IMG/VR virus record: IMGVR_UViG_3300010371_000060 | Location: 1-41,509 of that record | From: a virus | Strand: one strand, 5' to 3' | Length of the DNA stretch: 41,509 bases | In this document: positions 1 through 41,509 of the stretch, in pieces | Numbering within the stretch: position 1 is the stretch's first letter | Layout of the letters: each line of letters opens with the position of its first letter | The notes under the pieces: generated by a model | The model's database searches: none | What the model was told of the DNA's origin: nothing | Seen by the model: only the letters and a program-made list of their open reading frames with translations | Made by a program: the position numbers and the translations under genes

Positions 1-991
1 ACCCGCCCACGGCCGAAACAGGACCCGCTGTGCTGCCGCCGCCTCCCGCGCCACCAAACTCGGCGTTGTGCGTGGTGACGGCAGTGATGGGGCCGTCGGA
101 CCCCGTTCCGCCCCAAACGCCTGTCACACCTTTGGCGCCCGATGGTCCCGGGAACCCACCCTGACCCACAGCGGTGGAGCCCGTGGTGCCTGCGCCGCCA
201 GTCCCGCCGCCGCCGCCGCCGCCGCTCGCTACGCCACTGATGGCGCCGCCCCGGCCGCCGCCGCCGCCATACGCGGTGGCCGCGGAGCCAAAGCTGGTAT
301 TGCCGCCAACGCCGCCGTCCCCTCCCGCCGCGCCCGCGGCACCAGGCGTGCCCGCCGTGCCTCCCGCGCCCACTGTGACCGTGACCGTGGCACCCAGATC
401 CGCCGCCGCATACACCTCTCGCATGAACGCGCCGCCGCCGCCGCCTGCGCCGCCCTTGGCGATCGTGGCTGTGGCGAGCGAGGCGCCTGCGCCGCCGCCG
501 CCTCCGGCGCCCCACAACTTCACAATCACGGTCTTGGGGGTGAAGGAGGTGGGCTTGGTCCAGGTGTTGGCGCCGGGGGTGGTGAAGGTCTGAATATCCA
601 CCGGGCTGCTCGGGCTGGCGGACTTTGGCACGCCGCCGGAGGTGTAACTGAAGAAATCACCATTGGCGTCCATGACCACGTTCTCGCCCGGCTGCAGCGT
701 CCCGCTCCACAGCTCCTCGACATTCGTGCCATCGGTGTGCTGGATGGAGACAGCGTTGGCCACCGTGGCGTGCGTATTCGCCACCACCAGCATCTTCACA
801 TTCCGCTGCACGCTGGCGCCCGGCGAACCCACCACGTTGGTGGTTGTGGCGGTGGTGATGGAGGCAGTATTGGTGCGGCCGGGGGTGATGGTGCCGGCGT
901 TGTTATCCATGAAGCTGGCGTGCACCGCGATTGCTCCGGCGGAACCGGTCACAACCTGCACAAGATCACTGGTGCTCGTCAACAGCAACAT
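1..991 (-). CDS. Glycine-rich tail-fibre-like protein, C-terminus cut by window edge
   Basis: The reading frame opens at an ATG (complement 991) preceded by an AAAGGA ribosome site, and stays open to base 1, giving at least 330 residues. Residues 1-120 are a beta-rich, Thr/Ser/Val-rich segment with a QHTDGT motif, of the kind seen in phage virion surface proteins. Around residues 136-160 comes a glycine-rich-domain entry (TPGANTWTKP, then VIVKLWGAGGGG), followed by a long Gly/Ala-rich stretch built of runs of Gly. Such Gly-rich sheets form the distal part of some phage tail fibres and adhesins. It starts one base after the stop of the upstream fibre-like gene and is the last gene of the leftward operon in view. 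Function as a fibre is inferred; the C-terminus is not visible. Confidence 0.75.
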   Translation of the reverse strand, partial: MLLLTSTSDLVQVVTGSAGAIAVHASFMDNNAGTITPGRTNTASITTATTTNVVGSPGASVQRNVKMLVVANTHATVANAVSIQHTDGTNVEELWSGTLQPGENVVMDANGDFFSYTSGGVPKSASPSSPVDIQTFTTPGANTWTKPTSFTPKTVIVKLWGAGGGGGAGASLATATIAKGGAGGGGGAFMREVYAAADLGATVTVTVGAGGTAGTPGAAGAAGGDGGVGGNTSFGSAATAYGGGGGRGGAISGVASGGGGGGGTGGAGTTGSTAVGQGGFPGPSGAKGVTGVWGGTGSDGPITAVTTHNAEFGGAGGGGSTAGPVSAVGG

Positions 992-992
992 G

Positions 993-2480
993 TCAGAACC
1001 ATCCTTTCAGCAGCAACGTCGGATCAAAATCCCCAAGCGTTCCGTGGGTGCCAATTTGGGGCGGAGAAGGTATGCCTGTGAAAGCAATAGCCCCCGCAGG
1101 CGGCATTATTGGCACCGCCACCAATGGTGCGTTGCCTTGCACCGTGAGCGCCCCAGGATTCGGCGTAATCACCCCGGTTGGGGGCGCCTCCCCAAAAATC
1201 ATCAGCCCCAGCAGAATGTCGTCCGCGCTGCCCAGCGTTGAGGTGGCGGTCTGAGAACCTGTGGAGGTGATACGCTTGCTGGCGCTGGTGTAGCACGTTG
1301 GGCCAGCACCACCATAATTCCAGCCATTGATGCCAGCCGAAAAACCACTGCCGCCAATGCCTGGAATCTGTGCGTCGTGCGGATCATTACCCCACGAGCT
1401 GATGAGCGCGGGCTGATTGCCATTTGTGGCACTTACGCTGCCACTCGTGGCCGTGGCCACCAAAGCCGCAGCATGGCCATCAATGGGAGACTGAGCACCC
1501 TTGAATGTGGCGATGAACGACACCGCCTCCGTGATCCCCGAACTCCCTGCCGTAAAACTCGATTGTTGCGCGCCTTCATTCCGCACATTCAGCGCGGCAC
1601 ACCCGCCGGTGATACCTGCGGTGTTGCTTACATCCTGAAGCTGTGTGTAGCCATTGCCCCAGACTGGTGCGTTGGCGGACGTCCGGTTGTCATACATGAA
1701 CGCCAGCACCAACTCACTCGACTGCGTCGTGGTTGGCGTGGTGTTCGAGGTGAATGGGCTGGTCGCATCATCAAGCCCATTCGCAAACTGATCCAGAACC
1801 CCTGTCAGTGAGCCGTTCTGAATTTCCACCGCCCAGATCGACATCACCGTGTTGGTGCCGGTTGGGTTGTGAGCAGTGAAAACGTGACCGCTGCCGCCCA
1901 CTCCATTTTGGCAGTAGAAAATCTGTCCTACAACCGCCAGCCCTGACCCCAGCGCCGTGACAGGCGTGAAGGCGTTGCCTTTGTTGTCGGTGATTGGCGT
2001 CGCGGCAAACCCCGAGGCGCTCGTCGCGGCAAACACCACGAAGCTGCTGCCCGAAGCTGCGGTGTTGGCGCCGCCCGTGGCAATCGAATTAACCGCGCTG
2101 GTTGCCTCACCCGGCGTACCAGCGTTGAGCGCGGTGATCTCCAGGGTCTGAACGCCGCCGATTTCTTTAATCGCCAAACCCGGAAAGGCACCAACGCCGG
2201 GGTAAGTAATGGTGACGCTCGTCGCGCCGGCCGGGTGATTAATGGCGGCGGACTGACCACAGCCTTGGCCGTGATTCGTTGACCAGCAGGTGTCGGCCGG
2301 GATGTACAACCCACCGTTGTTGTCAGTGAAGTTGTACGTGCTGGCCGAGGAATCACCCTGCGTAGCGATCGCATGAATGATGCTGCCAAGCGTGATGTTT
2401 GACGAGAACGCGAGCGTAATGTTGCCGCCCGTGCCCGAGTTGATCGAGGTCTCGCGCTCTTGCAGAACGGATGCAGTCAC
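993..2480 (-). CDS. Fibre/adhesin-like virion protein with two C-terminal P-G-L-G-AP repeats
   Basis: This 495-residue protein is rich in Ser, Thr, Gly and Asn, has almost no charged clusters, and looks all-beta. Its central region (SSELVLAFMYDNR, VSFIATFKG) resembles the 294-residue product encoded at 11152-12036, suggesting shared lectin-like sandwich domains. Near the C-terminus it carries two copies of the repeat that makes up the 657-residue protein (PNPGALTVQGNAPL and PPAGAIAFTGIPSP). It starts at a GTG overlapping the previous stop (GTGA), so translation is probably coupled. No signal peptide or catalytic motif is visible. A receptor-binding or decoration role is inferred from composition and place. 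Confidence 0.7.
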   Translation of the reverse strand: MTASVLQERETSINSGTGGNITLAFSSNITLGSIIHAIATQGDSSASTYNFTDNNGGLYIPADTCWSTNHGQGCGQSAAINHPAGATSVTITYPGVGAFPGLAIKEIGGVQTLEITALNAGTPGEATSAVNSIATGGANTAASGSSFVVFAATSASGFAATPITDNKGNAFTPVTALGSGLAVVGQIFYCQNGVGGSGHVFTAHNPTGTNTVMSIWAVEIQNGSLTGVLDQFANGLDDATSPFTSNTTPTTTQSSELVLAFMYDNRTSANAPVWGNGYTQLQDVSNTAGITGGCAALNVRNEGAQQSSFTAGSSGITEAVSFIATFKGAQSPIDGHAAALVATATSGSVSATNGNQPALISSWGNDPHDAQIPGIGGSGFSAGINGWNYGGAGPTCYTSASKRITSTGSQTATSTLGSADDILLGLMIFGEAPPTGVITPNPGALTVQGNAPLVAVPIMPPAGAIAFTGIPSPPQIGTHGTLGDFDPTLLLKGWF

Positions 2481-2893
2481 GCCAACCCGCTCATCAAGAT
2501 CAACGGACTACACACCTGCGCCACGTCCAGTGTCACCCGGAACAGATCCGCCAATGCGGTGGCCAGCACCGTCTGATTTGGGCCGGGATTCAGCACGCCC
2601 ATAGTCACGGTCCAAAGATCACTCGTCAGCGGATTGCCCGCCCGGTCCAACCATGGACCCGCCTTATAACTACGCTGTGCGTCAAAGCGCCAGGTCACGC
2701 CGCCATCGACACTGTATTCCACCGTCGCCACGATCGGATCGGGACCGGTCTGCGGCCACGAAGCTCGCGGCGTAACGGAAATCTGATAGGCCGCGTACGC
2801 CGCGCCGACCGCCGGACTTACAAACGGTCCATGCGTGCCCACGCCAAGCACGGCGGTGGGCAGCGTGTAGATAGCGACAGGCGTGCTCGCCAT
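2477..2893 (-). CDS. Beta-rich virion protein of unknown function
   Basis: A 138-residue product lacking a recognised domain. It contains a VEYSVDGGVTWRF segment, the asp-box-like 'S-x-D-G-G-x-T-W' pattern often seen in beta-propeller or Ig-like virion proteins; here there is one copy. It lies between the head-tail adaptor-like gene (one-base gap) and the fibre-like gene (4-bp overlap). The position after the connector genes suggests a tail or neck component, but this is inference only. Confidence 0.6.
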   Translation of the reverse strand: MASTPVAIYTLPTAVLGVGTHGPFVSPAVGAAYAAYQISVTPRASWPQTGPDPIVATVEYSVDGGVTWRFDAQRSYKAGPWLDRAGNPLTSDLWTVTMGVLNPGPNQTVLATALADLFRVTLDVAQVCSPLILMSGLA

Positions 2894-2894
2894 T

Positions 2895-3269
2895 TCAGCC
2901 CTGCAGCGGAATCAACTCGCAGATCGCCTCAACGAATCCGCGGCCAAACTTGGAGTAATCGTTCACGCTGATCACGGTATATTTCCGGCCATTCCACAGC
3001 ACCACATCCGCGCCAGTGCCTGCGCCGGCCGCATTGCGGAGCTGGAAGCGAGTGATGACGGAGATGGTGTCATTCACATGCTCCCCCGCCGCGCCACGCG
3101 CCAGCCGCTGCCCCCGGTCAGAAGTCACCACCCCCGCAAAGCCAAACGTGGTCAACGTTGTCTGTGCCCGCCCGTCACCCCCAACGGATGCCGCGGGACG
3201 CAAACACTGCAAATCCGTATCGCAGAAATTTGGGTCCGCCAGCACCCTTGTCACATCCAACCGCGGCAC
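2895..3269 (-). CDS. Head-tail adaptor-like protein
   Basis: A 124-residue protein starting at GTG, 2 bases after the stop of the HK97-gp10-like gene. The N-terminal pattern (LDVTRVLADPNFCDTDLQC) and a C-terminal WNGRKYTVISVNDYSKFG segment resemble small connector proteins that follow DUF4054 and HK97-gp10 genes in many phage head modules, where they join the portal to the tail. I recognise the gene order and general pattern rather than a specific named family, so the call is an inference from synteny. Confidence 0.6.
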   Translation of the reverse strand: MPRLDVTRVLADPNFCDTDLQCLRPAASVGGDGRAQTTLTTFGFAGVVTSDRGQRLARGAAGEHVNDTISVITRFQLRNAAGAGTGADVVLWNGRKYTVISVNDYSKFGRGFVEAICELIPLQG

Positions 3270-3271
3270 AG

Positions 3272-3838
3272 CTATTTCCTCCGCACAACAACCGACGTGA
3301 TCGCGCGGCGCAACTGGCCGGTGTTGATCAGCGGCCGGATGCCCGTTTGTGCCTGTGCCACGCCGGGCGCCACGCCGCTCTTGACCAGCTGCATGTATTG
3401 CTCTTCACTGGGGCGCCGAGAAAGCGTGCCGCGCCCCCGCGCCCGGGCAGCAATGGTGCCGGGCTTGAGTGGAACAAAATTCCCTGTGGTGATTTCTGCC
3501 TTGGCACCGGTTTCGGCGATGATGCCCGCGGCCACCAGCTCCCGCTGCACCGTTTGTGCGTCGCCGTTCAGGGCTGCTTCCGCGGCTTTGCGCAGATGCG
3601 GCGTATACTGATTCGCCACCTTCCGCACCCCAGGCACCAGGAACGGCCGCGGCGGAATGTTCGCCGCGGGCGCACCGAATTCGTGGATGTAGCCCAGGGC
3701 GGCATTAGTGATGCCGCCACCCGTACGCGCGGCACCACTTTCCGGAAACCCCACCAGCACCTCCTTGCCGGTCAGGTCTCGCAACGCCTTGGTGATGGCG
3801 GCGCTGCGGTCATGCATCACAAACCTTCGCTCCGCCAC
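3272..3838 (-). CDS. HK97 gp10-like head-tail connector / tail completion protein
   Basis: A product of up to 188 residues. The segments KEVLVGFPESGAAR, ALGYIHEFG and IPPRPFLVPGV are typical of the HK97-gp10 family: the Gly-Phe 'VGF' start of the core, the 'HEFG' motif and the 'PPRPFL' motif. Proteins of this family sit at the head-tail joint and complete the neck. Start choice is uncertain: a GTG at 3838 or an ATG at 3817 with AAGG a few bases upstream. It follows the DUF4054 gene with a 3-base gap, the order expected in this type of module. Confidence 0.85.
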   Translation of the reverse strand: MAERRFVMHDRSAAITKALRDLTGKEVLVGFPESGAARTGGGITNAALGYIHEFGAPAANIPPRPFLVPGVRKVANQYTPHLRKAAEAALNGDAQTVQRELVAAGIIAETGAKAEITTGNFVPLKPGTIAARARGRGTLSRRPSEEQYMQLVKSGVAPGVAQAQTGIRPLINTGQLRRAITSVVVRRK

Positions 3839-3841
3839 AGC

Positions 3842-4309
3842 TCAGAATCCTCCGAAGAACTCCCCCTCAAACTGTGCCCCCGCGCAGGGCAAGCCAACCT
3901 GCACCCCGCCCGCACCATACATCCGCACCAGATTGATCAGCTGGATGCCGTACCGTGTCTGGTTCCAAAACGCCTCATTGTCCCAGGTGACGGCCTGAGT
4001 GTCGGCACTGTAGGACACTTTATCGACCGACTTGGCTGTGGCCGGCCCTTCCACCTCCCCAGGCACGCCGCCCGCGTCCGCTGCCTGTTCATCCCGTTTG
4101 TCGAGCACCAGGTGGTGCGCGGTGAACAGCATGGTGGCGTAGTCGAGCGTTGGCGGATCATTTGCAATTCGATTGCCTTGCCCGGAGTTGGCGCCGGTGA
4201 AAGCCGTGACCGCCAAAGAGACATAGAACGCAATCGCCGCGTCCGGGTAATCACCCTGGTCCTTGAATGCGCGCAATGTCTCCCGGAAGCTTTCTGTGGT
4301 GACGCTCAT
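3842..4309 (-). CDS. DUF4054-like head-tail connector protein
   Basis: A 155-residue protein with the typical DUF4054 layout: an N-terminal FKDQGDYPDAAIAFYVSLA segment, then a central TMLFTAHHLVLDKRDE helix and a C-terminal YGIQLINLVRMYGAGG segment. Members are about 130-160 residues and act as adaptor proteins bound to the portal ring. The ATG overlaps the previous stop by 4 bp, implying translational coupling. Length and neighbours (capsid upstream, HK97-gp10 downstream) agree with the assignment. Confidence 0.85.
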   Translation of the reverse strand: MSVTTESFRETLRAFKDQGDYPDAAIAFYVSLAVTAFTGANSGQGNRIANDPPTLDYATMLFTAHHLVLDKRDEQAADAGGVPGEVEGPATAKSVDKVSYSADTQAVTWDNEAFWNQTRYGIQLINLVRMYGAGGVQVGLPCAGAQFEGEFFGGF

Positions 4310-4779
4310 GAGCCGCTCGTGTTCTGCTCCTGCAATTCATCCACAGTCTTGTCGGCGTCGGCGCCTTGCTTGGCCTGCAGCTCATTCACCGGCGTGTTGA
4401 GCTCTTTCTCCAGTGCCTCCGTGTTCTGGGCGCCGGTGCCTGCGTTGGCCTGTGTACGGGCCAGCGCCGCTTCGGCTTGCTGGAGGATGCGCTTGTCTTC
4501 GGCTTCTTGGCGCTTGACACGTTTGGCCAGCTCGTCGATGCGCTGCTTGGTGACTTCGGGGCGCTCCAAATGCCCATCCGCGTGTTGCTCCCGGATCCAC
4601 TCGTGATCGGCCACTTCCTTGGGCAACTCAATCTCGGTGGGGATGAATTTCCCTGTCTGCGGATCCTTCGACGGTGTGAACCGCAGCTCGGTCGCGATCC
4701 GTGAGCCTTTCTTCGGCGGCACGGAGAACACGAAGGGCTTGAGAATGATGCGCGTGACAGTGGCTTTTTCTTCAGTCAT
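4306..4779 (-). CDS. Charged coiled-coil head-module protein of unknown function
   Basis: The start is the ATG at 4779, preceded by an AGGAG site 8 bases upstream. The 157-residue product has an N-terminal globular part (residues 1-60, with FVFSVPPKKGSRIATELRF) and a highly charged, Gln/Ala/Glu-rich C-terminal half predicted to form a coiled coil (residues about 65-150). It lies between the capsid gene and DUF4054. In such phages this slot holds small structural or assembly genes. I do not recognise a family. Confidence 0.7.
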   Translation of the reverse strand: MTEEKATVTRIILKPFVFSVPPKKGSRIATELRFTPSKDPQTGKFIPTEIELPKEVADHEWIREQHADGHLERPEVTKQRIDELAKRVKRQEAEDKRILQQAEAALARTQANAGTGAQNTEALEKELNTPVNELQAKQGADADKTVDELQEQNTSGS

Positions 4780-4805
4780 AATACAGCTCCTGCTCAGCAG
4801 TGGTT

Positions 4806-4832
4806 GAGCCCCCGGCCCGGCCCGGGGGACTC
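4806..4832 (-). other. GC-rich RNA hairpin after the capsid gene
   Basis: In the 61-bp gap after the major capsid gene, the leftward transcript can form a strong hairpin with a CCCCCGG/CCGGGGG stem and a 6-nt loop, extended by GAG/CTC after a single mismatch. No U-tract follows, so it is not a classical intrinsic terminator. It could stabilise the capsid mRNA 3' end or reduce read-through into the next gene; either role is inferred. Confidence 0.5.
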
Positions 4833-4840
4833 TGTGCCCA

Positions 4841-5965
4841 TCAACCCAGATTGGACCGGCGTCCGCACGTCTCCGGGTACACCATTTCCACGGCACCCAG
4901 GCGGCCGTAGTACGTGACTTTCTGCCAGATACCCGTCCACTCGGGGTTGGTCCGGTTGATCGGCACGTACGGCCACCGCACCCGCATCGGGTCCTTGGTG
5001 TACGCGAACATGGAGTTGGTGGCCGCAACACCCAACGTGTTAGCGTTGTTGGTGCCGAGCAACCACTTGGTGGGCTGGATGCGGAGCGACTGGCCATTGC
5101 TCTTGGCCAAGTTGTTGCGCATCACGAACTCGAGGATGCTGATGTTGCCGGCGGAGCTGATGAGCGTGCTCACCAGGATAGAGAACTCCGTCGGAGAGAG
5201 CAGCAGATCGCTCGGCATCACTGCCCAGGCTGACGCCGCCCACACGCTGTTGAGCAGTGAGTTGATGTCCGCCAGGATCTGCGCTGGGGTCGCCGTTGCC
5301 CACCCACCCGTCACCGCGTTGCCGGTGTTGGTGAGCAGGGAATGGTTCAGCAGCCCATTCATGCCCAGCACCGTGTCACCCACATAGACCTGCTCGTCGC
5401 AGTCCATCTGGTGCTTGAGGTTCAGGCCCATGAACTTCTGCTCGTCCACCGGGCGGCCGGCACGCGCCGCACTGGCCAGCTCCGGAATCGTCCAGGACAG
5501 CTGCATCGCCCAGAGCTGCAAGGGCTGCAGCGTCTTGCCGATGTCCAGCGACACCGCAACGATGGCGTTGGACTCCTTTGCCACCCATGCCTTGTTCGAC
5601 CCGGCAATGCCCTGCACCTGACCGAACTGGGAGTTGGTGTAGCTCGATTCCTCGTCGGCAATCGAGACATCCTCGCGCAGGTCGATGTCGCGGCTCCAGG
5701 TGACCGCGGCCAGCGGCATGTGCAGCCGCTGATCCAACCGCTCCAGCTCTCCCACCAGGAAGACGCCCGAGGAGTCTGCCGCGGCTTGGTCCACGGTCAT
5801 CAGTCCCAGCCCGTCATCCCGGGTCCGCACATTGCGGATCAGCCGGGGGAGATCCCGTCCGCTGACGGAGCGCCGCTGATCGAGCGGCGTGTTGGTGTCC
5901 TTGACAATGGTCAAGGGCACTGTCATGCCGCGCGGCAGCCGCGAGGCAGATGCTACCTGAATCAT
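4841..5965 (-). CDS. Major capsid protein, DUF2184-like
   Basis: A 374-residue protein starting at the ATG at 5965, which has a clear AGAGGA site 8 bases upstream, one of the best ribosome sites of the late operon. The sequence fits the DUF2184 type of HK97-fold capsid: an N-terminal arm with PLDQRRSVSGRDLPRL, a VTWSRDIDLREDVSIADEE region, QVYVGD, a helix around MPSDLLLSPTEFSILV and a C-terminal WQKVTYYGRLGAVEMVYPE strand. It forms the icosahedral shell. It follows the decoration gene and precedes the connector genes, the usual order. No N-terminal delta domain is evident, which fits a separate protease/scaffold gene upstream. Confidence 0.85.
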   Translation of the reverse strand: MIQVASASRLPRGMTVPLTIVKDTNTPLDQRRSVSGRDLPRLIRNVRTRDDGLGLMTVDQAAADSSGVFLVGELERLDQRLHMPLAAVTWSRDIDLREDVSIADEESSYTNSQFGQVQGIAGSNKAWVAKESNAIVAVSLDIGKTLQPLQLWAMQLSWTIPELASAARAGRPVDEQKFMGLNLKHQMDCDEQVYVGDTVLGMNGLLNHSLLTNTGNAVTGGWATATPAQILADINSLLNSVWAASAWAVMPSDLLLSPTEFSILVSTLISSAGNISILEFVMRNNLAKSNGQSLRIQPTKWLLGTNNANTLGVAATNSMFAYTKDPMRVRWPYVPINRTNPEWTGIWQKVTYYGRLGAVEMVYPETCGRRSNLG

Positions 5966-6010
5966 GTGATTGTCCTCTGTGAGAATGTAGCAGCTGTGTC
6001 GCGTCAACCC

Positions 6011-6511
6011 TTACAGGTTGAACGCCACCTCCGCCAGGTTATTGCTGTCGACCGGGCCGGTGAACACCGCAATGCCGCCCAATGCCGCGGTGATCTGGTA
6101 GTTGTTGGCGCTCGTCGCACCTTCAACCCCACCGACGATCTGCTGACCGGAAGGCGCCTGGAACCGGATGAAGACCCCGGTGCCCAGATTGCAGCTGCCG
6201 CCGCCCAGCTGCACGAGCACGACGATGTAGCCGCGGCGCATGATGCTGGCGGGACCAGACGTGGGCGGCACAGACGTTCCCAGCGGGTCCGAGGCATTGG
6301 GCCCCGTGGTGGGGAACGGGCGGGCCAGGAATCCGTACACCACCTGCCCGGTGCCCGAAACTGGGATCACTTTGCCAGCAGAAACCTGCGCCGGCAAACC
6401 GTACTGCGGGAACGCGGTGGCGCCGAACGCCTGTGCTTCCACGATGGAAGCATGCGGCCGCGAAATGTCTCCCTGGACGCCGAAGGGCATCCGGTATGTG
6501 ATTGCGGTCAT
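6011..6511 (-). CDS. Capsid decoration / structural cement protein
   Basis: A 166-residue beta-rich protein with segments typical of small proteins encoded just before DUF2184 capsid genes: ITYRMPFGVQGDISRP, FPQYGLPAQVSAGKVIPV and GQVVYGFLARPFPT. Such proteins bind the outside of the shell at symmetry axes. It lies 45 bp before the capsid gene and 35 bp after the protease/scaffold gene. The C-terminal half (RRGYIVVLVQLGGG, TGVFIRF) forms the predicted sandwich. Function inferred from context and sequence pattern. Confidence 0.75.
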   Translation of the reverse strand: MTAITYRMPFGVQGDISRPHASIVEAQAFGATAFPQYGLPAQVSAGKVIPVSGTGQVVYGFLARPFPTTGPNASDPLGTSVPPTSGPASIMRRGYIVVLVQLGGGSCNLGTGVFIRFQAPSGQQIVGGVEGATSANNYQITAALGGIAVFTGPVDSNNLAEVAFNL

Positions 6512-6546
6512 TTATGACAAGTCCTCTTGTGTGTTGGGTGGAAAGA

Positions 6547-8373
6547 TCAGCCCTGCTTGGCCGCGCGCTCCGCCCAGTACTTCCGGGCCTGCGCATTCAT
6601 GTCGGCGATGGTCTTGGGCCGCGAGTCGTTGGTGTTGTTGCCACCACCAGAGACCGAAGCCGGGCGCCGCACCACACCGAAGAACCCGGTGTTGTTCTGC
6701 TGCCGAGCCAGCTGCGCTGCGCCATTGAACACCTGGAGCAGCCGTTCGCCCCGCAGCTCTTCGATCTTCGCATCACCCACCAGGAACGACCGCACGTTGG
6801 CGGGTCCCTGCTTGTTGGTGCGCACGTGAGCGGAGAGAGAATCGCGCATGAACTGCGCCAGCACACGGCCGCCGTTGCCCTTGATGGAGTCAGCGGTGGG
6901 CTTGCCAATGCCCGGCGCCAGCACCTCGGCGCGCTCAATCACAGCCGCGAGCACCGGCGATTGTGCGGCAGAATCGCCCGTCAGGTTGCCCCGCCAGGTG
7001 GTGCCCAGGTTGAGCACGTGGCCCGGCTCTTCGGCCTCGATGATGGTGTCGCCGACTGCCTCGTGCTCCGCCATTTCTTTGGCGTGCGCGGCTTTCTCGC
7101 TGGCTTCCTTTTCGTCCTTGGCGCGCCGATCCGCAACCTCTTTCTCCTTGGCCTTTTTCTCTTCCTCGCGCTCCGCGTCCCGCGCAGCCTGCCAGTCCTT
7201 CACCGCCTTCAGATCCCTGGCGATGGCGTCGAGCGTCTTGCCGACATTTGACCCCTCTTCCTCTTCATCAGGGTCCTTTGCCGCGGCATCCGCACTCGCC
7301 ACGGCGGCGGCAATCGCGGCGTCCATCTTGCCAGCGGTTGAATCGTCTGTCTTGATGCCGACAGCAGCCAGCGCAGTACGCACCGCGATCGCGAGCCGGC
7401 CATTACGGGATGCCATAGTGGTGTCCTCTTCAAGTTGAAGTGTTGCGTGGTCACGTACTGCCACACGCGCGCCTGCGCGTCCGGCTTTGACAGCGGCCAC
7501 ATGGTTGCCGATGATGTTGCGCTGAACCGCCCTGCCGGGCTCCACCTGCTCATAATCGGCTCTGTAGCCGGCGGAAAGGTCCGGAAGATATTTGTTGACG
7601 TACTGGATGGCGTTGGGGTTTTTGACGATGATGTCAGCGATGATCAAATCATCCTCAATCCCAGTTCCACGCCGCACGTTCTGCACATGCCCAACGGAGT
7701 GCGCTTCCCAGTTGGACGCATCAACGCCATCCGGCGGATGCTCAATCACAAAGTCCTTGCCCTCGAACGACCGCAGCGTGTCCTCATGGAACACTTCCTC
7801 GGGCGGGCGCTCGACGATGATGTAACCGGATTTGTTGGGCTGGATGCCCTGCACCTCATGCCCCGCGTACAGCTGTTCGCCAGTGCGGGCGATGGGCGTG
7901 CCCTCCAGCAGCAAGAACCCTTCTGGGGTCAGCTTGCGTGTGGCGCCAATTTTCTCTGGCGCGTAATACCCGGCAAAGTCATTCGTACGGCGGGAAGTGG
8001 TGGTGGGCTCGGCCATGCGCAATGCCTCGGCTACGCCTGGATGCAGGGGTTGGGGCGGATCGTCTGGATACGCCCAGCGGAATTCGGTGTGCTCTTCATT
8101 CAACAGTGGCGTGAATTCTTCGGGCGCTTCCGCGGTGAACGTGGTGAAGGCGCCAGCCAGATGCACCTGCGCCAACTCAGCAGCGGTGAATTGCCCGCGC
8201 GGGCCAATCTCTTCCCGTGCCTCGCGCAACGCAGTTTGCTCCGCGGTTTCGCCGCTTTCCGCGGCACCCCCAGGGAAGCACCACTCGCCCGGATGGTCCC
8301 CGTTGGCGCTGCGCTTCAGAAACAGCAGCCGGCCTTGCGGCGTGACGATCGCAATGCCCGCCCCCGCAATCAT
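6547..8373 (-). CDS. Nudix domain fused to DUF2213 protease-like and scaffold-like regions
   Basis: The ATG at 8373 overlaps the preceding stop by 4 bp; the product has 608 residues. Residues 1-130 form a Nudix hydrolase domain: the box at about residues 36-58 reads G-x5-E-x7-REA-x-EE-x-G, all catalytic positions present. Residues about 140-330 match the DUF2213 region (GTPIARTGEQLYAG, FVIEHPP, DLSAGYRADYE) found in phage head-maturation proteins. Residues about 350-430 are a very charged Glu/Lys/Ala coiled coil, likely a scaffold. The C-terminal 170 residues are globular. This is consistent with a protease-scaffold polyprotein acting inside the procapsid. The nucleotide-cleaving domain may act on free nucleotides or modified ends; its substrate is unknown. 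Confidence 0.85.
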   Translation of the reverse strand: MIAGAGIAIVTPQGRLLFLKRSANGDHPGEWCFPGGAAESGETAEQTALREAREEIGPRGQFTAAELAQVHLAGAFTTFTAEAPEEFTPLLNEEHTEFRWAYPDDPPQPLHPGVAEALRMAEPTTTSRRTNDFAGYYAPEKIGATRKLTPEGFLLLEGTPIARTGEQLYAGHEVQGIQPNKSGYIIVERPPEEVFHEDTLRSFEGKDFVIEHPPDGVDASNWEAHSVGHVQNVRRGTGIEDDLIIADIIVKNPNAIQYVNKYLPDLSAGYRADYEQVEPGRAVQRNIIGNHVAAVKAGRAGARVAVRDHATLQLEEDTTMASRNGRLAIAVRTALAAVGIKTDDSTAGKMDAAIAAAVASADAAAKDPDEEEEGSNVGKTLDAIARDLKAVKDWQAARDAEREEEKKAKEKEVADRRAKDEKEASEKAAHAKEMAEHEAVGDTIIEAEEPGHVLNLGTTWRGNLTGDSAAQSPVLAAVIERAEVLAPGIGKPTADSIKGNGGRVLAQFMRDSLSAHVRTNKQGPANVRSFLVGDAKIEELRGERLLQVFNGAAQLARQQNNTGFFGVVRRPASVSGGGNNTNDSRPKTIADMNAQARKYWAERAAKQG

Positions 8374-8876
8374 TTGGCCTCCGTCTGCGCGTTGCAGCAC
8401 GCCTTTGGGTTCACTTGCGGGTCCAGCGCGAAGACTTGCGGCAGCGCGCTGTTGAGCTGCCGATATAATCCGCACACACCCGCGTCAAAGAACGCACAGT
8501 TTTCGCAACGCACAGCACGCGCAACGAACCCCGCCTCAGCCGGGCGCAGCAGCCCGAGGGGCGCCCCCGACGTGGCATTGGGTCCGTGCACATAAAGCCC
8601 ACAAGAGTCTCCTGCCGTCACGGGGTCTGTTTGCCAAAACAGCGCGCAGCGCCCCTGCAAAAAGTGCGCACATGTGGCACATTGGGCAAATTGCTGAAGT
8701 GGCCAGCGCGGCTCCATGTATAAGAAGGCGTCACGCTTGATGGGCTCCGCAGCAGTGTCACCACGATACCCGTGCGCATGGGCAGCCGCGGCCTGCCGTT
8801 CTGCCCCCGCGCGCGAAGGGTAAACATGTCCGTGCTCACCCCACTGCCAGCCGCCCTCCACTTTGCGGATCGGCAT
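8370..8876 (-). CDS. Cysteine-rich protein, possible iron-sulfur or zinc binding
   Basis: A 168-residue product. The N-terminus (PIRKVEGGWQWGEHGHVYPS followed by an Ala-rich helix) is a short phage-type domain. The C-terminal 110 residues carry two Cys clusters, CATCAHFLQGRCALF and CENCAFFDAGVCGLY, plus single Cys residues, a pattern recalling high-potential iron-sulfur proteins and small metal-binding folds. It directly precedes the Nudix/DUF2213 gene with a 4-bp overlap, so the two are probably co-translated. The metal and the role in head assembly are unknown. Confidence 0.7.
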   Translation of the reverse strand: MPIRKVEGGWQWGEHGHVYPSRAGAERQAAAAHAHGYRGDTAAEPIKRDAFLYMEPRWPLQQFAQCATCAHFLQGRCALFWQTDPVTAGDSCGLYVHGPNATSGAPLGLLRPAEAGFVARAVRCENCAFFDAGVCGLYRQLNSALPQVFALDPQVNPKACCNAQTEAK

Positions 8877-8877
8877 A

Positions 8878-9198
8878 TCAACTGATCCTGACTGGCAGCA
8901 GCGCTCGTCCCACAATCACGTGTGGCGGGAAGTTGGTGGCTGAGGCCACCTCAAACACATAGTCATTGCCATTGCGAGTGCTGAGGTTGCCAACCGGTAC
9001 CAATATGAACTGCCCCGTCACGTCGTAGGACAACGGGCCCAGCACAATTTGGCCAGGGTTCGCGTCCTCCCCCGCCGTGCACACCACACCCTTCAACTGC
9101 GCCCCGCCCATGAGCACTTCCCCAACAGCCAGGGACCCGCGGGCATCAAACACCAGCACCTTCACTGCATCCGGGTCAATGTCCGGGAACGTTTGCAT
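8878..9198 (-). CDS. Small virion-module protein of unknown function
   Basis: A 106-residue, beta-rich protein with no recognised domain: alternating hydrophobic strands (VKVLVFDARGSLAVG, GQFILVPVG, PHVIVGRALLPV). Its ATG shares one base with the stop of the long repeat protein (TGATG), a re-initiation arrangement, so its synthesis is probably tied to that gene. It could be a chaperone or an attachment partner of the repeat protein. Confidence 0.6.
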   Translation of the reverse strand: MQTFPDIDPDAVKVLVFDARGSLAVGEVLMGGAQLKGVVCTAGEDANPGQIVLGPLSYDVTGQFILVPVGNLSTRNGNDYVFEVASATNFPPHVIVGRALLPVRIS

Positions 9199-11171
9199 CA
9201 GGGTTCCATCTTCACGACGTAATCAGCGGGGCCAACGGTCTGCACAATGAAGTTCTCGTCCGGCTCATACAGCGCATTCACCGCCGGCTGGCCCGTGAGC
9301 ACCAGCGCCGCGGTGCCCGGTTGGCACTGTCCCGCCGTAGTCACAATCACCCCCGGCACGCTTGTGGTGAGCGCCAGCACGGCGCCCGCGGGCGCAGCGA
9401 AGCCAGAGCGAATGATCACGGGAGCCACTCCGCCAAACAGCACGGCGCCCGCTCCCGGCAGGATCACGCCCACTTGCGTGACGGCGCCCGGGTCGCTGTT
9501 GAACGCCACAGCGCCCGCGGCGGGGGTGAGCGTGGTGAGAGAATCCACGGACGGCTGCGCCCCGACCAGGAGCACCTTGCCGGACGGGGGAAGAACGGCC
9601 CGGTCCAGTCGAGGCGCAGCGCCCGTGAAAAGGATGCCGCCCGTGGCGGGCAGCGGCAAGCCGGCTTGCTGCGCGATGGGCGCTGCGCCAGCAAATTGAA
9701 TAGCCCCAGCCGGGAGCCGGAGCCCTGTGTTCATGACGGGCGCCGCCCCGAGCAAGCTCACCGCCCCCGCGGGCGGGTTGCGCGCGGCCCCTTGCACCGG
9801 TCCCGCTCCCGCGAGCGCCAGTGCGCCGGGGAGCGTGGTGATGATGGCTTGGCCGTTCACCTGCGCAGAGGCACCCACCAGCGTCAACGCTCCAGCGGGC
9901 GGCTGCACCGTCAGCCCCAACGTCGGCGCAAACGCCGTCAACGTCACCGTGCCGGCCAACGGCACCTGTCCTGGGTGCAACGCTGGCGCAACTCCCGTCA
10001 ACACCACAGCGCCAGCACTGGGAGTGAAGCCAATGCCTGCACCCAAAGTTGGTACCGCGGAGGCAAACACCGCAGCTCCTCCGGGCGGTGTAAGCACAGT
10101 GTTCAGCACCACGCTCGGCGCAAGGCCCGTGAACGCCAAAGCGCCCACAGCACCACGCAAATTGACGCTGAGAAGAGGTGCCAGTGCTGGCGTCAACGCG
10201 ATTGCCACACCAGTGGGCGTAACAATCACATTGCCAGAGAACGCCGGCACAACCCCATTGAGCGCCAGCGCGGCAGCAGGCGGCGTCACAAAGAACTCGC
10301 GGGTGAGCGCAGGGTGCTGCCCGCCCAGCGTCAACGCCGCGGTGGGCGGCGCTGGCACGCTCAGCGTGAGCGCAATCTGGTCTGAGTGCAGCGTCAAGGC
10401 GCCCGTGCTGGGCGTGAACTTGGGCGAGCCTTGCGCCACGGGCGGCGCCGAGGCCAGCGTGATTTTGCCTGTGCTCGGGGAGAGCGTGAAGGACAGCACG
10501 CCCACCGTGGTCACAATCAGCGTGGGCGCGGCCGGGGAGATGCCCAAATTCAACACCGGCCCGTCGCTGTGCAGAATCAGCGGCGTCACCGCCGCATTCA
10601 ACTGCAGCGCCATGTTGAGCTGTACAGGCGCCCCGTTCACGCTCAAATTCACGGCCGGAGGCGCAATGTTCAGTCCGCGGGCAGGCGCCACGCCCGTGAG
10701 CGTGAGCGCGCCTGTGCCCGGCGTCATCGTGATGTTTGGCACCGACAATGTTGGCGCATTGCCGCTGAACAGCACTCCACCCGCGTTAGGCGTCACCGGG
10801 CTCACCGCCAGCAGCGGAGGGTCTGCCGCGAACAGCAGCGCACCCGCGCCAATCACCGGCGCCGAACCTGACCCCGAAACCGGAGCCACCCCAGCCAGAG
10901 CAATGGGCCCCGCGCCGCCACTCGGCATGCCCAGCCCCAACACCGGCCCAACACCGGCCAGCGTGAGCGCACCCACCGCGGGCACAAGCTTGCCGCCCGT
11001 CAACGCGGGCGCCACCCCATTCACCGCGACAGTCCCAGGTTGCGGGGCAATGCCGAGCCCGAGCGCGGGTGCTGCGCCAGCGCCCAAGAGCGCCCCTGTC
11101 AAGGTCAACGCAAACGCCTGCGTCAACATCTTGACCTGGCCTGCGCCGGGGCTAATGGTGGTGTTGGCCAC
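9198..11171 (-). CDS. Virion-like protein built of about 28 tandem 19-23-residue repeats
   Basis: This 657-residue protein is almost entirely a tandem array of degenerate repeats with consensus P-x-(A/G)-G-A-(L/V)-x-(L/F)-x-G-x-A-P-x-(L/V) plus 6-9 variable residues; clear units include TPSAGAVVLTGVAPAL, PPAGALTLVG and LPAGAIQFAGAAP. I count about 28 units between residues 10 and 630. Charged residues are nearly absent. Each unit likely supplies one or two beta strands, forming a long fibre or solenoid. The last 30 residues (NALYEPDENFIVQ...) break the pattern and may cap or attach. The same unit appears singly or in short runs in three other proteins of this operon. No signal peptide is seen. 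A fibre or surface role is inferred. Confidence 0.8.
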   Translation of the reverse strand: MANTTISPGAGQVKMLTQAFALTLTGALLGAGAAPALGLGIAPQPGTVAVNGVAPALTGGKLVPAVGALTLAGVGPVLGLGMPSGGAGPIALAGVAPVSGSGSAPVIGAGALLFAADPPLLAVSPVTPNAGGVLFSGNAPTLSVPNITMTPGTGALTLTGVAPARGLNIAPPAVNLSVNGAPVQLNMALQLNAAVTPLILHSDGPVLNLGISPAAPTLIVTTVGVLSFTLSPSTGKITLASAPPVAQGSPKFTPSTGALTLHSDQIALTLSVPAPPTAALTLGGQHPALTREFFVTPPAAALALNGVVPAFSGNVIVTPTGVAIALTPALAPLLSVNLRGAVGALAFTGLAPSVVLNTVLTPPGGAAVFASAVPTLGAGIGFTPSAGAVVLTGVAPALHPGQVPLAGTVTLTAFAPTLGLTVQPPAGALTLVGASAQVNGQAIITTLPGALALAGAGPVQGAARNPPAGAVSLLGAAPVMNTGLRLPAGAIQFAGAAPIAQQAGLPLPATGGILFTGAAPRLDRAVLPPSGKVLLVGAQPSVDSLTTLTPAAGAVAFNSDPGAVTQVGVILPGAGAVLFGGVAPVIIRSGFAAPAGAVLALTTSVPGVIVTTAGQCQPGTAALVLTGQPAVNALYEPDENFIVQTVGPADYVVKMEP

Positions 11172-12036
11172 GGAACCGCTCCTGTTTGAGTGCGAGCACC
11201 AGCCGATCGTCGGGGACGATGATGCCGTCCATGCGCCGCCGCCAGGAGCGGGAGCACGCCTGCCGCGCGGTGAGTGGAGTGAGAATCGTCGCTCCGGCGC
11301 CCACGACGGATGGCACGTCGCTGTTGATGTTCAAGCCACCCGAGCCCGGCGCAATGTTGGCGGGTGGAACCGGCGCCTGCAGGAACACCACATTCATCTT
11401 GCCCGTCTGCGCGGTGGCATCCGCCACGGTGCCGGTGGCGCTTGCCGGGCCAATGGTGGCGGCGGTGGTCTGGATCTGATAGGCCATGAGCAGCGCACTG
11501 TTGGCGCCCGTCATGATATCCTGCAGCTGCAGCGTCCAATGGTCCCCGGACGGCATTGAGAATGTTGTCGCATCAGACGCCGAGGTCTTGTTCTTCGCGA
11601 GCCACGCAATGCCCAGGCAATTGTTGGTGCCAGGGGTGAGGTTGCCCACCTGGCCCGCGATGCTGGTGGTGCTGTTGCCTGCGCGGTCGCCGCTCACATC
11701 CACCGTGATGGAAAGACTAGGGCCCTTGAACCATGCCGAGTAACACCGGAAGTTGGTACTAGCGCTGAACGTCCCCGTCATCATCGTGTCGCTCGGCCCG
11801 CTCGCGAGCTTGGCGAAGATGTAATGGCTGGAGGTCACATTCACATGCGGCGTGATATCCACCCAGGGCGATACTGCCGACATCGTGTGCGAGCCAAACC
11901 CTTCCGTGAAGAAGTTCAGCAGCAAGTCCCCCGCCACTCCACCCGCCGCGAAACCACTGGGCACGTTGGGGGTGCAACTGGCCGCCGTACCGGTGACGGG
12001 GGTGCTGTCGCCGCCAAATGTCCACACAGCGCTCAT
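11152..12036 (-). CDS. Lectin-like virion protein with one C-terminal fibre repeat
   Basis: The chosen start is the ATG at 12036, which overlaps the upstream stop by 4 bp (an in-frame extension to 12090 is unlikely). The 294-residue product is all-beta (LLLNFFTEGFG, HYIFAKLASGPSD, FRCYSAWFKG, NNCLGIAWLAKNKT) and resembles the middle of the 495-residue fibre-like protein. Near residue 235 one unit of the tandem repeat occurs (PPANIAPGSGGLNI). The last 30 residues are Arg-rich and end in three His. Its 3' end overlaps the start of the repeat gene by 20 bp. Probably a virion surface domain; carbohydrate binding is possible but unproven. Confidence 0.65.
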   Translation of the reverse strand: MSAVWTFGGDSTPVTGTAASCTPNVPSGFAAGGVAGDLLLNFFTEGFGSHTMSAVSPWVDITPHVNVTSSHYIFAKLASGPSDTMMTGTFSASTNFRCYSAWFKGPSLSITVDVSGDRAGNSTTSIAGQVGNLTPGTNNCLGIAWLAKNKTSASDATTFSMPSGDHWTLQLQDIMTGANSALLMAYQIQTTAATIGPASATGTVADATAQTGKMNVVFLQAPVPPANIAPGSGGLNINSDVPSVVGAGATILTPLTARQACSRSWRRRMDGIIVPDDRLVLALKQERFRGQHHH

Positions 12037-13640
12037 CGCGGATAAGTCCTCGGGTAAGCCGGCGCAACAATGGGACGGTTCTGCTGCCAAGCCCCAACCA
12101 GGTTGTCTGGCAACCAGGGGTTGGCGGCGTAATCGGCATAGTCAGCGGGCTGGCCCGTCCAGGTGGCCATGGAGTTGCACTTGGGCCCGGTGAAGCCGTT
12201 CTTATACACGTCCCGCAACGCACACTCCATCAGCTGTTCCTGAGTGTACATCGCGGGAATTGTGCCGTCCCCTTCATGCGCCGGCGGCACCACCGCGGTG
12301 GAGAATGTTTGGCCTGAAAGGGGCCGCTGTCCCAGCTCATCGGCGCTGTAATGCGCGACACAAACGCGCCCGGTGCCCGAGAGCTGCCGCCGGTCAAACA
12401 GCCCCGTAGTCCCGCCCGGCACAAACGCGCCATTGCCGCTCGAGCCGTAACTTCCCCCGCGCCAAGCGGCCGCTGACCAGATGTGCGCAGCAGAGCCACC
12501 TGTACGTACGGCCACCTCATTGGTGAAGTCAAAGATCATCAGCGCAATGTTGTTGCGGTCCATCGCCGCAAACATCCGCGCGAGGTTGGCCTGGCTGACG
12601 AAGCTAATGCTGACAGCCATGAACCAGCTTGGCGCCGCCGCGCGGAACTTGTCCAGCGCGCCCTGAGCGTTGTTGCCGCCCTCGCTGGCGGAGACCAGAT
12701 TGTTGGTGATGTTGGTATCGGACATCTCCGACACCAGGCTCTGAATCCCCTCAAACTCTGAATAAATCGGGCAGCAGCCAAAGATCGAATTGCCGAAAGT
12801 CTGGTACACTTTCGCCAGACACGCGGCCATGCGATCTGTGACGGCGGCAACATCATACCGCACCGTCGCCACATTGCCGTTGTTGGGAAAGCCCACCGGC
12901 GCAGGCCCATTGACGAGCCCACCTTGGTAAGCCGCCGTGCTGGTCCCTGGTCCAGCTCCAACTCGCCCATAGGTCGCGTTATTGAGCATGTACCCGGGCA
13001 CGGCCGCATGGCCCACATTGCCCGTGACATTGATCTTCCAAAACAACTGCCGCGGCGGCGTCAGCTTACTCAAATACGTGACCAGCGTTTCCAGGTCCGT
13101 CAACAGCTGGCTGAAATCTCCCAGCGTCGATCCCTCGCACTGCGACAGATCAAACACGCACGTGGCAGCGCCAACCTGGTTACCAACGTCCGAGTTGATG
13201 ACCAGGTTGAAGTTGTTGATGAAGTCTGCGCAGCGGGCATTGCCAGTGCCAGCTTGGAAATGAAAGTTTTCATCCCCACCCACATGGAACATCGTGCCAA
13301 GAGTGCCGAGCCAGTTGATGAGCCCGCCACTCTGCGTGGCCACGACGCCCGGCACACCGCCCGGCAGCAGGATCCCGCCCGCCGACATCACCGGCCGGGT
13401 CACCAGCCCCGGCACTGCCGAGGCACCCCCACCCGCCAACCCCAGCGCAGCAGCAGGCACACGCATCCCACTCGCCAACTGCACCGGGGCCGGGGCCAGG
13501 GTCAACACGCCCGTGTTGGGTTGCACCGGGGCATTGCCGCCCCCGGCTTGGAATTGGCCTTCGACCGTCAGCGCACCCGTGGGATTGCTGAGGACGATGG
13601 GCGCTTGCAGCGCCGGGCTGAATGAAACGTTACCGCCCAT
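12033..13640 (-). CDS. Four fibre repeats joined to a large globular, possibly hydrolase-like domain
   Basis: A 535-residue protein. Residues 1-110 contain about four units of the tandem repeat (NPTGALTVEG, PNTGVLTLAP). From about residue 115 a globular domain follows with alternating helices and strands (PRQLFWKINVTGNVG, DRMAACLAKVYQTFG, WFMAVSISFVSQANLARMF, NIALMIFDFTNEV), suggestive of an alpha/beta barrel such as those of glycoside hydrolases. Candidate acidic residues are in YSEFEG and FDFTNE. If correct, it could be a virion glycanase joined to the fibre by the repeat. Six or more Cys residues are unusual for this operon. The enzyme assignment is speculative. Confidence 0.6.
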   Translation of the reverse strand: MGGNVSFSPALQAPIVLSNPTGALTVEGQFQAGGGNAPVQPNTGVLTLAPAPVQLASGMRVPAAALGLAGGGASAVPGLVTRPVMSAGGILLPGGVPGVVATQSGGLINWLGTLGTMFHVGGDENFHFQAGTGNARCADFINNFNLVINSDVGNQVGAATCVFDLSQCEGSTLGDFSQLLTDLETLVTYLSKLTPPRQLFWKINVTGNVGHAAVPGYMLNNATYGRVGAGPGTSTAAYQGGLVNGPAPVGFPNNGNVATVRYDVAAVTDRMAACLAKVYQTFGNSIFGCCPIYSEFEGIQSLVSEMSDTNITNNLVSASEGGNNAQGALDKFRAAAPSWFMAVSISFVSQANLARMFAAMDRNNIALMIFDFTNEVAVRTGGSAAHIWSAAAWRGGSYGSSGNGAFVPGGTTGLFDRRQLSGTGRVCVAHYSADELGQRPLSGQTFSTAVVPPAHEGDGTIPAMYTQEQLMECALRDVYKNGFTGPKCNSMATWTGQPADYADYAANPWLPDNLVGAWQQNRPIVAPAYPRTYPR

Positions 13641-13670
13641 GTCAGCCCGGCGCCTGCGCTGCTTCCTTCC

Positions 13671-14150
13671 TCACGCCATCGTGAACACGCCCGTGGCCGC
13701 TGGCGAGATCGTCAGCGTGTTGGGCGAGGTGATGGTGAAGGCGGCGGTGGACAGCGTGCAGAAGCACAGCACCTTGCCCGCGCCAGCGCCGGTGGAGTTG
13801 CGGATCAGCGCATACCGAATGTTGTTCAGGTTGGCACCATTCGCGGTGAACACGAGTCCCGCGGTGGTGTACGTGAACTTCATCTGCTTGGTGGAGGCGC
13901 CCACCGTCCACTTGCCTGTGGCGGGCGGCAGATTGCGACCCCCGGCCGCATACCCACCCGTGGCAGAGATCTCGGAGCCCACTGACGCGAACGTCGAGAT
14001 ACCACCGTTGGAGACCTTCAGGATGTTGGCCGAAGCCGACGTCCGGTGAAGAGACATCTTGAAGACGCCCGCGCCCAGCGTGATGGTGCCGGAACCGGCG
14101 CCAAGATACCGCTTTGCGCGCGTGTAGATTTTCCACGCACCAGCTGCCAT
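13671..14150 (-). CDS. Conserved-looking phage virion protein
   Basis: A 159-residue protein with an AGAGGT ribosome site before its ATG. It is beta-rich with a helical start (AAGAWKIYTRAKRYLGAG), then GTITLGAGVFKMSLHRTSAS, SVGSEISATGGYAAGG, an NNIRYALIRNSTG strand and SPNTLTISPAATGVFTMA at the end. I recall this pattern from small structural proteins of several phages, without an established function. It stands at the head of the fibre-like gene block, so a structural role is likely. Confidence 0.65.
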   Translation of the reverse strand: MAAGAWKIYTRAKRYLGAGSGTITLGAGVFKMSLHRTSASANILKVSNGGISTFASVGSEISATGGYAAGGRNLPPATGKWTVGASTKQMKFTYTTAGLVFTANGANLNNIRYALIRNSTGAGAGKVLCFCTLSTAAFTITSPNTLTISPAATGVFTMA

Positions 14151-14171
14151 GTTGATTACCTCTGTGAGAAG

Positions 14172-14327
14172 TCAGTTACGTTGCTTGCGACGAGCGGCGC
14201 GGGCCGCTTTGTTCGCTTTGCGGCGCTTGTCGCGAGCGCGCGCAAAATCCTTGGTTTCGTATTCGCCTTCAATGGCAATACGGGCGGAACGCCGCGCGGG
14301 TTGCAACTGACTCCCACGAGTGCTCAT
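14172..14327 (-). CDS. Small very basic protein
   Basis: A 51-residue product whose ATG overlaps the methyltransferase stop by 4 bp. About a third of its residues are Arg or Lys, concentrated in the C-terminal DKRRKANKAARAARRKQRN helix, so it probably binds nucleic acid or an acidic partner. It is co-translated with the preceding enzyme gene. No family recognised. Confidence 0.55.
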   Translation of the reverse strand: MSTRGSQLQPARRSARIAIEGEYETKDFARARDKRRKANKAARAARRKQRN

Positions 14328-16135
14328 TGCTGCTGCGCCTCCTCCGCCTCTTCGCGATCCCGGTCCATCTGGGCGCCGTGCTGCAGGATCCACTCCAGCA
14401 GCCCACCCCCGTGGACCTCCAACTCGAACATATCGCCCATCACCTTGATGAGCGAGACAAACTCCTGTGCCTGCGCAATCTGCCACGCCTGGCACTGAAA
14501 CACGCGCCCGCCCACTGTCACCGGGAACAGCGGCATGCCTTCATTCTCCGGCTGGGCGTAGGCGTGGTGCTCCACCACCGGGGCATTCAGCCGGATGGTG
14601 TTGAGCGCATCAATCACATTCACGCAGCTGTCACACCCGAACAGGTGGAACTTTCTGTAGCCCAGCATCCGCAACAGCGGAATAGCCCGCAGCAGCACGG
14701 TGCAGCCCCCCGGCACCCCGAACCATTTGTCCGGACATTCCTCCTGCAGGATGTCGCGCACAATTTCCGCGGTGGTGTGCCAGAGATACGTGCGTTCCTT
14801 GGGCAGCCCTTCCAGCGTGAGCGGATCGCATTGCGACCCCACCAGATACAGCGTCTCCTCCTGCACCGGATGCGTGAATCGAGCGTTGAACGGCCGGGCA
14901 TCCACCACAACCTGCGCGCTCACTTTCAGCCCATGCTCCAGCGCCCAGTTGTAGGCGCCGTTCAGCGTGACGAGCTTGGCGCCCGCCTGCCGCATCTGCA
15001 CGATGGTCGGCAATTGCGAGAGCAGGGAAGGCCCACCCCCAACAAGCATCACTTCCGCATCGTTGGGCTCGTAGGGGCGCACCTGCTGCCATCCGGCCCG
15101 AATGTTGGCCCGCACGTTGGCACGGATCTGGTCCTGCTCGGTGTTGAGTTCCCCGGAGTCCACCAGGTCCTGCCCGGTGCTCCAGGCGGTGACGTATGCA
15201 ATCAGCGCCGACCCATCCGGCGCCTCTTCCCAGTTGTGGATCTGGCACCCCAGCGCCACCAGCTTCGCCTTCCACCAGGCGGGCGGGTGCACCGAGAGAT
15301 GCAGCTTGTGCCCAATCAGCACCCCACAAGCATCCTCCACACAGCTGATCTGGAAGAAGACGTGCTGCGCGGCCTGCAGGATATTGATGAGCACGCGATC
15401 CACGTCCTGCGGCGGGATGTGCTCCATGACATCCGTGCAGAACCCGTATGGCGCGCTCCACTCACCCGGCAGCGGCACCGTCAAGTCGTGCTGATCAAAC
15501 CGCAGCGCGTGAGATTGCGTGGTGAGCGCCTCGCGCACTTCTGGGTCCAGGCAGTTGCGGGCAAAGTCCAGCAAATGCACCTTGACCAGTTTACCGGCAA
15601 ATGTCGCCATCAGCGAGATGGCCGCGCCGCCGCCCCCAGTCCCGCACCCAAAGTCAATCACCTCTGCATTGTTGGGCGGGTTCGCGAACTTCAGGAATTT
15701 CTGCGCGCAGTGCTCACCCGGAATGACCTGGCGATACTCCGGGTGCTGCCACATCTCCTCATATTTGGCCTGCTCGCTGACCACGTCCTTGTGAACCTCA
15801 AGCACCGTCTCGGCACCGTAGGCAGGGTTCTGCCGTACGTACTCCGGAATGCTCATCCCCGCAGCAGCGAGCGGCTTATATTCCTCATTGCCGGCGCACT
15901 TGTGCATCACGTCCGGCGCCAGCGCGGCGCCACACGCCTCGCAGTGCGTGCGACCTTCCTTGATGGTCAAAACGGGTGGCTCGGAAAACACCCCCGAGTC
16001 CGCTGTGGCCAGCGGAGGGCCGGGACACTTGTGGAACACGAATGCGTAAACGGGCTCCCCGCACACCTCACAATGGGTGCGGCTTGCCTGCACGGCGCCG
16101 CTGACTGCGGCCCCGATTGGGTCGTTTGTTGACAT
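14324..16135 (-). CDS. Double zinc-knuckle, SAM methyltransferase and DUF115/MptE-like fusion
   Basis: A 603-residue multidomain protein. Residues 22-37 and 65-80 are two copies of a C-x2-C-x9-H-x-C knuckle. Residues about 125-340 are a class I SAM-dependent methyltransferase: motif I is VIDFGCGTGGGG at about 159-169, the acidic post-motif is LLDF, and DVMEHIPPQDV corresponds to motif IV. Residues about 360-560 resemble DUF115 (6-hydroxymethylpterin pyrophosphokinase MptE-like, also in glycan-modifying proteins): VMLVGGGPSL, VTLNGAYNW and AQVVVDARPFN. It is embedded in virion genes and the partner genes before and after are overlapping. It probably modifies a small molecule or glycan; substrate unknown. 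Confidence 0.8.
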   Translation of the reverse strand: MSTNDPIGAAVSGAVQASRTHCEVCGEPVYAFVFHKCPGPPLATADSGVFSEPPVLTIKEGRTHCEACGAALAPDVMHKCAGNEEYKPLAAAGMSIPEYVRQNPAYGAETVLEVHKDVVSEQAKYEEMWQHPEYRQVIPGEHCAQKFLKFANPPNNAEVIDFGCGTGGGGAAISLMATFAGKLVKVHLLDFARNCLDPEVREALTTQSHALRFDQHDLTVPLPGEWSAPYGFCTDVMEHIPPQDVDRVLINILQAAQHVFFQISCVEDACGVLIGHKLHLSVHPPAWWKAKLVALGCQIHNWEEAPDGSALIAYVTAWSTGQDLVDSGELNTEQDQIRANVRANIRAGWQQVRPYEPNDAEVMLVGGGPSLLSQLPTIVQMRQAGAKLVTLNGAYNWALEHGLKVSAQVVVDARPFNARFTHPVQEETLYLVGSQCDPLTLEGLPKERTYLWHTTAEIVRDILQEECPDKWFGVPGGCTVLLRAIPLLRMLGYRKFHLFGCDSCVNVIDALNTIRLNAPVVEHHAYAQPENEGMPLFPVTVGGRVFQCQAWQIAQAQEFVSLIKVMGDMFELEVHGGGLLEWILQHGAQMDRDREEAEEAQQQ

Positions 16136-16502
16136 GGCTATTACTCCCGGAAGGAACAGATGCTTTTTGTGGCTCGTCTGAGACGCCCAGCGCCTTCAGA
16201 TCGGCTATCAACTTGTCGCGTTCCGCTGCGGTGAGGGTGTCAATGTGGTGTTGTGCGTTCCAGATGCAGATATGCCGCACCCCCGCAAACACCAGCTCCT
16301 TGCACCCCTCACAGCGTACACGATTCTTCGAAACTCGCACAATGGGCGCATAGCCCACCATTCCGATGCCGCCTTTGGCGTGCTGCTCCAGCGGCCGCAC
16401 TGCAGCGGCCGGCTCGATCAAGCTCAACACCTCCGGCGCCGCGGGCACACCCGCAATGGCCTCCACAGCGAGTGCGACTTTTCTGCGACGAAACAATCTC
16501 AC
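16068..16502 (-). CDS. Single zinc-knuckle protein
   Basis: A 144-residue product. I place the start at the GTG that forms a GTGA overlap with the previous stop; an in-frame GTG six bases upstream is the alternative. Residues near 65-80 contain CEGCKELVFAGVRHIC, exactly the C-x2-C-x9-H-x-C spacing of the two knuckles in the following methyltransferase fusion. The C-terminus is basic (NRGRSQRRRAGK). Its last 68 bp overlap the methyltransferase gene in another frame. The shared knuckle suggests duplication and a common partner. Confidence 0.65.
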   Translation of the reverse strand: MRLFRRRKVALAVEAIAGVPAAPEVLSLIEPAAAVRPLEQHAKGGIGMVGYAPIVRVSKNRVRCEGCKELVFAGVRHICIWNAQHHIDTLTAAERDKLIADLKALGVSDEPQKASVPSGSNSHVNKRPNRGRSQRRRAGKPHPL

Positions 16503-16729
16503 AACCACCCCCGTGCACGTGCTTCACGCTCAGCCGTTTCCATGCAATGAGCAATGCTCTTGCCCCACACACAACGGTGCCGCTCACCGGTTTTGGCGTT
16601 CTCGATGATCAGCTGCCAGCCAAAGCTGAAAGGTGGGTGCCGCGCGTACCAAATATGGACCAGCACGCCTTGGTGAGCGAGGTCCTTCCAATGCTCACAA
16701 GCCACACGGAATCCTTCCCCTGTGAGCAT
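16499..16729 (-). CDS. Small protein of unknown function
   Basis: A 76-residue protein with segments HQGVLVHIWYARHPPFSFGW and GERHRCVWGKSIAHCMETAE that look like a compact alpha/beta fold. It overlaps the zinc-knuckle gene by 4 bp and follows the signal-peptide protein after a 10-bp gap. No family recognised. The tight packing in the operon supports it as a real gene. Confidence 0.55.
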   Translation of the reverse strand: MLTGEGFRVACEHWKDLAHQGVLVHIWYARHPPFSFGWQLIIENAKTGERHRCVWGKSIAHCMETAEREARARGWL

Positions 16730-16739
16730 GGGCCGGCTC

Positions 16740-17150
16740 TCACTGCAGAAGGGTAAGCACCTGGTAAACGCTGGCAGTGATGGAGGGCCCAGCGCCGCCG
16801 CTGATGGCCCCGCGCACCTTGCCCGCGGGCAACGAGAACGTGCCCACGCCGGCAGCGGTCAACGTGGTTGCCGTACCCACAGCCACCCAGGTCACCCCAT
16901 CCGGACCCAGGAATTGGAGCGTGACGGTGCTGCCGCCAAACGTGCCGACCGCGGCGAACACACCTGTGCCTCCGGGCCAGGCCACCGCGGGGCCGGTAAC
17001 GGTGCCAGCGGCAAGCAGCGAGATGGCGCCCCCGGGTGGGGTCTGCTGAGCGGTGGCGATGGGCGATTGAAGCAGCACCGCAGCAGCAATGGCCAACAGC
17101 GCAACAATGCCCCAGCGCCGTACGCGGCGCAGCATTGGAGTGTCCAGCAT
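16740..17150 (-). CDS. Secreted or membrane-anchored beta-sandwich protein
   Basis: Up to 136 residues; an alternative ATG lies at 17135. The N-terminus has Arg residues followed by a hydrophobic stretch (WGIVALLAIAAAVLLQ) and an ATA-Q site, an apparent Sec signal peptide. The mature part is a small beta sandwich (TVTLQFLGPDGVTWVAVG, ATTLTAAGVGTFSLPAG). A signal peptide in a gene lying among head genes is unexpected; it may be a hydrophobic virion segment instead. Function unknown. Confidence 0.6.
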   Translation of the reverse strand: MLDTPMLRRVRRWGIVALLAIAAAVLLQSPIATAQQTPPGGAISLLAAGTVTGPAVAWPGGTGVFAAVGTFGGSTVTLQFLGPDGVTWVAVGTATTLTAAGVGTFSLPAGKVRGAISGGAGPSITASVYQVLTLLQ

Positions 17151-17167
17151 CTGTGTCCGCTCCTCTC

Positions 17168-17563
17168 TCAGGCAAACGTAGAGGCACCGCCGACAAACTG
17201 CCAGGAGGCGCCGTCATAGCGGAACTCGCAGCCCATGCGCTGGCCGTTGGTGGCGGCGCCGCCCGTGGTGGCCGGGGCGCCACGGAAGATGGCGTTCCAG
17301 CTGAGCGCACGGCCCGCTGTGACATCCTGCACAAACACCAGGAAGAGCTTCGTGCCGATGGGCACGTTGTTGGCGGAAACCGCGGCCCCGTCCACCAGCG
17401 GCACGCCCACTGTGGCCGCAGCCCCCAGCACAAACACCTGCGCCTCGGCCGCATCCACATCCGGGACGATGGCGGCGCCTTGCGAGCCGGGGAGCGCCTT
17501 GTGCTGCACCACGCCTTGGAACTCGTTCTGAGCCGCTTCTTGCTGACCACGTCGCATTGTCAT
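17168..17563 (-). CDS. Small head-module protein of unknown function
   Basis: A 131-residue protein whose ATG overlaps the MuF stop by 4 bp. Segments include EAQVFVLGAAATVGVPLVDG, GTKLFLVFVQDVTAG and a final EFRYDGASWQFVGG, a 'YDG-x-x-W' end typical of beta-rich virion proteins and fibre tips. It begins the accessory block that separates MuF from the protease/scaffold gene. Confidence 0.6.
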   Translation of the reverse strand: MTMRRGQQEAAQNEFQGVVQHKALPGSQGAAIVPDVDAAEAQVFVLGAAATVGVPLVDGAAVSANNVPIGTKLFLVFVQDVTAGRALSWNAIFRGAPATTGGAATNGQRMGCEFRYDGASWQFVGGASTFA

Positions 17564-18378
17564 GCTCCTCTGCGCCGACCTTGCACCACCGGTGCATACG
17601 GGTCAGCAATGATTGGTTCAGGGTAACACCGGCAATTCCAAATCTCACCGGGGTGAAAGTGCATAATGCGTGAGCCTTCCCGCACGGCCGGCGGACTGGC
17701 CCACGCGCAAGTCTTGCCCTCCATGGCGGCGTGCCCGGGGCGCACATCCTGGTCCCGTGCGGTGCGCCAGATGTAGTGGGTGGAGCCAATGGCTTCCGCC
17801 CGTGCCTGCATCACCACTGTGCTCGCCCGGCTGGTTTCCGTGCGGGCAATCAACAGCGCGCGCGAGCGCGTGACCTGCGTGCTGGTCTGGATGGCTTCAG
17901 CCAACTCCGCTGCACGCGCCCCGGAGGACAATGCTGCGGTGGCGGCTTTATGAACACGCTCGGCAGCTTCCGTGGGGATGGAGGTGATGAGATCAACCTG
18001 TTCGGCAAGCAGCTCCCGCACACGCCCACCGATGGCAGCAGTGCGTAGATCCGCGCGCAGCTGGCCACTGAGCTCTGCAGCCACTGCCTGCCAAGCGTCA
18101 AGGTCACGTGCCGCCACCTCACTCAGCATCCTCCGTGCCACCCGCTCCGCCCAAGGACGCAACGCCTCCGCGTAGCGCCGCAGCAGCCCGGGCGCGTCCT
18201 TGCCGAATTGCTCAATGAGGCTCCCCACATTCCGCGCCAGCTGCGTCAGCTGTCTTGCGTACTGGCGCTCCGCCTGCGCCGTTCTTGGCCTGGCCGTTTG
18301 GCTTCTTGGCGGCGCCGGGCGCTGCTTCCTCGCCGGTGAGTCCAAGCTCTGTTGGGTCTGGGGGCTTTTCATCGTCAT
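17560..18378 (-). CDS. Phage Mu gpF-like minor head protein
   Basis: A 272-residue product. Residues about 38-180 are helical (QYARQLTQLARNVGSLIEQF, LLAEQVDLI, AAELAEAIQTSTQVTRSRALL). The C-terminal domain has the MuF hallmarks: LIARTETSRASTVVMQAR, IWRTARDQDVRPGHAAMEG, and HPGEIWNCRCYPEPI with the closing C-x-C. MuF proteins bind the portal and enter the head. The ATG at 18378 gives an exceptional 167-bp overlap with the portal gene. Even a start at the first family-typical helix would overlap by over 50 bp, so much of the overlap must be real. Confidence 0.85.
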   Translation of the reverse strand: MTMKSPQTQQSLDSPARKQRPAPPRSQTARPRTAQAERQYARQLTQLARNVGSLIEQFGKDAPGLLRRYAEALRPWAERVARRMLSEVAARDLDAWQAVAAELSGQLRADLRTAAIGGRVRELLAEQVDLITSIPTEAAERVHKAATAALSSGARAAELAEAIQTSTQVTRSRALLIARTETSRASTVVMQARAEAIGSTHYIWRTARDQDVRPGHAAMEGKTCAWASPPAVREGSRIMHFHPGEIWNCRCYPEPIIADPYAPVVQGRRRGA

Positions 18379-19768
18379 CCGCCACAGCCTCGTTGATCAT
18401 CTCGTCCGTGATGTTGGTCCACATGCCGGTCACTTTGCCGGACTGCTTCAGCTCCTTGAGCGTGGTGCTGCGGGCGGTGACCCCCGCGGTGAACGGCGCC
18501 ATGATGGCGGTGGTGGTTTGGTCCGCGACAGCCGCGCGCTGCTCGTCGTCCATCTGCCACAGCGGGCGGAACTGCAAGCTCCACCCTTTGGGCGGGTCCT
18601 TGCCATTCTGCGAGCGCCAGGCCACATGATACACTTTCCGCACCCCCGCGAGCAACGTGGCATTTTGCTGCCGCTTGATGTTGTCGTAGTAGGTGCGGAG
18701 ATCGCTCTCCCCCGTGGCGTTCAGCCCGGCGGGACTTTGCCCGAACAACCGCACGAGTGGAATCTGTGACGCACCACTGAGCTGCTGGCCCAGTTGCAGC
18801 AGCACGTCATCAATGCCCTCAAAGCCATAGTTGTGCGTCTCGAACTTGTCATCCGCATCCAGAATCGTCATCCCTTCATTGCTCTGGTACTTGCGGATCA
18901 GGTCCAGCTGCTTCACCACCCCATCAAACGCCGGCCCACCCGCCGCCACGAGCTTGCGCAGGTCCTTGATCTGGTAGGTACGGAGCCGCGCCTGATACAG
19001 CAGCTGGCTCGCTCCACTGGTGCCGGAATCAAACGCAATCAACCGATCCCACAGCCGCTCCACCACAGACTGGCCCCACAGGTTCTCGGCGATGCGCTGC
19101 CAATACGGCAGCCACACCCCGTCCAACCGAATGAGCCGCGTGTGATGCAGCTTCATCATCGGCAGCCCCGTGCCATAATCCGGCCGCACCTCGTACGTGG
19201 CCGGCATGCCCAGCTCCGGGCCCATCTCCATCACAAGGTTGTCGGGGTTGATCTGCGGGAACAGCATCCAGCGGTCCAGCGGAAAGATGCCGCGGAACGC
19301 ATCCTTGCCAACGGTGGTGGGGTCGAGCGGCGTTTCGGGCTGCTGGCCGTCGATCATGATGTAGCCCACGGCGCCGCCGTAGAGCCGGGCGAGCTTGATG
19401 GTTTGGCAGAGCGCGGTCCACACCTGGTAGCGCTGAATCTGCTCCTGATCAAATTGCTGCAGCTCATCCGGTGCCGCATCACAAACCAGCTCCACCCCCT
19501 CGCGCGTCATGTCCTCCGCGACGCAATCCACAATCATCCCCACCAGCCAGGATCCACGGTACGCCCACTCCAGCCGCAGCCGATTGCGGGAGACGGGGTT
19601 GAAGCCGTAGTTGCCGGCCTGGCCAATGTTCCCTGCGCCCACGCCGGTGCGGTTGAGCAGGTTCTCAAACGAATCTGTGACGTAGAAACTGCCGTCCTTG
19701 GTGGCGCGTACGCGTGGCTTGGGCCCAGCGGACTTGGGCCGGGCGAGAGCGGGCGCCTTCATGGTCAT
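18212..19768 (-). CDS. Portal protein, DUF1073-like
   Basis: A 518-residue protein with the DUF1073 portal pattern: an N-terminal FENLLNRTG, RLRLEWAYRGSWLVGMIVD, a central LARLYGGAVGYIMIDGQ, LHHTRLIRLDGVWLPYW, WGQSVVERLWDRL, and a clip/crown region with QIPLVRLFGQSPAGLNATGESD. About 12 copies form the portal ring through which DNA is packaged. The C-terminal 55 residues (Pro/Ala/Gly-rich, after TELGLTGEE) lie in the overlap with the MuF gene and look like low-complexity tail. The start overlaps the previous gene by 4 bp. Confidence 0.92.
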   Translation of the reverse strand: MTMKAPALARPKSAGPKPRVRATKDGSFYVTDSFENLLNRTGVGAGNIGQAGNYGFNPVSRNRLRLEWAYRGSWLVGMIVDCVAEDMTREGVELVCDAAPDELQQFDQEQIQRYQVWTALCQTIKLARLYGGAVGYIMIDGQQPETPLDPTTVGKDAFRGIFPLDRWMLFPQINPDNLVMEMGPELGMPATYEVRPDYGTGLPMMKLHHTRLIRLDGVWLPYWQRIAENLWGQSVVERLWDRLIAFDSGTSGASQLLYQARLRTYQIKDLRKLVAAGGPAFDGVVKQLDLIRKYQSNEGMTILDADDKFETHNYGFEGIDDVLLQLGQQLSGASQIPLVRLFGQSPAGLNATGESDLRTYYDNIKRQQNATLLAGVRKVYHVAWRSQNGKDPPKGWSLQFRPLWQMDDEQRAAVADQTTTAIMAPFTAGVTARSTTLKELKQSGKVTGMWTNITDEMINEAVADDDEKPPDPTELGLTGEEAAPGAAKKPNGQAKNGAGGAPVRKTADAAGAECGEPH

Positions 19769-20082
19769 TCTGGCGTTTGATGCCGCAGCCGCTCGAACGC
19801 CTTAAACTTGCGCTGTGTCTGCTCGGTGAGGCAGTCCACGGTGCGCTTGAGCAGGCGGCGCGCGTCCAGCCAAGACGGCGTGCTGCTCCCGATCAACTCC
19901 GCCAGCACCTCGGCCATGTTGTCCAGGATCTCCTCGCGGGTCTGCTCGGGGTGCTTGTCCATGAAGTGCTGAATGGGGAGCGCCAGCCAATCATGCAAGT
20001 TGCTGGGGTCCAGCTGCGATCCGTCCACCGCGCGCGGCGGCGCGCCATTGCCCGGGATCTCGATCAACGGAGCCCCCGCCAT
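19765..20082 (-). CDS. Helical protein between terminase and portal
   Basis: A 105-residue protein starting at the ATG at 20082, which shares one base with the stop of the 39-residue ORF upstream. Its C-terminal 75 residues are helical and charged (TREEILDNMAEVLAELIGSS, LDARRLLKRTVDCLTEQTQRKFKAFERL). No family recognised. The place between terminase and portal suggests a packaging or head-assembly accessory. Confidence 0.6.
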   Translation of the reverse strand: MAGAPLIEIPGNGAPPRAVDGSQLDPSNLHDWLALPIQHFMDKHPEQTREEILDNMAEVLAELIGSSTPSWLDARRLLKRTVDCLTEQTQRKFKAFERLRHQTPE

Positions 20083-20201
20083 CACAGCACCTGGCCTACG
20101 CCCGGGCACCACCACCCCCGGGCCAACACGGCTGGGAAGGGCGCCTTTGGATTCACCTGCGCCCAAGCGTGCCGAACTGGATCAACACGGTCTTTGTTCA
20201 T
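20082..20201 (-). CDS. Tiny coupled ORF, 39 residues
   Basis: A 39-residue ORF starting MNKDRVDPVRHAWAQVNPKA. Support is positional: its ATG overlaps the upstream stop by 4 bp (ATGA) and its stop shares a base with the next ATG (TGATG), so it bridges its neighbours without a gap. Loss of this frame would leave the only gap in this gene string. No function can be proposed. It could alternatively be a leader that carries ribosomes to the next start. Confidence 0.45.
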   Translation of the reverse strand: MNKDRVDPVRHAWAQVNPKAPFPAVLARGWWCPGVGQVL

Positions 20202-20380
20202 GATTTGAGCCCCCGTGGTCGATGGAAGTAGAAGTACTGCGTGCCGGTCAGGGTACGGGGTGCGCGCCGCGCCAACCGGTAGCCTGCTGCCCGCATTGCG
20301 GAGAGAAAAAGATCGCCTTCCAAATCTGAGCCGCTGCATAAGTGCACTATCAACAACGGTCCAATCACAGCCGCCCCCAC
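20198..20380 (-). CDS. Small protein overlapping the terminase 3' end
   Basis: A 60-residue ORF beginning at a GTG inside the last 16 bp of the large terminase gene; other in-frame GTG/TTG starts lie within the next 40 bases. It contains LFLSAMRAAGYRLARRAP and TGTQYFYFHRP, an ordinary-looking protein composition, and ends in an ATGA overlap with the next ORF. No family recognised. Confidence 0.45.
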   Translation of the reverse strand: MGAAVIGPLLIVHLCSGSDLEGDLFLSAMRAAGYRLARRAPRTLTGTQYFYFHRPRGLKS

Positions 20381-22014
20381 ACCTCGGTGAGGGCCAAAGT
20401 CGGGTTAAACGCCATCATCAACGCATCCGCCAAGTTGGGTGAAGCCATGCCGTCGGGCGCTTTGTCAATCACAACCTTGCCGGTGGCGTTGAGCTTGTAT
20501 CGGGGCTGCACCAGTTCCATCAGCAGCCGCGGCAGCAGATCCTCGTTGCTGTACGGGTCGATGAGGTGTGCGGGCAGACAAAGGATCTCGTCCAGATCCA
20601 CCTTGTCCCCTTTCACAATCGCGCGATACGTCATCTCGAACCGTGCCCGCACCGCCCACCAGCTCTGTGCTTTGAGGTTGGCGAAGAAGTTCTTGTTCTT
20701 TTTCTCCGGCACCTGCTCCGCTTCCGGCATGTCCACGGCGCCCGATCCATGGAACGGCTCGTCGTTGATCCAGCGGTCGCCGCGCTCCTTGCGCTGCTCG
20801 TTGATCACGCGCGCATCTCCGCGCACCCCGGCGCCAATCCCATCCGCGTCATACACAAACGTGTCGAGGGCCTGCTCGTCACAGATGGTGAACGTCTTCT
20901 GCACCGTCTCAAACAGATCTGATCCGCGCCCACGCCACTCATACAACGCCGTCAACAGCACCCCGTGCCGCGCCGCGAACGCATTGGTCGCTGAGCCCTC
21001 GTCGGCTGGATCCAATGCGCCGCGCTGGATGCCGGTGGGCTGAATGCCGAGCTTCTCCAGTGCGCCCACCGCCGCCTGCACCCAGGCGCCCTTGATCAGC
21101 TGGCCCTCGGTGCTCGCCAGGTAATCAATCTCGACGTCCTGGTTGAACGCCACCTGCATGCTGCTGCCCTTCAGCTTCTCGTACCATTCCTGGTCCTTGC
21201 GCGGGTCATCCCGCCATGAGAAGGTGAAGAACTTCACTTTGCCCAGGTGGCGCTTCTGCGCAAACGGGTTCGCCATGCCCGCCACCGAGGACAGATCAAG
21301 GCGGCAGTTGGTGGCCGAGAGCAAGCTCGACTCCACCGTGTACGGGTGCTCCAGGTGCGCCGCTTCGTCCAGGAAATAGATGCTCTTGCGGCCGCCGCGG
21401 CCAATGTGGTCGCCGGCTTCACCCGCAATGCTGCTGCTCATGCGCGGGAACCACAGTCGCATTTCCGCGGAGTGCTTGTCGACTTCCCACCCACCCCGCA
21501 GCTCCTGCGGCAAGTGACTCAGGAAGTACCGCCCCTTGAAGAACAGCGCGTCCGGGTCGTTGCTGCGGTCAACCTTGTCCTTTTTCTGCGACCCGAACCC
21601 AATGGCAATGCCAGGGTAATACAAGCACAGATGCACGGACAGCGCCATCGCCAGCCAGCTCACCCCGCAATCGCGACTCTTTTCCGTCAGCCCCGGCTCA
21701 GACGCACGCCAACGGTCGAGTGCCCAATCGATCCAGGCAACCTGCTTGGGGAACAGGATGAACGGCACCATGGCGGGCAGCCCGCGCTCGATGTTGCGCG
21801 GGTCGTAGGTGCAGCCCCAGTCCGTGATGAACTGTGCGGGGTGGTCCTTGTACCAGTCGCGCAGCCACATGAAGTCGCGCGGATGCTTGCGCAAGCTGGC
21901 GAGCTTCTCCGCACGCCACTGGAACACGCGGCGGCTGTCAGGGTCCTTCCACGAGTACTCAAAGGGCAGCAGCACCTTGGTCTGTGGTGCGTCCGCCCTC
22001 GCAGCAGCATTCAC
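20365..22014 (-). CDS. terL: Terminase large subunit
   Basis: A 549-residue packaging ATPase/nuclease. The ATPase half has FPKQVAWIDWALDRW, a Walker-A-like EKSRDCGVSWLA, the Walker B YFLDEAAHLEHP, and SVAGMANPF followed by FTFSWRDDPRK (coupling motif region). The nuclease half has the RNase-H-like acidic segments GALDPADEGSATNAF, TFVYDADGIGAGVRG and SPNLADALMMAF. It cleaves concatemers and pumps DNA into the prohead through the portal. The start is the GTG at 22014, one base after the FN3 gene's stop; the other candidate ATG six bases on is out of frame. Confidence 0.93.
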   Translation of the reverse strand: MNAAARADAPQTKVLLPFEYSWKDPDSRRVFQWRAEKLASLRKHPRDFMWLRDWYKDHPAQFITDWGCTYDPRNIERGLPAMVPFILFPKQVAWIDWALDRWRASEPGLTEKSRDCGVSWLAMALSVHLCLYYPGIAIGFGSQKKDKVDRSNDPDALFFKGRYFLSHLPQELRGGWEVDKHSAEMRLWFPRMSSSIAGEAGDHIGRGGRKSIYFLDEAAHLEHPYTVESSLLSATNCRLDLSSVAGMANPFAQKRHLGKVKFFTFSWRDDPRKDQEWYEKLKGSSMQVAFNQDVEIDYLASTEGQLIKGAWVQAAVGALEKLGIQPTGIQRGALDPADEGSATNAFAARHGVLLTALYEWRGRGSDLFETVQKTFTICDEQALDTFVYDADGIGAGVRGDARVINEQRKERGDRWINDEPFHGSGAVDMPEAEQVPEKKNKNFFANLKAQSWWAVRARFEMTYRAIVKGDKVDLDEILCLPAHLIDPYSNEDLLPRLLMELVQPRYKLNATGKVVIDKAPDGMASPNLADALMMAFNPTLALTEVWGRL

Positions 22015-22015
22015 C

Positions 22016-22411
22016 TCACGTGATGGTGATCACCACGGCACCGGGCACCGAGCCGGCAAAGTTCTTACACACCTCATTTGAAGGTGCGCTCAAAACACCG
22101 TTGGCGTCTTTGGTCACAACGTACACAAACAGCGTACTGTTGGCCTTCAGCCCCGCAGTGACAGTGACCGGAGAAGTGGTGACAGTGGAGAGCAGCGTTT
22201 CAGCCCCAGCAGCGGTGCCCGTGAACACCTGGTAACTGAGTGGCGTCGCGATGGGCGTGCCGTCAGTGTTCAGCGTGGGAGCGGTGAAAGCGATGGTGGC
22301 GGTGAGCGGGGCGCCTTTCACTCCCGCGGGACACGTTGGCGCCTGGGCATAAGCCCCCAGCGCAGCGAGCGCAAACACTGCCGCAAGGACAAGAGCATAA
22401 AAGCGTTTCAT
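22016..22411 (-). CDS. Secreted fibronectin-III-like protein inside the terminase operon
   Basis: The start is the ATG at 22411, overlapping the small-terminase stop by 4 bp. Of 131 residues, 1-22 form a clean Sec signal peptide (MKRFYALVLAAVFALAALG then AYA-Q). Residues about 35-125 read as one FN3/Ig-like domain: PLSYQVFTGTAAGAETLL, a Leu-Lys-ala-Asn turn, TLFVYVVTKDANGVLSAPSN. Two Cys (CPAG and EVCKN) could form a disulfide in the periplasm. Export from the cell does not fit a packaging role. It may act at the host envelope, for instance in superinfection exclusion or adhesion; that is inference. Confidence 0.75.
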   Translation of the reverse strand: MKRFYALVLAAVFALAALGAYAQAPTCPAGVKGAPLTATIAFTAPTLNTDGTPIATPLSYQVFTGTAAGAETLLSTVTTSPVTVTAGLKANSTLFVYVVTKDANGVLSAPSNEVCKNFAGSVPGAVVITIT

Positions 22412-22839
22412 TGCGAATTCTCCGGGGCAGGAAGTTGAAGCGGTGCGTCTTCGGTGGTTCCCAGCATCAGCCGCTCGTACTCCAACGCAGCATCCGTCTG
22501 TGACAGCGCGGTGCGCAGGATGGCCGCAGTCTGCAGCGCGGAGAATTCCGCCGCCTTGGAGCCAAAGTCCTCCCCACCCGTCACGTCCACGCGTGCCAGG
22601 TCCGGCAGGCACTTGTCCAACAGCATCGCGGCTGCACGCAGCTGCGTGTCTGTGAACTCCACTTTCATGCGCTTGCTGCCGCCGTGACCGTCCGGCTGCA
22701 ATAGCTCTTCGTCCAGCACGAAGGCCTGAATGCGGCGCACGATGGTGGAGGCTCGAATTTTCTCGCGCACCATGTCCTGGTGCCGGCGATTGAGCCGCAC
22801 GGCACGCGAACGGCGCTGCTCAGGCGTCAGCCGTTGCAT
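22408..22839 (-). CDS. terS: Terminase small subunit
   Basis: A 143-residue protein taken from the ATG at 22839; no good Shine-Dalgarno is visible, and an alternative ATG is at 22773. It has an N-terminal basic helix (LTPEQRRSRAVRLNRRHQD), then VREKIRASTIVRRIQAFVLD and the characteristic MKVEFTDTQLRAAAMLLDKC-LPDLARVD block found in small terminases encoded just before this type of large subunit. It recognises the packaging site and regulates TerL. The 95-bp gap upstream contains a small GCCAG/CTGGC hairpin. Confidence 0.82.
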   Translation of the reverse strand: MQRLTPEQRRSRAVRLNRRHQDMVREKIRASTIVRRIQAFVLDEELLQPDGHGGSKRMKVEFTDTQLRAAAMLLDKCLPDLARVDVTGGEDFGSKAAEFSALQTAAILRTALSQTDAALEYERLMLGTTEDAPLQLPAPENSQ

Positions 22840-22934
22840 AAGAAGATGAGTGAGGTGGAGATTCGGGGAGAGACTCTTGCAAGGGAACGCAAGACCAGTC
22901 TGCGCCAGAATCCTGGCATTATGGCCGACAAAAA

Positions 22935-23441
22935 TCAATCCCTCTCGAGCAGCAGCATACGCCGCAACTGACCAGAGCCACAGGCGATGATGTGGGCGCG
23001 GACATAGAATTGTGCCGCATGAAGTTCCAACTTGAGGGAAGTTTTGCCGAGATTCAAACGCTTAGCAATCACGGCGGTTGGGGCCGGGGTGCGATACCAC
23101 AGCACAATCACTCGGCGTTCACGCCGGGGTGCGTGCAGCACGATGCGGTCGAGAATGATGGCGGAGTCGTCGTCGAGCGGCGGCGGACGCGCCACCCGCG
23201 AATCATCCCACACGTCCGTGGGCAAGCCGCTCCCAATGCTGACGGCCCACCGTTGGAGAATGCGGTCCACCGGGATCAACACCGGCGACAACCCACCCGG
23301 CACCGGCCGGCCAGCACTCAACGCGCGAACTGCTACCGACGCATACACTGCTCCGTCTGCGCCCCCGTTTGAAACAGCCGGGGCAGAAGCTTGGCAATCG
23401 GCGGGCAATAAATCAACTGGTCGCTCATCTCGCAATCCCAT
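22935..23441 (-). CDS. Putative antiterminator-like HTH protein, start uncertain
   Basis: From the ATG at 23441 the product has 168 residues. The C-terminal 110 (RILQRWAVSIGSGLPTDVWD, PPPLDDDSAIILDRIVLHA, RERRVIVLWYRTPAPTAVIAKRLNLGKTSLK) resemble Q-type antiterminators and sigma-region-4-like HTH proteins of phages: an acidic spacer, a helix, then an HTH. Such a gene placed just before the packaging genes would suit late-gene control. Residues 1-40 are poor: third-position GC drops there, while an overlapping frame (23333-23428) reads like a natural N-terminus, so the gene may carry a frameshift near 23335. Confidence 0.55.
   Translation of the reverse strand: MGLRDERPVDLLPADCQASAPAVSNGGADGAVYASVAVRALSAGRPVPGGLSPVLIPVDRILQRWAVSIGSGLPTDVWDDSRVARPPPLDDDSAIILDRIVLHAPRRERRVIVLWYRTPAPTAVIAKRLNLGKTSLKLELHAAQFYVRAHIIACGSGQLRRMLLLERD
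23333..23428 (-). CDS. 31-codon ORF, possible displaced N-terminus of the antiterminator-like gene
   Basis: Begins MSDQLIYCPPIAKLLPRLFQ and ends at a TAG. Its third codon positions are GC-rich like real genes here, unlike the same stretch in the longer frame. Joining it to the longer frame with one added base would give a continuous protein running ...TEQCMRR then VAVRALSAGRPV. This suggests a single-base deletion, a programmed frameshift, or a sequencing error. No canonical slippery heptamer is seen at the junction. Confidence 0.35.
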   Translation of the reverse strand: MSDQLIYCPPIAKLLPRLFQTGAQTEQCMRR

Positions 23442-23730
23442 CTGGGTCGTCTGGGTCGGAGTGGGTCGCCTCCCCCCGACCGACTCGGCCGACCTTCTGC
23501 ACCCCAAAATCGCGCGGGGGATGGAATTCGGTGCTATAGTCATCGCGACTCGACGGCCGCCAGGATCTTATAGAACGTAACTCTCTCTTAAGGTCGAGGA
23601 GGTCGTATCGGTCGATGCTGTATTTCCCAGCATTTGCCCGACCGACTTCCGACCGACTCGACCTGGACCCATACAGCCAAGACAAAGCTGCCCGACCCAG
23701 ACGACCGGGGCCGGCCCAGACGACCGCTGG
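23442..23730. other. Non-coding block with inverted and direct repeats, candidate origin or regulatory site
   Basis: The only long gap in the leftward operon. A perfect 15-bp inverted repeat (ggtcgtctgggtcgg at 23445-23459; its complement at 23692-23706) flanks it. A further 12-bp copy (cccagacgacc core) lies at 23714-23725. Inside are three copies of CCGACCGACT at about 23476, 23638 and 23649. The centre (23560-23590) is relatively AT-rich (tcttatagaacgtaactc). Repeats beside an SF3-like helicase gene recall phage origins with iterons; a terminator/antiterminator loading site for the next gene is the alternative. Confidence 0.5.
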
Positions 23731-25095
23731 TCACATTTGTGGGGTGTCGTCAGTCTCGGGAGCGGTTTCCGCTTCCCAGTCGAAGGTGCGCCCCACAGAC
23801 GCAGCAAACTGCTGACGCGCCTCGGGCAGCTCGGGCAGGCAGTAGTAGGCTTCGCGATTCATGCTGCGCGGCCGCACGTGACGGAGTGTGGGGAATAGGG
23901 TGTGTGCGCGCACCCCGAACGCTACGCGATGGAGCGGGAATTTGCCGGCGCTTTTCAGGTATTGTTCAAACAGCGTATCAATTTTCACCATCTGGCCCCA
24001 GAGCTGGGGGTGCGTCTTCAACAGGTCAAACCAGAACGCTTGCACCGGGTCCATGGAGTGCAGCTGTTGCACGTGGCGCGCCACGGTGTCTGGGATCTCG
24101 CGCAGCCGTAATCCGCTCAGATCAAACTTCATCAAATACTCCAACAGCGCCTCCCGCCCCCCATTGGCCATCTGCGCCCGCACCCGCTCGAAGTACAACT
24201 CGTCGCGCTGGTGTTTGTTGTCGACCTCGATGATGCAAAAGCGCCGATCGTCCAGCGCCGCCGGTACCACCCATTCGTGGTTGCTGGCCATGATCACGCG
24301 GATGTGGTTCTTGACGGTGACGACGTCCTTGCCTTTGAACTCGATGGGGATGGTGGGCTCGGTGATCATGCCCTTCAACGCGCCCTCAGACTGTTTGTCC
24401 CCGGGATAAATCGCCTCATCCGCAAACACCATCAGCGCGTTGGTCAGATGCGCATTGAAGTTCCCGGTGAGCAGTCGCGAATTGCGCAAGTGGAGGAAGT
24501 GATCCCCGTACAGCGCACCGAACTCGCGGGCAAATGTGCCCTTGCCGGTGCCTTGCTTGCCGAGGAGCACGAGCGTGATGCCCGGGCGCTCGCAAATGTT
24601 CTGTACCGCATCCGCGCACCACCCCACAACGTACCGATACAGCTGCTCATCTCCCGAGCAGATCACCTCCCGCACCAACTCCAACCACGCCGAGCAATCC
24701 CCTGCCCGCGGCTCGCAAGCCCACCCCTGCCACAAGTTCAGATACCCCGGCGCTTCCCCGGCCCCCGGCGGCATGAACACCACTCCTTCGTATTGCGCCC
24801 GTTGCTCGTGCTCCAGCCACCATTCCGCCATGGGCTGGCGCCCCACACGCCCCCGGTTGATCATCCAGGACTTGAAGTCCCCGAGCGAGCTCAGCTGAAG
24901 AGTGCGGCGACCGGTGATGGGGTCAATGGGCCGGCTCACCACGAGCGTGCGTCCGTGCCAATTGATCACCGCGTAGCGCGAGTTGAGTGAGGCCAATTTC
25001 TCGCGCCGCTCTTCGTCCGGTTCCAGTCGCTCGGCGCTGGCCAATGCACGCATTGTGGCGGCGAATTGTTCTGGGGTGACGTGGTCGGTTGTCAT
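23731..25095 (-). CDS. Phage replicative helicase, DUF5906 / superfamily 3-like
   Basis: A 454-residue protein starting at the ATG at 25095, overlapping the primase stop by 4 bp. Residues about 150-165 (YRYVVGWCADAVQ) lead into the P-loop GKQGTGKGT at 179-187. Walker B is ALMVFADEA at about 214-222, followed by LKGMITEPTIPIEFKGKD and a sensor-1-like VIMASNHEW, then the arginine-rich DDRRFCIIEV. This is the DUF5906 arrangement, as in the helicase part of primase-polymerases such as that of phage NrS-1. With the separate primase encoded just upstream it likely forms the replication-initiation complex at the origin. Confidence 0.88.
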   Translation of the reverse strand: MTTDHVTPEQFAATMRALASAERLEPDEERREKLASLNSRYAVINWHGRTLVVSRPIDPITGRRTLQLSSLGDFKSWMINRGRVGRQPMAEWWLEHEQRAQYEGVVFMPPGAGEAPGYLNLWQGWACEPRAGDCSAWLELVREVICSGDEQLYRYVVGWCADAVQNICERPGITLVLLGKQGTGKGTFAREFGALYGDHFLHLRNSRLLTGNFNAHLTNALMVFADEAIYPGDKQSEGALKGMITEPTIPIEFKGKDVVTVKNHIRVIMASNHEWVVPAALDDRRFCIIEVDNKHQRDELYFERVRAQMANGGREALLEYLMKFDLSGLRLREIPDTVARHVQQLHSMDPVQAFWFDLLKTHPQLWGQMVKIDTLFEQYLKSAGKFPLHRVAFGVRAHTLFPTLRHVRPRSMNREAYYCLPELPEARQQFAASVGRTFDWEAETAPETDDTPQM

Positions 25096-26075
25096 GATTC
25101 GTTCCAAGGCCAAGGCGCGCAGCACTTGTCCACTGTTGCTTCCACCAATGCCCAAACGTCTTTCATCGTCTTCTGTTCGCAGTGCCCGTGGTGACACTTG
25201 AACCCACCCATCCAGCGGTTCTCCGCGCTGGGCGGGATCAGCGCCGTGCCGGAAGTGGCGCGCCCCGTGTGATGCTCCACCCAGGGGCACTCCACCTCAT
25301 GCCAGCCGGCGGAGTTGAGTTGGTAGTACCAGCCCACGCGGGCAAACGTCCGCACCAACTGCTCAAACCGCGCCACCGCCACGCTCACCTGCCCCTCTGT
25401 GAGTTCGGCGTCGGGCAGTTCCGGCATGCGGGGTGCGTCCGGGGTCATGTCCAAGCCGTATGCGGTGGCGATCTCTGCCACGGAATACGCGCGCTCCGGC
25501 GCCCACTCCGTCATCCGCACCCAGTGCGGCTGGCCGCCGAGCTGGTCGATGTATTTCTGCTTGTTGTTGATGCCGCAGGGCAACCGGCCGTAGCGCGTGA
25601 CGCCTTTCATGCCGGGGTCCTTGGCGTCGGCGGTGAGCCCTGCCTTGATCATGCGGTCCACCAGCCGGGCGCAGGTGCTCAGGTCCCGCCGGGCGGCGTC
25701 CTCGCGCCGTAGGAACAAGTACGCTTGGAAGTTCTCCGGGGAGGTTTCTATCAGCGCGGTGGGCGGGAGCAGGAGCTTGTCGCGCTGGACCTTGGTGCCG
25801 ATGTCGTCAATCATGACGGCGTGCATCGCCACCCAGTCTGCCTTGCGGCGGCGCACGTCTCCGGTGGCCACGTGCTGCTGGAACGTGCTCACCGTCACGT
25901 ACGCATTGGCCTTGTCGAACCAATCGGGTACGCGTTTGCCGGGGGCCCATGCGATGCCGCGCCATTGGGTGCGGCCGGCTTTGTACGGGTCACACAGGAA
26001 CGCGGTGAGCACGGTGGCGGTGCCGCGTGCTGCGCCCGCAAACAGTGCGTCACAAAACGCTTGTGCTGGCCTCAT
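25092..26075 (-). CDS. RepB/AEP-like DNA primase (possible primase-polymerase)
   Basis: I take the ATG at 26075 (GGGGGA upstream) rather than the in-frame extension to 26207. The 327-residue product has MIDDIGTK at about 88-95 with the two acidic residues of the archaeo-eukaryotic primase metal site, then ETSPENFQAYLFL (the conserved 'S-x-x-N-x-Q-x-x' segment), and GVTRYGRLPCGINNK with the basic nucleotide-binding turn. The C-terminus has FKCHHGHCEQKTMKDV, a Cys/His zinc-like motif. Co-translated with the helicase. In related systems both parts are one protein; here they are split. Confidence 0.8.
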   Translation of the reverse strand: MRPAQAFCDALFAGAARGTATVLTAFLCDPYKAGRTQWRGIAWAPGKRVPDWFDKANAYVTVSTFQQHVATGDVRRRKADWVAMHAVMIDDIGTKVQRDKLLLPPTALIETSPENFQAYLFLRREDAARRDLSTCARLVDRMIKAGLTADAKDPGMKGVTRYGRLPCGINNKQKYIDQLGGQPHWVRMTEWAPERAYSVAEIATAYGLDMTPDAPRMPELPDAELTEGQVSVAVARFEQLVRTFARVGWYYQLNSAGWHEVECPWVEHHTGRATSGTALIPPSAENRWMGGFKCHHGHCEQKTMKDVWALVEATVDKCCAPWPWNES

Positions 26076-26231
26076 GGTTCCCCCGTTTGGAACGGGAAGT
26101 TTGCCTCGGACCCGTGCCGGAAAAAATCGCGAAAACATTTTCATACACACTTTCATCAAAAATATTTTCGTGCTACGCCTTTTCATTCGCCACTTTGCGC
26201 GCGACAATTGCTCTCACGTCCGGGGGACTTC
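26076..26231. promoter_or_regulatory. Divergent intergenic region between primase and SNF2-helicase operons
   Basis: A 156-bp gap between the divergent starts, with an AT-rich core (26121-26170) in an otherwise GC-rich genome. Both operons must be read out from here. On the minus strand, 26171 to 26115 reads CGAAAATATTTTTGATG, then GAAAATGTTTTC, then TTTTTTCCGGC, an arrangement repeated on the plus strand at 33404-33446 ahead of the ribozyme operon. No perfect sigma-70 -35/-10 pair is obvious, so a phage-specific or activator-dependent promoter is possible. Confidence 0.55.
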
Positions 26232-27734
26232 ATGCTGACCGCACCACTCCAGCAGCAGACCGCTGCATTGCTCGCCGCCGCCACCCCCCACCCCACCGCC
26301 CCCTCGCTCGGCGGGGTGCGGGTGAACTTTGCGTATTTCATGGAGCCCGGCACAGGCAAGACTTGGACGGTGTTCGCGGAGTTTGAACGGTTGTTTTGTG
26401 AGGATCGGGTGGATGTGCTGGTGGTGGTGGCGCCGAACGGGGTGCACCGCGCGTGGCTGGAGGTGGAACTGCCGAAGCACTTCGGGTGGCCGCAGAGCCG
26501 GCTGTTCCTGTGGAGCGCCGCCGCCACACGCAAGCGCCGTGAGGCGTTCGCGGCGTTGCTGATGCCGTTCACGACGCGTGTGCCGCGCATTGCAGCGTTC
26601 AACTGTGAGGCATTCAGCCACACCCAGTCCGAAGCCGAGCGGCACCTGAAGGACATTCTGCGGCACTTCAGGGTGTATCTGGTGCACGACGAGAGCCAGA
26701 CGCTCAAGACTCCCAGCGCCAAGCGCTCGCAGAATCTGGCACGGCTCGGGCGGCAAGCGACGTACAGACGCTTGGCCACCGGCACGCACATCGCCGAGAG
26801 CCCGCTGGACGCTTACGCGCAGCTGCGCGCGCTGGACAAGGCGCTGCTCGGGTTTGACAATTACGCCGTGTTCAAGGCGCACTTCGCTGTGTGGTATCAG
26901 CGGGTGCGGCGGCTCCCGGGCGGCGGGGAGCAAAAGTGGGAGGCCATTGCCCGCTGGCAGCACCTCGACGAGCTGAAGGCGCTGATTGATCAGCACGCGT
27001 ACCTGGTGCGCAAGCAGGACTGCCTGGATCTGCCGCCCAAGACCTACTGCGTGCGCTACGTGGAGCTCAGCGCGGAGACCCGGGTGCTGTATCGGGCGGC
27101 GCTGCGCCAGGCCATCGTGGAGATGGAGGATCAGCAGCGGCTCACGATGCGCTTTGCGTTCACAAAGATGCTGCGCCTGGCACAAATCACCGGTGGCTTC
27201 GTCATGCCGGACGGTGCCACGGAGCCGCAGCCCTTCGGCCCCACCAACGCGAAAATTGACTCACTGCTCGCGTTGCTGCAGGAAATTCCCCCGGAGGAAA
27301 AGGTGATTGTGTGGGCGCGGTTTCGGCATGAAGTGGATGCGGTGGCGCGTGCGGTGCGGAATGCGGTGCGGATTCACGGCGGGGTGCCGCCGCGGGTGCG
27401 CGCGGAGACGCTCAACCGCTTCATGCAGGAGCCGGAGTGCCGAGTGCTCACCGGGACCACCGCCGTGGGCGGCCGCGGGTTCAACCTCACCTGCGCGACG
27501 CATGTGGTGTATTTCAGCAACAACTTTTCGCTGGAGCAGCGCATTCAGTCCGAGGACCGGGTGCACCGTCACGGCCAAACGCGCCCCGTCACCTATCACG
27601 ACCTCACCGTCCCCGGCACGGTGGATGAGTTGGCGCTGCGGCAGGTGCAGGAAAAGCGCACCCTGGCAGACTTGTTCAAGGGCTCGGCCACTGCGCTGCG
27701 GGACTGGCTGGCCGCGCAGGAGGCGGAGTTGTGA
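26232..27734 (+). CDS. SNF2-like superfamily 2 helicase
   Basis: A 500-residue protein starting at the ATG at 26232 with CGGGGGA upstream. Motif I is FMEPGTGKTWT (GTGKT at 40-44), Ia is VVVAPNGVHRAWLEVEL, motif II is YLVHDESQTLK (DESQ, where DEAH or DEAQ is usual), motif III LATGTHIAES (often TGTP), motif V AVGGRGFNLTCATHVVYF, and motif VI QRIQSEDRVHRHGQ. These are SNF2/Rad54-type translocase motifs; phages carry such proteins in replication or recombination modules. It lacks added DNA-binding domains. First gene of the rightward operon. Confidence 0.9.
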   Translation: MLTAPLQQQTAALLAAATPHPTAPSLGGVRVNFAYFMEPGTGKTWTVFAEFERLFCEDRVDVLVVVAPNGVHRAWLEVELPKHFGWPQSRLFLWSAAATRKRREAFAALLMPFTTRVPRIAAFNCEAFSHTQSEAERHLKDILRHFRVYLVHDESQTLKTPSAKRSQNLARLGRQATYRRLATGTHIAESPLDAYAQLRALDKALLGFDNYAVFKAHFAVWYQRVRRLPGGGEQKWEAIARWQHLDELKALIDQHAYLVRKQDCLDLPPKTYCVRYVELSAETRVLYRAALRQAIVEMEDQQRLTMRFAFTKMLRLAQITGGFVMPDGATEPQPFGPTNAKIDSLLALLQEIPPEEKVIVWARFRHEVDAVARAVRNAVRIHGGVPPRVRAETLNRFMQEPECRVLTGTTAVGGRGFNLTCATHVVYFSNNFSLEQRIQSEDRVHRHGQTRPVTYHDLTVPGTVDELALRQVQEKRTLADLFKGSATALRDWLAAQEAEL

Positions 27735-27967
27735 CAAAAATCAAAATCTCTGTCAATGCTGCTGGATTGGAACAGCTGCGGGTGCACGCCGAGAGCGCCG
27801 GTACGCTCGCCAATTGGGCGCCGGTTGCGATGGAGTGGATCCGAGCCGCGGACGCCGAGCTTGCGCGCCGCGCGGAGGAGATTGAGGTGCTGCGGGCCTA
27901 TGGCAACAAGGACTGCACTGCCATGGCGGACACAGAACTGGCACGACGACGGGGAACACAATCATGA
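27731..27967 (+). CDS. Small helical protein
   Basis: A 78-residue product with a GTG start overlapping the helicase stop (GTGA). Mostly helical and charged (WAPVAMEWIRAADAELARRA-EEIEVLRAYGN). It overlaps the next gene by 4 bp. It may be an accessory of the helicase, judging only by coupling. Confidence 0.6.
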   Translation: MTKIKISVNAAGLEQLRVHAESAGTLANWAPVAMEWIRAADAELARRAEEIEVLRAYGNKDCTAMADTELARRRGTQS

Positions 27968-28488
27968 AGTTGATTCAAGCGATGAAGGCGTTGAAGGATC
28001 TCCTCAGCAAGGCGGAGGACTTGCGCAAGAAGGTGGCGGAGCATTGTGCCGCCCCCAGCACAGACACGCCCAAATACCCGGACCAGCGCGGCAAGATTGG
28101 GGAGTGGCTGCAGGCCCATCACGACACCCTTAAAGAGGTGCAGCGGCTGCGGCTCGCCATCCAGCGCACCAACCTCGCCACGCCGGTGACGATTGAGCTG
28201 GCCGGCCGGCCCGTGACGCATTCCATAGCCGGCTGGATCCACCGCCGCCGCGATCTCAGCAAGCTCGAGCACGCCATGTGGAGCGGGCTGGGGGACCGCG
28301 GGCTGAAGGAAGGCCAGGTGCAGCTCCAGGCCAACAGCCAGCCGGTGCAGATCAGCATTGTGCGCTACTTCGACATCGAGATGCGGGACCGCAAAGTCGA
28401 GGAGTTCCGCACGGAGAGTTCGGTGATTGATGCGGCGTTGGAAGTGACCAACGCGGTGACGGAGTTGATTGAGTCCTCTGACGGGTGA
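27964..28488 (+). CDS. Helical protein, possibly DIP1984-like
   Basis: A 174-residue protein. The layout of an N-terminal coiled coil (LIQAMKALKDLLSKAEDLRKK), an AIQRTNLATPVTIELAGRPV-like centre, SIAGWIHRRRDLSKLEHAM and a C-terminal helix recalls DIP1984/septicolysin-like proteins (N-T-N motif then a 'T-x-x-I-A-x-R-D' helix), some of which occur in phages. The match is by eye and weak. ATGA overlap with the previous gene; it ends just before the tRNA-like region. Confidence 0.6.
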   Translation: MKLIQAMKALKDLLSKAEDLRKKVAEHCAAPSTDTPKYPDQRGKIGEWLQAHHDTLKEVQRLRLAIQRTNLATPVTIELAGRPVTHSIAGWIHRRRDLSKLEHAMWSGLGDRGLKEGQVQLQANSQPVQISIVRYFDIEMRDRKVEEFRTESSVIDAALEVTNAVTELIESSDG

Positions 28489-28583
28489 TTGTTTTGTGCT
28501 CAACACAGCAGAGCAAATCGAAATCAGCAGAACGCTTCTGGCGTGTGTGCGAGAACACGCGCTAACACTTGTGGCAAAGTGCA

Positions 28584-28664
28584 CGCGATTTGGTGTAACG
28601 GTAAACACAGCCCCCGCAAGGGTGGCGCCCAAAAGGCATGCGGGTTCGAATCCCGCAATCGCGA
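28584..28664 (+). tRNA. tRNA-like element with aberrant anticodon arm
   Basis: A perfect 7-bp acceptor stem (CGCGATT/AATCGCG) encloses a D arm (GTGT, loop AACGGTAA, ACAC) and a canonical T arm (GCGGG-TTCGAAT-CCCGC) with the GTTCGAAT box; the discriminator is A and CCA is not encoded. Between D and T arms, where 22-24 nt are normal, there are 31 nt. They fold as GCC-CCC-GCAA-GGG-T-GGC (a GNRA tetraloop hairpin with one bulge, 28610-28626) and GCC-CAAAA-GGC. Forcing a 7-nt loop gives anticodon CAA (Leu) with G at position 33, which should be U, and a C-U mismatch. It is probably a decayed tRNA or a tRNA mimic. Confidence 0.55.
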
Positions 28665-28673
28665 CCTCGACTC

Positions 28674-28718
28674 AAGGTTCACGGCGGCAAGGTTCACGGC
28701 AGCAAGGTTCAAACCCCG
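28674..28718 (+). repeat. 15-bp tandem direct repeats
   Basis: Two near-identical copies (aaggttcacggcggc, aaggttcacggcagc) and a half-diverged third beginning aaggttcaa, exactly 15 bp apart, start 10 bp after the tRNA-like acceptor stem. A fourth core (gcagcaaggtt) is at 28739-28749. Being in steps of 15, they encode an RFTAA repeat in the open frame, but that frame is probably not translated here. Confidence 0.6.
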
Positions 28719-28845
28719 CAAGGCCGCAAGACGCATGGCAGCAAGGTTGGGCTCTGTCACAGGAGCAAAATCCGGGTTCACCAGTTTGGTTTTCTGCGCC
28801 GCTCGATCTGGCCGGCTTCCCGTTGTGGGTGAGCGCCCTTTTTGT

Positions 28846-29133
28846 ATGATGCATGGGAAGGTCCCCCGTTACCGCTTGGAGCCGGCGCTCGGTGTCAACA
28901 ATCAGTGGTATGTGCGCGCGGAGCCGGATGATGCGGGCGCTTGGGTGCCGTGGCTCTCTGTGGAGGCGATGTTGAAGACGCAGGAACAGTTGCTGTTGGG
29001 CAGCCCGCCAATGAGCTGTGTGCGGTTCACCGCGGTGCGCCCTGTGGTATTGGCGCCAGCGCCAGCGCCAGCGCCCCGCCCCCTGATCAAACGAGCCTTA
29101 ACCGCGCTGCGGCGCAGAATCAAGTGGAGATGA
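28846..29133 (+). CDS. Small protein of unknown function
   Basis: The start is one of two adjacent ATGs (28846/28849); no strong ribosome site precedes it. The product of about 95 residues has a globular N-terminal part (GKVPRYRLEPALGVNNQWYV, DDAGAWVPWLSVEAMLKTQE), an Ala-Pro linker (four AP pairs) and a basic end (LTALRRRIKWR). ATGA overlap with the SPFH gene suggests the two proteins are made together, perhaps as partners. Confidence 0.55.
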   Translation: MMHGKVPRYRLEPALGVNNQWYVRAEPDDAGAWVPWLSVEAMLKTQEQLLLGSPPMSCVRFTAVRPVVLAPAPAPAPRPLIKRALTALRRRIKWR

Positions 29134-30080
29134 CTCTCATGATGAAGCGTTACGTGTCGGCAGACAATGAGTTGTTGCTGGGCCCAGCGCTGCGGGACCT
29201 GGCCATTGCATTCGTGCTGTTTGTGCTGCTGCTGATTTGCTGGCCGTTCAATTCCGTGCCTACCGGCTCGCGCGGCGTGATCACGCAGTTCGGCCGCATC
29301 ATCGGCATCGCCCCGGAAGGCATGGCGCTGTTGTGGCCGTGGCAGCGGTTGGCGTTGTTCTCCATTCGCAGCGAGACCGCCACCATTGACAACGCCAGCG
29401 GCGCCACCAGCGACATTCAGCCCGTGACGGTTTCCCTCACCGTCCGCTACTCCATCGAGACCGACAAGGTGGCGGAGGTGTACGAAAAGTACTCCCACAA
29501 CGGGGACCTCTCCTCCTACGTGAACACCGCCACACAGGAAGTGTTCAAAGCCATCACCTCCCGGCACGATGCGCCCGAGCTGTTGACGCGGCGGGCGCTG
29601 GTTTCCGCGGAGATCAACTCCGCCCTCAGCACCAAGCTCGCTGTGTATGGCGCGCACGTGATCAGCATTGACATGCGCAACTTTGAATTCACCCCACAGT
29701 ACTGGGCCGCCACCAATCAGAAAACCGTGCAGGAACAATTGAAGCTCGCCGCCGACAACAAGCTGAAGACCGTCGAATCCGAACAGCGGCAGAAGGTCGC
29801 TATTGCGGAAGCGGAGGCCAGCGCGGTGCGCGCGCAAGCGGACGGCGCCGCCTACGCCACGGTCGCCGCCGCCAAAGCGGAAGCCGAGCAGACCAAGTTG
29901 AATGCCGACGCACAGGCGCACGCCATCGACGTGCAGCAGGCCGCCCTCGCCCGCGGCGGGCAGGTGCTCGAGCTGCGCCGGATCCAAGTCGACCAGACCA
30001 AAGCGGACCGTTGGAACGGGCAGTTGCCCGCGGCCGTCTACGCCGGGGCGCCCATTCCGTTCCTGCAAGCCGGGAAGTGA
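29130..30080 (+). CDS. SPFH/band-7 (prohibitin-like) membrane protein
   Basis: A 316-residue protein starting at the ATG in the ATGA overlap; a second ATG nine bases later is possible. Residues about 22-42 form one membrane helix (LAIAFVLFVLLLICWPF). The SPFH domain follows: VPTGSRGVITQFGRIIGI, PVTVSLTVRYSIE, AITSRHDAPELLTRRALVSA, LAVYGAHVISIDMRNFEF. Then comes the typical Ala/Glu/Gln coiled coil (VAIAEAEASAVRAQADG). Such proteins oligomerise into membrane cages and influence FtsH proteolysis in bacteria. A phage copy could protect phage proteins from host proteolysis or organise membrane sites; that is inference. Confidence 0.88.
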   Translation: MTLMMKRYVSADNELLLGPALRDLAIAFVLFVLLLICWPFNSVPTGSRGVITQFGRIIGIAPEGMALLWPWQRLALFSIRSETATIDNASGATSDIQPVTVSLTVRYSIETDKVAEVYEKYSHNGDLSSYVNTATQEVFKAITSRHDAPELLTRRALVSAEINSALSTKLAVYGAHVISIDMRNFEFTPQYWAATNQKTVQEQLKLAADNKLKTVESEQRQKVAIAEAEASAVRAQADGAAYATVAAAKAEAEQTKLNADAQAHAIDVQQAALARGGQVLELRRIQVDQTKADRWNGQLPAAVYAGAPIPFLQAGK

Positions 30081-30084
30081 CAGC

Positions 30085-30369
30085 ATGAAAGTGGTGCACA
30101 AATATTCGCTCCAACCCCGCTCCGGTAGGCAATCGTTGCTGTTGCCAAAGGGCGCAGAAATTCTGGCCGTGGGTGTGCAGGATGACTATAATCTGCAGCT
30201 GTGGACGCTGGTTGATGTGATGTATGCCCCTGAATGGGTGGAGCGCACTTTGCTGGTGTACGCCACGGGTGAGTACCAGCAGGAGCCCGTCGGTAAGCAT
30301 CTGGGCACTTTGCTGCTGCAAAATGGAGCGTATGTGTTGCATGTGTTTGAGGTGCCGAATGTGGGTTGA
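30085..30369 (+). CDS. DUF7352-like phage protein
   Basis: A 94-residue protein. It opens VHKYSLQPRSGRQSLLLPKG, continues AEILAVGVQDDYNLQLWTLVD, and ends with LLVYATGEYQQ, HLGTLLLQNG and YVLHVFE. This is the pattern of a small beta-sandwich family widespread in phages and annotated as DUF7352; function unknown. Start ATG 4 bases after the SPFH stop. Confidence 0.75.
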   Translation: MKVVHKYSLQPRSGRQSLLLPKGAEILAVGVQDDYNLQLWTLVDVMYAPEWVERTLLVYATGEYQQEPVGKHLGTLLLQNGAYVLHVFEVPNVG

Positions 30370-31021
30370 ACGCGTCCCGCGTCCTCTTGATTTCTGCGGC
30401 CGGCCCGGGTGTCCGCAGTGTTATGATTGGCAGGAGGACGGCCGTGCTTGCCGCGGGCTGGACCACATGGCGTTAGAGCTGTTGGGCCTGGCATATCAGC
30501 AGTGCCTGCAGACGGACAAGCTGGCGTTGGACGCGGCCGCGCAGCGCATTCATACGGGCGCCGTGGCGGAGGAAGTGCCCGCCGCGGTGGACATCGGCAT
30601 GCCGGACCAAGTGGCACTGGAGGGCTGGCTCAAGCAGCAGCAGATTCAGACCGTTGCCCCCACCACGCGCGTTTTGACTGTGGACGAAATTGCGGACCGC
30701 ATGGAGGCGCGGCAAAAAGCGCTCGACGCCAAACAGGCCGTGTGGCAAGAGCGCAAACAGGAACTGAACGCGCTGGCGGACGCTCTGCTCACTGCTGAGC
30801 GCGAGGCCAAGGAGCGCGCACGCGGACAGGAGGAGGTCATGCTGCGGCAGTTGGTGCCAGAGCGCTTCATTTACGAATGTCGGGTGGGGCGGGGCATTCA
30901 GGATCCTGCTGCAATCATCAACCTCTGGAACCAAACCGAGCCGCGCGCTTCATATTTGAATTTTCCCTTGACGCCAACGTTCGTGGTGCCCACCAAGTAC
31001 CCTGGAGCAAAAGACTCATGA
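30359..31021 (+). CDS. Coiled-coil protein with N-terminal Cys motif
   Basis: A 220-residue protein whose ATG lies 11 bp inside the previous gene. The N-terminus has FCGRPGCPQCYDW, a C-x4-C-x2-C arrangement that may bind metal. Residues about 100-160 are a charged coiled coil (RMEARQKALDAKQAVWQERK, TAEREAKERARGQEEVM). The C-terminus is globular (RFIYECRVGRGIQDPAAIIN). No family recognised. Overlaps the next gene by 4 bp. Confidence 0.65.
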   Translation: MWVERVPRPLDFCGRPGCPQCYDWQEDGRACRGLDHMALELLGLAYQQCLQTDKLALDAAAQRIHTGAVAEEVPAAVDIGMPDQVALEGWLKQQQIQTVAPTTRVLTVDEIADRMEARQKALDAKQAVWQERKQELNALADALLTAEREAKERARGQEEVMLRQLVPERFIYECRVGRGIQDPAAIINLWNQTEPRASYLNFPLTPTFVVPTKYPGAKDS

Positions 31022-31308
31022 GTGAGAAAGCACGTCCCTTGGTCAAGGCAGCCGCAGCCACTTATGCGCGCGCGGTGCATTTGGTGCTGGCCACAAACTT
31101 GCTCGGCGATGAGCACGTGCTGCATGTCTCCGTGACACTGCAGCAAGCGCTGGAGCTCACACGCATGTTAGCGCTGGCGGCGGAGCAGCTGGCGGGGAAC
31201 CCGCCTTGCAAGCACGAAGCGCTTTCGCGCCATCCGGCGGCGCCCGGCGTTTGGCGCTGTGATGCGGAGGGGTGCAACGCGGAATTTGAGTTCAAGCCAT
31301 GCAAGTGA
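31018..31308 (+). CDS. Small protein with C-terminal zinc-ribbon-like half site
   Basis: A 96-residue product: an N-terminal helical half (VKAAAATYARAVHLVLATNL, LQQALELTRMLALAAEQLAG) and a C-terminal CKHEALSRHP...WRCDAEGCNAEFEF segment with three Cys and two His that may bind zinc. ATGA overlap upstream and a 10-bp overlap downstream. Function unknown. Confidence 0.6.
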   Translation: MSEKARPLVKAAAATYARAVHLVLATNLLGDEHVLHVSVTLQQALELTRMLALAAEQLAGNPPCKHEALSRHPAAPGVWRCDAEGCNAEFEFKPCK

Positions 31309-31544
31309 CCCGGTACGGGTGCACGGACACCGGCATGCACCCCATGGAGCGGGGCAATTGGGTGCGCATCGAGGAAGTCGAAGCGCTGCTGCGGGACAAT
31401 GAGGCGTTGCGCTTTGCGGCGGAGCTGAACCGGGACACGGTGATGGCGCAACAGCGGGTGTATAATTTGGAGCTGCTGCGGCTCACGGAGGAGCTGCACG
31501 CTTACAGGAGCGGCCTGTTTGGTCAACGGAGAAAACGAAGATGA
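31299..31544 (+). CDS. Small helical protein
   Basis: An 81-residue protein, mostly a single charged helix (WVRIEEVEALLRDNEALRFA, NLELLRLTEELHAYRSGLFG) with a basic tail QRRKRR. The start region (GCTDTGMHPMERGNWVR) resembles small helical phage proteins of unknown role. It overlaps its neighbours by 10 and 4 bp. Confidence 0.6.
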   Translation: MQVTRYGCTDTGMHPMERGNWVRIEEVEALLRDNEALRFAAELNRDTVMAQQRVYNLELLRLTEELHAYRSGLFGQRRKRR

Positions 31545-32113
31545 CGCTTGATTTCAGTGATGCTGCGGAATCCCTTGCGCAAGACAAGCTTGGGCAAGTG
31601 GCGGACTTGGTGCGGGCGCTGCGGGCGGCGCAAGCCACCGTGGCCCAACGTGAAGCTGCGCTGGAGGAGGCAGTGAAGGCGGCCACGCTGATTGAGCAGC
31701 AGTCCCTCCCGGAATTGATGCGGGAGTTGGGCATGCGGGAGTTTGTACTCACGGACGGCGCCAAGCTCAGCGTGAAAACCGACTACCACTGCTCCATCCC
31801 CAAAGCGCAGCAAGCACAAGCGTTCGCCTGGCTCCGGGAGCACAAGGCGGAAGCGTTGATCAAGCGCACCGTCTCCGCCGTCTTTGGCCGGGGTGAGGAC
31901 GCCATTGCGGATCAAACTCTGCGCCAGCTCCGGCAGCTGCTGGGCGAGGACGCGCGCATTGAGGAGAAGACCGCCGTGGCGCCGCAGACGCTGGCGGCGT
32001 TTGTGCGGGAGCGCTTTGCCAATCAGCAGGAGGTGCCACGGGAATTGTTTGGGGTGTTTGAAGTGACCAAGGCTATAATCAAACCAGCCAAGAGGACCGA
32101 CGATCATGAGTAA
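31541..32113 (+). CDS. Conserved phage replication-module protein, ssDNA-binding partner
   Basis: A 190-residue protein with the layout of a family commonly encoded next to the following gene in phage replication modules: an N-terminal coiled coil (DLVRALRAAQATVAQREAAL), IEQQSLPELMRELGMREFVL then TDGAKLSVKTDYHCSIPKAQ, AFAWLREHKAEALIKRTV, and a C-terminal VAPQTLAAFVRERFANQQE with VPRELFGVFEV. I recall it without an assured function. It probably acts with the next product on single-stranded DNA. Overlaps it by 8 bp. Confidence 0.7.
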   Translation: MTLDFSDAAESLAQDKLGQVADLVRALRAAQATVAQREAALEEAVKAATLIEQQSLPELMRELGMREFVLTDGAKLSVKTDYHCSIPKAQQAQAFAWLREHKAEALIKRTVSAVFGRGEDAIADQTLRQLRQLLGEDARIEEKTAVAPQTLAAFVRERFANQQEVPRELFGVFEVTKAIIKPAKRTDDHE

Positions 32114-32909
32114 AGAACAGCAGAACGCCGTGATGGCGTTTGATGACGTTGCCGGGGACTACTACCAGGGGCTCGACCCGCAGGCCTTCACCATGCCGTT
32201 CCTGGCGCTGCTGCAGGGGCTTTCCCCGCAGTGCCAGCGGGGCAACCCTGCGTATGTGAAGGACGCGGCGCCGGGCATGATCCTGAACACGCTCACCGGG
32301 AAGCTGTATGAGCGGTTGGATGTGAGCGTGGCCAAGCGGACGCATTCGCTGTGCTGGTGGACGCCGCGGGACAAGGGCGGCGGCTGGCTGGGGGAGATTG
32401 AGCTGGAGCGCCCCGGCACGGAAGCGGAGCAACGGTTCATGGCGCTGCCGCTCGACGAGAAGAAGCGCCGCATCGACAAAGACGGCAATGAGTGGACCGA
32501 GCACCGCAACTTCTTCTGCCGCATTGTGGCGGCGGACAACGCGCGGGAACCGGTGGTGGTGAGCCAGACCAAGAGCCAGCTGAAGACCGCCCGGGACTGG
32601 AACAGCTTGATCGATTTGTACAGCGCCCGCGTGCCCGCACGCAGCCCGGATGGGCAGGTGATCACGGGACAGGACGGGCGGCCGCTGATGCGTCCGGCGC
32701 TGGGCTCCGAGATCTGGACTCTCAGCAGCAAGCTCCGCACCAAGGGCGAGAACTCCTGGTTCATGTGGACCGTGGCCCACAAAGGCCGGCACAACAACGT
32801 GGTGGTGCTGGATGATGTGAAAGCCGCCATCGCCGCCGCCAAGGAGATGAAGCTGCTGGCGCGGCCGGCGCCGGAGGACCCGGAGGAAGCGCCGAGCGGG
32901 GAGATGTGA
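32106..32909 (+). CDS. Putative phage ssDNA-binding replication protein
   Basis: A 267-residue protein. FTMPFLALLQGLSPQCQRGN, AAPGMILNTLTGKLYER, and SLCWWTPRDKGGGWLGEIE fit a phage family with a 'PFL-x-x-LQ-x-LSPQ' start, usually annotated as ssDNA-binding or replication-associated. Conserved aromatic and basic residues in the middle (FFCRIVAADNAREPVVVSQT, WFMWTVAHKGRHNNVVVLDD) would suit an OB-like fold. The acidic Pro/Glu-rich tail (PAPEDPEEAPSGEM) recalls the acidic tails of SSB proteins. No T7 gp2.5 identity is claimed. Confidence 0.65.
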   Translation: MSKEQQNAVMAFDDVAGDYYQGLDPQAFTMPFLALLQGLSPQCQRGNPAYVKDAAPGMILNTLTGKLYERLDVSVAKRTHSLCWWTPRDKGGGWLGEIELERPGTEAEQRFMALPLDEKKRRIDKDGNEWTEHRNFFCRIVAADNAREPVVVSQTKSQLKTARDWNSLIDLYSARVPARSPDGQVITGQDGRPLMRPALGSEIWTLSSKLRTKGENSWFMWTVAHKGRHNNVVVLDDVKAAIAAAKEMKLLARPAPEDPEEAPSGEM

Positions 32910-32912
32910 GCG

Positions 32913-33206
32913 GTGCCGATGACCGCGAGGGGGCTCGCCAAACTCATTGAAGAGTGCGGCGAGCTGACCCAGGTGGCGGGCAAGAAGCTCGCCTACTACC
33001 ACACGGACGTGCACCCGGACACCGCTGGCTCACTCAAGGTGCGGCTGGAGAATGAGATGGCGGACGTGATGGCGGCGATCACGTTCACCGCCACCACCTT
33101 GGGGCTGGATCGGGCTCGCATTCAGGCGCGCTGGCAGGAGAAAGCCACGCTGTTCTTCAGTTGGCATGCGGACCCCGACAACAACCGGGACGGGGTCGAT
33201 CGGTGA
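32913..33206 (+). CDS. MazG-like nucleotide pyrophosphohydrolase
   Basis: A protein of 95-97 residues, starting at a GTG (32913) or the ATG two codons later. The helical core LAKLIEECGELTQVAGKKLA and VRLENEMADVMAAITFTATT carries the E-x-x-E and E-x-x-D metal-binding motifs of all-alpha NTP pyrophosphatases (MazG/dUTPase-like). Such enzymes clear non-canonical nucleotides or lower alarmone levels during infection. Short single-domain form, as is usual in phages. Confidence 0.82.
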   Translation: MPMTARGLAKLIEECGELTQVAGKKLAYYHTDVHPDTAGSLKVRLENEMADVMAAITFTATTLGLDRARIQARWQEKATLFFSWHADPDNNRDGVDR

Positions 33207-33403
33207 GCACGGTGGCCCAGCGGGCGGGGCTGCATGCTGCACTCCTGGACCACCTGGAGGCCCGCGCCCGGGCTGTTCTGGAGCGCAACGCGCGGCGCCG
33301 CGCGGCCGGCCGGCCCCCGCAGGACTTGGTGCTGGAGCCGGAGGAGCTGCTGCAGCTATGTGCGCTGGCACGTAAGTCCTTGAATGGGAACGAAAAACAA
33401 TAA
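33203..33403 (+). CDS. Small Arg/Ala-rich helical protein
   Basis: A 66-residue ORF with a GTG start in a GTGA overlap with the MazG-like gene. It is helical with two Leu-rich segments (AALLDHLEARARAVLERNARR, PEELLQLCALARK). Last gene before the non-coding region at 33.4 kb. No family recognised. Confidence 0.5.
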   Translation: MSTVAQRAGLHAALLDHLEARARAVLERNARRRAAGRPPQDLVLEPEELLQLCALARKSLNGNEKQ

Positions 33404-33446
33404 CGAAATATGATGCGAAAAATGTTTTCCTTTTGCTTTTTCTGGC
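33404..33446 (+). promoter_or_regulatory. AT-rich module resembling the primase-operon leader
   Basis: Immediately after the preceding stop. It reads acGAAATATGATG, then GAAAAATGTTTTCC, then GCTTTTTCTGGC. The same three blocks occur in order on the minus strand at 26171-26115 in front of the primase operon. TATGAT (33409-33414) is a plausible -10 hexamer. Both copies point toward the operon that follows, so a shared promoter or operator is likely. Confidence 0.5.
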
Positions 33447-33746
33447 GCATACTTGCCGGCAAGTGGGGCCACGGCCCCGCCGCCGGGAGCCCCGCCCCGG
33501 CCGCCCACGGGAGGGCGAAGACCCGGACACCAGGCCGGAGACCTCCACGGGATGACGGCGCAGCCGGGGCCACCCCCAAGTTGGGTTGACGGGTAACCCG
33601 TGCAGCTTCGCGCTGCCTCAGTAGGGACCTGCTCACCGCATGGCGACGCGCCCGCGGACACCTCTTTAAAGGGGTGGCTCGCGTGGCCCGGGGCCGCTTG
33701 ATACGCGCCCATGCCCCCTCCGGTGATTTGACCCGTCATTCAAGAA
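33447..33746 (+). ncRNA. Hairpin-rich non-coding region, candidate structured leader RNA
   Basis: There is no gene-like frame in this 300-bp, very GC-rich stretch. Perfect or near-perfect hairpins follow each other: CTTGCCGGCAAG (33452-33463), GGGGCC-AC-GGCCCC (33465-33478), ACGGGT-A-ACCCGT (33589-33601), GCAGC-TTCGC-GCTGC (33602-33616) and CACCTCTTT-AAAGGGGTG (33659-33676, one wobble). It leads straight into the first hammerhead ribozyme. It may be a structured leader or a stand-alone RNA released by that ribozyme; it matches no RNA class I can name. Confidence 0.45.
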
Positions 33747-33845
33747 TGTCGAAACCGCACACGCTGGCGCCGCAAGAAACGCGCCCAACGGAAACCCGTC
33801 GTGTGTGGTCTGCGCTGCGGCGGTACCGCACGCACTGATGAGACA
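33747..33845 (+). ncRNA. Hammerhead ribozyme HHR-a, type II with branched stem III
   Basis: Open stem II TGTC (33747-33750) pairs with GACA (33842-33845). The core is GAAA (33751-33754), TC (33809-33810) and CTGATGA (33835-33841), all canonical. Stem III is CCGCACACG/CGTGTGTGG (9 bp, one G-U) capped by a 36-nt insert that can form two more hairpins (GGCGC/GCGCC and ACGG/CCGT), i.e. a three-way junction. Stem I is TGCG+TGCGG/CCGCA+CGCA with one bulged C and loop CGGTA. Predicted cleavage is between 33810 and 33811, 68 nt before the next ATG. Confidence 0.88.
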
Positions 33846-33878
33846 AACCAACTTCAACGCACTTTGGAGTTCCTTAAC

Positions 33879-34343
33879 ATGCCCAAGCCAAAAACGCTCG
33901 AAGGGCTCAGCCCCACGTTTGTTGAGCTGACGCGCCACACGATTGCCCACGCGGAAACCAACGACTGCGCCGTGAAGGCGATTGCCGCGGCCACTGACGC
34001 GCCATACACCACCGTCCTCAACGCGCTCTACGCCGCGGGGCGCCGGCCCCGCCGCGGCACGCCCATGGCGGCGACGGAGCAGGTGATGCAGCAGCTGGGG
34101 TTCCGAATGGTGCCGGTGCTGATGAGTCACTTCATTGAGCAGTACCCCGCGCCGCATCACACATTGCGCTCCGTCACCACGCATCACCCCGACCGCTTCC
34201 GCAAGGTCTGGGCGGATGGGCAGACGTACTTGCTGCGGACGCGCTCGCACATCCTGTGCGTGAAGAACGGCGTGAATCTGGACTGGACCCGCGGCAAGGC
34301 GAAGCGTGCCTGGCGGATTTACCGAGTGGAGAAGATGGCATGA
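33879..34343 (+). CDS. Possible papain-like cysteine peptidase fold protein
   Basis: A 154-residue protein starting at the ATG at 33879 (GGAG 9 bases upstream). TNDCAVKAIAAATDAPYTTV places a Cys at the start of a helix, RSHILCVKNGVNLDW places a His on a following strand and an Asp/Asn nearby, and GTPMAATEQVMQQLGF sits between. This Cys-His-Asp order with 'D-C-A-(V/I)-(K/R)-A-(I/L)' is seen in papain-like/C39-like phage proteins of unknown substrate. First gene after HHR-a; HHR-b begins at the base after its stop. Confidence 0.65.
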   Translation: MPKPKTLEGLSPTFVELTRHTIAHAETNDCAVKAIAAATDAPYTTVLNALYAAGRRPRRGTPMAATEQVMQQLGFRMVPVLMSHFIEQYPAPHHTLRSVTTHHPDRFRKVWADGQTYLLRTRSHILCVKNGVNLDWTRGKAKRAWRIYRVEKMA

Positions 34344-34399
34344 GGTCGAAACGGCGCCGGGATGCGCCGTCTGCCCGTCAGGCGGGCACTGATGAGACC
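34344..34399 (+). ncRNA. Hammerhead ribozyme HHR-b, type II
   Basis: GGTC (34344-34347) and GACC (34396-34399) form the open stem II. The core is GAAA (34348-34351), TC (34370-34371) and CTGATGA (34389-34395). Stem III is CGGCGC/GCGCCG with loop CGGGAT; stem I is TGCCCG/CGGGCA with loop TCAGG. Every core position is canonical and all stems are perfect. Predicted cleavage is between 34371 and 34372. It begins directly after the stop codon of the preceding gene and lies 26 nt before the next ATG. Confidence 0.95.
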
Positions 34400-34425
34400 A
34401 AACCCACACTGAAGGAACTCGCACC

Positions 34426-34800
34426 ATGACTAACCCCTCAGCAATCCTGGCCAGCGTCATGCTGCTCAAGCGGTTGCAAGACGAAGGCAAGGAAGAGACA
34501 CTTGCCGCTGGGATGAAGATGTATTGGCGGCTGTTGGCCAGGGAGGTGTGCAAATTGGAGTTGCCGCCGCATGCCGTGATTGCTTTCGCGGCCGTGGATG
34601 CTTATCTGGATTACGGCGGAGACTTGAGCAAGGGGCTGGCTTTTGCCAAGGCCATTGTTGAGCGCAGAGACAAAGCGCACTGTTTGGAGGTCTTTGCTGC
34701 CTCAGAGCGCGTGGCGGAAGTGGGCTATAAGCTGATGCTTGCGCCGCCGGAACAAGCCGCCGATCAAATTCTCGCCATGCTGAAGGAGTGCATAAAATGA
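34426..34800 (+). CDS. Small helical protein
   Basis: A 124-residue protein with AAGGA upstream of its ATG. It is mostly helical (ASVMLLKRLQDEGKEETLAA, MYWRLLAREVCKLELPPHAV, EVFAASERVAEVGYKLMLA). No family recognised. First gene of the segment released by HHR-b cleavage; its mRNA would begin with the stem I hairpin 54 nt upstream. Confidence 0.6.
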   Translation: MTNPSAILASVMLLKRLQDEGKEETLAAGMKMYWRLLAREVCKLELPPHAVIAFAAVDAYLDYGGDLSKGLAFAKAIVERRDKAHCLEVFAASERVAEVGYKLMLAPPEQAADQILAMLKECIK

Positions 34801-35096
34801 ACCGCCCGGTGCTCAAGCTCACCCGCCGCAAGCGGAATGCGCTGAATCGGGGGACGGCGGTGCATCTCGGCGGGAGCCGGGTGCAGTTCATCTGGCCCTG
34901 CGGCTGCGTCAAAGAGGAAACCGTGCACTCCCCCGCCGGAGCGCTGCCCCCCGATGCGGTGCGTAAGCTCGTGACGCATTGGCGAGATTGCGGTGTCACG
35001 CTGCCGCAGTGCCGCAATCATCCCAACTTCTACTCCCCTCTCAACCAGGTGCCACGGCTCAACCGTGCGTATCCACAACCGGAGACGCCATCATGA
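34797..35096 (+). CDS. Small protein with Cys/His residues
   Basis: A 99-residue protein (ATGA overlap). It has a basic start (LKLTRRKRNALNRG), then VQFIWPCGCVKEETVHS and WRDCGVTLPQCRNHPNF, giving C-x-C and C-x7-C-x2-H groups that could bind zinc. No family recognised. Confidence 0.55.
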   Translation: MNRPVLKLTRRKRNALNRGTAVHLGGSRVQFIWPCGCVKEETVHSPAGALPPDAVRKLVTHWRDCGVTLPQCRNHPNFYSPLNQVPRLNRAYPQPETPS

Positions 35097-35350
35097 CCGA
35101 GGACGACAACAATCCGTTTCTGCGTGGGTCACAGATCTTCTCCATCTTTGGGCAGATTGAGGAGGTGGTGGCGCAGGCCATGATTGATGAAGGCAAGGCC
35201 AAGCGCATCGAGCGCAACACCTTCCCTTCCGCGCGGGACTGTCCGCACTTGCACACCGACGCGCTCGGCCGGCCGGCCAAGTTCGCGGTGCTGATGCCGC
35301 GGCAACGGGTGCGGGAGTTTGAGGATCGGATTGCGGAGCTGCGCGCATGA
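35093..35350 (+). CDS. Small protein of unknown function
   Basis: An 85-residue product (ATGA overlap at both ends). Helical first half (FSIFGQIEEVVAQAMIDEGK) and a second half with FPSARDCPHLHTDALGRPAK and a final helix. No family recognised. Confidence 0.55.
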   Translation: MTEDDNNPFLRGSQIFSIFGQIEEVVAQAMIDEGKAKRIERNTFPSARDCPHLHTDALGRPAKFAVLMPRQRVREFEDRIAELRA

Positions 35351-35478
35351 AGTTCCGCATTCGGTACTTGAAAGGGACGCGCACGCTCCTCACGCAAGCG
35401 TACCCGCGGGAAGCAGCCATCCTGCTCTGTCGAGCCGCTCGCAACAATGGCGTGCCTTGCTGGCTGGTGCCGGCTTGA
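35347..35478 (+). CDS. 43-residue basic protein
   Basis: A 43-residue ORF starting MKFRIRYLKGTRTLLTQAYP and ending CWLVPA. It begins with an ATGA overlap and ends 2 bases before the next ribozyme, so it fills the gap exactly. Eight Arg/Lys and three Cys... no, two Cys residues are present (LLCRAA, PCWL). It could be a small nucleic-acid-binding protein or inhibitor; unproven. Confidence 0.5.
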   Translation: MKFRIRYLKGTRTLLTQAYPREAAILLCRAARNNGVPCWLVPA

Positions 35479-35480
35479 GA

Positions 35481-35542
35481 GGTCGAAACGCGCCCCGCTG
35501 CCCGCGGGGCCGTCTGGGCGTCATGCGCCCACTGATGAGACC
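35481..35542 (+). ncRNA. Hammerhead ribozyme HHR-c, type II
   Basis: GGTC (35481-35484) with GACC (35539-35542) form the open stem II. The core is GAAA (35485-35488), TC (35513-35514) and CTGATGA (35532-35538). Stem III pairs CG-GCCCCGC (C35491 bulged) with GCGGGGC-CG, loop TGCCC; stem I is TGGGCG/CGCCCA with loop TCATG. The flanks (GAGGTCGAAACG, CACTGATGAGACCAA) match HHR-b, so they are relatives. Predicted cleavage is between 35514 and 35515. The next ATG is 28 nt downstream with AAGGAG. Confidence 0.93.
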
Positions 35543-35569
35543 AACTTCAACGCACAAGGAGACCCACTC

Positions 35570-35977
35570 ATGAACACCATCACCACGCACCATGGCGTCG
35601 AGGGCCCGCGGCACGACCCATACTCCTTCACCGAGATTGCCCTCACGCTGCGCGGCGGCGAGGTTTCCGTCACGTTGCATCGCGGCCTGGGCGATTACGC
35701 GGAACTGGACGTGCTGATTGCCCGTAAACACCAGCGCACATTCATGATGGCGCGGCCGGAGGAGCGGCTACTGGCGGACGTCACGCTGCAGCGCTGGGTT
35801 GGGCTCACCAGCACACAGATCGTTCGTCTCGCTCGCAAGGCGCAGGAGGTGCCTGCGCGGCTGCACAAGGCACACGGCGGGGTGGAATGGGTGTCTGGAT
35901 TCCCAGGCGAGACGTTGTGCATGTGCCGCTGTGGCATGATCATTGGCACAACATTCAATGAGGAGGCTGTCCGATGA
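35570..35977 (+). CDS. Protein of unknown function with C-terminal Cys pair
   Basis: A 135-residue protein with AAGGAG upstream of its ATG. Segments: FTEIALTLRGGEVSVTLHRG, YAELDVLIARKHQRTFMMAR and ETLCMCRCGMIIG (C-x-C-x-C). It appears alpha/beta with a metal-binding-like end. No family recognised. It leads the segment downstream of HHR-c. Confidence 0.6.
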   Translation: MNTITTHHGVEGPRHDPYSFTEIALTLRGGEVSVTLHRGLGDYAELDVLIARKHQRTFMMARPEERLLADVTLQRWVGLTSTQIVRLARKAQEVPARLHKAHGGVEWVSGFPGETLCMCRCGMIIGTTFNEEAVR

Positions 35978-36222
35978 AGCTGAGAAAGAAGAAGGCGCCG
36001 CCCCCGCACCTCACGGTGGGGGTGTTTCTGGCTTGTAACCCGGGCAAGGTGTACACGTACAAGGTGCGCCGCGGGCACAAGCTGGTGCGTGGGGATGAGG
36101 TGGTGGCGGACACGCCGCGTGGCCCCGTGGTGGGGTATGTGGTGCGGCTTGACGCTGAGCCACAGGACACAGATCCAACGATCACGTACAAATTCATTGA
36201 GCGGAGGAGCGTGCTGATATGA
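35974..36222 (+). CDS. Small SH3-like/beta-barrel phage protein
   Basis: An 82-residue product: LTVGVFLACNPGKVYTYKVR, then KLVRGDEVVADTPRGPVVGYVVRLD. The 'K-x-Y-T-Y-K ... L-x-x-G-D-x-V-V' strands followed by 'G-P-V-V-G-Y-V-V' are seen in small phage beta-barrel proteins, resembling the N-terminal DNA-binding barrel of PriA. ATGA overlaps on both sides. Confidence 0.6.
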   Translation: MKLRKKKAPPPHLTVGVFLACNPGKVYTYKVRRGHKLVRGDEVVADTPRGPVVGYVVRLDAEPQDTDPTITYKFIERRSVLI

Positions 36223-36488
36223 ACACTTTTTCAAACTGGTGGGTCCACCTGTCCTGGGCGCAGGGGGTGCTGGTGGTGGTGGGGCTGGCGGTGGGGCTGT
36301 ATGGCGCGGCGGGGGCAGTCCGGCGCCTTTTCACCGAGCGGAGCTGGCCCATGGCGCTGGGGCTGGCCTCCGCGTTGGGGGCCACGTTTGTGGCGTTGGC
36401 GCTGTTGATCATTCTGCGGAGCACCCCGGGAGACGTGGCCTGCTTCGATCCGCAGCTCACGCACTACGACAAGGGGGACAAACCGTGA
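36219..36488 (+). CDS. Small membrane protein, two predicted helices
   Basis: An 89-residue protein with membrane segments at about residues 14-34 (QGVLVVVGLAVGLYGAAGAV) and 44-66 (MALGLASALGATFVALALLI), and a short polar C-terminus. It starts a cluster of three small membrane-type genes, joined by overlaps. It could act in lysis or exclusion, but neither is supported by motif. Confidence 0.6.
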   Translation: MNTFSNWWVHLSWAQGVLVVVGLAVGLYGAAGAVRRLFTERSWPMALGLASALGATFVALALLIILRSTPGDVACFDPQLTHYDKGDKP

Positions 36489-36583
36489 CGGAATACGCAG
36501 TGGTGGCGGTGCTCATCGCCGTGATTGAGTGCAAGGATCGTTGGGATTGGCGGCATTTGTGGAGGGCGCGTCATGGCTCCTGA
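36485..36583 (+). CDS. 32-residue hydrophobic peptide
   Basis: A GTG-started ORF in a GTGA overlap with the previous stop. It has a hydrophobic N-terminal half (YAVVAVLIAVIE) and a Trp/Arg-rich end (RWDWRHLWRARHG), the profile of a single-span membrane peptide. It overlaps the next start by 11 bp, whose ribosome site (GGAGG) lies inside it. Support is positional and compositional only. Confidence 0.4.
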   Translation: MTEYAVVAVLIAVIECKDRWDWRHLWRARHGS

Positions 36584-36767
36584 ACGATTGATCATCGCGG
36601 TGCTGTTGGGCGTCACGGCGCTGGCCTGGTTTGCGGAGTGGTTGTATTCCCGCAAGCCCCGGCGCCCGCATTTGCGCCCCACCCCGGATGAGCGAGACTG
36701 GCTGAAGCAATACAACCGGGGGCAAAAGGCCTCTCGCCACTCCAACCCCGGAGGGCCGCCGCCATGA
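36573..36767 (+). CDS. Small single-span membrane protein
   Basis: A 64-residue protein with GGAGG 8 bases before its ATG. It has an N-terminal membrane helix (RLIIAVLLGVTALAWFAEWL) followed by a basic, Pro-rich cytoplasmic-type tail (SRKPRRPHLRPTPDERDWLK). The topology suggests N-out/C-in. No family recognised. Confidence 0.55.
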   Translation: MAPERLIIAVLLGVTALAWFAEWLYSRKPRRPHLRPTPDERDWLKQYNRGQKASRHSNPGGPPP

Positions 36768-37015
36768 AGTTTTACGCATCCCTGGTGGGCCCGCTGCTGG
36801 GTGTGTATTGCCCGTTGCCAGCGGAGTTGGATAACATGGTGCTGCGCCGCGTGGCGCTCAATTCCTCGCGGCTCAAGCACCTGTGGTGTGCGGTGTATAC
36901 GGAAGAGGAGGTGAAGCGGTTTGTCAGCCAGCATGATGGTGTGGTGTTGCCGGATCGTTATGCCCGGATGTTGGATTATGACGCTCATGAGGTGAACCTA
37001 TGTCGAACAAAATAG
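36764..37015 (+). CDS. Small protein of unknown function
   Basis: An 83-residue product (ATGA overlap) with LVGPLLGVYCPLPAELDNMV, HLWCAVYTEEEVKRFVSQ and VLPDRYARMLDYDAHE; probably alpha/beta. The last 16 bp overlap the next gene. No family recognised. Confidence 0.55.
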   Translation: MKFYASLVGPLLGVYCPLPAELDNMVLRRVALNSSRLKHLWCAVYTEEEVKRFVSQHDGVVLPDRYARMLDYDAHEVNLCRTK

Positions 37016-37305
37016 TCACAGGCCCGCGCAAGCCGCCACGGCGAGTGGCGCCGCGGCCCCCGGGGGAGTATCACCGGGTGGTGCAGCTGTTCGCGGAGCT
37101 GTATCAGCGGTGGGATGGGCGCGGGAACTTTGAGGACGTGATCACCACGTTGCGGGCGCACCTGCCGCGTGGGGCGGAGAATCTGAAGGTGAACGCTGAG
37201 CCCTTCACCGCGACGTACATGCTGCGTGGCGAGAAGATGTGGCTGCGTGCCACGCCGTTCGGGGTGCATTACAACGACCCCGCAAGCCCATTGATAAGCC
37301 GGTGA
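37000..37305 (+). CDS. Small protein whose 3' end is part of a ribozyme
   Basis: A 101-residue protein: a basic N-terminus (TGPRKPPRRVAPRPPG), then YHRVVQLFAELYQRWDGRGN and FEDVITTLRAHLPRG helices, and MLRGEKMWLRATPFGVHYND. The last seven codons (for residues SPLISR and the stop) are also stem I, core and loop II of the HHR-d ribozyme; the stop TGA is the first three bases of loop II. A ribosome finishing this gene would therefore sit on the ribozyme core. Confidence 0.6.
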   Translation: MSNKIVTGPRKPPRRVAPRPPGEYHRVVQLFAELYQRWDGRGNFEDVITTLRAHLPRGAENLKVNAEPFTATYMLRGEKMWLRATPFGVHYNDPASPLISR

Positions 37306-37352
37306 GACTCCGGCGAAACGTACCGGCCAGCAACTGGTCGGTATGTCTGGGT
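37286..37352 (+). ncRNA. Hammerhead ribozyme HHR-d, type I with U3/A8 core
   Basis: Stem I GCCCA (37286-37290) pairs with TGGGT (37348-37352). Stem II is GCCGG/CCGGC with loop TGAGACT (37303-37309). GAAA is at 37315-37318. Stem III is 12 bp (CGTACCGGCCAG/CTGGTCGGTATG, two G-U) with loop CAA; TC at 37346-37347. The core strand is TTGATAA (37291-37297) in place of CTGATGA: positions 3 and 8, which pair in the active hammerhead, have changed together from C-G to U-A. Predicted cleavage is between 37347 and 37348, 28 nt before the next ATG. Confidence 0.82.
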
Positions 37353-37375
37353 CAACACACAAAGAGGGTCACGCA

Positions 37376-38377
37376 ATGAGTCATTTCACAGTGTTGGTGG
37401 TGGGGCCGGAACCGGAGAAGCAGCTGGCGCCGTATCATGAGTTCGAGTGCACCGGGGTGGACAATGAGTACGTCCAGGACATCGACATCACATCCAAAGT
37501 GGTGGCAGCGCGGCGGGATGAGGTTTTCCTGGACGCAGCCAAAGTGTCCCGTTGCACACGGGAAACGCGCGCAGTGATGCAGGAGCGCAACCCGCTACTG
37601 GATGTGCTGGAGCACTTCGGGCTGCACGAAACGCTCATCCGCATCACGCCGCGCATCGGCACGGACGCAGAGCAGATTGCGGCGCAGCTGGACCTCGCCG
37701 GCAAGCATAAGTTTGGATACGCCGTGGTGAATGAAGACGTCACGGAGCTGGTGAAAGTGATCGATCGAACCAATCCGAACAAGAAGTGGGACTGGTATCA
37801 GCTGGGCGGCCGCTGGACCGGGTTCTTCCAGCTGCTGCCGGGGAAGGAGGGCACGCTCGGCAGGCCGGGCCTCATGACGGAAGCGCCAGAGAAAGGCCGG
37901 GCGGATGCCGCACTCAAGCAGGACATCGACATCGAGGCCATGCGGGATGAGGCGGAGATGAAGGCGCGCAAGTTGTATCGGGAGTTTCATCGTTGGTGTG
38001 CGGGGCTGCCTGCGCCGGAAGCCTGGACAACGGTGCTGGGGCGCTTTGGGGAGAAGGAGCTTGACGCTGCGCGCACTGCGTATGGGGCGCAGCCCGTCAT
38101 TGCCCGGCTGCGGGAGCACCGCTCGTTGTTCTGGATTGAGGAGCCGCGAGACTTCTTTCTCCAGTCTGAGGAGGAGCAGGTGCTGCGGGCGCGCAGCTCC
38201 GCACTGGTGCCGTTTGCGTTTGTGAAGGACGGCAAGTGGTGCGAGCGCGGGGAGATGGGCTTTTGGGCGATGGTGTCTAACGAGACACCGCGCGACGAGT
38301 GGGAGGAGCAGTTCAGCAAGATGCTGGACGCGCTGCCCGGGGACACGCTGCTCAGTCTGTACGACTGCCACATCTGA
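37376..38377 (+). CDS. Conserved phage protein of unknown function
   Basis: A 333-residue protein starting at the ATG at 37376 (AGAGGG 9 bases upstream). It opens SHFTVLVVGPEPEKQLAPYH then EFECTGVDNEYVQDIDI, a hallmark start of a protein often seen in phages and sometimes in prophages without known function. WDWYQLGGRWTGFFQLLPG and RSSALVPFAFVKDGKWCERG are further typical blocks. The preserved acidic and aromatic residues suggest an enzyme or binding protein. It sits between two type I ribozymes. Confidence 0.75.
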   Translation: MSHFTVLVVGPEPEKQLAPYHEFECTGVDNEYVQDIDITSKVVAARRDEVFLDAAKVSRCTRETRAVMQERNPLLDVLEHFGLHETLIRITPRIGTDAEQIAAQLDLAGKHKFGYAVVNEDVTELVKVIDRTNPNKKWDWYQLGGRWTGFFQLLPGKEGTLGRPGLMTEAPEKGRADAALKQDIDIEAMRDEAEMKARKLYREFHRWCAGLPAPEAWTTVLGRFGEKELDAARTAYGAQPVIARLREHRSLFWIEEPRDFFLQSEEEQVLRARSSALVPFAFVKDGKWCERGEMGFWAMVSNETPRDEWEEQFSKMLDALPGDTLLSLYDCHI

Positions 38378-38438
38378 ACCCACTGATGAGCCGGTGAGAC
38401 CCCGGCGAAACGGCGCACAAAGGAGGCGCCGTCTGGGT
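38378..38438 (+). ncRNA. Hammerhead ribozyme HHR-e, type I
   Basis: Stem I ACCCA (38378-38382) pairs with TGGGT (38434-38438). The core is CTGATGA (38383-38389), GAAA (38407-38410) and TC (38432-38433). Stem II is GCCGG/CCGGC with loop TGAGACC; stem III is CGGCGC/GCGCCG with a 9-nt loop (38417-38425). All core positions are canonical. Stem II and loop II are nearly identical to HHR-d. It begins at the base after the stop codon of the preceding gene; predicted cleavage is between 38433 and 38434, 39 nt before the next ATG. Confidence 0.95.
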
Positions 38439-38472
38439 CGATTCAATCACACACAACAGAGGATTCACGCAA

Positions 38473-39528
38473 ATGAAAACCGGACTCACACTTGCAGAAA
38501 TGGCCACCGAGTTGCAGCGCCGCCACGAGGCCAAGCGCGATTTTGTCGCCGACACCCGCCACCTCACCGTCACCACCGCGGGGCAGGTGGCGCTCTCGCT
38601 CCCCAATGAGCACCTGGTGCTCACGGAAGGCCCCGTGTTCCAGGAGCAGGTCTGCGGCCACTTCAAGATTCCCCGGGACTACGCCAGCCGCATCCGGCAG
38701 GATCACCCCGAGCTGTACCGCGACACCCTCAACACGTTCTTCGGCAAGGAGCCCACGCGCCGCATGGTGCGCGCGCTGGACGGAACGGCCCGCGCGTTCC
38801 TCTCCGACCGCTACCGGCCGCTGGATAACTTTGAACTGGCGAATGCGGTGTTGCCGGTGCTGATGGATCACAAGGACATCCGCATCGAATCCACCGAGTT
38901 CACTGACCGGCGGTTCTATCTGAAGGCCGTGTTCCCGCGCATCCAGACCGAGGTGAAGCGTGGGGACGTGGTGCAGATTGGAGTGATGGTGAGTAACTCT
39001 GAGGTGGGCTCTGGGGCGCTGCAGGTGATGCCGCTGCTGTTCCGGTTGGTCTGTCTCAACGGCATGATTGCCGAGGACTACGGCCAGCGCCGTTACCACG
39101 TGGGCAAGCGAGCGGCGGAGGAGCAGGCGGCGTTCGAGTTGTACACGGACAAGACCAAGGCGCTGGATGACGCGGCGTTCTTCAGCAAGGTGCAGGACAC
39201 AGTCAAAGGCGTCCTCACCCAGGACGTGCTCACCAAGCTCGCCAGCCGGCTCAAGGAGGCCACCGAGCAGCCGCTGGAGGCCAAGTCCCTGCAGTCCGCG
39301 GTGGAAGTGACTGCGCAGCGCTTTGGGTACACCGAGGCCACCAAGGACGGCATCCTGCGGCATCTGATCGAGGGCGGGGACCTCAGTCGGTACGGGCTGA
39401 TGAACGCCATCACTCGCCAGGCGCAGGACGAGGAAAGCTACGAGCGCGCCACCCAGCTGGAGATGGACGGCTCGCGCATCATCGAGCTGCCGCAAACCGA
39501 CTGGCGGGCGATTGCGGAAGCTGCGTGA
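38473..39528 (+). CDS. DUF932-family phage/plasmid-like protein
   Basis: A 351-residue protein with AGAGGA upstream. It matches the DUF932 layout: DFVADTRHLTV, CGHFKIPRDYASRI, RRMVRALDGTARAFLSDRYR (the 'A-x-x-S-x-x-Y' signature), RIESTEFTDRRFYLKAVFPR, GDVVQIGVMVSNSEVGSGAL and PLLFRLVCLNGMI. DUF932 proteins are common on phages and plasmids; some are suspected to influence recombination or DNA protection, but no reaction is established. It follows HHR-e. Confidence 0.88.
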   Translation: MKTGLTLAEMATELQRRHEAKRDFVADTRHLTVTTAGQVALSLPNEHLVLTEGPVFQEQVCGHFKIPRDYASRIRQDHPELYRDTLNTFFGKEPTRRMVRALDGTARAFLSDRYRPLDNFELANAVLPVLMDHKDIRIESTEFTDRRFYLKAVFPRIQTEVKRGDVVQIGVMVSNSEVGSGALQVMPLLFRLVCLNGMIAEDYGQRRYHVGKRAAEEQAAFELYTDKTKALDDAAFFSKVQDTVKGVLTQDVLTKLASRLKEATEQPLEAKSLQSAVEVTAQRFGYTEATKDGILRHLIEGGDLSRYGLMNAITRQAQDEESYERATQLEMDGSRIIELPQTDWRAIAEAA

Positions 39529-39533
39529 CCCGT

Positions 39534-39602
39534 GACCCCGAGGGATAATCGGGGTCGGCTCGGGGGGTGGGGCGCTGAAGTGCGACGGTGCCCCGCTCCC
39601 CG
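39534..39602 (+). other. Two consecutive strong RNA hairpins in a ribozyme-free gap
   Basis: The gap after the DUF932 gene holds GACCCCGA-GGGATAA-TCGGGGTC (39534-39556, perfect 8 bp) and then a 13-bp stem from 39561 to 39602, CGGGGGGTGGGGC with GCCCCGCTCCCCG (two wobbles), whose loop can pair further. No U-tract follows either, so they are not standard terminators. This is the one long gap of the operon lacking a hammerhead; the hairpins could be an RNase target or barrier, or an unrecognised ribozyme. Confidence 0.6.
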
Positions 39603-39626
39603 CGGCCGTTAACCGGGAGAACAACA

Positions 39627-39818
39627 ATGTTGACAGACAAACTCGAGCCCCCACGTGTGGTGGTGACGGATGTGCAGATGCGGTTTTGGTCCATGGTTTG
39701 CTTCATGGTGAAGTGGGTCATCGCAACCATCCCCGCCATTGTCATTCTGTGGGTGATTTTGTGGACGCTGAAGATTTTGTTCTTTGGCGTCATCATTGGA
39801 TCCAATAAAGGAGGTTGA
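39627..39818 (+). CDS. Small membrane protein
   Basis: A 63-residue protein with GGGAGA upstream of its ATG. Residues about 20-58 are strongly hydrophobic (FWSMVCFMVKWVIATIPAIV, ILWVILWTLKILFFGVIIG), enough for one long or two short membrane helices. The N-terminus is short and polar. It may be a holin-like or exclusion peptide, but no motif decides. Confidence 0.6.
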   Translation: MLTDKLEPPRVVVTDVQMRFWSMVCFMVKWVIATIPAIVILWVILWTLKILFFGVIIGSNKGG

Positions 39819-39822
39819 TGTC

Positions 39823-40194
39823 ATGTTAGAAGCAGACTTTGAAACAGTGTTCCGAGACCGCAGGGTGCGTGTCACTTTGCAGGCAGCGCCTGGCGACGCG
39901 CCCGGGCAGGTGATTGTGACTGCTGCGTTCCGTGATCCGGCCGGCCGGCCGGTGGAATTCACTGATGTCACGCGGGAGGAGCTGTCGGCGCTATGCCGGC
40001 AAGCCGCTGCGCTCAAAGCCCCGGCCGCTGCGGAGGAGTATCTGGGGGACGGGCTGTACGTCCGGGTGGCGCCTGACACCGGGGCGGTCTGGCTGCGGGC
40101 GCCCCGAGACGGGGGCGATCATGAGGTGGCGTTGGAGCCGGAGGTGCTGCAGGCATTTCTGGCCTGGTTGCGCCGATCGGGGATGCTGTCATGA
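39823..40194 (+). CDS. Small protein of unknown function
   Basis: A 123-residue protein with an excellent AAGGAGG site before its ATG at 39823. It has two halves: VRVTLQAAPGDAPGQVIVTAAF then VEFTDVTREELSALCRQAAAL, and a second half with GLYVRVAPDTGAVWLRAPRDG and EPEVLQAFLAWLRRSG. Predicted alpha/beta; no family recognised. Overlaps the next gene by 4 bp. Confidence 0.65.
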   Translation: MLEADFETVFRDRRVRVTLQAAPGDAPGQVIVTAAFRDPAGRPVEFTDVTREELSALCRQAAALKAPAAAEEYLGDGLYVRVAPDTGAVWLRAPRDGGDHEVALEPEVLQAFLAWLRRSGMLS

Positions 40195-40892
40195 GTGCCG
40201 CGAATGACTTCGCCACACTACGGCGAGAAGCCGAAGCGCAAGGGTTCCGGGTGCAGCGCACCAACAACGGCCATTACCAGCTCTACGCCCCCAACAAGCA
40301 CGACATCATCACCTGCTCCGCTTCCGCTGACCCGCGAGCGCTGAAGAACTTTCGGGCTGAGCTGCAGCGGGCCGGGTTCCGTGATCCGCACGCCACCACG
40401 TCCTTGGGGGAGGTGTTGGAGGCCGCATTGACTCCGCCCCTGAGCGCGCGGGAGATCGTCCTAGAGCTGTTAACGGCGAACCCTGACGGGCTGAGCCATG
40501 AGCTGCTTACGGACCGAATCCGCTTGCGCCGACCGGACTTGGCCGATGCCCGCAGCTCGGTGCATGCCGCGTTGCAGGCGCTCCGCACTGCCGGGGAGAT
40601 TGAGCCCGCGGGCACAGAACGGGGGCGGTGGCGAGTGGTGAAGCGGCCACCAGACGTGGAGGCTGCCGCGCCGCCACCCTCAGGCAGCGGGGACGCTGGG
40701 GTGGATGCAGACTTGCTGGCACTAGACACCGCACTAACCACGCTGAGTGACGTTAATGAGGCGATGCGGCAGCAGTTTGATCGAGCGTTGAGTGCGTTTG
40801 CGTCCATGGAGACGGTGGTGCGGCGCAACCGAGAGATTTTGTTGGAGACGGTGAAATTGAAGCAGTTACTCAATTCAATCGGGAGCAAGTGA
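40191..40892 (+). CDS. HicA-like domain joined to winged helix and coiled coil
   Basis: A 233-residue protein. Residues 5-65 (FATLRREAEAQGFRVQRTNN, GHYQLYAPN, ALKNFRAELQRAGF) resemble the small dsRBD-like fold of HicA-type mRNA-binding toxins, including the G-H-Y position where HicA has its catalytic His (G-x-H). Residues about 80-150 look like a winged helix (SAREIVLELLTANPDGLSHE, SSVHAALQALRTAGEIEPAG). The C-terminal 60 residues form a coiled coil. No HicB partner gene follows, so a regulatory rather than toxin role seems more likely. Functions inferred. Confidence 0.65.
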   Translation: MSAANDFATLRREAEAQGFRVQRTNNGHYQLYAPNKHDIITCSASADPRALKNFRAELQRAGFRDPHATTSLGEVLEAALTPPLSAREIVLELLTANPDGLSHELLTDRIRLRRPDLADARSSVHAALQALRTAGEIEPAGTERGRWRVVKRPPDVEAAAPPPSGSGDAGVDADLLALDTALTTLSDVNEAMRQQFDRALSAFASMETVVRRNREILLETVKLKQLLNSIGSK

Positions 40893-41191
40893 AGATGAAT
40901 ATTCAGCCATATTTCGAGATTCTGGGCAAGCCGGTGAAGGACCGTGTGACGGGGGCCATGGGCGTGGCTACTTCGCTTTCCTTCGATCTGTATGGGTGCG
41001 TGCAGGTGCTCATCACGCCGCCCAATTCTGACAACGAGGATAAAAAGAAGAGCTACTTCTATGATTATTCTCGGTGCATCGCCACATCTGAGGAGCGTGT
41101 CATGCCGGTGCCGGATTACGGTGCACCACGTGCCGAGCGGCTGTCTAGCGGCGTAGCGGCTGGCCCGGCGGAAAAGCCTGCGATGGATTGA
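40889..41191 (+). CDS. Conserved small phage protein, beta-barrel-like
   Basis: A protein of 98-100 residues; GTG at 40889 (GTGA overlap) or ATG at 40895. The core LGKPVKDRVTGAMGVATSLS-FDLYGCVQVLITPP is a pattern found in many phages: 'G-x-x-V-x-D-x-V-T-G-x-x-G-x-x-T-S' followed by 'D-L-Y-G-C-x-Q-(V/A)-x-(V/I)'. Function unknown. The last 30 residues are Ala/Gly/Pro-rich. Confidence 0.72.
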   Translation: MKMNIQPYFEILGKPVKDRVTGAMGVATSLSFDLYGCVQVLITPPNSDNEDKKKSYFYDYSRCIATSEERVMPVPDYGAPRAERLSSGVAAGPAEKPAMD

Positions 41192-41383
41192 GTGATGCTG
41201 CGCTTTGCCCCACTCACCCCTGAGGATTTGGCCATTCGCCCGCCGTGGTGGTTGGTCATTTGGTACACTGAGCGAGCGGACGCTATGGTGTGCCAGCAGA
41301 TAATGAGATTCCGCAACGAGCCCCGGGACAAGCTCTGGCGAGCGCGACGAGCGTTTGTTGGATTGCGGCCTGAGGATCTTTGA
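41192..41383 (+). CDS. Small protein of unknown function
   Basis: A protein of 62-63 residues starting at a GTG at 41192 or the ATG at 41195, one base after the previous stop. Pattern: RFAPLTPEDLAIRPPWWLVI, then a helical, Arg-rich second half (QQIMRFRNEPRDKLWRARR). No family recognised. Confidence 0.5.
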   Translation: MMLRFAPLTPEDLAIRPPWWLVIWYTERADAMVCQQIMRFRNEPRDKLWRARRAFVGLRPEDL

Positions 41384-41414
41384 GAGCCATCCTGAAACCA
41401 AAGGAGCATTGTCG

Positions 41415-41509
41415 ATGAAGATCATCCCGTGTAAACGTCAAGTGAAGCACCGCTTCCAAACGCGTTCTGCGCGTTTCAAGGTGCTGAAGGCTGTGCAAGC
41501 GGCCGGCAG
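41415..41509 (+). CDS. Partial gene, N-terminus only
   Basis: An ATG with AAAGGAG 10 bases upstream opens a frame that runs to the window end (31 codons seen): MKIIPCKRQVKHRFQTRSAR followed by FKVLKAVQAAG. Very basic start, possibly a small DNA- or RNA-binding protein. Nothing more can be said. Confidence 0.45.
   Translation, partial: MKIIPCKRQVKHRFQTRSARFKVLKAVQAAG

Follow-up and report, generated by a model that had tools for sequence, protein, structure and literature searches.

Five hammerhead ribozymes lie in intergenic gaps of one operon of a bacterial virus, all of them on the gene strand, and suggest a viral mRNA that cuts itself into separate gene messages. The window (the whole stretch of DNA that was analysed, 41,509 nucleotides) is positions 1 to 41,509 of IMG/VR record IMGVR_UViG_3300010371_000060. 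That the five elements are self-cleaving hammerheads that punctuate this operon and divide its polycistronic transcript has, in our estimate, a probability of roughly three in four. An earlier note on this DNA had placed a hammerhead in each of five gaps; covariance models built here, a descriptor scan and folding find one in all five, type II at sites 1-3 and type I at sites 4-5, and the cut sites and leaders that it had given (68, 54, 55, 28 and 39 nt) match to the base. The elements and the genes that follow them are listed here; G001 is a relative with a syntenic operon.

33746-33845, plus strand: hammerhead 1, type II; core CUGAUGA at 33835-33841; predicted cut C33810/U33811; 68-nt leader to ATG 33879
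33846-33878, plus strand: leader of site 1, containing CCAACTTCAACGCAC, which is identical in the leader of site 3 (35541-35555)
33879-34343, plus strand: phrog_3754 gene, function unknown, after hammerhead 1; its G001 homolog also follows a type II hammerhead
34343-34399, plus strand: hammerhead 2, type II; predicted cut C34371/U34372; 54-nt leader to ATG 34426
34426-35478, plus strand: four overlapping genes after hammerhead 2 (34426-34800, 34797-35096, 35093-35350 and 35347-35478)
35480-35542, plus strand: hammerhead 3, type II; stem III with one C.C mismatch; predicted cut C35514/U35515; 55-nt leader to ATG 35570
35570-37305, plus strand: seven overlapping genes after hammerhead 3
37286-37353, plus strand: hammerhead 4, type I; core UUGAUAA; predicted cut C37347/U37348; 28-nt leader to ATG 37376
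37376-38377, plus strand: phrog_10079 gene, after hammerhead 4
38378-38439, plus strand: hammerhead 5, type I; core CUGAUGA; predicted cut C38433/U38434; 39-nt leader to ATG 38473
38473-39528, plus strand: DUF932 gene, after hammerhead 5; its G001 homolog is 70.5% identical

The 5'-OH ends that would result, as read from the sequence, are 33811, 34372, 35515, 37348 and 38434 for sites 1-5, respectively.

The hammerheads are distributed by gap. Of the 19 gene junctions from 31.3 to 39.8 kb, 13 are overlaps or 3-nt spacers, all of them without a hammerhead; the other six are gaps of at least 70 nt, and five of these hold one. The sixth gap (39529-39626), which holds none, is beyond the range for which the earlier note had described genes joined by short overlaps except at five gaps, a description that stands. 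A scan of the gaps for promoters and terminators yielded nothing convincing. The set is serial, on the gene strand, with each element just 5' of a ribosome site, as had been noted before, and this placement fits the splitting of a polycistronic RNA.

The CUGANGA and GAAA core with its three stems is exact at sites 1, 2, 3 and 5. At site 4 the core is UUGAUAA with GAAA, a double change (C3U and G8A), so that core pair 3-8 is U-A there and C-G at the other four sites; the A15.1-U16.1 pair and a GUC cut site (NUH rule) are present at all five. (What this means for the folds, which had been called complete, is that the word fits sites 1, 2 and 5 and is loose for site 4, with its UUGAUAA core, and for site 3, with its C.C mismatch.) Sites 1-3 have the type II form, with stem II open and stems I and III closed, as in Rfam Hammerhead_II (RF02276), from which they differ in scoring below its cut-off and in having a short loop I and no recognisable pseudoknot between loop I and the 3' tail, which was looked for in the window elements; these may make another tertiary contact between stems I and II. 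A further difference is their stem II, GGUC/GACC or UGUC/GACA. Sites 4 and 5, which are paralogous copies of one another, share the stem layout of type I hammerheads (stem I open, stems II and III closed) and a UGAGAC loop II; site 4 differs from that class by its U3-A8 core. Stem I of hammerhead 5 begins directly after the stop codon of the upstream gene.

The U3-A8 core (C3U/G8A) is a compensatory variant previously reported to be active, and U3-A8 and A3-U8 cores also occur in relatives; the exact type I U3-A8 pattern is in no other viral contig searched. Site 4 is less likely to be a decayed ribozyme: its two core changes compensate, none of its stems is weak, and type II elements have U3-A8 as well. 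Some elements with non-consensus cores (site 4, and about 12 of the 31 in the distant relative G003) may nevertheless be slow or dead.

Two covariance models carry the identification: R1, for type II, with 27 seed sequences that include site 2, and R2, for type I, made without window sequences. R1 scores site 2 (itself a seed of the model) at 75.5 bits (E 3.6e-20), site 3 at 60.3 bits (E 1.1e-15) and site 1 at 30.0 bits (E 9.2e-7); R2 scores site 5 at 61.5 bits (E 7.8e-20) and site 4 at 45.3 bits (E 6.3e-14). R1 also matches at 31845 (15.9 bits, E 0.013); this match is inside a gene, has four broken pairs and is attributed to chance. The check that the earlier note had proposed, a scan with Rfam models, falls just short: none of the five sites is reported at the gathering cut-off, and with Hammerhead_II in E-value mode site 2 has 35.6 bits (E 2.9e-4), close to the cut-off of 37, site 3 has 19.9 bits, and site 1 is unmatched. 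The gathering score is exceeded by related G001 elements and by seven elements of G003. Rfam Hammerhead_3 matches site 5 as type III (30.3 bits), but in the wrong register; with stem III closed and stem I open this element is type I.

A descriptor scan with the exact core retrieves sites 1, 2 and 5, and with two core changes permitted also site 4; site 3 is absent because of the mismatch in its stem III. On Markov-shuffled sequence the same scan makes no match with the exact core and 0.03 per window with one core change. The hammerhead is the minimum free energy fold at sites 1, 2, 4 and 5 (with all three stems present at site 5, and a fold z of -4.0 at site 4); at site 3 it is the centroid fold, equal in energy to the listed minimum.

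Across 27 aligned type II elements 98.8% of cells are paired, and the covariation score is 0.602, as against 0.148 for shuffled and at most 0.092 for slid alignments; this includes the C3-G8 core pair (23 CG, 3 UA, 1 AU). That alignment came from a scan that required pairing, but in a set retrieved without the requirement, 27 raw matches have 4.5 and 5.0 free positions paired, where 1.6 and 1.1 are expected. Strong hairpins are predicted at every window site, and core variants occur in G003, as they might if the hairpins were stabilisers of 5' or 3' ends, or spacers, with self-cleavage incidental. This is very improbable: the catalytic core and its C3-G8 pair are kept by compensation while the stems vary, and a three-way fold is kept along with, in G003, a pseudoknot between loop I and the tail, neither of which a plain hairpin needs. 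(In 30 of 31 G003 elements at least five Watson-Crick pairs join loop I to the 3' tail of the same element, as against 48% when tails are swapped.)

The arrangement recurs on a larger scale, with 8 to about 31 hammerheads in series in relatives. G001 has ten hammerheads in its syntenic operon, which precede, among others, homologs of the window genes at 33879 and 38473; the DUF932 homolog is preceded there by a type II hammerhead, versus type I in the window. The G001 homolog of the gene at 35974 follows a type I hammerhead, and the gene at 35570 has a homolog in the G003 array. G003 has approximately 31 hammerheads (R1 matches) within 19-20 kb, all on the gene strand and at almost every junction, with a cut-to-start distance of 52-72 nt (median 56, for the 30 elements with a start codon found). 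A scan of IMG/VR yields at least about 15 loci with five or more hammerheads, each locus on one strand among the matches listed, and the UGAGAC loop II motif in 22 further stretches, nearly all of them type I; the cultured Roseobacter phage CRP-212 has two hammerheads, with predicted cuts 57 and 66 nt 5' of gp55 and gp54. Megablast against deposited phages finds no match for the window operon or for the array regions of G001, G002 and G003, and DUF932 as bait retrieved no matches from the viral contigs searched. A tie to particular genes was considered and rejected: homologs of the 37376 gene in cultured phages, and of DUF932 in other phages, are without nearby hammerheads. Since many phages carry homologs of the same genes without hammerheads, these genes can do without the scheme.

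The leaders of sites 1 and 3 have 15 identical bases in common, sites 4 and 5 are paralogous, and G001 has near-identical copies and one deleted remnant, all of which would fit a cassette, neutral or selfish, in which ribozyme and leader are copied together from gap to gap. As a full account this is nonetheless unlikely, since copying accounts for origin and not for retained function; the stems diverge with compensation, and a hammerhead is kept before the same gene while its type changes. The earlier reading of a serial RNA-processing scheme is strengthened by covariation, by the orthologous position kept in a relative and by the larger arrays of other phages.

If the operon is divided in this way, each element would fold and cut during passage of RNA polymerase, 28-68 nt 5' of the next start codon, and the transcript would come apart into separate mRNAs, or into blocks of genes coupled in translation. 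A type II cut would leave the stem III hairpin and a 2',3'-cyclic phosphate at the end of the upstream product, and the downstream product would open with a 5'-OH immediately at the stem I hairpin; a type I cut would leave stems II and III on the upstream product and give the downstream product an unstructured start. In both cases the next ribosome site would be freed from the ribozyme fold. The ability to cut would be that of tandem phage hammerheads reported to do so in vitro and in E. coli (PMC3088659). Cleavage in the window phage, its timing and protection by the end hairpins we infer, as we do the benefit, which may be that each gene or block acquires its own stability and rate of initiation without host or phage nucleases.

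Cutting might instead serve regulation: upstream translation, or the next ribosome site, would gate it, and the ribozyme would couple or uncouple neighbouring genes. At window sites 2 and 5, as at many sites of G001, G002 and G003, the element overlaps or directly adjoins the stop codon of the upstream gene; several G001 leaders are only ~35-39 nt long without a separate strong Shine-Dalgarno sequence, and some G001 starts are ~6 nt past stem II, which would hold the initiation region inside the fold until it opens. In the window and in G003, however, the Shine-Dalgarno sequence is downstream of the ribozyme and unfolding is not needed, and no ligand or switch structure is seen, which makes gating rather doubtful. 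There is also a small chance that phage RNA is protected from host decay or RNA-sensing defence, either by its 5'-OH and cyclic-phosphate ends or because long transcripts are lost early. The elements occur only in arrays of small genes, most of them unknown, and the strands with the structural or replication genes have none; an association of hammerheads with ardA is reported (PMC3088659); against this, there is no direct link to defence, and none of ten G003 array proteins scanned is an RNA-repair protein.

The idea that hammerheads split phage transcripts is itself not new. The earlier note had held that phage hammerheads are reported singly or in few copies, and had named no earlier proposal of such a scheme; this picture is not supported, as Perreault et al. 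(2011) had described hammerheads clustered beside phage genes and proposed the splitting of long transcripts (PMC3088659). The prophage clusters named there (the ardA triple of Agrobacterium tumefaciens, Azorhizobium, Clostridium scindens) resemble those of the window in occupying gaps between phage genes, in flanking single genes or short blocks, in proposed role and in U3-A8 core variants. The largest that the consulted text of that paper gives is a triple, compared with five in the window, ten in G001 and ~31 in G003; relative to that text, it is also new that cuts are regularly spaced from the start codons and that an orthologous gene has retained its hammerhead site through a change of type. 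HHphage of haloviruses HF1 and HF2 likewise immediately precedes a start codon of a viral operon, and a 5' end close to its cut has been reported; it is unlike the window elements in being single, in having core insertions and in belonging to an archaeal virus (PMC3088659). What is established here, from the elements with their strand, position and structure to covariation, recurrence and one conserved site, goes further in scale and placement, and bears on the biological role of bacterial and phage hammerheads, which is stated to be an open question (PMC6155905; PMC10085705).

It is difficult to account for arrays of 5 to ~31 elements, with regular spacing and a site conserved before an orthologous gene, unless cleavage between cistrons is selected for. 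The 2011 proposal becomes directly testable through the many 5'-OH ends predicted in one genome, where consensus and variant cores that occur naturally side by side serve as internal controls, and the elements are ready parts for protein-free splitting of polycistronic RNA. More tentatively, and at somewhat less than even odds, the phages with serial hammerheads (up to ~31, at nearly every junction) may constitute a set that shares a protein-free scheme, in which whole polycistronic transcripts would be turned into near-monocistronic mRNAs with defined ends and the position of a cut before a gene can persist while the type of ribozyme that makes it is replaced.

Most + strand gene junctions at 33.4-38.5 kb of the window (a 41.5 kb virus record) are 4-nt overlaps. 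The five larger gaps in this interval are those named in the earlier note, and each one does contain a hammerhead, with cut positions and leader lengths (cut to next start codon) exactly as proposed there:

Site 1: cut before 33811, 68-nt leader, gene start 33879; type II
Site 2: cut before 34372, 54-nt leader, gene start 34426; type II
Site 3: cut before 35515, 55-nt leader, gene start 35570; type II
Site 4: cut before 37348, 28-nt leader, gene start 37376; type I
Site 5: cut before 38434, 39-nt leader, gene start 38473 (DUF932); type I

Elsewhere in the window are a tRNA-Leu (CAA) gene (28584-28666) and, at 31541-32909, a pair of genes that match the gp33-like and gp34-like families of Pam3 phage (DUF7307, Pam3_Gp34).

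The type II elements read GUC/GAAAC-[stem III]-GUC-[stem I]-CUGAUGA-GAC, and the type I elements stem I-core-GCCGG-UGAGAC-CCGGC-GAAAC-[stem III]-GUC-stem I. On the criteria of core and stems, all five belong to the hammerhead class and are predicted ribozymes; none of these window elements showed an identifiable stem I-II tertiary contact. The sole operon gap lacking a hammerhead (39529-39626) has a hairpin, GACCCCGAGGGATAATCGGGGTC (39527-39560), where the transcription unit perhaps ends. The type I stem III hairpin, at 38411-38430 of the window and at 12773-12832 (- strand) of L115, a stretch of the relative G001, includes AAGGAGG, which is perfectly complementary to the anti-SD; this could be in competition with the ribozyme fold, or be due to chance.

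For SIGNIFICANCE, Rfam by itself is borderline: site 2 scores 35.6 bits against a Hammerhead_II cut-off of 37, and none of the five window sites reaches gathering. The covariance-model check suggested in the earlier note stays below the cut-off with Rfam and is positive, at all five sites, with two models built here. The type II model R1 (27 elements, including site 2) gives E-values of 9e-7 for site 1, 1e-15 for site 3 and 4e-20 for its own seed, site 2; the type I model R2, from which window sequences were excluded, gives 6e-14 for site 4 and 8e-20 for site 5 (all rough, because calibration was short). Comparable folds are practically absent from shuffled windows. The hammerhead is the minimum free energy fold at sites 1, 2, 4 and 5, and the centroid, of equal energy, at site 3.

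Covariation argues for selection on the hammerhead structure. Across 27 type II elements (picked by a scan demanding pairing), 98.8% of cells are paired and 13 of 18 pairs have changed on both sides; sliding the partner by one column lowers pairing to about 30-35%. In 27 distinct matches to a sequence pattern making no pairing demand in the variable parts, 4.5 free positions of stem III are paired versus 1.6 for swapped halves, and 5.0 versus 1.1 in stem I.

Two relatives extend the comparison:

G001 (L024/L115): IMGVR_UViG_3300049458_000012, 75 kb
G003: IMGVR_UViG_3300033551_000003, 64.8 kb

G001 has five genes in common with the window operon (70.5% identity for the DUF932 protein, 45-48% for the others) and nine type II elements (eight with R1 E<0.001) plus one type I element (R2 E 7e-20, itself an R2 seed) within about 7 kb; the gp34-like gene is also present, immediately upstream of this array. 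A type II element precedes gene 33879 and its G001 homolog alike. Upstream of DUF932 the element is type I in the window and type II in G001: the cut position is conserved and the ribozyme topology changed. The G001 type I element is close kin of site 5, yet lies upstream of the 35974 homolog. At about 7870-7893 of L024 (- strand), a gene gap still equipped with its leader and ribosome site contains what is left of a deleted type II hammerhead (GGCGAATGAGACCAAACCAACTC).

G003 is distant kin of the window (terminase, 34% over 542 aa; helicase; 35570 gene). R1, whose seed includes no G003 element, places 31 matches with E<0.001 between 42.6 and 61.3 kb. Every one is on the gene strand, and the remainder of the contig yields nothing at that threshold; a whole-record search recovers 28 of the 31, seven pass the Rfam gathering score, and the exact pattern has 17 matches (control, zero). 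The elements lie between successive small genes, with cut-to-start distances of 52-72 nt (median 56) for 30 of the 31 (gene starts being heuristic) and start codons mostly preceded by a TTAGGAG-like ribosome site. In 30 of 31, loop I can form at least five Watson-Crick pairs with the tail that follows stem II (48% with swapped tails), which corresponds to the pseudoknot of Perreault et al. (PMC3088659). Further IMG/VR loci with at least five hammerheads, among the matches listed and some of them near-identical to one another, are:

Ten: L263
Nine: L116 (G002)
Eight: L204, L212, L270
Seven: L222, L077, L079
Six: L247, L061
Five: L279, L064, L069

These scans are pattern-based, the records metagenomic contigs and the gene calls heuristic. 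In bacterial genome contigs matches are single or in groups of three at most. Many Gastranaerophilales (Melainabacteria) contigs (L123-L198, genome_contigs) have either a single similar type II hammerhead or a pair spaced about 360 nt apart.

The site 4 core, UUGAUAA, has C3 changed to U and G8 to A, a compensatory double change since these two positions are base-paired with each other when the fold is active. U3-A8 is present in type II elements of many viral contigs; it is the sole natural covariation named in the text of Perreault et al. 2011 (PMC3088659), which cites earlier work for its activity. A3-U8 (AUGAUUA), a form not found in open-licence literature text, replaces C3-G8 in type II elements of L061, L064, L106, G003 and a group of near-identical loci that includes L069; coordinates of four such elements are:

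L113 (G003:42001-62000): 14883-14956
L061: 2898-2969
L069: 4972-5043
L106: 1921-1983

In about 12 of the 31 G003 elements the core departs from consensus: four have U4C, four have an additional A following A9, and U3-A8, U3-G8, A3-U8 and A9C also occur. Such variants perhaps reflect decay, or cleavage at graded rates.

Each ribozyme seems to have been copied together with its leader. Sites 1 and 3 have an identical CCAACTTCAACGCAC in their leaders, where even a tolerance of two mismatches would give 0.1 matches by chance, and sites 4 and 5 are alike across ribozyme, leader and ribosome site. A copied cassette of little effect is one rival account of these arrays.

The splitting of transcripts by such elements was proposed in 2011 (Perreault et al., PMC3088659), in text which also reports in vitro cleavage by tandem phage hammerheads and one triple that cuts in E. 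coli; the enrichment of ribozymes close to each other was again called unexplained in 2023 (PMC10085705). Relative to the 2011 proposal, array scale, near-constant cut-to-start distance and type switch at a conserved site were not found described in open-licence literature text, and a larger array may already have been published elsewhere.

Elements, structure, strand, position, recurrence and the hammerhead site kept before DUF932 are direct observations; the largest doubt attaches to the purpose of cleavage. Cleavage would split the window operon into genes up to 33403; 33879; 34426-35478; 35570-37305; 37376; and 38473 onward, giving mRNAs whose 3' ends would carry a hairpin and a cyclic phosphate and whose 5' ends would be 5'-OH, starting within a hairpin where the site is of type II. 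Separation might act on stability or initiation of the gene blocks; this and the timing are inferences. Rival purposes are translation gating and protection from decay or defence; alternatively, the hairpins alone may be functional. Among deposited phages, Anoxybacillus phage A403 has one element and Roseobacter phage CRP-212 two of type II, before gp55 and gp54. CRP-212 (L324, MZ892988.1) is a cultured phage, its two hammerheads are unannotated, and it is a practical test system for phage hammerheads.
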